Shown here: piece after piece, positions 1 to 33,461 of the stretch
Position numbering within the stretch: the stretch's first letter is position 1
How the letters are laid out: each line of letters starts with the position of its first letter
Assembly (NCBI GenBank): GCA_947494995.1
Contig: CANLWY010000012.1
Span: forward strand, 1-33,461
DNA from: an uncultured Campylobacterales bacterium
GTDB lineage: Bacteria; Campylobacterota; Campylobacteria; Campylobacterales; Arcobacteraceae
Length of the DNA stretch: 33,461 nt
Direction: 5' to 3'
The notes under the pieces: model-generated
The model's input: the letters and a program-made list of their open reading frames with translations, nothing else
Told to the model about the DNA's origin: nothing
The model's database searches: none
Made by a program: the position numbers and the translations under genes

Positions 1-71
1 ATTGATTTTTACTATTAGATTTGTGTTATTTTTTGATTTTTGGTAATATTTAGTATTAAACTGTAATATTT

Positions 72-99
72 TTGACATTTTCTAGACCCCTCATAAAAT
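72..99 (+). promoter_or_regulatory. Sigma70-type promoter upstream of the small HTH gene
   Basis: TTGACA at 72-77 and TAAAAT at 94-99, 16-bp spacer. It points toward the HTH gene starting at 246, leaving an untranslated leader of roughly 140 nt that carries several TACCATT/AATGGTA motifs. The -35 is a perfect consensus; use in the cell is inferred. Confidence 0.5.
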
Positions 100-118
100 G
101 TGAATTCCAGGAATAAAT

Positions 119-220
119 ACCATTATATTAAAATAAATGGTAAATATTCCCAAAAGTGATTAAAGAAATTATATTGGTCTCTAACTTAAAAAAATATTAA
201 TTTTGGTAATAGTTACCATT
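119..220. promoter_or_regulatory. Inverted ACCATT/AATGGT motifs, candidate operator of the HTH gene
   Basis: ACCATT at 119-124 is mirrored by AATGGT at 136-141, and a further GGTAA-TAG-TTACC palindrome lies around 205-218, ending in ACCATT at 215-220. A related GGTAATATTT stands near 42. All sit between the TTGACA promoter and the GTG start at 246, where an autorepressor would bind. No binding data; the link to the HTH protein is inference from position and symmetry. Confidence 0.35.
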
Positions 221-245
221 AAATATTAAAAAAATAGGAATAATT

Positions 246-461
246 GTGACAAAAAGTGAATTAGCTAAAAGAATAAATGTAGATATTAAAACATTATCTA
301 ACTGGGAAAATTCAAAACCTGAGTTAATAAAATTAATAAATCTAGGATTATCTGCTGAAAAACACATTATAAATACGCAAACATTTTTAAAAGAAATGGA
401 AATGTTAAAAGATAAAACAGAAATTGACAAATCTTTATTAAAAGAGATTAAACAAAATTAA
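246..461 (+). CDS. Small helix-turn-helix DNA-binding protein
   Basis: A 71-residue protein with a GTG start. Residues 3-22 (SELAKRINVDIKTLSNWENS) read as an XRE/lambda-repressor type helix-turn-helix: an LAKRINV first helix, then a recognition helix TLSNWE. The rest is charged and helical, too short for a sensing domain, so it is probably a compact dimeric regulator. AGGA lies 7-8 nt before the GTG. The leader between its promoter and start holds inverted ACCATT/AATGGT motifs that could be its own operator. It converges with the NACHT gene, so it is not in that operon. Similar small HTH proteins are common in Campylobacterota accessory regions; the target is unknown. Confidence 0.6.
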   Translation: MTKSELAKRINVDIKTLSNWENSKPELIKLINLGLSAEKHIINTQTFLKEMEMLKDKTEIDKSLLKEIKQN

Positions 462-495
462 GATAAGTAGTGTATGATAAAAAAGTAATATATCA

Positions 496-539
496 ATCTG
501 CAATTAAAATATTTAAAGATGAATAATATAATTGCAGAT
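496..539. repeat. 10-bp inverted repeat between convergent genes
   Basis: ATCTGCAATT at 496-505 is exactly mirrored by AATTGCAGAT at 530-539, 24-nt loop. It sits between the 3' ends of the convergent HTH and NACHT genes, so a bidirectional transcription end is the simplest reading. The loop is long and there is no T tract, so it may instead be a protein-binding site. Confidence 0.4.
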
Positions 540-577
540 ATGAAGTTATTTAATATTAAAGTTTATATTAAAAATAT

Positions 578-2356
578 TTATAAGTCCAATAACATATCTA
601 AATCTTCCATTGTATTTTCATGCTTCTTTTTTAATTTTTTATAAGCTTTAAAGCAACAACCTAAATATTCAATGGAAGAAATACTTTTTCCTTTTAAAAG
701 ATCAGTCATAATAGGACTTCTTGAATTAATATTCTCTTTCGTATAAACAGATACATCAACAAAATATTTTTCTTTATAATAATCAGTAAGTTCTTTTATC
801 CCTTTTTTATTCATAAAAATATAATCAGAATAGTTTTCTACAGACATTCTAACTATATTTGACATTATACTTCCATTATCAGTTAATGTAAGTGTAACTT
901 GATTATCATCAGGACAATTTATTTCACTATAAGAGTATTTAAAATATCTATATGCATGAGTAATACCAATTTTATTATTAACTTTTAATAATTTAAATAA
1001 CTTTTCTAATTGAGGAATTAGTAATAATCTTTCGGTTAATTCAGGGTTTATTTCTAGTAATAAATTGAATACATCATCTTGATTTATATTTTGTAAATAT
1101 CTTTTTATAAGTTTTTCTTGTACTTCAGGTTGAGAGTTTGAAATTTGTAAAGAAACAAAATATTCTTGAAAAGATCTATGTGAGAATGCAATTTCTAATC
1201 CCTCTTCCATTAATAAACATGCAGAAGATAATAAATCATCTAAGTAATATTCTTCTTCAAAATTAAAACATAACTTTTTTTTACTTTTTTTTATATAATC
1301 AATACATGTTGACCTTGACATTTTAAAAAATCTTTTTTCGTATGTTTGTAAACAAAACAGAGCAAAAACTCTTGAAAAATCTTGAATATCTAAAGTTGTT
1401 AATCTAACCCTTTTATAACCACCTTTGTTTGCATCATGTCTTTGAAATAATGCTTCATATGCTTGATTATAAAAAACACTTAGTTTAGAAGGTATTTCTG
1501 CATTTTCTCCGTAGGTTAATAGCATAATAGAAAGTAATAATGGATTAGATAAAAAAGAAGCATGTTTATTAAATAATTTATTTTTTAAATCATTTGAAAA
1601 TTTATCTTTAATTTCCTCATCATAAGGTAATTTATTTATTAATTTTATAGCAGATTTTAAAGTTAAAGGATCAATTTTAAATATTTTAAAATCATCAATA
1701 CCTTGAAAAACATCATCCGGTCTTGTAGAAATAAATATAGGACAGTCAGGAAAAGAGTTTGATAAGTTTTTAATTTGCTTCAATAGTTTTTTTCTTATAG
1801 AATGATTTACTTCATCATATCCATCTAAAAAAAATGCAAAATGCCCGTCTTTCATTGCTTTTTTTATATATTCCTCTGAAAGTTTAAATTCAAACGATTC
1901 TAATGTAAAATTTATATAATCCAAAAGTTTCTTATTAGCACTATTTAAATCTCTTAATTCAATTAAGACTGGAGTATAATTTTTTTCTTTAATACAGTTT
2001 AAAAATAAATGTTTCATCAAAACAGATTTACCTGTACCTCCAGTACCCATAATAACAATTCGTTTGGAGTTTTTTACACATTCACTAATATTAGGTTTAT
2101 TAATAACAAAATTACCGGAAGAAATACTGATTGGTTCATAATATGTATATAAATCAACAGATTCATTTCTAATGAAAAAAGATTTAGACTTAGAATATTT
2201 ATTTCTTGTTATAATTAAATATTCAGTATATGCAGTTTTCATTTTAAGTTTTAATGATTGATCTGCTTCTTTTAAACTTTTTTTTCCTAAGCTATATATT
2301 TTACCTAAATTGTTTGCAACAAAATCTGCAACGAATTTACCTTCATCCATCTTCAT
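578..2356 (-). CDS. NACHT-domain NTPase (STAND family), candidate phage-defence protein
   Basis: A 592-residue protein. An N-terminal segment of about 95 residues matches nothing I recognise. It is followed by a NACHT ATPase: Walker A GTGGTGKS at 104-111, Walker B FFLDGYDEV at 175-183, and sensor-like ISTRPDD at 209-215, then an all-helical half (about 260-450) and a roughly 130-residue C-terminal domain. No leucine-rich, WD40 or TPR repeats are visible, so this resembles the short bacterial NACHT proteins (bNACHT) tied to anti-phage immunity rather than long Avs proteins. The annotated ATG overlaps the HNH gene by 14 bp. The in-frame ATG at 2350 has a better-spaced AAAAAGGA and may be the real start (8-bp overlap). 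The overlap implies translational coupling to the HNH nuclease. Defence function is inferred. Confidence 0.8.
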   Translation of the reverse strand: MKMDEGKFVADFVANNLGKIYSLGKKSLKEADQSLKLKMKTAYTEYLIITRNKYSKSKSFFIRNESVDLYTYYEPISISSGNFVINKPNISECVKNSKRIVIMGTGGTGKSVLMKHLFLNCIKEKNYTPVLIELRDLNSANKKLLDYINFTLESFEFKLSEEYIKKAMKDGHFAFFLDGYDEVNHSIRKKLLKQIKNLSNSFPDCPIFISTRPDDVFQGIDDFKIFKIDPLTLKSAIKLINKLPYDEEIKDKFSNDLKNKLFNKHASFLSNPLLLSIMLLTYGENAEIPSKLSVFYNQAYEALFQRHDANKGGYKRVRLTTLDIQDFSRVFALFCLQTYEKRFFKMSRSTCIDYIKKSKKKLCFNFEEEYYLDDLLSSACLLMEEGLEIAFSHRSFQEYFVSLQISNSQPEVQEKLIKRYLQNINQDDVFNLLLEINPELTERLLLIPQLEKLFKLLKVNNKIGITHAYRYFKYSYSEINCPDDNQVTLTLTDNGSIMSNIVRMSVENYSDYIFMNKKGIKELTDYYKEKYFVDVSVYTKENINSRSPIMTDLLKGKSISSIEYLGCCFKAYKKLKKKHENTMEDLDMLLDL

Positions 2357-3260
2357 CCTTTTTAATTTTATTTTTTAATTCTTCAATTGTTAATGTTTTA
2401 TCTTTTTTTCTATGTATTATTACATGACAGTTTGCACATAATGGTATTAAATCTGTTTTTGGATTTACTTTTGTTTCTTTTGTTTCTGAAAGTGGTTTTA
2501 TATGATGTACTTGAATGTAATCTTTTCCATGTTCTCCGTAAGTATCAAAAAAATTAAATCCACAGGCTTTACATGTAGTTCCATGTATTTTAATTGCTGT
2601 TTCTCTTAGTTTTGGATCTCTTTCATAGACAGTTGTATATCTTTGAGTTTTTTTACCTTCTGGTTTTGATTCTAAGTCATCTAAGTCTTTAATTTCTTTT
2701 GGAGCAATAGTCTTTGCTTTTATTATATTATCTAAGAGATCATATAAATTAGTTTTTATTTTTGTAAAATATTTAACTCCACCTATATGATATTTTCTTT
2801 CAACATTATCACAATATCTGTCAATTTGATTTCTAATAACATCATTTATATTTTTATCTTGTGCTCCAAAAATATAGAAGCTATTACTTATTATTGTTTC
2901 TCTAATTTCTTCTATAGTAGATGGTTTTTGTAAAACATGAAATGCTTTTATTACGGCATTATTAATTGTTTTTTTATAAACTATAAAACCTAAAGATTGA
3001 AGTTTTTTTTCCACAGGTATTCCACCATTAAACTCACTATTTAATAAAGGTTTTTCTGTGGGGTATTCATATTTAAATGATACGCCTATAATAGCTTTGG
3101 AATCATATTCTTTATTATTGTGCTCAATATAGTATGTAGTAGCTTCTCCATAGCCATATTTACTTAAGAAGTTTTCTTTTCCAAGTTCATCATATTCTTT
3201 GATTGTTTGTATAATTGAATTTTTATTTTTAATACTATTTATTGTTCTATTGTTTTTCAT
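2343..3260 (-). CDS. HNH endonuclease with ScoMcrA-like head and HARE-HTH-like middle domain
   Basis: 305 residues. Residues 20-95 resemble the N-terminal head of ScoMcrA-like type IV restriction enzymes (a KYGYGEATTYYI segment, then a YDSKAIIG segment). Residues 100-180 resemble a HARE-HTH winged helix, a fold common in restriction proteins. Residues 225-285 form an HNH nuclease: zinc-type Cys pairs at 230/233 and 275/278, the catalytic HH at 252-253, and a final His at 283. It is therefore likely to cut DNA, perhaps modified DNA. It is the first gene of a two-gene operon whose stop overlaps the start of the NACHT ATPase. The promoter is one of the four with 12-bp-spaced TGAC boxes. The combination suggests a nuclease/STAND-ATPase defence pair; substrate unknown. 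Confidence 0.75.
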   Translation of the reverse strand: MKNNRTINSIKNKNSIIQTIKEYDELGKENFLSKYGYGEATTYYIEHNNKEYDSKAIIGVSFKYEYPTEKPLLNSEFNGGIPVEKKLQSLGFIVYKKTINNAVIKAFHVLQKPSTIEEIRETIISNSFYIFGAQDKNINDVIRNQIDRYCDNVERKYHIGGVKYFTKIKTNLYDLLDNIIKAKTIAPKEIKDLDDLESKPEGKKTQRYTTVYERDPKLRETAIKIHGTTCKACGFNFFDTYGEHGKDYIQVHHIKPLSETKETKVNPKTDLIPLCANCHVIIHRKKDKTLTIEELKNKIKKDEDG

Positions 3261-3325
3261 AATTAATAAGTTTATATAATATCATATTGATATTTGAAAT
3301 TCTGTCCTTCTTAGATATGTAATTA

Positions 3326-3357
3326 ATCATATATAAAAAGTGTCAAAATTTACGTCA
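3326..3357 (-). promoter_or_regulatory. Promoter P1 with 12-bp-spaced TGAC boxes (HNH-NACHT operon)
   Basis: On the minus strand, TGAC occurs at 3357-3354 and 3345-3342 (period 12). The second box extends to TGACAC (3345-3340), then 8 nt, then TATGAT at 3331-3326 as the -10. The spacing equals that of three other promoters in this window. No box sits at 17 bp from the -10, so these are better read as activator or repressor sites than as a sigma70 -35. Confidence 0.55.
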
Positions 3358-3392
3358 AAGTTTTAATAAATCTTTTAAAAAGTTAGAAAGTT

Positions 3393-3426
3393 TGTGACAT
3401 GTTTTGTGACATATTTTTGATAAAAT
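3393..3426 (+). promoter_or_regulatory. Promoter P2 with 12-bp-spaced GTGAC boxes (3577 cassette)
   Basis: GTGAC at 3394-3398 and 3406-3410 (period 12). TGACAT at 3407-3412 is followed by exactly 8 nt and TAAAAT at 3421-3426, preceded by GA. It lies back-to-back with P1, with about 36 bp between the box arrays. It would transcribe the 28-codon leader ORF at 3451 and the membrane-protein gene at 3577. Confidence 0.6.
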
Positions 3427-3450
3427 TGTTAGATTAAACAAGAAGAAACA

Positions 3451-3537
3451 ATGACATATGAATCACTAAAAATTAATGATGAACAATTTTTATTCCTTTT
3501 ATATTTGTTTTTTATCTTGATAGAAAAAATAGTTTAA
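3451..3537 (+). CDS. Possible 28-residue hydrophobic leader peptide
   Basis: ATG at 3451, about 25 nt after the P2 -10 box, weak AAGAAG ribosome site upstream. It encodes 28 residues: a charged start (MTYESLKINDEQ), a hydrophobic stretch (FLFLLYLFFILI), then EKIV. It ends 39 nt before the 3577 gene. It could be a leader controlling the next gene, a small membrane peptide, or chance. A similarly placed hydrophobic leader ORF follows promoter P4. Confidence 0.3.
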   Translation: MTYESLKINDEQFLFLLYLFFILIEKIV

Positions 3538-3576
3538 TTGAAAATTAGAAGGTACTCAAATATATAAAGGTAAAAA

Positions 3577-4257
3577 ATGAATATAAAAGAAATATTTTTC
3601 AAAAAGAACATTAAAGAGTTAACTCTTAATGAGCTATATAAAATACTAGTTATCTCTGCATTTATACTTGCAATAATTTTAATTACTAGTTTTTTTATTA
3701 CTTTAATGTCTGGAGATTTTGAATCAGTAGTGAAATTATTAGTTCCAATAGGAGTGTTATTATCAGCAGGTTTAGCTTCAGCCAGTGTAATGAAATCAAT
3801 TGAGAATACGAATAAAATTGAAGAAGAAAAATACTTAAAAGAAAAAAATTTTATTAATAACAGGTTGACTGTTTATTTTGATAAGCTATATCTTGCAACA
3901 AACTCATTAAGAGGGACATTAGGCAATCCAATATCTGAAAAAATATATGTAGAAGAACTAAAAGAATTATCAAAAACAATATTAAATGATAATAGTTTTA
4001 TTTCAAATATTAGAGGTGAGATGTTATCAAAACTATTATCGAGTTTAGATATGCTATTAGGAACATTTGGTACAGAAATAGATAAAGAAAAAAGAGAAGA
4101 ATACAATAAAACAGTGGAAGAAAATATTATGGTTTTATATTTTATTATGAAAAGTATTGCAAGTGAAAAAGAAGTTGAAATATTAAGTTTAAAAAAATTA
4201 GAAAATCTTGATGATGATATTAAAATATTTTCTGAAAAAATAAAAGACATAGAATAA
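3577..4257 (+). CDS. Membrane protein of unknown function, two N-terminal membrane segments
   Basis: 226 residues, family not recognised. Two hydrophobic helices at about 22-46 and 52-72 are separated by a short acidic loop (GDFES), then a cytoplasmic helical region rich in Lys/Glu (about 75-226) with coiled-coil character. It sits alone between a GTGAC-box promoter (P2) and a 3' repeat (A), the same frame as the PARIS-like operon at the other end of the window. By that context it may be a defence or effector gene, such as a membrane effector; this is inference. The start has only a moderate ribosome site (AAAGG about 8 nt upstream). Confidence 0.6.
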   Translation: MNIKEIFFKKNIKELTLNELYKILVISAFILAIILITSFFITLMSGDFESVVKLLVPIGVLLSAGLASASVMKSIENTNKIEEEKYLKEKNFINNRLTVYFDKLYLATNSLRGTLGNPISEKIYVEELKELSKTILNDNSFISNIRGEMLSKLLSSLDMLLGTFGTEIDKEKREEYNKTVEENIMVLYFIMKSIASEKEVEILSLKKLENLDDDIKIFSEKIKDIE

Positions 4258-4280
4258 AATTATATTAATAAGGAGCTATT

Positions 4281-4400
4281 GTTGTTCCTTTTTTTGTTCC
4301 CAAATCATATTAAATCATAAAGTAACTGTCACAATAAATTACATAACTACGAAATTCAGCTTATAGTTATAATTCAGCTTATAGTTGTACCTAAGTTATA
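4281..4400 (+). repeat. 3' cassette repeat, copy A
   Basis: Begins with a T-rich GTTCCTTTTTTTGTTCCC, then CATATTAAATCATAAAGTAAC (last base 4325), and ends with two tandem copies of AATTCAGCTTATAGTT (4353-4368 and 4371-4386, period 18). Copy C at 29535-29638 matches it almost base for base from CATATTAAAT to GCTTATAGTTAT; copy B at 5805-5897 is more diverged. It lies about 25 nt after the stop of the 3577 gene, same orientation. AAGGA...TCCTT before the T run may form a weak terminator. Confidence 0.6.
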
Positions 4401-4707
4401 AACACACCTATTTAAGGGATTTAAGAAGTTTTAAATTCTTTATTGTTCCCAAATAAGTTAAAATCTTTTCCTAAATCAATATTTATACTATTTATAACAC
4501 TTGCATAGTGAGCTAAAGTAACTTTTGGAGATGAACGTTCAAAAAGTTATGATACTCATCATTTTATATAAAAGTACGAATTCTTATTCTTTTAAAAATT
4601 GATGTTATAAAAAATATAAATATATAAAAAGAGAATATGAAATTATGAAATCAATATTAATATAAAATATTATATAATCTATATTATTATATAGTAAGGG
4701 ATAATAT
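4401..4707. other. Gene-free AT-rich stretch
   Basis: No convincing ORF. TTGTTCCCAAAT near 4443-4454 repeats the same 12-mer of repeat A (near 4294), so a decayed second copy of the repeat may begin here. The final 100 bp are almost pure A/T and contain several possible -10 boxes for the gene at 4708, none with a clear partner. Confidence 0.4.
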
Positions 4708-5385
4708 ATGGTTAATATATATGGATTTGAATTTTCATTAACATGGATAGCACTATTGTTTTTAACATATAGTATATTTTTTATCTGGATAATAGGAAAA
4801 ATTGAAAAAAAATTTAATAAAAAAAAAGAAAGAATAAAAGAACTTGAGGAAGCATTACTTCAAAAAGACAATATTCTACAAGAAAATATAGAAAAAAATA
4901 CAAAAGAAAAAGATTTCATAGAGAACTTATTAGAAAGTAGTAAAAAATTTACAGATAAATTTGAGTCAGAAGAAATAGAACAAAAGAAAAAAACTGAAAA
5001 GAGTAGAATTCAAAGAGGCAAAGAGTTTGAATGGCAAATATATAATCATTACAATAATTTAGGTTATCAAGTAGAAAATAGAAGTGCAAAATATAAAAAA
5101 CTTGATGGCGGTATTGATATACTTGCTAAAAAAGGTAATTTATATACACTAATACAATGTAAAAACTTTGCACCTACTACAAAAATAAAACATAACTTAG
5201 TAAAAGAGTTTCACGCAAATTGTATTGATTTTATAAATAAAAATTCAAAAAAACTAAATGATGAAAACACTAAGTTTCTATTAGTCATTTCAAATTATGA
5301 ATCTTTAGAAATCTCTGCTTTGCATTATTTAAATGACAAAATAAATAAATGTGAATATCTTGAAATTAAATATATAGAAGAATAA
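4708..5385 (+). CDS. Membrane-anchored Mrr-like restriction endonuclease
   Basis: 225 residues in three parts: a membrane helix at about 10-31, a Glu/Lys-rich coiled coil at about 33-100, and a PD-(D/E)XK nuclease domain from 101. Catalytic-type residues are E106 (GKEFE), D137 (GGID) and the Q150-C151-K152 triad (LIQCKNF), as in Mrr_cat proteins. A VKEFHANC helix follows. It is paralogous to the 32114-32761 protein, sharing GID, IQCKN and VKEFH in order, but that one has no membrane helix. It begins 13 nt upstream of, and probably in one operon with, a secreted Cys-rich protein. Tethering a nuclease to the inner membrane would suit cutting incoming DNA, which is inference. Confidence 0.75.
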   Translation: MVNIYGFEFSLTWIALLFLTYSIFFIWIIGKIEKKFNKKKERIKELEEALLQKDNILQENIEKNTKEKDFIENLLESSKKFTDKFESEEIEQKKKTEKSRIQRGKEFEWQIYNHYNNLGYQVENRSAKYKKLDGGIDILAKKGNLYTLIQCKNFAPTTKIKHNLVKEFHANCIDFINKNSKKLNDENTKFLLVISNYESLEISALHYLNDKINKCEYLEIKYIEE

Positions 5386-5398
5386 AAGAGGAAAGAAA

Positions 5399-5770
5399 AT
5401 GAAGTTAAAACTAGTATTGTTAATATGTATAGGGTTTTTAATCAATATTTATGCAAATGAAAAGTTTGAATTATATAGTTACAACATCAAAGATATTCAG
5501 AATTGTAATAAATTAGATAAAAATAAATTAGTTGATTGTTGTAAGTATAAAAATACATTTATTTTGTATTACAAAAAAATTGAAAATATAATTTTAAAAT
5601 GGGATGTACCTCATTGCAAAGAAAAAAGTAAAAATTTAAAAGATATAGATGGCATACCAATAATTTTAATAGCAGTAGAAAATCCTGATATATACACTGG
5701 TCATGAGTTTACAGTAGAAACTTGTAAGACTAAAGATAAAATATATTACAAAGTTGTTAATAAAATATAG
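5399..5770 (+). CDS. Small secreted Cys-containing protein, unknown function
   Basis: 123 residues. A clear signal peptide (Lys-Leu-Lys start, hydrophobic to about residue 17, then IYANE as a likely cleavage site) leads into a mature domain with six cysteines after the signal (NC, DCC, HC, TC contexts), some probably disulfide-bonded in the periplasm. It follows the membrane-anchored nuclease by 13 nt with GAGGAAAG as ribosome site, so the two are co-expressed. I do not recognise the family. A periplasmic partner of a membrane-tethered nuclease would be unusual; it could equally be an unrelated cargo gene. Repeat B begins about 35 nt downstream. Confidence 0.6.
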   Translation: MKLKLVLLICIGFLINIYANEKFELYSYNIKDIQNCNKLDKNKLVDCCKYKNTFILYYKKIENIILKWDVPHCKEKSKNLKDIDGIPIILIAVENPDIYTGHEFTVETCKTKDKIYYKVVNKI

Positions 5771-5804
5771 AATTAAAATTCTTATAAAGAATAAATATAA
5801 TTAG

Positions 5805-5897
5805 CTGTTCTTTTTTTGTTCAAAAATTATAAAGTAACAGTCTTAAGATATTCTATAATTAGAAGAATCAACTTACAATTGTACCTAACTATCAACT
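5805..5897 (+). repeat. 3' cassette repeat, copy B (diverged)
   Basis: Shares with copies A and C the T-rich GTTCTTTTTTTGTTC start, ATTATAAAGTAACAGTC, and a tail TTACAATTGTACCTAACTAT that parallels TTATAGTTGTACCTAAGTTAT of copy A. It starts about 35 nt after the stop of the secreted protein, same orientation. The middle is diverged, so it is an older or unselected copy. Confidence 0.45.
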
Positions 5898-5975
5898 ATC
5901 TATTTTACATCCAAATACTTTAACTTTAAAATATATACTTTTAGATAATATACAAAAAAATTTTGGAGAATTAAA

Positions 5976-6278
5976 ATGGCTAAATTTATAAAACTAAAAC
6001 TTGAAGAGACATATCAGATTCCTGATGAGTGGGAATTAGTTCAAAATGAAGAAGGAATTACGAAGATAAAAGTTTCTGAAAATGAATATTATGACTTTGG
6101 AAGTATGCCTTATTGTTCAGCATCTGTAGAGGCTGATGAAGAGATGATGTTAACACCTGAAGAATTCTTAGACTTACAAAGCAGGGGACTAGATTTAATA
6201 GTTGCAGATGGTAAGTTATCTAAAATAGAAGATAAAAATGAAATTGAGGAAATCCTTCAACTTGAAAATGAAGAATAA
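5976..6278 (+). CDS. Small acidic protein of unknown function
   Basis: 100 residues, strongly acidic, especially at the C-terminus (a run of Glu-Glu-Ile-Leu-Gln then ENEE). No signal peptide, membrane segment or known motif apart from a conserved-looking FGSMPYCSASVEADEE segment at about 41-57. TTGGAGAA 8 nt before the ATG is a good ribosome site. It stands alone between repeat B and a strong bidirectional terminator. The regular codon use and good start argue that it is real. Acidity alone could suggest a DNA mimic or inhibitor, but nothing here proves that. Confidence 0.6.
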   Translation: MAKFIKLKLEETYQIPDEWELVQNEEGITKIKVSENEYYDFGSMPYCSASVEADEEMMLTPEEFLDLQSRGLDLIVADGKLSKIEDKNEIEEILQLENEE

Positions 6279-6285
6279 AAGATAT

Positions 6286-6310
6286 ATCTAGACACTTAAA
6301 GTGTCTAGAT
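6286..6310. terminator. Bidirectional terminator hairpin
   Basis: ATCTAGACACTT (6286-6297) pairs perfectly with AAGTGTCTAGAT (6299-6310), followed by TTTT on the plus strand and preceded by A-rich sequence. It lies between the convergent 3' ends of the 5976 and 6334 genes. Confidence 0.8.
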
Positions 6311-6333
6311 TTTATAAAATAGTATAAAGATTC

Positions 6334-6747
6334 TTAGAATCCTGCAGAGTAACCTCTACTTGAATGACTCTTAATTAATCCATAATAAGTTTTATCTCTG
6401 ATCTGTTTAATCATGTTTCTTAAAGTAAAGATTGATGTACTCTTATCTTTCCATGCATTCTTTTTAATTGTATCTACATCTACAATTGTACCTTGACTTT
6501 TTAATATTGTATGGAAAATTGCCATTTGTGTTTTAGTTAAACCTACATCAATATTCTTTCTATCAAATACTTTTTTTACTACTTTGTCATAGTAAAAACC
6601 TTTACCTAAATCGATTCTACTATCAATTTGTTGGCTTAATATTTCTTTTAACGTATCTTCTACAGATAAGTTGTATTCTTTTGATTTACTTTTAAGAAAT
6701 CTTTCCATTTCTTTTGTCAAATCAATTGTTAATATATTTGTACTCAT
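6334..6747 (-). CDS. Receiver-less OmpR/PhoB-type winged-helix regulator
   Basis: 137 residues. The N-terminal 45 residues resemble a ribbon-helix-helix or helical dimerisation segment (ILTIDLTKEMERFLKSK); residues about 50-137 are an OmpR/PhoB winged helix (LTKTQMAIFHTIL helix, IFTLRNMIKQIRDK recognition helix, GLIKSHSSRGYSAGF wing). There is no phospho-receiver domain, so it cannot be a standard two-component regulator and probably acts by dimerising. Upstream are a TATAAT -10 and two 11-bp-spaced ACAAT (ATTGT on the coding strand) half-sites, the spacing expected for OmpR-type proteins, so it may control itself. GAGAGAA precedes the ATG. Confidence 0.75.
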   Translation of the reverse strand: MSTNILTIDLTKEMERFLKSKSKEYNLSVEDTLKEILSQQIDSRIDLGKGFYYDKVVKKVFDRKNIDVGLTKTQMAIFHTILKSQGTIVDVDTIKKNAWKDKSTSIFTLRNMIKQIRDKTYYGLIKSHSSRGYSAGF

Positions 6748-6810
6748 AATTTGATTCTCTCTTTTTTATTTGTATTATAACATACTATATTATAAGAAAC
6801 CTTAAAGATG

Positions 6811-6830
6811 AGACAATTTTGAGACAATTC
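6811..6830 (-). promoter_or_regulatory. 11-bp-spaced ACAAT direct repeat upstream of the winged-helix regulator
   Basis: GAGACAATTTT and GAGACAATTC are adjacent copies with ACAAT at 6813-6817 and 6824-6828 (period 11). This is typical OmpR-family operator geometry. On the minus strand it lies upstream of a TATAAT -10 for the regulator at 6747. On the plus strand a TATAAT also follows at 6835-6840, so the direction served is not certain. Confidence 0.5.
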
Positions 6831-6878
6831 TTATTATAATTTAATAAATGACTTAAAAGTGACTCTTTTTTTATATAA

Positions 6879-7502
6879 TTATTCCTTATTCCAACGCTCT
6901 AAGAAATCTGTACGATTATATACTTTTGCACCCAAATCAAGTTTGTATTGAAGCTGAGGATGCCCAAGATTCCAGAACTTAAAAGAGTTGTTCTTTAAAA
7001 AGCTATTTAATAAAACAAGTTGAAGTTTCCCCCAATTGTTATATTTTTTTTCTTTTGTAGTAAAGCCACTAAGTGAAGTGTAAATATTACCCACTTGGTA
7101 ACCAATTTCACCAGAAATAATTCTATTTGTTTCTTTTTCGGCTAATTCTACGCTTATAAGCTTAAAGTTTTTGTATAGTTTCTCATTATCCTTAATATTA
7201 TTTAATAAATTAATATATTCGGGCTTCATCCAAGAGTCTTCATGATAATCTTTTATTCGTTCTAATACCTCTTCAAATCTATTATTTATTGTAAAAGTGT
7301 AGTCGTCTTTGTTTAATAGGCTCTTTACTTTTGAAGGAATCTTAATATTGTCAAAATCTAGAATGGCATAGTCAAACTGTATTTCTGGAAGTAGAATAAA
7401 TTTATTGTCTTTATACATACATGTAGTAATAAATCCAGCCTTTGCTGCTTCTACAAAAAAATCATTTGAAAGATCATCACTCCAATAATAATTTTCTTCC
7501 AT
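6879..7502 (-). CDS. Divergent leucyl/phenylalanyl-tRNA-protein transferase-like protein (Aat family)
   Basis: 207 residues that follow E. coli Aat along their length: a short beta-rich N-terminal part (YWSDD, ILLPEIQFDYAILDF), then the GNAT-like transferase half, where IISGEIGYQVGNIYTSLSGFTT corresponds to LVGG-YGV-G-FCGESMFS and NWGKLQLVLLNSFL to ASKTALL-FCEEF; NLGHPQLQYKLDLGA corresponds to the DCQV-N-H-SLGA region. Aat adds Leu or Phe to proteins with basic N-termini for ClpS/ClpAP degradation. The GESMFS signature is replaced here, so substrate use may differ. It lies upstream on the same strand as the winged-helix gene, separated by that gene's operator. Confidence 0.65.
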   Translation of the reverse strand: MEENYYWSDDLSNDFFVEAAKAGFITTCMYKDNKFILLPEIQFDYAILDFDNIKIPSKVKSLLNKDDYTFTINNRFEEVLERIKDYHEDSWMKPEYINLLNNIKDNEKLYKNFKLISVELAEKETNRIISGEIGYQVGNIYTSLSGFTTKEKKYNNWGKLQLVLLNSFLKNNSFKFWNLGHPQLQYKLDLGAKVYNRTDFLERWNKE

Positions 7503-7581
7503 ATTAGGGTAAATATACTTATTTAGTATAGTTTTATTTCTAAGATCATCTAAAGTAAGATAGTAAATAATAGTATGTTCC

Positions 7582-9351
7582 TTAAATAAGTTGGTTTTTT
7601 ACAAACTCTATATAGTGTCCCTCTTCATCTTCCAATTTTTCATGAGTTCCACTTTGTACTATTTTACCATCATTTAAAACATAAATTCTAGTTGCATTTT
7701 TAACTGTACTTAATCTATGAGCAATAGTAATTACAGTTTTATTTTCTAATATAGGGGTCAAAGCATTGAAAAGCATAGCTTCTGTATGTACATCAAGAGC
7801 TGATGTTGATTCATCAAAGATAACTACACTAGGGTTTGCTATAATCATTCTAGCTATTGAGAGTCTTTGTCTTTGTCCTCCACTTAGTCTTACTCCATGT
7901 CGTCCAACTATAGTATCAAGCTTTTCACTCATATTTAATACAGTATCTTTTAGTTGAGCGACTTCTAGAGCTTGATAAATCTTTTCATCACTAATTGATT
8001 CATCCCCCATTGTAATATTAAATTTAAGAGTGTTATTAAAAAGTATAGGCATTTGAAGTACTAAGAAGATTTTATCTCTTAGTGTTTGTTTGTTGATTGT
8101 ATCTACACTTATATTGTTGTATTTTATATCACCAGTATTTTTTGAATAAAAACCTGCTATAACTTGTGCTAAAGTTGTTTTACCACTTCCACTTGCTCCA
8201 ATAAGCGCAATCTTTTCTTTTGGTTTTATTTCAAAAGATATATCTTCTAATAGTGCTTTGTCTTTTGAATATGAGAAATAAAGATTCTCTAGTTTTATAT
8301 TTACCCCATTTTTTGAAGCTTCAAGTTTTTTATCTCCATTGCTTTCGCAAGAAAGGTCTAATATTTTGTTTATTCTATTTATTGCAGCTGTAGCAGTTGT
8401 ATATGAATATTGCATAGATAAGATATCTTGTACAGGAGTCATTATAAACCAAATATACCCAAACATAGCAAACATCATACCAATAGATAAATCACTATAT
8501 GCAACCATCACTAATCCAGACGCTCTAAGAACTTCAAAGGCAATTAGAAAGACAGTGAAAGAAAATCTTTCATATGCAACACTTTTATAGCTATATTCAT
8601 TTGAAGTTTTTTGTATATTTTGTGCTTTTTTTATTGAAGCATTTATAAAATAGTTCTCTTTGTTACTAGCTTTTATCTGTCCAAATAGTTCTAATGATTC
8701 TCCTATATTATCTTGAAACTCTTCAATTGATTGATTCTCTTCTTTTTTTAAAGTTCCAACTTGTTTTGAAATCTTTTTTGATAAAAGCATAATTATAGGT
8801 TGAATTAAAAGAATCATTAATCCTAAAACAGGATGAATAGCAATCATTACAAAAGATACCGCAATAAGTGTTAGAATAGAAGCCACAAATTTACTAGCAC
8901 CTGTAATAATAAAGTTATCAAGAGTATTAACATCTGTTATAAGGTTTGCTGCAATTGCACCGCTTCCTAAACTTTCATACTCATTCATTGATACTTTTTT
9001 TAAATGTTTTAGTAGGTTTTCTCTTATTTTAAAAGTGACATATTTTGAAATACTTGTAAAGATTTTAGTAATAATTACAGTAAAAATAAAATGAACTAAT
9101 CTTAAAAATATTACAGCAATAGTAACTATAATTATATAATAAAGTGCATCGCCAGTTCCAATGAAGTTGTTTATTTTATTTATGAAAAAGTCGGGTTTAT
9201 TTAATAGAACTTCGTCTACAAGTGCAGGAAGCATAAGAGGAATAGGAACACTCAATATTATAGCAATGATTGTAACAATTTGCCCTAAGATAAGTGCCTT
9301 TTTTTTATGAAGAAGTAGTCCCCAAATATATTTTAGATTAATTTTTTCCAT
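7582..9351 (-). CDS. ABC exporter, fused permease and ATPase (type I half-transporter)
   Basis: 589 residues: six membrane helices in about 15-310, then a nucleotide-binding domain with Walker A GASGSGKTT, signature LSGGQRQRLSIARM, Walker B VVIFDESTSALD and the switch His in TIAHRLST. This MsbA/LmrA-like layout works as a homodimer exporting lipids, peptides or drugs. In the ATPase domain, IVGRHGVRLSGGQ is typical of the family. The lipoprotein gene upstream on the same strand ends 17 nt before the start, so the two are likely co-transcribed. I see no clear Shine-Dalgarno sequence ahead of the ATG. The substrate cannot be named from sequence. Confidence 0.85.
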   Translation of the reverse strand: MEKINLKYIWGLLLHKKKALILGQIVTIIAIILSVPIPLMLPALVDEVLLNKPDFFINKINNFIGTGDALYYIIIVTIAVIFLRLVHFIFTVIITKIFTSISKYVTFKIRENLLKHLKKVSMNEYESLGSGAIAANLITDVNTLDNFIITGASKFVASILTLIAVSFVMIAIHPVLGLMILLIQPIIMLLSKKISKQVGTLKKEENQSIEEFQDNIGESLELFGQIKASNKENYFINASIKKAQNIQKTSNEYSYKSVAYERFSFTVFLIAFEVLRASGLVMVAYSDLSIGMMFAMFGYIWFIMTPVQDILSMQYSYTTATAAINRINKILDLSCESNGDKKLEASKNGVNIKLENLYFSYSKDKALLEDISFEIKPKEKIALIGASGSGKTTLAQVIAGFYSKNTGDIKYNNISVDTINKQTLRDKIFLVLQMPILFNNTLKFNITMGDESISDEKIYQALEVAQLKDTVLNMSEKLDTIVGRHGVRLSGGQRQRLSIARMIIANPSVVIFDESTSALDVHTEAMLFNALTPILENKTVITIAHRLSTVKNATRIYVLNDGKIVQSGTHEKLEDEEGHYIEFVKNQLI

Positions 9352-9367
9352 TTAGTTTAAGGAGAAA

Positions 9368-9655
9368 CTATTTACTTAGTTTCTCACAGATATCAACTTT
9401 CATACCTTCATGGTATTCACAGTTTAAACCACATTGATAATCACCTCTTGTAGTAAGGTCTTGTTTCCTTAGTTCTTCTAGTGAACCTTTTCTACACTCT
9501 TCAAGTGTTGGATAAGTTGCAAACTTCTTACTTCTTTTTGTATTGTTTTTATCTGGATAGATTAATGAAGTCCATTCTTGTTTTGAAGAATCTCCACCTA
9601 AACATCCTGTTAATAAAAATAATGCCAGTGTTGAAAGTAGTATTGTTTTAGTCAT
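9368..9655 (-). CDS. Small lipoprotein of unknown function
   Basis: 95 residues with a lipobox LLTGC (Cys at about 18) after a short hydrophobic signal, so it is probably an outer- or inner-membrane lipoprotein. The mature part holds four further Cys (EEC, QCGLNC, DIC) that could form two disulfides. Family not recognised. It precedes the ABC exporter on the same strand and is divergent from the DUF1104 operon. The ATG is followed at once by the signal sequence, which supports this start. Confidence 0.7.
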   Translation of the reverse strand: MTKTILLSTLALFLLTGCLGGDSSKQEWTSLIYPDKNNTKRSKKFATYPTLEECRKGSLEELRKQDLTTRGDYQCGLNCEYHEGMKVDICEKLSK

Positions 9656-9718
9656 TTTTTCTCTTTAAATTTTTTGTAAGGATTTTATTATAAATATAAT
9701 TTAAAGGCGCTTTAGTTA

Positions 9719-9748
9719 ACAATTTTTCTACAATTTTTATGGTATCAT
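9719..9748 (+). promoter_or_regulatory. Operator and promoter of the DUF1104-regulator-kinase operon
   Basis: ACAATTTTT at 9719-9727 and again at 9730-9738 (period 11), then TATCAT at 9743-9748 as the -10, 8 nt after the second ACAAT. The pair replaces a -35 box, as expected for class II activation by an OmpR-type regulator. A near-identical arrangement lies upstream of the cytochrome c gene at 12221. Confidence 0.6.
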
Positions 9749-9776
9749 ACACAAAAATAATATATAGAGGCTATTT

Positions 9777-9998
9777 ATGAAAAAAATATTAGCTACTTTT
9801 TTACTTACAATTTTTATTTCACCTTTATTTGCAACAGATTATTCAGCAATGAGTACTCAAGAACTTATTGAAATTATGGGATATGTTGAGAAAAAAAATC
9901 AATCAAAATTTAAAAAAGAGTTAAAACTACGAGTTCCCACAATGAGCGCACAAGAGAGAGCAAAATATAAAGCAAACCTTGAAAAGATGAAAAAATAG
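9777..9998 (+). CDS. DUF1104 family periplasmic protein
   Basis: 73 residues: a signal peptide to about residue 19 (ISPLFA then TDYSAM), followed by the short DUF1104 domain (MSTQELIEIMGYVEKKN-QSKFKKELKLR), a family found mainly in Campylobacterota. Its stop codon (9996-9998) directly abuts the ATG of the response regulator, so translation is coupled. Presence at the head of a two-component operon suggests a periplasmic accessory or sensor role, as small periplasmic proteins often modulate their kinase; that is inference. GAGG lies 9 nt before the ATG. Confidence 0.8.
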   Translation: MKKILATFLLTIFISPLFATDYSAMSTQELIEIMGYVEKKNQSKFKKELKLRVPTMSAQERAKYKANLEKMKK

Positions 9999-10670
9999 AT
10001 GAAAACAAGATTATTACTATTAGAAGATGATTTAACACTTAGTGAAACTGTTGTTGACTATTTTGAAGAGCAGGGCTTCGATGTAACAGCTGTTTATGAT
10101 GGAGATGAAGCAAATGAAGTTATATATGAAAATAAGTTTGATCTTTTTTTACTTGATGTAAATGTTCCTTCAATGAATGGTTTTGAACTTTTAAAGACTG
10201 TAAGAGAAAATGGAAATACAACACCAGCAATTTTTATTACATCTCTTAATTCTATGAACTCTTTAGAGGAGGGCTTTGAAAGTGGTTGTGATGATTATAT
10301 TAGAAAGCCTTTTGAATTAAAAGAATTATTATTAAGAGTTCAAACTATTATAAAAAGAGAGTTTTCAAATAAGAAAGAGAGTGTTTTAAAAATAGATGAA
10401 AATATTACTTTTGATGCAAATACAAATGAACTTAAAAAAGACGGAGAAATAGTTCAATTAAATTTCAAAGAACAAAAGCTTTTAAAGTTTTTCTTACAAA
10501 ACAAAGATGAGCTTTTAATTCATGATAGAATTTATGACTATGTTTGGGATTATGATGAACAATATAGTGATAATTCACTAAGAACATATATTAAAAACTT
10601 ACGAAAAGTTTTAGGGAAAGATAGAATTGTTAGTCTTAAAAAGCTTGGATATAGATTTAACACAAAGTGA
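9999..10670 (+). CDS. OmpR/PhoB-family response regulator
   Basis: 223 residues. Receiver domain about 3-118: acidic pocket E9-D10-D11, phospho-acceptor D53 (LFLLDVNVPSMNG), Thr in FITSLNS, Lys in RKPFEL. Winged-helix domain about 128-222 with the LLIHDRIYDYVW and SLRTYIKNLRKVLG helices and a LKKLGYRF wing. It starts at the base after the DUF1104 stop, and its 3' end overlaps the kinase gene. The 11-bp ACAAT repeats upstream of this operon and of the cytochrome c gene at 12221 are the expected target type, so it probably activates both, including itself. The signal is unknown. Confidence 0.9.
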   Translation: MKTRLLLLEDDLTLSETVVDYFEEQGFDVTAVYDGDEANEVIYENKFDLFLLDVNVPSMNGFELLKTVRENGNTTPAIFITSLNSMNSLEEGFESGCDDYIRKPFELKELLLRVQTIIKREFSNKKESVLKIDENITFDANTNELKKDGEIVQLNFKEQKLLKFFLQNKDELLIHDRIYDYVWDYDEQYSDNSLRTYIKNLRKVLGKDRIVSLKKLGYRFNTK

Positions 10671-11823
10671 GAAGCGAACCCTTTTAGGATTCCTTTCTCT
10701 TTACTCTTTTTTTACTATAGTAATACTTTTTTTTGTCTCATTTTTATATTTTACTTTTCAAAAAGATTTGATGCTTCAAAAAAAACGTATAACTATGCAA
10801 GAGTATTCAAATGACTTGATTTTTAGACTAAAAGATTTGCATGTAAATTTTGACAAGTATAAATTTTATCCAAGGGATGAGAAGTATAATTCTGCAATTT
10901 ATGATAGTGACAAAACACTTATTTTTTCCACTTTAGAATCAAAAGATGTAAATCTTAATAGTGTTACTTATACAACTATAAATGATAAAATACATTTTAT
11001 TGAAGAACCAGAATCTTACTATTTAGGAGCAAAATATGTTGTTCTTGAATTACCTGATGATTTAAAATGGTTAGAAAAGCTTAAAAAAGAGATATTTATT
11101 TTTGTTGTTATTGCTTTTTTCTTTATGACATTTTTAGGGTATTTTTTACTAAAACTTTTTTTAAAACCTATGAAAGATGCTTTGCATTTACTTGATAGAT
11201 TTATAAAAGATACAACTCATGAGTTAAATACTCCTATTTCGGCAATTATTTCAAATGTAGAGATGATAGATACAGACTCTTTAGATGAAAAGATGGCAAA
11301 AAAAATTAGACGAATAGATATTGGAGCAAAAACAATTTCTAATATTTATGAAGATTTAACTTTTTTAACTCTTGATAATAAAATCATTTCTCAAAATGAG
11401 TACTTGGATTTAACTAAAATTGTCCATCAAAGAGTAGATTATTTTAAAACCTTAGCTGATGTGAAGAAAATAGAGTTTATTGAAGATATAAAAGATGATG
11501 TAATAATTTTTTGTGATAATAAAAAGATTTCAAAATTGATTGATAATCTTCTTTCTAATTCTATTAAATATAATAAAGTAAAAGGAACTATTGAAATAAC
11601 TTTAAAAGATAACTATCTATCTATTAAAGATACAGGAAAAGGAATGAGCGAAGAACAAATAGAACAACTTTTCCAAAGATATATGAGATTTGATAAGAGT
11701 GTCGGTGGATTTGGTATTGGTTTAAATATTGTCTCAATGATTGCAAAAGAGTATGATTTTAAAATATCTGTAATTTCACAATTAAAAATGGGTACAAAAA
11801 TGGAGCTTAGATGGGAAAACTAG
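10627..11823 (+). CDS. Sensor histidine kinase partner
   Basis: Up to 398 residues from a TTG at 10627, overlapping the regulator by 44 nt; a second TTG at 10645 is an equally likely start. Two membrane helices (about 19-44 and 155-178) flank a roughly 110-residue periplasmic sensor region with no recognisable fold. The H-box KDTTHELNTPISAI has H198, then N-box DNLLSNSIKYN, G1 DTGKGM and G2 GGFGIGLNIV. No obvious HAMP domain: only about 20 residues join TM2 to the H-box, so signalling must be direct. It presumably phosphorylates the regulator just upstream. Its 3' end overlaps the heme protein gene by 13 nt, so all four genes form one coupled operon. Confidence 0.88.
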   Translation: MLVLKSLDIDLTQSEKRTLLGFLSLYSFFTIVILFFVSFLYFTFQKDLMLQKKRITMQEYSNDLIFRLKDLHVNFDKYKFYPRDEKYNSAIYDSDKTLIFSTLESKDVNLNSVTYTTINDKIHFIEEPESYYLGAKYVVLELPDDLKWLEKLKKEIFIFVVIAFFFMTFLGYFLLKLFLKPMKDALHLLDRFIKDTTHELNTPISAIISNVEMIDTDSLDEKMAKKIRRIDIGAKTISNIYEDLTFLTLDNKIISQNEYLDLTKIVHQRVDYFKTLADVKKIEFIEDIKDDVIIFCDNKKISKLIDNLLSNSIKYNKVKGTIEITLKDNYLSIKDTGKGMSEEQIEQLFQRYMRFDKSVGGFGIGLNIVSMIAKEYDFKISVISQLKMGTKMELRWEN

Positions 11824-12140
11824 TATTAAGTGTAGTTCTTTTATTTTCTATATTAAATGCAGATATTTATAAAGACAATTGTATTTCTTGTCATAAAAAG
11901 ATTCCTGTTTCAATTGATAAATATTTTTATCGATACTTACTTAAATATAGTAGTGAAAGAAGTGTTAAGGAAGCAATGACAAGTTATCTTAAGGAGCCTT
12001 CAAAAGACAAAACAGTTATGGCAGAAGCCTTTATAAAAAGATTTGGAATAAAGAAAAAAACAAAACTAACTGATGAACAACTTCAAAAAGCTTTAGATAT
12101 ATATTGGGAAAAATATAAAGTTTTTGGTAAGTTAAAATAA
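11811..12140 (+). CDS. Small periplasmic c-type heme protein
   Basis: 109 residues. A short signal peptide (LVLSVVLLFSILNA) is followed at once by one heme-attachment motif CISCH (about residues 24-28), with a long C-terminal helical part rich in Lys. The axial Met could be the one in VMAEAF. It overlaps the kinase 3' end by 13 nt and is the last gene of the two-component operon. A heme protein in such an operon could act as a redox sensor for the kinase or simply as a regulated electron carrier. Shorter and more basic than typical class I cytochromes. Confidence 0.75.
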   Translation: MGKLVLSVVLLFSILNADIYKDNCISCHKKIPVSIDKYFYRYLLKYSSERSVKEAMTSYLKEPSKDKTVMAEAFIKRFGIKKKTKLTDEQLQKALDIYWEKYKVFGKLK

Positions 12141-12161
12141 GTTCAAAACAGAATAAATACT

Positions 12162-12193
12162 TCCACAATCACTTCACAATTTGATTTTATACT
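12162..12193 (+). promoter_or_regulatory. Operator and promoter of the cytochrome c gene
   Basis: CCACAAT (12163-12169) and TCACAAT (12174-12180) are direct repeats with period 11. TATACT at 12188-12193 is the -10, 7 nt after the second ACAAT. The geometry closely matches the operator at 9719, supporting control by the response regulator encoded at 9999. Confidence 0.6.
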
Positions 12194-12220
12194 TTTTATA
12201 TAACAATTAAGGAGTATAAA

Positions 12221-12523
12221 ATGAAAACTACAAAACTTTTAGCAGGATTATTACTTGCAGGTGCAACAACGCTATTTGCAGCTGATGGAGCAGCTTTATA
12301 TAAATCATGTGCCGGATGTCATGGTGCAAATGGAGAAAAAGCAGCTTTAGGTAAATCGCAAATTATCAAAGGTTGGGAAGCTTCTAAAACAGAAGCTGCA
12401 TTAAAAGGTTATAAAGATGGATCATATGGTGCAGCAATGAAAGGTGTAATGAAAGGTCAAGTTGCAAGACTTTCTGATGCAGATATTAAAGCAGTATCAG
12501 AGTTTATTGCATCTTTAAAGTAG
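12221..12523 (+). CDS. Class I cytochrome c (c553-like)
   Basis: 100 residues: a signal peptide ending in LFAADG, one heme motif CAGCHG (about 30-35), and a distal Met in the AAMKGVMKGQVARLSDADI segment as the likely sixth ligand, then the usual C-terminal helix (AVSEFIASL). Periplasmic electron carrier, probably serving a cytochrome oxidase or peroxidase. AAGGAG sits 7 nt before the ATG. Its own promoter carries the 11-bp ACAAT repeat, so it is probably a target of the adjacent two-component system. Confidence 0.88.
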   Translation: MKTTKLLAGLLLAGATTLFAADGAALYKSCAGCHGANGEKAALGKSQIIKGWEASKTEAALKGYKDGSYGAAMKGVMKGQVARLSDADIKAVSEFIASLK

Positions 12524-12526
12524 ATT

Positions 12527-12549
12527 AAAACTGGCATTATGCCAGTTTT
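12527..12549 (+). terminator. Rho-independent terminator of the cytochrome c gene
   Basis: AAAACTGGCA (12527-12536), TTA loop, TGCCAGTTTT (12540-12549) with a T tail. It begins 4 nt after the cytochrome c stop. Confidence 0.85.
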
Positions 12550-12562
12550 TGAAGGATAATTT

Positions 12563-13126
12563 ATGAAGAAGATATTATTAGCAGGGATATTTCTAGCCAC
12601 ATCATTAATTGCAGGAAGCGATACCTTTCATGACTATGCAAGGGTTACATATTCAGAACCTATATATAAGTATGTATATGATAAACCAAGAAGAGAGTGT
12701 AAAGAAGTTAGATATAAAGTAAGAAACGACAATTATGATGATAGATATTATTCATCAAGATATGACGATAATTTAGGAGTAGATACTCTAATTGGAACAG
12801 CAGCTGGTGCAGTACTTGGTAGTCAAGTAGGTAAAGGAAATGGAAGAGTTGCTGCACAAATAGTTGGTGGGCTTTTAGGTGCAAAAGTTGCACATGAAAT
12901 AAGAAACAACTATAAGCCAAATTACAGAGATGATGATAGTTATGATAGATATGAAGATGATTATAGATATGAAACAAGAACAGAGTGTTATAATGTTGGA
13001 CATAAGGTGAAAAGAAAAAAGATAAAAGGGTATAAGAACTATTTTGTTTATAATGGTGTAGAACATTATAAAGTTACTAAAAGACCAAAAAGAAAGATAA
13101 GAATTACTCACACAATAGAGTTTTAA
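12563..13126 (+). CDS. Glycine-zipper 2TM surface protein
   Basis: 187 residues. A signal peptide (ILLAGIFLATSLIAG) leads to a Tyr/Asp/Arg-rich segment, then a glycine-zipper hairpin at about 73-111 (LIGTAAGAVLGSQVGKGNGR, then AQIVGGLLGAKVAHEI), then another Tyr/Asp/Arg-rich segment with paired Cys (RRECKE and RTECYN) on either side of the zipper. The central part matches the 17 kDa antigen/SlyB type of outer-membrane protein. It follows the cytochrome c terminator, GAAGGA upstream of the ATG, and is bounded by its own terminator. Probably envelope-associated; exact role unknown. Confidence 0.8.
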   Translation: MKKILLAGIFLATSLIAGSDTFHDYARVTYSEPIYKYVYDKPRRECKEVRYKVRNDNYDDRYYSSRYDDNLGVDTLIGTAAGAVLGSQVGKGNGRVAAQIVGGLLGAKVAHEIRNNYKPNYRDDDSYDRYEDDYRYETRTECYNVGHKVKRKKIKGYKNYFVYNGVEHYKVTKRPKRKIRITHTIEF

Positions 13127-13127
13127 A

Positions 13128-13148
13128 ACCTAAGTTTTTAACTTAGGT
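13128..13148. terminator. Terminator between convergent genes
   Basis: ACCTAAGTT (13128-13136), TTT loop, AACTTAGGT (13140-13148), followed by a T run on the plus strand and flanked by A-rich sequence on the other. Serves the glycine-zipper gene and possibly the flagellin gene. Confidence 0.85.
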
Positions 13149-13165
13149 TTTTTATTGTGTGTGTT

Positions 13166-13996
13166 TTATGATAATAATCTACTTACAATATTTTGATTAA
13201 TATTATTTGATTGAGCAGCCCCATAAGCTCCTATTTGAGCTAAAATATTTTGTTTACTGAAGTTTGCTACCTCTTGAGCATAATCCACTTCTTGAATAAT
13301 TGATGAAGCAGAGTTTGTTTGTGTAAATTGTGATAATAGATTTTGTGATGAGCTTTGTAGTTGATTTTGAGACGAACCTAGTTCTGCCCTAAAACTGTTT
13401 ACATTTGTTAAAGCATTATCTACAGCCTCTAAATATCCTCTTGCTTGAGCTGAATCAAAAGTAGAGATATCTTGATTTAATAAACCATCTAAACCCACAC
13501 CTTGAGTATTTGATTGAATTGCTCCTACTTCTACTATATCTTCTGCACTTTCTCCTGCTTGGAATTGTTGACCTTCTGTAGCAGATGGGTCATTTTCTGC
13601 ATTTTGAAGTAGAGTTTCTCCATTGTAGTTTGTACTACTAGCAATATTATTAAAATTTTCAAGGGCTCCTTGAATATCTTTTAATAAAGCTGCTCTTCCT
13701 TCTTGTGAAGTTGTATCAGTTGAAGCTTGTAATAGTTTTTCTCTAACATTGTCTAAAATTTTTGACTGTTCAGAAATAGCCCCATCTGCAATTTGTATTT
13801 GAGCTAATCCATTATTTACATTGTCAATTGATTGTGATATACCACTTGCTTGTACTTGTAGGTTTTGAGCAATAGCTAATCCTGAAGCATCATCTGAAGC
13901 AGAGTTTATATTTTGACCAGAGGAAATCCTATTTAAAGCCTGATTTGCATTTAAATATGCTGACTGGTCTAATTGTACATTATTATTTATTTGCAT
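13166..13996 (-). CDS. Flagellin
   Basis: 276 residues. The N-terminal D0/D1 helices (NANQALNRISSGQNINSASD, DASGLAIAQNL) and the C-terminal D1/D0 helices (AELGSSQNQLQ, YAQEVANFSKQNILAQIG...QNIVSRLLS) are intact; the central part is only about 60 residues, so outer D2/D3 domains are missing, as in other Arcobacter flagellins. It forms the filament after export by the flagellar type III system. AAAAGGAG lies 6-7 nt before the ATG, and TATAAAAT in the upstream region is the best -10. I see no convincing sigma28 or sigma54 site. No other flagellar gene is nearby. Confidence 0.92.
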   Translation of the reverse strand: MQINNNVQLDQSAYLNANQALNRISSGQNINSASDDASGLAIAQNLQVQASGISQSIDNVNNGLAQIQIADGAISEQSKILDNVREKLLQASTDTTSQEGRAALLKDIQGALENFNNIASSTNYNGETLLQNAENDPSATEGQQFQAGESAEDIVEVGAIQSNTQGVGLDGLLNQDISTFDSAQARGYLEAVDNALTNVNSFRAELGSSQNQLQSSSQNLLSQFTQTNSASSIIQEVDYAQEVANFSKQNILAQIGAYGAAQSNNINQNIVSRLLS

Positions 13997-14130
13997 AGTT
14001 TACTCCTTTTAGAAGTATATGTAGTTATTTTATAACTTTTAAGATTAAGGAAATATTAATAGGAAGAATTAGTTATAAGAAATATCACTAGATGGACTCA
14101 AAATATCTATTATAGTTTAAGGAAAAGATT

Positions 14131-14173
14131 GACATTTTTTTTGACATTTTTTTTGACATTTTTTTGATAACAT
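14131..14173 (+). promoter_or_regulatory. Promoter P4: three TGACAT boxes at 12-bp spacing
   Basis: GAC begins at 14131, 14143 and 14155, each in a TGACATTTTTTT unit (period 12). The last TGACAT (14154-14159) is followed by exactly 8 nt ending in GA, then TAACAT (14168-14173). The geometry matches P1-P3 but with three boxes instead of two. It drives the leader ORF at 14204 and the glycosyltransferase/nuclease remnants. Confidence 0.6.
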
Positions 14174-14203
14174 TTAAATATACTTTTTTAGAGAAAGGTA
14201 ATA

Positions 14204-14272
14204 ATGTATTGGAGAATTTTATTTTTTTATCCTATCATCAAGTATCTTGATGAAGGTTTGAGTGTTAGGTAA
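14204..14272 (+). CDS. Possible 22-residue leader peptide
   Basis: ATG at 14204, with a good GAGAAAGG ribosome site 6 nt upstream and about 30 nt after the P4 -10. Reads MYWRILFFYPIIKYLDEGLS plus VR, and stops 3 nt before the glycosyltransferase start, so translation could be coupled. A hairpin TCATCAAG-TAT-CTTGATGA (14235-14253) lies inside it. The ribosome site is better than that of the glycosyltransferase. It may be a regulatory leader. Confidence 0.4.
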   Translation: MYWRILFFYPIIKYLDEGLSVR

Positions 14273-14275
14273 ATT

Positions 14276-14671
14276 ATGAATAAGTTAAAGATATCAGTAA
14301 TTGTACCTTTTTATAATACACCTATAAAATATTTTAAAGAGTGTCTTAATTCACTTAAAAAGTTAAACCCTTATGAAGTAATACTTATAGATGATTGTTC
14401 TACAAATGAAGAGACTATAAATGAAGCTTTAAATTCAGGCTTTAAATATTTAAAAACTCCTTACCAATCTGGATATGATGGTTTACCCTTAAATATAGGT
14501 GTTCAGAATGCAACAGGAGATTATATTTGCAGAATAGATTCTGATGATATTTTATTAGAGTTACCAACCTCAATGAATACTGATATCTGTTTTGGAAGAC
14601 AAGATAGGGTTATGCCAACAACAAACTTAACTTTGGAAGAGCTAATCCTTGGTCCAAAAGTATATTGTTGA
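14276..14671 (+). pseudogene. Truncated family 2 glycosyltransferase
   Basis: 131 residues carrying the start of a GT-A fold: VIVPFYNTP, VILIDDCST, the LNIGVQNATGDYICRIDSDD segment with the DxD metal motif. Family 2 enzymes are usually 230-330 residues. Here the reading frame ends soon after ELILGPKVYC, so the acceptor-binding half is missing. At about 14655-14671 the sequence switches into a PD-(D/E)XK protein in another frame, indicating a deletion or insertion junction. Probably inactive. The intact ancestor would have added sugars to a surface glycan or flagellin, but which one cannot be said. Confidence 0.65.
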
Positions 14672-15431
14672 TCCACCATCTAAAGAAGAAGTACAGAGAA
14701 TATTAGACTTTTTATCATTAGATTTTAATACATTTAATAGTTTACAGTATATTGATTATTCAATTGATAAATTGATGAGAAAGAAGGAAAGGATTAATTT
14801 ATCGCCATTTATTAAAATAAATGATAACTATTTATTTGGAAATCAACAAGCAATATTATCTGCAAAGGCATGGTTTCATCCATTAAAAGATGGAGATGCA
14901 CCATTTACACTTGAGAATGGTATTGTTAAATCGGAACTTGCTTCTATAAGGACGAAACTAGATAAAAAACTTGAAGAAGAAGCTTATTCACTTGCTCAAG
15001 ATACATTAAGAAAAAAATTCACTGAAAAGAATATTCAGAATTTTAAAAGATTAAATAAAAACTTTATAAAAAGACCGTCTTGTGGTGAGATTGACCTTCT
15101 AATTGTTAATCCTCATACTTATACTGTATTTGTATTAGATGCAAAAAATATAAATAAAAAACTTTTTACTTCTGCAATAGCTACAGAATTAAGAGATTTT
15201 TTCCATGGTAGGGGTAGACAAAAATCATATTTAGGAAAATTAAATATGAAAGTTGACTTTGTAACTAATAACCTAGATAAGATATTAGAATATTTTAAAT
15301 TAGAAAATAATGGTGAATGGTATATTAAAAAAGGTTTTGTTGTTAATACCTTATATTTTTCTGCATTTTATGAAGAAAAAGTTGATTTTATATTACTAGA
15401 TGATTTAAAAGAATATTTAATTAAGATATAA
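14649..15431 (+). pseudogene. PD-(D/E)XK nuclease protein, 5'-truncated
   Basis: Up to 260 residues from a TTG at 14649, with no ribosome site and its first codons inside the glycosyltransferase remnant, so the native N-terminus is probably lost. Visible nuclease core at about 146-166: GEID (E147, D149), nine or so residues, then LDAK (D164, K166), with a helical Glu/Lys-rich region before it (about 95-130). The C-terminal 90 residues are alpha/beta and unassigned. This fits a restriction-type endonuclease domain from a longer protein. It may still fold, but expression without its own start is doubtful. Next to a second broken gene, in a decayed island. Confidence 0.55.
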
Positions 15432-15466
15432 TCTTATTAAATAAATATTAAAAATGTTAAATTTTT

Positions 15467-15980
15467 ATGGAATTAATTGATGATAGGATAAATATAATGA
15501 CCCCAATAGAAAAGTTCTTTTTTAAAAGCCAATTCCTAGACATACTTGTATTAAAACCACTTGAACATATAAGAGGTAACTGGGACCTAACATATGATGG
15601 GGAAGAAAATTTTTTCATCCCTGAAGAAAATAGTTTTGCAGAAGAAATAAATCAGTTACTTATTGATTTAAATAATTCAGTACCACCTATTTCATATCAT
15701 AATAATGAAGACTGTCTTGCAGAATATGTAAAAACAAACCTCAAATGGAATATTAATAAAGTTGGACAAAAATGGGAGGGGGGACTCTTATACTGTCATT
15801 TTAGAACAAGGTGGATTTGATGATGAAGACCAACAAAATCTAATTCTTGCAGCAGCTGGTAGAATAATAGCAGCAATTAATTATAATCAATTACATTTTG
15901 ATGATATGGAAAAAGGTCATCGAAATATGTTAGCAGAGGTTCTTGCTATAATTTTATATCATCGATATAATGGTACATAG
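15467..15980 (+). pseudogene. Unknown gene frameshifted at a G6 tract (possibly phase-variable)
   Basis: Read straight, the frame from ATG 15467 runs 117 residues and ends in an out-of-frame tail after KVGQKWEGG. With one G fewer in the G6 tract at 15778-15783, the frame continues as KWEGDSYTVILEQGGF and on to HHRYNGT-type residues ending at the TAG at 15978-15980, giving a 170-residue protein. I do not recognise the family. It follows the truncated nuclease in the same direction by 35 nt, so it may have been its partner. Homopolymeric G tracts switch genes on and off in Campylobacterota, but six G is short, so simple decay is equally possible. Confidence 0.6.
15778..15783 (+). repeat. G6 homopolymer causing a frameshift
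   Basis: Six G after TGGGA. Five (or eight) G would restore one continuous frame through 15467-15980. It is the only long G run in this AT-rich part of the window. Confidence 0.7.
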
Positions 15981-16010
15981 AAAATTAAATAAAGGCACTT
16001 TGTTTTATTT

Positions 16011-18929
16011 CTATTCGACACCATATTTTAATGATTCTATTACATCTAAATCAATAATTTTTGGATTGATTTTCTGTAATAAAAATAATAACTCATTAAG
16101 TTTTTGATTTTTATTAGGAGATATATCACCTACGAATTTACTCTTAATATCTTCAAAAATTCCTTTATAGTTATTATTAAGTATTTCAGCATTAGATATC
16201 ATCCATTTTGAAAAAGGATGTCCTATATTTAAAGAATAAGTATTATATTTAGTTCTTAACTGTATTTTATCTTTTATATTTTTATGATAATTAATAAAAA
16301 AACCAACAGGAAAGTATTTTACTATAGCATTATCTTCTACATCTTGATATTTTGATTCTTCTAAAATATCTTCAACATAATAGGTTCCATTCTCATCCAA
16401 ATAACCATTTGTAAACAATATTAAAAGAATTTGTATAAACATTTTCTGAGTATGTGCCTTATATATGTACTCAACATGAAGATGTCTAAGTTCTGGGTAG
16501 TTTAAAACTCCACGATTTTTAATTTCACTCATACTTATATAGTCTGATTCTTTAACCCTAAACAATTTTTCTCTTTTCCATTCCTCTAAGTTTTCATCAT
16601 TTAGAACTTCATTAAAACTAATAAATCCATTAAATCTATTTCTTATCAAAGAACAATCATAAGTTCTATTCATTAAATCATTTTGAGATATAAATTTCGA
16701 CAACATTAAATTTGCAGTTGAAATTGTTTTATAATCAAACTTTACTTCTTTTGAACGTGAAATATCCAAAAAAGGCCTGAATTCATTTGATAAATAAGTA
16801 TGTGCGATGGCATGATTCTTATCATTACTGATAAAATTCAAGATATCTTCATTAAATACACTTGAGAAATCTTCTCCTATATAAATACCATTATGTCCTA
16901 TTTTGGATTTATCAATAAAATTAATTTCATATTCTTCCAAGTCAATTATTAACTTACCATTTAAATGTTGATACCTTTTATGTTCATATGTTTTTTCCAT
17001 TATAAACTTAAATTTATGTTCTAGTGGGTCAAAATACAATTTACTTTTAAACACAAAGTAATCAGAAGAAACCATCATATTAATTTTATAATCAGCATAA
17101 TGTTCATTTAACATTATTAGTAGAATTTGTGAAATTATTTTTGAGTCTTTTGAAATTAATTTAATAGGACTAATTTTAAAACTAACTTTTACATCATTCT
17201 GACTATCATAATTACTAATCCCTAAAAAGTTAGCTATATCCTGTTTATTTTTTTTATTTAGTTCAATTAATTTTTCTTCATCAATCCAAGGATTCTTTTT
17301 AAGATCATCAATTGTAGTTCCAATTTTTTTATTATTGTATTCAATTTTTATTGGAGAATAAAAGATATGTCTTGCTAATTCCTTTTTTATGTCAAACCAA
17401 TAGTTTAGTTTATTAAAGTCAATTTTTACAGCTATTGATGTACCAACATCTCTTCTATATTTTTGTTTTTCACTTGGATTTGAGGAAGGGAAAAAAGCAA
17501 TAAATTTATGTTCATTCTCTAATTGTGTAATAAAATAGGAATTCAAAGATTTAATAGAAAATCGTATAGCTTCGCAATCTTCTTTTTTTGTGCTTATCTC
17601 AACCTTGTCTGCAACCATAAAACAAGATAATATACCTATACCAAACCTACTAATTGCTTTGTAATCAATATTTGTATTAAAATCTTTCGATTCATAAAAT
17701 GATTTACCAATTTTTGTAAAATAGTTAATTAAAACATGTTCATTCATTCCAATGCCAAAATCATCAATTCTAATCCAATAGCTTCCATCTTCTTGATCAT
17801 GCCAATCTGTAATATTAATAGGGTTACAGATAAAATCATAGTTCTTTTTATTTTTTTCTAATGCTTCTCTATACATTGAAGCATCTATTGAGTTTTGTAA
17901 AAGCTCTCTAATAAATATTAACTTATTACTATATATATCATTGCCAGTTAATAAATTCAATACTTGATTATTGTCAAGTGAAAACTTGTAGTCACCAAAT
18001 TTATACCCTTGTGGCTTTATTCCTGAAACATCAATTTTTATAGGTAAGTTTAAAACATTACCCCATTTTTCATAACAATAAGAATTAAAAACTAATTTAG
18101 ATTTTTCAAACTCATTTTCAATAACTTTAATAAATTCTCTAATTGAAAATTCAATTTCTGGATTTGAAGGAACGGCCTTAAAATACAAAATATTATTTTT
18201 ATATTCAAATCCCAAACTTGCTTTATGTTTTTCCCACTCATTTTGACTAATTATTTCTGAAGTATTTTTTGGATTATTCAAACCTAGAAAGTTAAATGAA
18301 GATATAGGTGTTCTCTCATAATCAAAATCCATAATATCTGCAAGTCTTAATAATAAAGCACAAAATACAAAATCATCATCACTACCATTTGATGAAAACT
18401 TTGTAAAATCTTCTAACTCTTTTGTAGGATAATTATGGCTCATGGATATATGGTAAGAGATATCTACTACATCATTATTTTTAATTAACAAATGTTTATT
18501 ATCATTATCCAAAATAAAATCTGTATCAAATAAATATTTTTCTAACCTTAAATGATGGTAACTTCTTAAATAATTTGATACTAAATCACTATTTAATTCT
18601 TTATTTTTTTGAGTAAACCACTTTTCATCTAAAATTTCATTTTTGTCATGACACATCATACCTAAGTCATGCCAATATGATGAAAGAATAATTACTGCTA
18701 ATTCGCTAATAGAGAATTTTTCAATTTTATCACCAATAAGCATTTCAATTAATTTCAATATTTTCAGTGAATGTTCTGCATCATGATTTGTATATGTTGG
18801 AAATACTCTTTTTATCTCTTTAAGTAAAGGTATTGTTTTATCTAGGATATCAGTTATTTTTGATTCAACACCAATATTATCTTTATCTATTAAAACTTTC
18901 CATAGTTTTGTATTTTTATAATCACTCAT
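16011..18929 (-). CDS. HD-domain plus Hsp90-type (GHKL) ATPase protein
   Basis: 972 residues. Residues about 45-205 form an HD-type metal-dependent fold: H49, H53, the WHDLGM motif (H87-D88), conserved H160/H165, and D198 in LLRLADIMD. Residues about 305-450 form an Hsp90-type ATPase: RELLQNSIDA (341-350), DDFGIGM (389-395), RFGIGILSCF (428-437). The C-terminal half (about 460-972) is alpha/beta and unassigned, including an Hsp90 middle-like region. Large proteins of this type appear in bacterial accessory and defence islands, coupling nucleotide or nucleic-acid hydrolysis to an ATP-driven clamp; that role is inferred. GGAGAAA lies 8 nt before the ATG. It stands in an island beside tRNA-Leu and an integrase relic. 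No frameshift seen. Confidence 0.75.
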   Translation of the reverse strand: MSDYKNTKLWKVLIDKDNIGVESKITDILDKTIPLLKEIKRVFPTYTNHDAEHSLKILKLIEMLIGDKIEKFSISELAVIILSSYWHDLGMMCHDKNEILDEKWFTQKNKELNSDLVSNYLRSYHHLRLEKYLFDTDFILDNDNKHLLIKNNDVVDISYHISMSHNYPTKELEDFTKFSSNGSDDDFVFCALLLRLADIMDFDYERTPISSFNFLGLNNPKNTSEIISQNEWEKHKASLGFEYKNNILYFKAVPSNPEIEFSIREFIKVIENEFEKSKLVFNSYCYEKWGNVLNLPIKIDVSGIKPQGYKFGDYKFSLDNNQVLNLLTGNDIYSNKLIFIRELLQNSIDASMYREALEKNKKNYDFICNPINITDWHDQEDGSYWIRIDDFGIGMNEHVLINYFTKIGKSFYESKDFNTNIDYKAISRFGIGILSCFMVADKVEISTKKEDCEAIRFSIKSLNSYFITQLENEHKFIAFFPSSNPSEKQKYRRDVGTSIAVKIDFNKLNYWFDIKKELARHIFYSPIKIEYNNKKIGTTIDDLKKNPWIDEEKLIELNKKNKQDIANFLGISNYDSQNDVKVSFKISPIKLISKDSKIISQILLIMLNEHYADYKINMMVSSDYFVFKSKLYFDPLEHKFKFIMEKTYEHKRYQHLNGKLIIDLEEYEINFIDKSKIGHNGIYIGEDFSSVFNEDILNFISNDKNHAIAHTYLSNEFRPFLDISRSKEVKFDYKTISTANLMLSKFISQNDLMNRTYDCSLIRNRFNGFISFNEVLNDENLEEWKREKLFRVKESDYISMSEIKNRGVLNYPELRHLHVEYIYKAHTQKMFIQILLILFTNGYLDENGTYYVEDILEESKYQDVEDNAIVKYFPVGFFINYHKNIKDKIQLRTKYNTYSLNIGHPFSKWMISNAEILNNNYKGIFEDIKSKFVGDISPNKNQKLNELLFLLQKINPKIIDLDVIESLKYGVE

Positions 18930-18959
18930 TTATAAGTTTCTCCATATCCAAAAATATTC

Positions 18960-19200
18960 ATTTCTAAAATAATATTTAATAAAAGATTTTTTTAACTAAC
19001 TTTGAACAATGTAACTTAGGAGGTCTATTAATTTGAATGGGTAAAACGTGTGTAAGATTCATTCATATAATAGTTCCAATTGTTTAAATTTGAATTATTA
19101 TACTATTTATTAATTATTTTAAAATAATAGAGTACCCCTTTATTACTATTTAATTCCAAATAATAATTTTCATCCGTAAAGTTAACCTAAATTTGGGTTT
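18960..19200. other. AT-rich gene-free stretch
   Basis: Between the HD-Hsp90 start and the integrase relic. No ORF of note. A near-palindrome AACCTAAATTTGGGTT at about 19185-19200 lies just past the integrase relic's 3' end and may be its old terminator. I see no strong promoter for the HD-Hsp90 gene here. Confidence 0.4.
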
Positions 19201-19208
19201 AAACTAGT

Positions 19209-19830
19209 TCAAAAGATGAATAAGAACATGTCTCTAAATCCATGAGCAACTATTTGTTCATTTGTTTATCCTACTTTTCTTAGTGCTGTATTAGTGTATT
19301 ATTACTCATATGACGATTTTTATATTGAGAATTTGGAAATAGATATGTTTCTTTTCCTGTATATTGTTGTAATAGCTTTAATATTTTTATAACTGTTTTA
19401 TTAATGGTAAATGATATTTTCTTTTCATTTTCACTCATTTATCTGGAGTTATCCATATTTTGTTTAGAAATTCTTTTGATTTTGATAACTTTTTAAATGT
19501 TTTAATTTGAAGTTTTACAAAGAGTTCAGTATCTTGAATAATATATACAAGTAATCTTTTTACTTTGTCTAATGTTTCTAGTTTATTTTCAACGAATATG
19601 TTATGCTATGTATTAATGTATTTTCTTTTTTTGGTAGGTACTGGAAGATGTAATTATTTAATCTTGAACGTGCTTTATTAATTGTAATATCTTTAAGTTT
19701 TTTACTTTTCCTTCAATAAGGTCAATCCCATTTACAATAGTTTCTAAAAAATTGCTACGTTTCATTCTTTCATTTTTTAATGATACAGTAGGATAAATTC
19801 CAAAAGATGTTTTTCTTCTTTTTTTGTAAT
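19209..19830 (-). pseudogene. P4-type tyrosine recombinase (integrase) pseudogene
   Basis: Reading the minus strand in all frames recovers the P4-integrase order. An N-terminal piece KKRRKTSFGIYPTVSLKNER-MKRSN then NGID (about 19825-19690). A scrambled core-binding part. Then IWITPDK*VKMKRKYHLPLI, a frameshift, KTVIKILKLLQQYTGKETYL-FPN, and HMSNNTL, another single-base frameshift, ALRKVG*TNEQIVAHGFRDM. The box II H-x-x-R (HGFR) is present; the nucleophilic Tyr is lost after a stop at 19209. At least two stops and two frameshifts make it dead. It starts about 70 nt from the 3' end of tRNA-Leu and reads away from it, the normal position for an island integrase. Confidence 0.8.
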
Positions 19831-19901
19831 AGGACTATTACATAATGTTTTGATTTAATGGTAGTTAGATTGGTTTTCTTAGATTTTGTTAGAATATTAG
19901 G

Positions 19902-19987
19902 TGGTACCCGTAGTCGGACTCGAACCGACAAGCTCGTAGAGCATTTGATTTTGAATCAAACGTGTTTACCAGTTTCACCATACGGGC
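19902..19987 (-). tRNA. tRNA-Leu (anticodon CAA)
   Basis: Full cloverleaf on the minus strand: acceptor GCCCGTA/TACGGGT, discriminator A and encoded CCA (19902-19904), D-arm TGGTGAAACTGG, anticodon loop TTCAAAA with CAA, a long variable arm typical of Leu, and T-arm GTCGG-TTCGAGTC-CGAC. The anticodon-loop sequence GATTCAAAATC (19957-19947) is the likely crossover site of the neighbouring integrase. Confidence 0.93.
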
Positions 19988-20009
19988 ATAGAATGCAAGT
20001 TTTAGGTAG

Positions 20010-20044
20010 AAAGCGTCCTATAAAAGCGTCCTTAAAATATTATA
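20010..20044 (-). promoter_or_regulatory. tRNA-Leu promoter with tandem AGGACGCTTT repeats
   Basis: TATAAT (20044-20039) is a -10 for the tRNA. The first transcribed bases then carry two AGGACGCTTT copies at 20032-20023 and 20019-20010 (period 13). They lie between the relic half-tRNA and the intact tRNA, so this promoter segment was probably brought by the mobile element. The repeats could be integrase arm sites. Confidence 0.4.
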
Positions 20045-20082
20045 AAGCCTAAACTATAGTACTTTATTGAGAAAATAGGCTA

Positions 20083-20123
20083 GATTTTGAATCCAACGTG
20101 TTTACCAATTTCACCATACGGGC
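20083..20123 (-). repeat. Duplicate 5' half of tRNA-Leu (attachment-site remnant)
   Basis: Matches tRNA-Leu from its first base (20123) through the anticodon loop GATTCAAAATC (20093-20083), with changes in the D-arm (AATTGG for AACTGG) and anticodon stem (TTGGA for TTTGA). Homology stops right after the loop. This is what integration in the anticodon loop leaves when the incoming element supplies a replacement tRNA. The old gene's 3' half should be at the far end of the island; I did not find it in this window. Confidence 0.7.
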
Positions 20124-20136
20124 GTTTTTTAGGAAT

Positions 20137-20173
20137 AAAAAAAGGACTCATCACAAGGATGAATCCTTTTTTA
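20137..20173 (-). terminator. Terminator of the HU gene
   Basis: On the minus strand, AAAAAGGA then TCATC, a CTTGT loop, GATGA, TCCTTTTT: a hairpin with one mismatched pair and a T tail, 20-50 nt after the HU stop. Confidence 0.8.
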
Positions 20174-20190
20174 TATGTTTAAAACAGTAA

Positions 20191-20466
20191 TTATTTAGCT
20201 ACTGCTTCTTTTAAAGCTTTACCAACTTTGAATTTTGCAACAGTTGTAGCAGGTACTTTAACAGTTTTATCTGTTCCTGGAACTTTTGCAGTTCTTTCAG
20301 CTCTATCAGCAGTACTAAATGTACCGAAACCAATAAAACTAACAGATTCTCTTTTTACTAAAGTTTCAGTAATAGTTTCTAAAACTGCATCAACTGCACC
20401 TTTAGCATCTTTTTTAGATAGACCAGCTTTCGCTGCAACTGCGTCAATAAATTCAGCTTTGTTCAT
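20191..20466 (-). CDS. hup: DNA-binding protein HU
   Basis: 91 residues, the full HU/IHF fold: N-terminal MNKAEFIDAVAAKAGLSKKD, helix KGAVDAVLETI, and the saddle FIGFGTFSTADRAER followed by the arm (KTVKVPATTVAKFKVGKALK). The arm has PGTDKTVKVPA in place of the usual NP(Q/K)TG, a modest change. HU binds and bends DNA as a homodimer and compacts the nucleoid. AAGGAG 7 nt before the ATG. The terminator lies directly downstream and the ancient tRNA-Leu remnant right after it. Confidence 0.95.
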   Translation of the reverse strand: MNKAEFIDAVAAKAGLSKKDAKGAVDAVLETITETLVKRESVSFIGFGTFSTADRAERTAKVPGTDKTVKVPATTVAKFKVGKALKEAVAK

Positions 20467-20580
20467 AGAAGAACTCCTTGTTAAGATTTAAATATGAGAC
20501 AACTTTATAGTATCTAACCTTTGAAATAGCTAAAACTTGGGGGTTTAAGGTGTTTTTTTATTCAAAAATAGACTTTTTTA

Positions 20581-21159
20581 TTATTTAAACGAAGATTTTA
20601 TGCTTAAAAGTCTACAAGAGTTCTCTAGAATAGCAACTCTTTTTACTAAATTATTGATGTCTCTATCGTATACATAGGTACCAATTCCTTTTATAACCAT
20701 AGCATGAGAATTTGATTCTTTTAGATATTTTGTGATTTCTAAAGCATTTCTATCATACCAAGTGTTGAAATCACCTGGATCATAAACTGGAACTTTTCCA
20801 AAGGTGGTTTTCCCAAAAAAGTCATCTAGCTCAATTTCATCGTGTTCAAAAGTATATGCTGTAGTATAAATAGGTACTCCAAAAGCTATATATTTTGCTT
20901 CATGGATATTATTATAAATTGTTGAGTGAATATCAGATTCTATACTTGCAATATTCCATCTATAGTCTTTTTTATTCATATTAAGTTTACAAAATGATTT
21001 TGTACACATTTCATCAAAAATAGCATCAGCTGTATTTATAACAAATGAACTATGATCTATTTTTGCAGAAATAGCTCCATGGTAAATACCAAAAAAGTTT
21101 TTTCTAAACATTGTTAAAGATAAATCACTTAAAAGTTTTACGGTTTCTGCACTAATCAT
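20581..21159 (-). CDS. Class II aldolase/adducin-fold protein, metal ligands missing
   Basis: 192 residues with the class II aldolase/adducin layout: an N-terminal GIYHGAISAKI segment in place of the GN-S-R motif, the IESDIHSTIYNNI helix, and a C-terminal VIKGIGTYVYDRDI with LENSCRLL. In active enzymes the helix is followed by an H-x-H zinc pair; here the strand reads FGVPIYTTAY, and the third ligand region reads KGIGTY instead of NHG. It therefore probably lacks the normal zinc site and is either non-catalytic or altered. It is divergent from rsmH across a short intergenic region with a GGTATT-AATACC hairpin (21186-21203). Confidence 0.7.
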   Translation of the reverse strand: MISAETVKLLSDLSLTMFRKNFFGIYHGAISAKIDHSSFVINTADAIFDEMCTKSFCKLNMNKKDYRWNIASIESDIHSTIYNNIHEAKYIAFGVPIYTTAYTFEHDEIELDDFFGKTTFGKVPVYDPGDFNTWYDRNALEITKYLKESNSHAMVIKGIGTYVYDRDINNLVKRVAILENSCRLLSIKSSFK

Positions 21160-21240
21160 TTTAAAATGCCTTAAATATATTTTTGGGTATTATAGCTAAT
21201 ACCAAATAAAAAAGAGACTTAACTCTTAAGGACAACTTTA

Positions 21241-22143
21241 ATGCAAATTCCACATATCCCCGTACTGTACAATGAAACCCTAGAGGCTTTTAAAGATATA
21301 AATGAAGGCTATATTATAGATTGTACAACTGGTTATGCAGGTCATAGTGAAGGTTTATTGAAAGAAAATGAAAATATTCAATTAATCTGTAATGACCAAG
21401 ATGAAGAGGCTCTTCTCTTTTCAAAAAATAGATTAGAGCCATTTAAAACTAGAGTATTATTCAATCAAGGAAACTTTGAACATGTAATTGATACCTTTAG
21501 AGGTTTTAATATAAGAGGAATCTTAGCAGATATTGGAGTTTCCTCTTTACAGCTTGATAAGAGCGAAAGAGGTTTTGGCTTTGATGGTGATACATTGGAT
21601 ATGAGAATGGATCAAACAAAGTCTTTAGATGCTTCAGTGGTAGTAAATACTTACTCTCAAAATGAACTTGAAAGAGTTTTTAAAGAGTTTGGCGAGGTAA
21701 GAGAGTATAAGAAAGTTGCATCTTTAATTGTAAATAATAGACCTTTTTCATCAGCAAAAGAGTTAGCAGATTTTCTATCAAAAAAGATGCATAAAGGAAA
21801 AATCCATCCAGCAACTTTACCTTTTCAAGGAATTAGAATAGAGGTAAATGATGAGCTTGGTGTTTTAGAAAGACTTTTTGATTCAATAGAAGAGAGTAAA
21901 CCAAAAAATTGTATTGTGGCAATTATCTCTTTTCACTCTTTAGAAGATAGGATTGTAAAAAACTACTTTAAAAAATGGAGTAAATCTTGTATATGTCCTC
22001 CTGAAGCTTTTAGATGTGATTGTGGAAATAATCATGCTTTAGGAAAAATTATTACAAAGAAACCAATTATACCTACAAAAGAAGAGATAAAACAAAATCC
22101 AAGAAGTAGAAGTTCAAAGTTGAGGATATTTAAATTTGATTAG
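21241..22143 (+). CDS. rsmH: 16S rRNA (cytosine1402-N4)-methyltransferase
   Basis: 300 residues, complete. HIPVLYNE at the N-terminus, SAM-binding DCTTGYAGHSEG (about 27-38), GILADIGVSSLQLD, RGFGFDGDTLDMRMD, and the C-terminal ISFHSLEDRIVKNYFK with the PRSRSSKLR tail are all RsmH signatures. It methylates N4 of C1402 in the decoding centre of 16S rRNA. AAGGAC lies 9 nt before the ATG. It is first in an operon: the FtsL-like gene overlaps its last 8 nt. Confidence 0.95.
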   Translation: MQIPHIPVLYNETLEAFKDINEGYIIDCTTGYAGHSEGLLKENENIQLICNDQDEEALLFSKNRLEPFKTRVLFNQGNFEHVIDTFRGFNIRGILADIGVSSLQLDKSERGFGFDGDTLDMRMDQTKSLDASVVVNTYSQNELERVFKEFGEVREYKKVASLIVNNRPFSSAKELADFLSKKMHKGKIHPATLPFQGIRIEVNDELGVLERLFDSIEESKPKNCIVAIISFHSLEDRIVKNYFKKWSKSCICPPEAFRCDCGNNHALGKIITKKPIIPTKEEIKQNPRSRSSKLRIFKFD

Positions 22144-22405
22144 ATTAAATTCTAAAAGTTCTATATTTATAGCTCTTGGAATATTGATTATTGCTTTAGC
22201 ACTTTTTTTTCCAAGAATCTATTTTACAAATAACATATATTATGTGAGTAAAGATATAAATAAGTTATATGCGCACTATATCTCTTTAAAAGAGGAAAAT
22301 AAATTCTTGGCACAGCAACTAGAAGATATGAAGTTTAAAAATCAAGTTGAAGATGCTTTGATTATTTATTCAATAGAAGAAGCAAATGGGACTAATATAA
22401 GATGA
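22136..22405 (+). CDS. FtsL-like bitopic membrane protein
   Basis: 89 residues from a TTG at 22136, overlapping the rsmH stop by 8 nt. One membrane helix at about 9-29 (IFIALGILIIALALFF), then a periplasmic coiled coil (LYAHYISLKEENKFLAQQLEDMKFKNQVED). Size, topology and position right after rsmH match FtsL, the divisome protein that pairs with FtsB/FtsQ. FtsL sequences diverge strongly, so the call rests mainly on context. Its TGA overlaps the ATG of the RND gene by 4 nt (ATGA). Confidence 0.65.
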   Translation: MIRLNSKSSIFIALGILIIALALFFPRIYFTNNIYYVSKDINKLYAHYISLKEENKFLAQQLEDMKFKNQVEDALIIYSIEEANGTNIR

Positions 22406-25400
22406 TAAAAACAATTATTGAATTTGGACTTAGAAAACCAATATTAAATCACTTTTTACTACTTTTTATTTTTATTCTTTCTGTTATTGCTTATTTTCAG
22501 ATACCAAAAGAGATATTTCCTCCTTCAAATATGGATGCAGTAATTATAAATGGAACATATGCGGGTGCTAGTTCTGATTTATTAGATAAAATTGCAGTAG
22601 AAGATATAGAAGATGAACTTCTAAGTGTAAGTGAAGTAGATAAGATAAGTTCTGTTATTAAAAATGGATTTTTTTCAATTGTTGCTGAGCTAAAAGAGGG
22701 TGAAAAGTCCAATTTAGTAGTAGATGATGTAAAAGATATTATTACAAAAATAAAAACAAACCTTCCTTCAGATATGGATGAACCAACAGTAAAAAGTGCT
22801 ATTCATAACTTTCCTTTAATTACTGTTGCTGTTTATTCTAAAACAGAAGCTTCTCAAGAGAAACTTTTAGATATAGCAGATGAAGTAAAATCTGAAATCA
22901 TGCAACTTCAAGACTTGGAAAATGTTACTGTTTTAGGTAAAAGTGATAAAGAGTTACATATTACTTTTAATGATGCAAAAATAGAAGCTTTTGGATTAAC
23001 AAATATTCAAGTTACAAATGCAGTGCAAAGTTTAAGTTCTATCTTCCCTGTAGGGATAATAAAAGATAGTTCTAAGCACTATTATCTTTCTACTTTCAAT
23101 GGTGAAAAAGATATAAAAAATATAAAAAATACTCTAATAAAAGTAGGAAATAGAAAACTTTATCTAAAAGATATCGCAGATGTTACATATACATATGGTG
23201 ATGTAACTGATAAGTCTCATTTTAATGGAAAACCAAATGTTGCTGTAAATGTATCTAAAAGCGAAGAGGGTGATGCGATTGATTTGGTAAAACAAATTAA
23301 AGAGATTACTAAAGAGTTTGAATCAAAGTATAGTGATCTAAAATTTGATACCTATATTGACACCTCTATTTGGATTAAAAATAGACTTAATACGGTTGTT
23401 TCAAATATTCTTTTTGGTCTAATGCTTCTGTTTCTTGCACTTCTTCTTTTTATAAATGTAAGAATTGCTCTTGTTATAGCAATAGGTATTCCAACTTCTT
23501 TTATGATTGGTCTTATCTCAGCTGATGCACTTGGATATAGTTTAAATATGCTTTCTCTTCTTGGTGCTCTTATAGCTCTTGGTATGCTTGTTGATGAAGC
23601 TATTGTTGTGGGTGAAAATATTTATCGTCATATGGAGATGGGAAAAAATAAGTTTGATGCAGCAAGAGATGGAGCTATGGAGATGTATCCTGCTGTTTTA
23701 ACTGCAACTGCTACAACTATTTTTGCATTTTTACCTATTTTGATGATGACAGGACAAACAGGAAGATTTATGCAAATCTTACCTATTATGATTTCTATTT
23801 TACTTATAAGCTCTTTGATTGAAGCATTTTTCTTTTTACCTCTTCATGCTAAACAGCTTTTATCTGTAAGTCATGAAGATAGAAAGTCGCATAAAGTATG
23901 GGAGTTTAACAAAAAACTTTATAGAAAAATTCTTTCTTTTATGTTGAAAGGAAAATATTTAAGTTTAGTAGTTTTAATAGCTTCTATTATTGCTTCAACT
24001 TTTGTTTTAATAAAAGCCTCAAAGTTTGAGTTTTTACCAGAGTTTGATGGTACACAGATTTATATAACAGGTTCTGTGGGTGTTGGAAATAAGATTGAAC
24101 AAACAGAAGATATTGTATTTACTTTAGAGAAAGAACTTTTAGATGGTTTGGATTTTAAAACAGAAGTTCAATCTATAAGTTCAGTTACAGGAATGAAGCT
24201 TGATGGTCAAAATCAACCTCAATATGAAGAGTTCTATTTTCAATTATTTGTAAATCTTTATGAAAGAGCACCTCAAAACCCTTTCGATAAGTATATTAAT
24301 CCTCATCTTTCACCAAAGTATGATGCTACAGATATGATTAGAAATAATTCAGCTCAAGAGATGGAAAAGCTTGTAAAAGAGAAACTAAAAGCTTATACAG
24401 ATTCAAAAGAGTTTGATGAGTTAAAAATATTTGTACCAAAAGCGGGTATTGTAAAAAATGATTTAGAAATAGCAGTATCAGGAGATAAAGAAGAGGTATC
24501 AAAAGCGGTAAAAACTTTAAAAGAAGAGCTAGGAAAAATAAAAGCTATATCAAATATAGCTGATGATGCACTTATAGGAAACTATGAATTAAAGTTTAAA
24601 GTAAATGCCTATGGATATGATTTAGGCTTTTCAGAAGAGGTTATTTTAGCTGAACTTAGACCTTTATATTTTAAAGGTACCTATTCAAAGATGTTTGATG
24701 ATAAAGGAATTATTGATATTGTATTTAAAAGTAAAAACAAAGATGTTTTAAGCTCATTAAAAAGCTTTGAGGTATCTATTCCTAACTCTACTCAAAAAGT
24801 ACTCTTATCACAAGTAGTTGACTTTATAAAAGTTCCTGCTTTCTCACAAATCTTTAAAGAGAATAATAAAAGAATTATTAGTGTAACTGCTTCAATTACA
24901 AATGCAACTTCAAGTGAAGTTTTTGAAAAGTTAAAACCTACTCTTGATACTTTAGAAAAAGATGTAAGCATTGATATCAAAGGTGAACAAGAAGAGAACG
25001 AAAAGGTTAAAAGAGAGATGGGACAAGCTGCCTTGATGGCTGTAGTTTTAATCTTCATTGCTCTTGTTTGGATGTTTGATTCTATGATTAAACCACTTAT
25101 TATTATAAGTACAATACCACTGTCTATTTTAGGTGTATATTTTGGTCACTATATTATGGGTGTAAATATTACTATGCCAAGTTTGATTGGTATGGTTGGT
25201 CTTGCAGGTGTTATTGTAAATGATGGAATTATCATGATGGATTTTATTAAAAGAGCAAAAAATATAGAAGAGTTAAAAGACCAAGCCTTACTTAGATTAA
25301 GACCAATTTTATTAACCTCTGTTACAACTGTTCTAGGTCTATCGACACTTATTTTCTTTGCTTCAGGACAAGCACTTATTCTACAGCCTATGGCACTATC

Positions 25401-25491
25401 TTTAGGTTTTGGTGTTTTATGGGCTACAGTTTTAAACCTATATTATGTACCAATGGTTTATAGAATAGTTTATTTAAGAAAAGAATTTTAA
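22402..25491 (+). CDS. RND-family efflux transporter (AcrB/MMPL-like inner-membrane pump)
   Basis: 1029 residues, about the standard length. The two-fold repeat is clear: TM1 near the start, a large periplasmic loop, a TM2-6 block at about 335-480, then the same in the second half with TM8-12 at about 870-1025. TM4 carries MLVDEAIVVGENI, so the proton-relay Asp407 position is kept and the next residue is Glu rather than Asp. The second half reads GVIVNDGIIMMDFI. It is translationally coupled to the FtsL-like gene (ATGA). No membrane-fusion protein or TolC-type gene is nearby, so it must borrow those elsewhere or work without them. Substrate unknown. Confidence 0.9.
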   Translation: MIKTIIEFGLRKPILNHFLLLFIFILSVIAYFQIPKEIFPPSNMDAVIINGTYAGASSDLLDKIAVEDIEDELLSVSEVDKISSVIKNGFFSIVAELKEGEKSNLVVDDVKDIITKIKTNLPSDMDEPTVKSAIHNFPLITVAVYSKTEASQEKLLDIADEVKSEIMQLQDLENVTVLGKSDKELHITFNDAKIEAFGLTNIQVTNAVQSLSSIFPVGIIKDSSKHYYLSTFNGEKDIKNIKNTLIKVGNRKLYLKDIADVTYTYGDVTDKSHFNGKPNVAVNVSKSEEGDAIDLVKQIKEITKEFESKYSDLKFDTYIDTSIWIKNRLNTVVSNILFGLMLLFLALLLFINVRIALVIAIGIPTSFMIGLISADALGYSLNMLSLLGALIALGMLVDEAIVVGENIYRHMEMGKNKFDAARDGAMEMYPAVLTATATTIFAFLPILMMTGQTGRFMQILPIMISILLISSLIEAFFFLPLHAKQLLSVSHEDRKSHKVWEFNKKLYRKILSFMLKGKYLSLVVLIASIIASTFVLIKASKFEFLPEFDGTQIYITGSVGVGNKIEQTEDIVFTLEKELLDGLDFKTEVQSISSVTGMKLDGQNQPQYEEFYFQLFVNLYERAPQNPFDKYINPHLSPKYDATDMIRNNSAQEMEKLVKEKLKAYTDSKEFDELKIFVPKAGIVKNDLEIAVSGDKEEVSKAVKTLKEELGKIKAISNIADDALIGNYELKFKVNAYGYDLGFSEEVILAELRPLYFKGTYSKMFDDKGIIDIVFKSKNKDVLSSLKSFEVSIPNSTQKVLLSQVVDFIKVPAFSQIFKENNKRIISVTASITNATSSEVFEKLKPTLDTLEKDVSIDIKGEQEENEKVKREMGQAALMAVVLIFIALVWMFDSMIKPLIIISTIPLSILGVYFGHYIMGVNITMPSLIGMVGLAGVIVNDGIIMMDFIKRAKNIEELKDQALLRLRPILLTSVTTVLGLSTLIFFASGQALILQPMALSLGFGVLWATVLNLYYVPMVYRIVYLRKEF

Positions 25492-25493
25492 TT

Positions 25494-25525
25494 AAGAAGA
25501 GTTTCTATTAATAGAAATTCTTCTT
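25494..25525. terminator. Long inverted repeat between convergent genes
   Basis: AAGAAGA-G-TTTCTATT (25494-25509) and AATAGAAA-T-TCTTCTT (25510-25525), two 8- and 7-bp arms with one mismatched base. It overlaps the 3' end of the aminotransferase and begins 3 nt after the RND stop. Likely a bidirectional terminator, though no T run is present. Confidence 0.6.
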
Positions 25526-26359
25526 CACGTACTCTTTATAGTAGTTTTGCAGTTTTTTAGTAATATTTCCAGCTTTGCCATCTGCTATAGTTGTGTTATC
25601 TATTTTTATGATTGGTGTTATCTCTCCACTTGTTCCTGTAAGAAATGCTTCATCTACACTTCCTATCTTATCTATTGTTAGAGGAAACTCTACTACTTTT
25701 ATTTTATTTTCTTTACAAAGATCTAAAACAAAGTTTCTAGTAACACCACTTAGGATTCTATTTGTTGCTGCATGAGTATATACAACTCCATTTTTCACAA
25801 AGCATACATTCGTTGAAGTTCCTTCTGTAATAACTCCATCATGTACAAATAAACCATCAGCAAACCCACCATCTAGTGCTGTTTGTTTTGCTAGGCAGTT
25901 TGCTACTAAAGAGATACATTTTATATCACATCTAGCCCATCTATTATCTGGAACTGTACAGACTTTTACTCCATTGTTATAGGCATCCATATTTATCTTT
26001 TTTTCACTAAGAAAAGCGTATATTCCAACTTCTGGTGTCTCTTTAGGAAAGCCATGGTCTCGTGCAGCTACTCCTCTTGTGATTTGCATATAGTAAAAAA
26101 GTTGGTCTTCATTTTTATATGAATTTTTTTCAAAAAGGTTTTGAAAAACTTTTTCTATTTCATCTGTTAGAGTATGCGCGATTTTTAATTCGTTCAAACT
26201 TCTTTGAAATCTATCTTTATGTTCTTGTAGTTTAAATATTTTGCCATTATAAATTCTAAAACCTTCATAAACTCCATCTGCTAATAAATAGCCTCTATCA
26301 TTAACATTTACAGATGCTTCATTTTGATTTTTATATTCTTTGTTTATATACACAATCAT
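25508..26359 (-). CDS. dat: D-amino-acid aminotransferase (class IV)
   Basis: 283 residues with the class IV aminotransferase layout. NDRGYLLADGVYEGFRIYNG at 20-39, TRGVAARDHGFP at 94-105, the catalytic Lys147 in DIKCISLVANCLAK that binds pyridoxal phosphate, VITEGTSTN (E179) and the C-terminal FLTGTSGEITPI. These residues fit D-alanine aminotransferase better than branched-chain or lyase relatives, though the branch is not fully certain. It converts D-Ala and D-Glu for peptidoglycan. The upstream NlpC/P60 lipoprotein gene ends directly at its start (26360/26359), so the two are one operon. Confidence 0.85.
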   Translation of the reverse strand: MIVYINKEYKNQNEASVNVNDRGYLLADGVYEGFRIYNGKIFKLQEHKDRFQRSLNELKIAHTLTDEIEKVFQNLFEKNSYKNEDQLFYYMQITRGVAARDHGFPKETPEVGIYAFLSEKKINMDAYNNGVKVCTVPDNRWARCDIKCISLVANCLAKQTALDGGFADGLFVHDGVITEGTSTNVCFVKNGVVYTHAATNRILSGVTRNFVLDLCKENKIKVVEFPLTIDKIGSVDEAFLTGTSGEITPIIKIDNTTIADGKAGNITKKLQNYYKEYVKKNFY

Positions 26360-27622
26360 TTATATTCCTTCTTCCAAAATCACAATTCCTTGAATTTTTT
26401 TTAATATACTTTTTTGTGGATTAAAGTTTAATAATTCATTCCCAGGTTCAAGGGTAGTGATGACTGTTTTTCCAATTACGTTTCTACTCTCACTAAGAAA
26501 ATACCATGTTCTAACACCCCATATATTATGCATAACCATAGGTTCATCTTTTTGAATCCCTACATAAAGCATGATATGTCCTCTAAGATATACAAGTGTT
26601 AAAAAAGGTGTGGCATTTCTTTTTATATACTCTTTTTTCTCTTCATCATCCATATTTGAAAGGTCAATATATTTGTGTAAGAGTGTTTGTGCTTTAGAGT
26701 TTCTTTTTAAATAAACTCCAAAAGCAGAAAAGAAATCTTGGGTAAAAGAAGAACAATCTCTATGGTTATTTAATCCTCCCCAACCATATGGTTCTGCTAT
26801 AAACTCTTTTGCTAAATTAGTAATGTTTTTAGAGTTGAATTTTATAGGAAGTTTTTTTATTTTGTGTGGATTTATATCTATTTTTTTTATACTACTATTT
26901 GAGGCAAGTAAATATTTATCATCTTTTTTAGGAAAAAATGTTCCGACTTTTAAATCTTCCAAAGAGTTTTTATCAAATACTTCAAATCCTTCTTTTACTA
27001 TTACATAAAGTTCATCTTTCATAAACTCTTTTTTTTGTTTTTCATTTACTAAAAGAAGATTATCAACTCTAATCCATCCAAAAACATAATGTGACTCTAC
27101 AAAAGCCCAAGCTTTATCTTTCGAATAATGAGAGATTAAAACAGGGGTGTTGATTTTAACTCTTGAGTTTTGGTTATAATCAAAAGGGAAACCTTCTCCA
27201 GCTTTTTTTGGATTATAAAACATTCTACTTTCTGTAGGAAATACTCTAAAATCAGAGTTTTTGATTAAAATTGCTTTTTGTAGTGAACTATTAAATTGCT
27301 CAAAATTAGAGTTTTCTATCTGTTTTTCAAACCACTGTTTTGATGCTAGTTTATGATTTTCTAAATAGATCTCTTTTTTAGCATAGATATTCCCCCATGA
27401 AGCTTCTTCTTTTGAACGTGAAAGTTTATCTCTTTGCCAAACAGAAAAATAGTTTTTAATAAACTCTTTGGCAAGTTCTTCTTGGTTTTCAAGTTTTGGT
27501 TTTATATTCTGGGTATAACTTGTTGGATTTTGAGAATAGTTTTTTAAATCAGCGATTTGAACATTTTTTTGAGAACAAGCAGTAAAGAGTAGGGGAATTA
27601 GAACAAGATAAATGTATTTCAA
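26360..27622 (-). CDS. NlpC/P60 lipoprotein with SH3-like domains
   Basis: 420 residues. Lipobox LLFTAC (Cys at 16), then a long helical segment (about 45-120), one or two bacterial SH3-like regions (about 155-250), and a C-terminal NlpC/P60 cysteine peptidase: catalytic C290 in NNHRDCSSFTQDFF, H349 in RGHIMLYVG, and a likely third residue near H365. It cleaves stem-peptide bonds in the cell wall, probably from the inner face of the outer membrane. It shares an operon with D-amino-acid aminotransferase, another cell-wall gene, which supports a role in peptidoglycan turnover. A hairpin (27627-27658) separates it from the DUF4405 gene. Confidence 0.85.
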   Translation of the reverse strand: MKYIYLVLIPLLFTACSQKNVQIADLKNYSQNPTSYTQNIKPKLENQEELAKEFIKNYFSVWQRDKLSRSKEEASWGNIYAKKEIYLENHKLASKQWFEKQIENSNFEQFNSSLQKAILIKNSDFRVFPTESRMFYNPKKAGEGFPFDYNQNSRVKINTPVLISHYSKDKAWAFVESHYVFGWIRVDNLLLVNEKQKKEFMKDELYVIVKEGFEVFDKNSLEDLKVGTFFPKKDDKYLLASNSSIKKIDINPHKIKKLPIKFNSKNITNLAKEFIAEPYGWGGLNNHRDCSSFTQDFFSAFGVYLKRNSKAQTLLHKYIDLSNMDDEEKKEYIKRNATPFLTLVYLRGHIMLYVGIQKDEPMVMHNIWGVRTWYFLSESRNVIGKTVITTLEPGNELLNFNPQKSILKKIQGIVILEEGI

Positions 27623-27626
27623 GAGG

Positions 27627-27658
27627 ATCCTTCTTTCTAGTTTTTTAGATAGAAGGAT
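27627..27658 (-). terminator. Hairpin between the DUF4405 and NlpC genes
   Basis: ATCCTTCT (27627-27634) and AGAAGGAT (27651-27658) with an inner CTA/TAG pair around a T run. A second hairpin, AGAGTAGCA-GAAACT-TGCTACTCT (27663-27686), overlaps the DUF4405 stop. Together they likely end that transcript; the T tract is inside the loop rather than after it, so termination is not certain. Confidence 0.45.
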
Positions 27659-27679
27659 AGTAAGAGTAGCAGAAACTTG

Positions 27680-28276
27680 CTACTCTAGTTCCTCAAAAAT
27701 AATATCATAAATCTTTGCTGGTGTTGTATTATTGTTCTTAGCAATAGAATTTAGAGTCTCTTTTTGATTTTTTACTATGATACCTTCTTCTTTTAAGATA
27801 AGCATTACTTCTTTAATATCATAACCAAGTTTTCTACAAAATCCTTTTAATGGTGAAAGTTCAGCATGACCAAAAGGAGGTCTTCCTAACTCATCTGCCC
27901 AGTAATCTTTTATACTACTTTGAAACTCTAATACTGTTTTAAATGGTTGAGTTACAAATAGAGTACCTACAATAAAGAATAGTGTAATAGCAAGAGAAAT
28001 AAGATTGTATTTTGTGAAAAAACTTATACTTTTTGCTTTGTCTTTAAAATAAGAAACAAGAGGTTTAAAGTTGTAAAAGATATGTATTATAGACGTAATT
28101 ACAAATAAAATCATAAAAGTGACATGCATATCACTAAATTGTGTTTTTGTCATCCCAAACATTGACCAGTTTACCCAATATGCAACTTTTCCTTGGGGCA
28201 CAATAAATAACATAATACCTGTATATGTCATGACAATCATTGCATATAACATTAAGACTGAAACGGTTTTTCTCAT
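27680..28276 (-). CDS. DUF4405 membrane protein with cytoplasmic C-terminal domain
   Basis: 198 residues. Four membrane helices in about 5-120, with H51 (DMHVTF) and H65 (IIHIFYNF) in helices 2-3, the pattern of cytochrome b561-like DUF4405 proteins that bind heme. After a short loop (YWADELGRPPFGHAELS) comes a helical region (about 135-198) with LGYDIKEVMLILKEEGI, resembling the C-terminal extension seen in related Campylobacterota proteins. Likely an inner-membrane electron-transfer or sensing component; partner unknown. It follows a short intergenic region after the TPR lipoprotein. Confidence 0.65.
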   Translation of the reverse strand: MRKTVSVLMLYAMIVMTYTGIMLFIVPQGKVAYWVNWSMFGMTKTQFSDMHVTFMILFVITSIIHIFYNFKPLVSYFKDKAKSISFFTKYNLISLAITLFFIVGTLFVTQPFKTVLEFQSSIKDYWADELGRPPFGHAELSPLKGFCRKLGYDIKEVMLILKEEGIIVKNQKETLNSIAKNNNTTPAKIYDIIFEELE

Positions 28277-28371
28277 AATAATACCTTAATATTGAAAGTG
28301 CTTTTCATGGTGAATAGCTATTCACTATTGTACATCAATACTTATAATAATAACCTAAAGTAAAATAGCTT

Positions 28372-29364
28372 TTAGTTATAATTCTCTAGTTGGGTATTAG
28401 CTTTAATCTTACTTTCTAGGTTTCTTTTAGTTCGATAAATAGAGTTTTGTATTAAGTTTAAATGATCGATATCATTACAAATAGCTTGAGCTTTTATATA
28501 ATAGTTTTTTGCTTTTCTTAATCTGTTTTGAGCTTCATAAGTTAAAGCGAGGTTGTATAGTATTTCATATGACTTAAAGTTTAGCTTTTTATTTAGTTTA
28601 TGCAATCTTTCTTGAGAGATATTTATGTTTCCATTATCAAGAAGTTCTATAGTATCTTTAAACTCTTTGTTTATAGATTCACTATATTTTGCTTCTTCAA
28701 GTTTATCAATTATTGTGATTTTTTGATAAATGTAATGAGGTGATATATCATTTATAGCTTCTTTTGCAATTTGTCGTGCTAATCTAGAGTTTATAGAGTA
28801 TTCTTCTCTACTTATATTTAGTCTATTGTAATAGTATGGGTGAGGATAATAGTATCTATTTCTGTAGCATTCATTAGTGTATTTTGATTTTGTATATATT
28901 TTTGAGAATAGTAGTCTTTCATCTTGGTTTAAGACATCAATTTTTGTTTTAACTCTATAATCTTTTTTTTCACAAGGGATTTTTCTTATTTTGTATTTTA
29001 GGCACTTGTTCGTTTTTTTGCCATCTTTGTATTTATATTTCCAACATCTTTTATAATCTATATCTTCATCATAGTAAAAATCATACTGCATAGATGATTC
29101 TAAAACTTCTCCTGTAATTATTGCATCTATATCATGATAATCTGATTGTAAATTGAATACTCTTCTGTTATCAATCCTTTTATTTACTAACTGCTCTTCT
29201 AAATAATTGGCTTGATTAATATTGTCATACTCGAAATCCTCAAGTATTACATTGTATATTTTTTTATTTGGTATTAGTGAAGGTTGTAGAGATTTCACTG
29301 TTAATTGTTTTCCTGTACATCCAACAATTAAAAAAGAGAATAGTATTAAAATAAAAGTTTTCAT
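28372..29364 (-). CDS. Lipoprotein with C-terminal TPR-like repeats
   Basis: 330 residues from the ATG at 29364, chosen because AAGGA lies 8 nt upstream and the signal MKTFILILFSFLIVGC begins there with a lipobox Cys at about 16. An in-frame ATG 66 nt further up has no such site and would put a non-signal sequence first. The middle is Tyr/Lys/Cys-rich (YKRCWKYKY, NECYRNRYYYPHPYYY). The C-terminal 100 residues contain TPR-like helices (NLALTYEAQNRLRKAKNYYI). Similar to envelope lipoproteins of unknown function. Repeat C follows upstream of it on the same strand. Confidence 0.65.
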   Translation of the reverse strand: MKTFILILFSFLIVGCTGKQLTVKSLQPSLIPNKKIYNVILEDFEYDNINQANYLEEQLVNKRIDNRRVFNLQSDYHDIDAIITGEVLESSMQYDFYYDEDIDYKRCWKYKYKDGKKTNKCLKYKIRKIPCEKKDYRVKTKIDVLNQDERLLFSKIYTKSKYTNECYRNRYYYPHPYYYNRLNISREEYSINSRLARQIAKEAINDISPHYIYQKITIIDKLEEAKYSESINKEFKDTIELLDNGNINISQERLHKLNKKLNFKSYEILYNLALTYEAQNRLRKAKNYYIKAQAICNDIDHLNLIQNSIYRTKRNLESKIKANTQLENYN

Positions 29365-29534
29365 AAAATATCCTTGTTTTATCAAGAGTATTTTAGTATT
29401 TATTTGTATAAAAAAAGTGATTTTAAACACTATTTTGAGATAATATTAAATAAGCTAAAAACTATCAAAGAAAGCTACTGTTTTATCACTATCTTTGATT
29501 TTTTTTCATTTTTTGTTACAAAAATTGTAACAAT

Positions 29535-29638
29535 ATTCAGCATAACTATAAGCTGAATTTTGTAGTTAGGTAATTAAATGATACTGTTACTTTATAATTT
29601 AATATGTTTTTTGGAAAGAAAGCAAAATAGAGGAATAA
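29535..29638 (-). repeat. 3' cassette repeat, copy C
   Basis: On the minus strand it reads CCTCTATTTTGCTTTCTTTCC, then CATATTAAATTATAAAGTAAC and on to CTAACTACAAAATTCAGCTTATAGTTAT. It matches copy A (4281-4400) with few changes, including the inverted AACTA...TAGTT ends. It lies about 60 nt after the AriB-like gene, in the same orientation, as copies A and B lie after their genes. Confidence 0.6.
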
Positions 29639-29698
29639 TTTCTTTATTTACTCTTTATTTTTTATTAAGTACTAAAGAGTTTTAATTCTCTAGCACTT

Positions 29699-30715
29699 TT
29701 AATATTCTAATTCTAATATTCTTTCTTTTATGTAATTAAGAGAACTTAATTTTTCATTTTTAAATATTAATTTCTTAATTTGCTCTGAATTGTATGAATT
29801 TACTTTATATAAACATTTTCTGTGTTTATCTAATGAACAATATTGGCATTGCGTTATGGCATTATTTTTACAATAATTTTTTAGTTCTTTTAATTCTTTA
29901 CCTAATAAAAAGAGAAAGTTTTCTAAATACCATTTACCTTTAACAATTTTTAATAAGTTTTCTTCATTATTTGTAATCGATTTACTATCTGCAAAAATAT
30001 CTAGTTCTTCTTTTTTTGATTCAATACTAATATACTTTTGTTCAAAATCTGGATGTTTAATTATTCCTTCATAACTATCAGGTTTGTATCTGAATTCACT
30101 GTTATAGTCATTACAACATGCATTTTTAAGAGCTTCAAGAGAAATATAATACATTTTAGATAATTCACTTAATAATTTTATGTATATTCTGTTAATTAGA
30201 AAATCATCAATTAATTTATATGATGCTAAAGTAGTATAATTTATTATTTGTGGAATCACTTCTTTATTTACATAATGACTTTCAATAGAATAATACTTTA
30301 ATAAAAAAATTCCATCTAATTGTGGAATTGTATTCTTATAATCATGTACATCTTTATCAATAATTCCTAAGATATATTTTGAATAATCATATCCTTCACT
30401 ATATTTCTGAATTTCTTCAACTGCATCAATAACACCTAAACAACCTTCTTTACCATTATTACTTTTTGCAAAACTTTTACCATTAATTTTAAATTCTGCT
30501 ATTCTCCATGAATATTTATATAATTTAGAACAAACTTGACTACTTATTTTTGGCAAGTTTTCACTTGCAAAAACTTCAAAGTCTCTATCAATTGAAACTA
30601 GTATATTTTCATATATAGGAATGTCATCAATTCCTTCAACAATTACTAATGGTTCTTTTCCCATAATCGCTAAATTTATTAGCTCATCAACTTCGAATGA
30701 TAATGGATGAGACAT
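29699..30715 (-). CDS. AriB-like TOPRIM/DUF4435 nuclease (PARIS)
   Basis: 338 residues. TOPRIM core: the acidic VEGIDD at 26-31 with E27, at the place of the catalytic Glu known in AriB, and the IIDKDVHDY segment (D120, D122) with the DUF4435 hallmark KYYSIESHY at about 140-148. PARIS systems pair this protein with an AriA ATPase; when phage anti-restriction protein is sensed, AriB is released and cuts host tRNA. The C-terminal part has a Cys cluster (C282, C290, C293, C301) that could bind zinc, which I do not know from standard AriB. Its ATG overlaps the last base of the ATPase gene, so the two are coupled. Confidence 0.65.
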   Translation of the reverse strand: MSHPLSFEVDELINLAIMGKEPLVIVEGIDDIPIYENILVSIDRDFEVFASENLPKISSQVCSKLYKYSWRIAEFKINGKSFAKSNNGKEGCLGVIDAVEEIQKYSEGYDYSKYILGIIDKDVHDYKNTIPQLDGIFLLKYYSIESHYVNKEVIPQIINYTTLASYKLIDDFLINRIYIKLLSELSKMYYISLEALKNACCNDYNSEFRYKPDSYEGIIKHPDFEQKYISIESKKEELDIFADSKSITNNEENLLKIVKGKWYLENFLFLLGKELKELKNYCKNNAITQCQYCSLDKHRKCLYKVNSYNSEQIKKLIFKNEKLSSLNYIKERILELEY

Positions 30716-32100
30716 TATATTTTCTCCGGACTTAATTCAACTAAACTTGAAGTCATTTTTTTCGCAATTAATGGACTGTGAGAGGCTACAATAATTTGTG
30801 CATTTGGTGCAAGTTTTTCTAAAAGTTTCATTAATTTTCTTTGCCATTTTACATTTAATGAAATTTCTGGTTCATCAATAAAAATAAAGTCTCTTGAAAC
30901 ACCTTCCACTATTACTAATGATAAGAAAGTGAAAATATGACGTTCTCCACTTGATAAAATATTAATATCATATTCATCATCATCTATTTCAATATATATT
31001 TCATCTGATGTTATAACAAGTCTTTTTTCATCACCTAAAAATTTATTATATTCTTCTGTAAAAGTTGAAATTGAACTTAGTAATAACTTTTCAAGTTCTA
31101 ACTCTCTCATCATATTTTCAATTAAGTTGTATAAAATTTGGTTATCTATTTTTTCTTCAACATCATTATCTTTTTCTATGGAGCTCAATATTTCAATAAC
31201 TTTAGTTTTAAATTTATTATGTTCAGAATCATCTTTTAAAGCTTCAATTATTCTTTCTTTATTTTTAAGTAATGAAGTTTTAAAGTAATAACTAATACTT
31301 GGTTTATCTTTGATATTAATGTCTTTAATCTTTCCTGTTTGGAAAATAAATGATAATGTATCAAATAATGCATATTGGATTCTTTCTGTTGCAAAACTTC
31401 TAGCTTCTTCGTATCTTTCTAATAATAATGCTTCAATATTATTCATTCTAATATCTTGTAAAAAAGTATGATCTTCCTTTAAAGAACTATCTACTTTTCC
31501 TCTAGAACTATTTCTTCTAAATGTTCTGGTTATATATGAAGCTAATTCTCTAGAAAACTTGTGCCTATTCATATTTAAAAAATCTTCTCTATAACTTCTA
31601 TTTCTTGATATAAAAGTATATATATCTGCGGAATCAACTGTTTGATTTCTTTGTGTTACCCCTCTGTCAACTCCCATTGAAATTGATTTAGTTTCAGATA
31701 ACTCTGATTTATTAAATTCTGTCCAATCATATTTATCATTACTTTTTTCATCTCTTTCAATAGGTTCAACTACTTGTGTATAAGCATTTTGATATTGTTC
31801 TTTTTTTTCTAAATCAACTTTATCTTCTTTTGGAATATGCCTAATTGTAATATATTTTTCTATGTTATTTACACTATAAGTAATAATAATTTTTTTTATA
31901 CACTCTTTATATAATGAAACATTATCTTGTTTTAATATTGCATTAAGTACCTTAAGAAAAGTAGTTTTACCACTACCATTATCTCCAAAGATAACACTTG
32001 AATTACCATCTGCAAAGCGTACTTTTACTTTTTTATTTTTTGTTTGAAACCCAAAAATCTCTATTTCTTTTAATAATATTTTATTTTTTTTATATTTCAT
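30715..32100 (-). CDS. AriA-like ABC-type ATPase (PARIS)
   Basis: 461 residues. Walker A GDNGSGKT at 39-46, ABC signature LSSGE at 382-386, Walker B FIFIDEPE at 405-412, and the switch His in ASHSPL (H441). The long middle part (about 110-370) is helical, as in AriA and the OLD-family ATPases. Together with the adjoining DUF4435/TOPRIM gene it fits the PARIS defence system, in which AriA sequesters AriB until a phage protein triggers release. The one-base overlap with AriB and the Mrr-like gene 14 nt upstream point to a three-gene operon. PARIS normally has two genes; the added nuclease is the odd feature. Confidence 0.7.
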   Translation of the reverse strand: MKYKKNKILLKEIEIFGFQTKNKKVKVRFADGNSSVIFGDNGSGKTTFLKVLNAILKQDNVSLYKECIKKIIITYSVNNIEKYITIRHIPKEDKVDLEKKEQYQNAYTQVVEPIERDEKSNDKYDWTEFNKSELSETKSISMGVDRGVTQRNQTVDSADIYTFISRNRSYREDFLNMNRHKFSRELASYITRTFRRNSSRGKVDSSLKEDHTFLQDIRMNNIEALLLERYEEARSFATERIQYALFDTLSFIFQTGKIKDINIKDKPSISYYFKTSLLKNKERIIEALKDDSEHNKFKTKVIEILSSIEKDNDVEEKIDNQILYNLIENMMRELELEKLLLSSISTFTEEYNKFLGDEKRLVITSDEIYIEIDDDEYDINILSSGERHIFTFLSLVIVEGVSRDFIFIDEPEISLNVKWQRKLMKLLEKLAPNAQIIVASHSPLIAKKMTSSLVELSPEKI

Positions 32101-32113
32101 TGATTATTTCCTT

Positions 32114-32761
32114 TTAAATCACTTCATATCTACAATTGTAAGTATCATCTCTAAATACTCTAATTGCTGAATTATCAAATACCTTCTTATCAGGTACAAC
32201 ATATTTTAATTTTACTTGCTCTTTATTTATTGTATATTTTTCTATATATATTATTGCATTACTATGGAACTCTTTTACTTTTACATGGTCTATACTTTTT
32301 TCTTTTGAATAGTTCTTACATTGAATTAATATGATTTCTTCAGAATTAACACAAATCAAATCAATTCCTTTATCTTTTTTATCATTTTCTATTCCATTGT
32401 ATAAAACCTTATAGCCTCTTTCTTCATATACTTTTCCAGTTTTTAACTCAAAATCAGTCCCTTTTTTCTTATTATTCTTATGAAATTCTTTTTGTCTTTT
32501 TTTTCTATTTTCTTCAAAAGCTTTTTTTCTTTCTACTTTCTCTTTTTTTTCTAAATCTTTTTCTTCTTTTTTATTTACTTGTTCTTCATATCTTTTCCTA
32601 TATTTTTCTTCACTTTTCTTTAGCTCTTCTAAATAATTCAGTTTATTTGGATTGATTGTATTTTGATTGTGTATTAATATTTCATCAATATTGTTATTTT
32701 GATTTTCATTTGTAGATTCAGATTTTCTATTATTAAAGATTTCTTTTATAAAGTTTATCAT
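32114..32761 (-). CDS. Mrr-like restriction endonuclease, coiled-coil type
   Basis: 215 residues. No membrane helix; a Lys/Glu coiled coil at about 45-98, then a PD-(D/E)XK domain from about 99 with E105 (GTDFELK), D134 (KGID), and Q147-C148-K149 (IQCKNY). VKEFHSNAI follows, matching VKEFHANCI of the 4708 protein, so the two are paralogues with different N-termini and partners. GGGGGAAA sits 6 nt before the ATG, and promoter P3 lies directly upstream. First gene of an operon with the AriA/AriB-like pair. It may serve as a third PARIS component or as a separate restriction nuclease; either is inference. Confidence 0.75.
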   Translation of the reverse strand: MINFIKEIFNNRKSESTNENQNNNIDEILIHNQNTINPNKLNYLEELKKSEEKYRKRYEEQVNKKEEKDLEKKEKVERKKAFEENRKKRQKEFHKNNKKKGTDFELKTGKVYEERGYKVLYNGIENDKKDKGIDLICVNSEEIILIQCKNYSKEKSIDHVKVKEFHSNAIIYIEKYTINKEQVKLKYVVPDKKVFDNSAIRVFRDDTYNCRYEVI

Positions 32762-32783
32762 TATATTTCCCCCGATGGGAAAT

Positions 32784-32815
32784 ATTTTATCTAAAAGATG
32801 TCACAGATTACGTCA
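32784..32815 (-). promoter_or_regulatory. Promoter P3 with 12-bp-spaced GTGAC boxes (Mrr-AriA-AriB operon)
   Basis: Minus strand: TGAC at 32815-32812 and 32803-32800 (period 12), second box TGACAT (32803-32798), 8 nt ending in GA, then TAAAAT at 32789-32784. It matches P2 in box spacing, in TTTGTGAC, and in the GATAAAAT end. Confidence 0.6.
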
Positions 32816-32821
32816 CAAATT

Positions 32822-32989
32822 TTATAATTTAGGTTTTTTAAAAAAATTTGTTTTATCATTTTTCATAAAGTAGTAACCTATTAATGCAAACAATTCTGAT
32901 AAAACTATAATAAATGCAATATTTGACTTATCGAAATATATTAAAATTACAATAACAATAATTGTAAATAAAATAAAAATTGTTTTCAT
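32822..32989 (-). CDS. Small membrane protein (55 residues)
   Basis: ATG at 32989 with AGGA upstream, directly after the repressor stop (32992), so in one operon with it. It reads MKTIFILFTIIVIVILIYFD, a short loop, then a second hydrophobic helix (IAFIIVLSELFALIGYYF) and a basic tail (KNDKTNFFKKPKL). Two membrane helices and a positive end suggest an inner-membrane protein, perhaps immunity- or exclusion-type, as small genes beside phage repressors often are. That role is inferred. Confidence 0.45.
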   Translation of the reverse strand: MKTIFILFTIIVIVILIYFDKSNIAFIIVLSELFALIGYYFMKNDKTNFFKKPKL

Positions 32990-32991
32990 TC

Positions 32992-33318
32992 CTATAATTC
33001 TTTAGATTTAGTGAAGTGATATATACTTTTTATGTCATTTTCTAATAAGTTTTCAAGACTTTTTATAATTTCTTCTTTGTAGTCTATTTCTTCTTTTTTA
33101 TCTGTATAAATCTCATTAATATTCAGATTTTCTGAAATACACAACTCTAATATTTCATTATGTGGTATTGAATTTGTACGTTTTCGTTCACTAAAAGCTG
33201 TACTTTTCAGATTTAATTTACCGGCAAGGTCTTTATCACTCTTTATTTTAAGGGCTTTTTTAAGATTTTCTACAATTTTTTCAAATTTATTCATATTTTC
33301 TGTACTTTCTATTGACAT
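32992..33318 (-). CDS. Phage CI-type repressor-like HTH protein
   Basis: 108 residues. Residues 12-60 match the N-terminal HTH of phage CI repressors (Phage_CI_repr): a helix FEKIVENLKKALKIKSDKDL, then AGKLNLKSTAFSERKRTNSI, then PHNEILELCI. The C-terminal 45 residues are helical and charged, too short for a self-cleaving peptidase, so release would need another partner. The start ATG overlaps the TTGACA -35 of the rightward promoter on the other strand. It controls a divergent pair in lysogeny-switch style: itself and the gene starting at 33384. It also reads into a small membrane-protein gene. Confidence 0.7.
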   Translation of the reverse strand: MSIESTENMNKFEKIVENLKKALKIKSDKDLAGKLNLKSTAFSERKRTNSIPHNEILELCISENLNINEIYTDKKEEIDYKEEIIKSLENLLENDIKSIYHFTKSKEL

Positions 33319-33340
33319 TTATTCAGATATTCTGTATTAT
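33312..33340 (+). promoter_or_regulatory. Rightward promoter with a CAGA-TAT-TCTG operator
   Basis: TTGACA at 33312-33317 and TATTAT at 33335-33340 with a 17-bp spacer. CAGA-TAT-TCTG (33324-33334) is a palindrome inside the spacer, exactly where a repressor would block it; another TTCTGTA lies within the repressor gene near 33298. Drives the gene at 33384. Confidence 0.6.
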
Positions 33341-33383
33341 TCAATTATCACTTTCATTTATTTACATTTAAAGGGGTTATAAA

Positions 33384-33461
33384 ATGTCTAAAAAAAATGA
33401 TTATCTAGAACAATCTTACCAAAATTCAACAAAAAATAAAAATTTAATAATAAAACCAAAA
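33384..33461 (+). CDS. Start of a gene divergent from the repressor (cut by window edge)
   Basis: ATG at 33384 after a good AAAGGGG site; 26 codons remain before the window ends (MSKKNDYLEQSYQNSTKNKN, then LIIKPK). Basic and polar, no motif recognised. It is transcribed from the operator-bearing promoter between it and the CI-type repressor, so it is probably an early or activator gene of a mobile element. The rest lies beyond the window. Confidence 0.55.
   Translation, partial: MSKKNDYLEQSYQNSTKNKNLIIKPK

Follow-up and report, generated by a model that had tools for sequence, protein, structure and literature searches.

Mobile elements that target tRNA and tmRNA genes carry the 3' end of the RNA gene, restore that gene on integration, and pile up in tandem. 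The elements described here appear to share this logic, with the RNase P RNA gene, rnpB, as the target; no report of rnpB as an integration site was found in the literature searched, an absence that is not proof. The Pf filamentous prophages of Pseudomonas aeruginosa, as set out in the excerpted text of PMC7549136, have a uniform core and five integrase types that correspond to five sites (three tRNA genes, a tmRNA gene, and a direct repeat), with accessory ORFs that lie outside the core and are delimited by att sites. By that excerpted account, the present elements are like Pf in their integrase-determined site, uniform filamentous core, and att-delimited accessory ORFs, but differ in their Campylobacterota-type host, their rnpB target, and the persistence of an rnpB-type att half inside a prophage located elsewhere. 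Inovirus superinfection-exclusion genes and a Pf defence module are also known, and in the excerpts of these two sources (PMC6813254, PMC11341870) the accessory genes act against other phages, whereas the NACHT, HNH, Mrr, and AriA-like genes here are named from profiles alone.

The window, a 33,461-nucleotide stretch, contains three noncoding repeats, copies A, B, and C. It is very likely that these are att halves of filamentous-phage-like (inovirus-type) prophages that have tyrosine integrases and an rnpB-derived core, and that they represent a prophage at rnpB, a second at rraA, and an older relic, with copy C a probable fossil. The attachment halves follow ordinary phage logic.

Repeat copies and the rnpB site

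All three copies are present where a sequence-only reading had placed them, and that reading's claim that each follows the stop codon of an accessory gene by 20 to 60 nt, in the same orientation, holds throughout the window (23 nt for A, 34 nt for B, and 60 nt for C; 3 of 3). The near-identity it saw between A and C is borne out, with 66 of 80 bases identical in an ungapped alignment (A, 4291-4370; C, 29542-29621, minus strand), far above the window background, in which the best unrelated stretch matches the A-type 80 bases at 43 positions; a sequence search of the organism's own 3.17-Mb genome gives E=1e-17 for the pair. Its list of shared sequence parts stands for A and C and is weaker for B, which is the runner-up at 46/80 and lacks CATATTAAAT, although a TATAAAGTAACNGTC-type motif and a GTTC..GTTC arm are common to B and A, and B is 72% identical to C over 57 bases. 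The ATAAAGTAACNGT motif occurs five times in the 3.17-Mb genome (a reversed control pattern, zero times): in A, B, and C, upstream of the integrase gene on contig C8, and within a coding gene on contig C5, the last taken for a chance match. CAGCTTATAGTT occurs four times, twice in A, once in C, and once at the rnpB 3' end. The copies and the genes around A and B are as follows.

246 to 461, plus strand: small HTH gene, perhaps the repressor of the rnpB prophage (HTH_3, E=1.2e-4, 22.5 bits against a cut-off of 23)
437 to 550, plus strand: 3' end of a decayed Mrr-like gene (58% over 38 residues, with stops)
578 to 2356, minus strand: NACHT/SNaCT13 NTPase, cargo of the rnpB prophage (profile matches)
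2343 to 3260, minus strand: HNH nuclease, type IV restriction-like, cargo of the rnpB prophage (profile matches)
3577 to 4257, plus strand: 226-aa protein without a family in the profile search, the cargo directly before A
4281 to 4356, plus strand: copy A, phage-side (P'-type) arm, with paired GTTCC sites at 4284-4299 and ATAAAGTAACTGT at 4317-4329 (from alignment with B, C, and relatives G024 and G009, and from the motif count)
4357 to 4423, plus strand: copy A, two tandem rnpB-type cores (CAGCTTATAGTT at 4357-4368 and 4375-4386), then the integrase-side (P-type) arm
4424 to 4555, minus strand: remnant of the tyrosine integrase gene from an older rnpB prophage, a decayed C-terminal end with 80% identity to the C8 integrase (residues 304-351)
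4708 to 5385, plus strand: Mrr-type nuclease, cargo of the older relic (profile match)
5399 to 5770, plus strand: 123-aa protein without a family in the profile search, the cargo directly before B
5805 to 5897, plus strand: copy B, with a GTTC pair at 5807-5821, ATAAAGTAACAGT at 5829-5841, and a diverged rnpB-like 3' end (by eye)
6334 to 6747, minus strand: chromosomal gene that follows rnpB in relatives (orthologs) and marks the chromosomal side of the rnpB site
29535 to 29638, minus strand: copy C, an arm with ATAAAGTAACAGT at 29583-29595 and an rnpB-type core at 29544-29555

The end of contig C8 is identified as the rnpB 3' end, since an own-genome search with copy A matched it and Rfam finds a full-length RNase P RNA there (C8:131229-131553, positions 1-367 of 367, 239.8 bits). 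The gene is intact, with a 12-pair end helix that includes one G-U pair (by eye), and positions 4375-4410 of A are identical to the rnpB 3' end and its flank at 34 of 36 bases. A tyrosine integrase gene ends 23 bases past rnpB on the opposite strand and codes for a protein with Phage_integrase and Arm-DNA-bind_2 domains and a match to the phrog_1 integrase; a small gene with weak HTH matches adjoins it. GTTCCC sites lie in the integrase-side arm on C8, and a similar GTTCC pair opens copy A; with the arm that follows the core nearly the same on C8, A thus has the arm-core-arm make-up of an attachment site. A tyrosine-integrase element in rnpB should have its integrase beside rnpB and the rnpB 3' end repeated at its far end, and both are found here, on C8 and in copy A (for which we infer the link between contigs), and in relative G320 within one contig. 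Excision and integration by the rnpB elements are predicted.

The chromosomal side of the site is given by the gene at 6334-6747, whose ortholog lies downstream of rnpB in all 13 same-genus relatives in which both were found (a count that leaves out G007 and G011, where rnpB was not found), at distances of 39, 103, 144, 201, 202, 300, 899, 1060, 2683, 3237, 3392, 4167, and 12260 bases. Positions 1 to ~6285 of the window are therefore material inserted at rnpB. Copy A is read as the right end of the rnpB-integrated prophage, and copy B as the right end of an older prophage relic composed of the integrase stub, the Mrr gene, the 123-aa gene, and B itself; the likeness of B to rnpB is weak by eye. 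The two tandem cores in A are not explained by simple integration, and this point counts against the prophage reading. Between B and the chromosome there is also a gene for a 100-aa product (5976-6278) that falls outside this account.

In the proposed mechanism, each copy would begin with a phage-side arm, which has ATAAAGTAACNGT and paired GTTCC-like sites, and continue into a core derived from the rnpB 3' end; the arms are predicted to bind integrase or excisionase. The C8 integrase would recombine the phage core with the rnpB 3' end, and the phage would supply its own copy of that end, so that rnpB stays whole. The prophage at rnpB would then have its integrase end on C8 and its cargo end and right attachment site (A) in the window. 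Later arrivals may integrate at the same site and push older elements outward, where they would decay except for cargo and arms.

The phage core itself is on contig C17 (4208 bp), which overlaps both C8 and C2 by 77 bp, in each case at the integrase side of the prophage, and which fits both prophages as an assembly repeat. It codes for a Zot/pI-type morphogenesis ATPase (1-1005; Pfam Zot, 6e-12; phrog_197, 3.2e-13), a pIV secretin (950-2212; Pfam Secretin, 2.5e-28; phrog_1012, 1.1e-37), and, from 2997, a rolling-circle Rep of the G2P/GPA type (Phage_GPA, 6.4e-12; REP_ORF2-G2P, 2.5e-9), so that the Zot/pI, secretin, and Rep genes expected of an inovirus-type element are all present. No coat protein was identified, the stretch before Zot being outside the readable contigs of this genome and the six ORFs at that place in relative G024 (four small and two larger) having no Pfam match. 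The two ends of the window overlap no readable contig stretch (C18 to C31 read as N), and an own-genome search with both ends gave no overlap either; C17 is therefore tied to the window by synteny and att cores, and we infer the joins across the contig gaps.

In the phage collection, the secretin is ~24% identical to those of the Vibrio filamentous phages VFJ, fs2, and Vaf1, and the Rep has no record at E <= 1e-5; the integrase reaches at most 34.5% among the matches listed, with Nitratiruptor and Helicobacter phages that fit Campylobacterota. A scan of viral contigs with the integrase and Rep gave no relatives. The arm motif matched at least 120 viral-contig stretches, of which 8 of the 120 listed have a core-like or arm-like neighbour and none of these 8 is alike by eye, so the arm motif alone is not specific there. 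Plasmids gave no match to copy A and at most 26.8% identity to the integrase among the matches listed, and a bacterial-genome scan with the C8 integrase, in a search limited to close relatives and possibly minus the organism's own genome, gave one match at 27%.

Copy C and the rraA-side prophage

Copy C lies inside a different prophage from A and is no junction. The features of this part of the window are as follows.

28372 to 29430, minus strand: chromosomal gene (a lipoprotein by eye), the divergent neighbour of rraA in relatives, which marks the chromosomal side of the rraA site
29431 to 29448, plus strand: right att core of the rraA-side prophage, TATTTTGAGATAATATTA (18/18 identical to C2:1434-1451, beside the integrase gene there)
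29699 to 32100, minus strand: 338-aa protein and AriA-like AAA ATPase, cargo of the rraA prophage (profile matches)
32114 to 32761, minus strand: Mrr-type nuclease of the rraA-side prophage (profile and sequence comparison)
32992 to 33318, minus strand: CI-type repressor of the rraA-side prophage (33-35% to products encoded by the G009 and G024 prophages)

The rraA gene (RraA by both NCBIfam and Pfam) is at the start of contig C2 and is preceded there by the gene for a second integrase, which has 30% identity to that of C8. Orthologs of rraA and of the gene at 28372-29430 are neighbours in 6 of the 7 relatives' loci that were read, out of 10 matches in 9 relatives; at the seventh locus, in G009, the neighbour of the latter is another gene. 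The shared 18 bp, together with the resemblance of the flanks joined across it to the rraA intergenic regions of relatives, place a second prophage with its own core between rraA and the gene at 28372-29430. The rnpB-type core of copy C is 95 bp inside this prophage from the 18-bp att core, where copy C serves no evident purpose for the C2 integrase; it is probably a fossil att half that an integrase swap would have left behind. Roughly as far as the start of the HTH gene, contigs C8 and C2 are nearly identical (139 of 142 bases), whereas over the 200 bases beyond it 74 agree. This drop fits one breakpoint at about the HTH-gene start, and the other would lie at the end of the core in C. On the simplest account, in a circular phage, a new cassette (spacer, new core, and new integrase gene) may have replaced the segment from the old core to the HTH start, so that the previous core and arm would remain as copy C. 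Judged from the sequence, such a swap may lie behind copy C, and any of these elements may still be mobile.

A different account makes copy C the working arm of the rraA prophage's own integrase, with the arm and an rnpB-like core kept for binding of integrase or excisionase. Arms some 100 nt from the core do occur in known tyrosine integrases, and G009, with an integrase of another group, also has a weak version of the arm. Against this, 134 nt separate the arm motif of C from the rraA core, whereas its distance to the rnpB-type core, 27 nt, equals that in A (against 41 nt in G024), and the 12-base rnpB core has been kept, which should be needless for an integrase that uses TATTTTGAGATAATATTA. 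The C2 integrase is, moreover, in a distant other part of the integrase tree, a placement that carries a long-branch warning. A working arm is accordingly judged unlikely, although it is a serious competitor.

It is similarly doubtful that C arrived with the right-hand end of an rnpB-type prophage through homologous recombination between co-resident prophages. The C17 core common to both prophages makes such an exchange plausible, and C is attached to the cargo rather than to the integrase. An exchange of cargo ends must, however, also place the new core just outside the old one, whereas both joints follow from one replacement that runs from the old core to near the HTH-gene start.

Integrases and rnpB loci in related genomes

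The closest full-length relative of the C8 integrase, at 60% identity, is in G024, within a prophage that holds the integrase, small HTH, Rep, secretin, Zot, and CI-type repressor genes and sits between the two copies of a perfect 25-bp repeat, where an HD-domain gene (HD_3) has its 3' end. Integrase closeness thus does not fix the target, since this integrase targets a gene other than rnpB. The far end of the G024 prophage has a similar arm, with a GTTCCC pair and ATAAAGTAACTGTCACA. The G009 prophage has matches to Zot, Rep, and the repressor, no match to the secretin, a 21-bp repeat, and a weaker arm. Arms appear, from these comparisons, to be kept while cores change between elements, as is expected of arm and core sites in the tyrosine integrase class. 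With copy A as a DNA query, 10 of the 40 relatives searched gave matches at E <= 0.01; by eye, these are arm-like in G024, weakly so in G009, and in no others. The match in G008 (its contig C6) is that genome's true rnpB end, and the remaining matches look like chance.

Integrases close to that of C8 are encoded beside rnpB in G320 (45%), G021 (40%), and, as a relic, G018 (59%). In G320 the rnpB end is repeated ~7.4 kb away at 20 of 21 bases, and the element has no match to the phage genes; for G021, a far repeat was not found in the 20 kb that were read. None of the 13 same-genus relatives was seen to have such a prophage at rnpB, so that within the genus it is shown in this genome only, and outside it are G021 and G320, with an integrase gene beside rnpB, and the G018 relic. 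Also read were seven relatives in which rnpB is farther from the next conserved gene (G003, G004, G006, G008, G010, G012, and G014). None matched the 19 query proteins, and none showed a second rnpB end under a strict pattern, which also missed the rnpB end of G004 itself; the gaps hold a SIR2-like gene in G003 and ordinary-looking genes in the other six, with a possible arm remnant in G008. These seven loci show that the rnpB flank varies within the genus.

Across the order, the integrase is matched at E <= 1e-35 in 46 of 398 genomes, the organism's own included. Forty integrase loci were checked with Rfam, namely, 29 non-own loci from this survey, 10 further loci (L055-L063 and L077), and the G018 contig; other non-own survey matches fall outside these 40. 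An RNA gene lies within ~1.5 kb as follows: rnpB at 3 loci, tmRNA at 1, tRNA at 16, and none at 20, G024 among the last, with the caution that an RNA gene near an integrase is not proof of the target. The three rnpB-adjacent loci are L259 and L260, which have the closest full-length integrases after that of G024, and the G018 relic. In a 42-row integrase tree, the C8, G024, G021, and G320 integrases form one clade (100/100), with three at rnpB and one at the HD gene.

Cargo genes and implications

Cargo lies between the repressor and the arm or, in the relic, between the integrase stub and the arm, and it differs between elements. The rnpB prophage carries the decayed Mrr end, the NACHT and HNH genes, and the 226-aa gene; the older relic, the Mrr and 123-aa genes; the rraA prophage, Mrr, the AriA-like ATPase, and the 338-aa protein; G024, genes like DndC, DndD/PbeC, DndE, and MzaB; and G009, genes like DndC and PD-Lambda-5_A. 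These names are profile names that denote predicted functions, and several cargo genes match no profile. The ATPase gene at 30715-32100 matches AriA in PADLOC (5e-25, the best of 69 PADLOC models matched), and its 338-aa neighbour has no match to the AriB nuclease partner (DUF4435) in Pfam, PADLOC, or NCBIfam, so the locus is not filed as PARIS.

The expectation that accessory genes differ while the flank is kept is supported by this variation between elements (NACHT/HNH, Mrr, AriA-like, and Dnd-like). Placement 3' of defence genes in relatives is seen in G320, where 82 nt separate the end of an Mrr gene from the far rnpB repeat, but not in G024 or G009, where the neighbouring DndC-like gene begins at the arm and points away; a position 3' of accessory genes is consequently not general. 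Defence-type genes appear beside the repeats because the elements have one slot between repressor and attachment site. The proposal that the repeat is a traveling 3' flank for gene exchange survives insofar as the copies do flank mobile elements, but independent travel and a role as gene-exchange sites are not supported; the copies are att halves whose core derives from rnpB. That origin goes beyond what had been noted from the sequence, as do the second, tandem core in A, the remnant of an integrase gene that follows A, and the location of C away from any prophage-chromosome junction.

It is highly improbable that the repeat belongs to a widespread class of terminators, small RNAs, or regulatory elements found where accessory genes end. 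Its position 23-60 nt past stop codons in the window is in keeping with that reading, but the three copies fold no better than shuffles (z of 0.61, -0.11, and -1.04), no terminator pattern is present in 29420-29720, the copies have no Rfam match (the sole match in the window being a tRNA), the motif occurs just five times in the genome, three of these being A, B, and C, and the arm is upstream of the neighbouring gene in G024 and G009; this reading was dropped on folding, Rfam, and copy number. A terminator or small-RNA family and a match at background level had been named beforehand as outcomes that count against the sequence-only reading, and neither is seen in the Rfam search, the folds, or the A-C score. 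Equally remote are cassette-system recombination sites (integron attC-like) that shuffle single genes, which the ending of different accessory genes at similar repeats recalls but which were dropped on integrase type and core origin, since by its profiles (Arm-DNA-bind_2 in Pfam and phrog_1) the adjacent integrase is of the phage rather than the IntI type, the core is the rnpB 3' end rather than an attC after single genes, and the elements combine several genes, in either orientation, with phage genes.

The att-half reading can be extended, tentatively and at somewhat less than even confidence, to the group as a whole. Filamentous prophages of this group might swap whole integrase-att cassettes, with breaks at the old core and at about the start of the HTH/excisionase-like gene, and leave the old site as a fossil such as C; with a fixed defence slot, one phage core could then move defence genes among rnpB, the rraA intergenic region, and an HD-domain gene.

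The att-half reading gives a simple account of the repeats and a warning against taking attachment sites for gene-exchange repeats. If it is true, the RNase P RNA gene would join the stable RNA genes used as phage docking sites, filamentous prophages outside Pseudomonas would have a slot for defence genes, and copy C would be a readable trace of a phage changing its integration target.

Occupants of the rnpB flank in related genomes

Outside the genus, the RNase P RNA gene (rnpB) of genome G320 carries an inserted element that gave no match to the phage-gene queries and whose last gene, ahead of the far rnpB repeat, is an Mrr gene.
G320:C2:1205001-1225000 (locus L289): 7.4-kb element in rnpB

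Among same-genus relatives, 12.3 kb separate rnpB from the next conserved gene in G003 (locus L293, G003:C1:334900-348000), a gap that contains several large genes, one of them SIR2-like (PF13289), and in which neither an integrase match nor, with a strict pattern, a second rnpB end was found. In G008 (contig C6, locus L296), the sequence directly 3' of rnpB resembles the integrase-side arm (GGGCTTT...CTGTTCCCAA), with no integrase there; this stretch is possibly the trace of a lost prophage.

A further Mrr-type gene

The protein of another Mrr-type gene is 60% identical to that of the Mrr gene at window 32114-32761. Its surroundings appear to be non-phage.
L115 3323-4000 (G000:C2:319822-320499): Mrr-type gene

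Other features of the window

Three features lie in the window itself.
5976-6278: 100-aa gene, between copy B of the repeat and the resumed chromosome
16011-18929: HD-CE plus HATPase protein, 972 aa
19902-19987, minus strand: tRNA-Leu (CAA) gene

The 100-aa gene gave no family match and no match in the rnpB loci of relatives. The 5' half of the tRNA-Leu gene recurs 136 bases from it, at 20083-20123 (41 bases, 95% identity), and this partial copy is perhaps the leftover of a duplicated tRNA or a further att site. The HD-CE/HATPase gene lies far from the repeats among neighbors that appear chromosomal; its product may be a defense protein.
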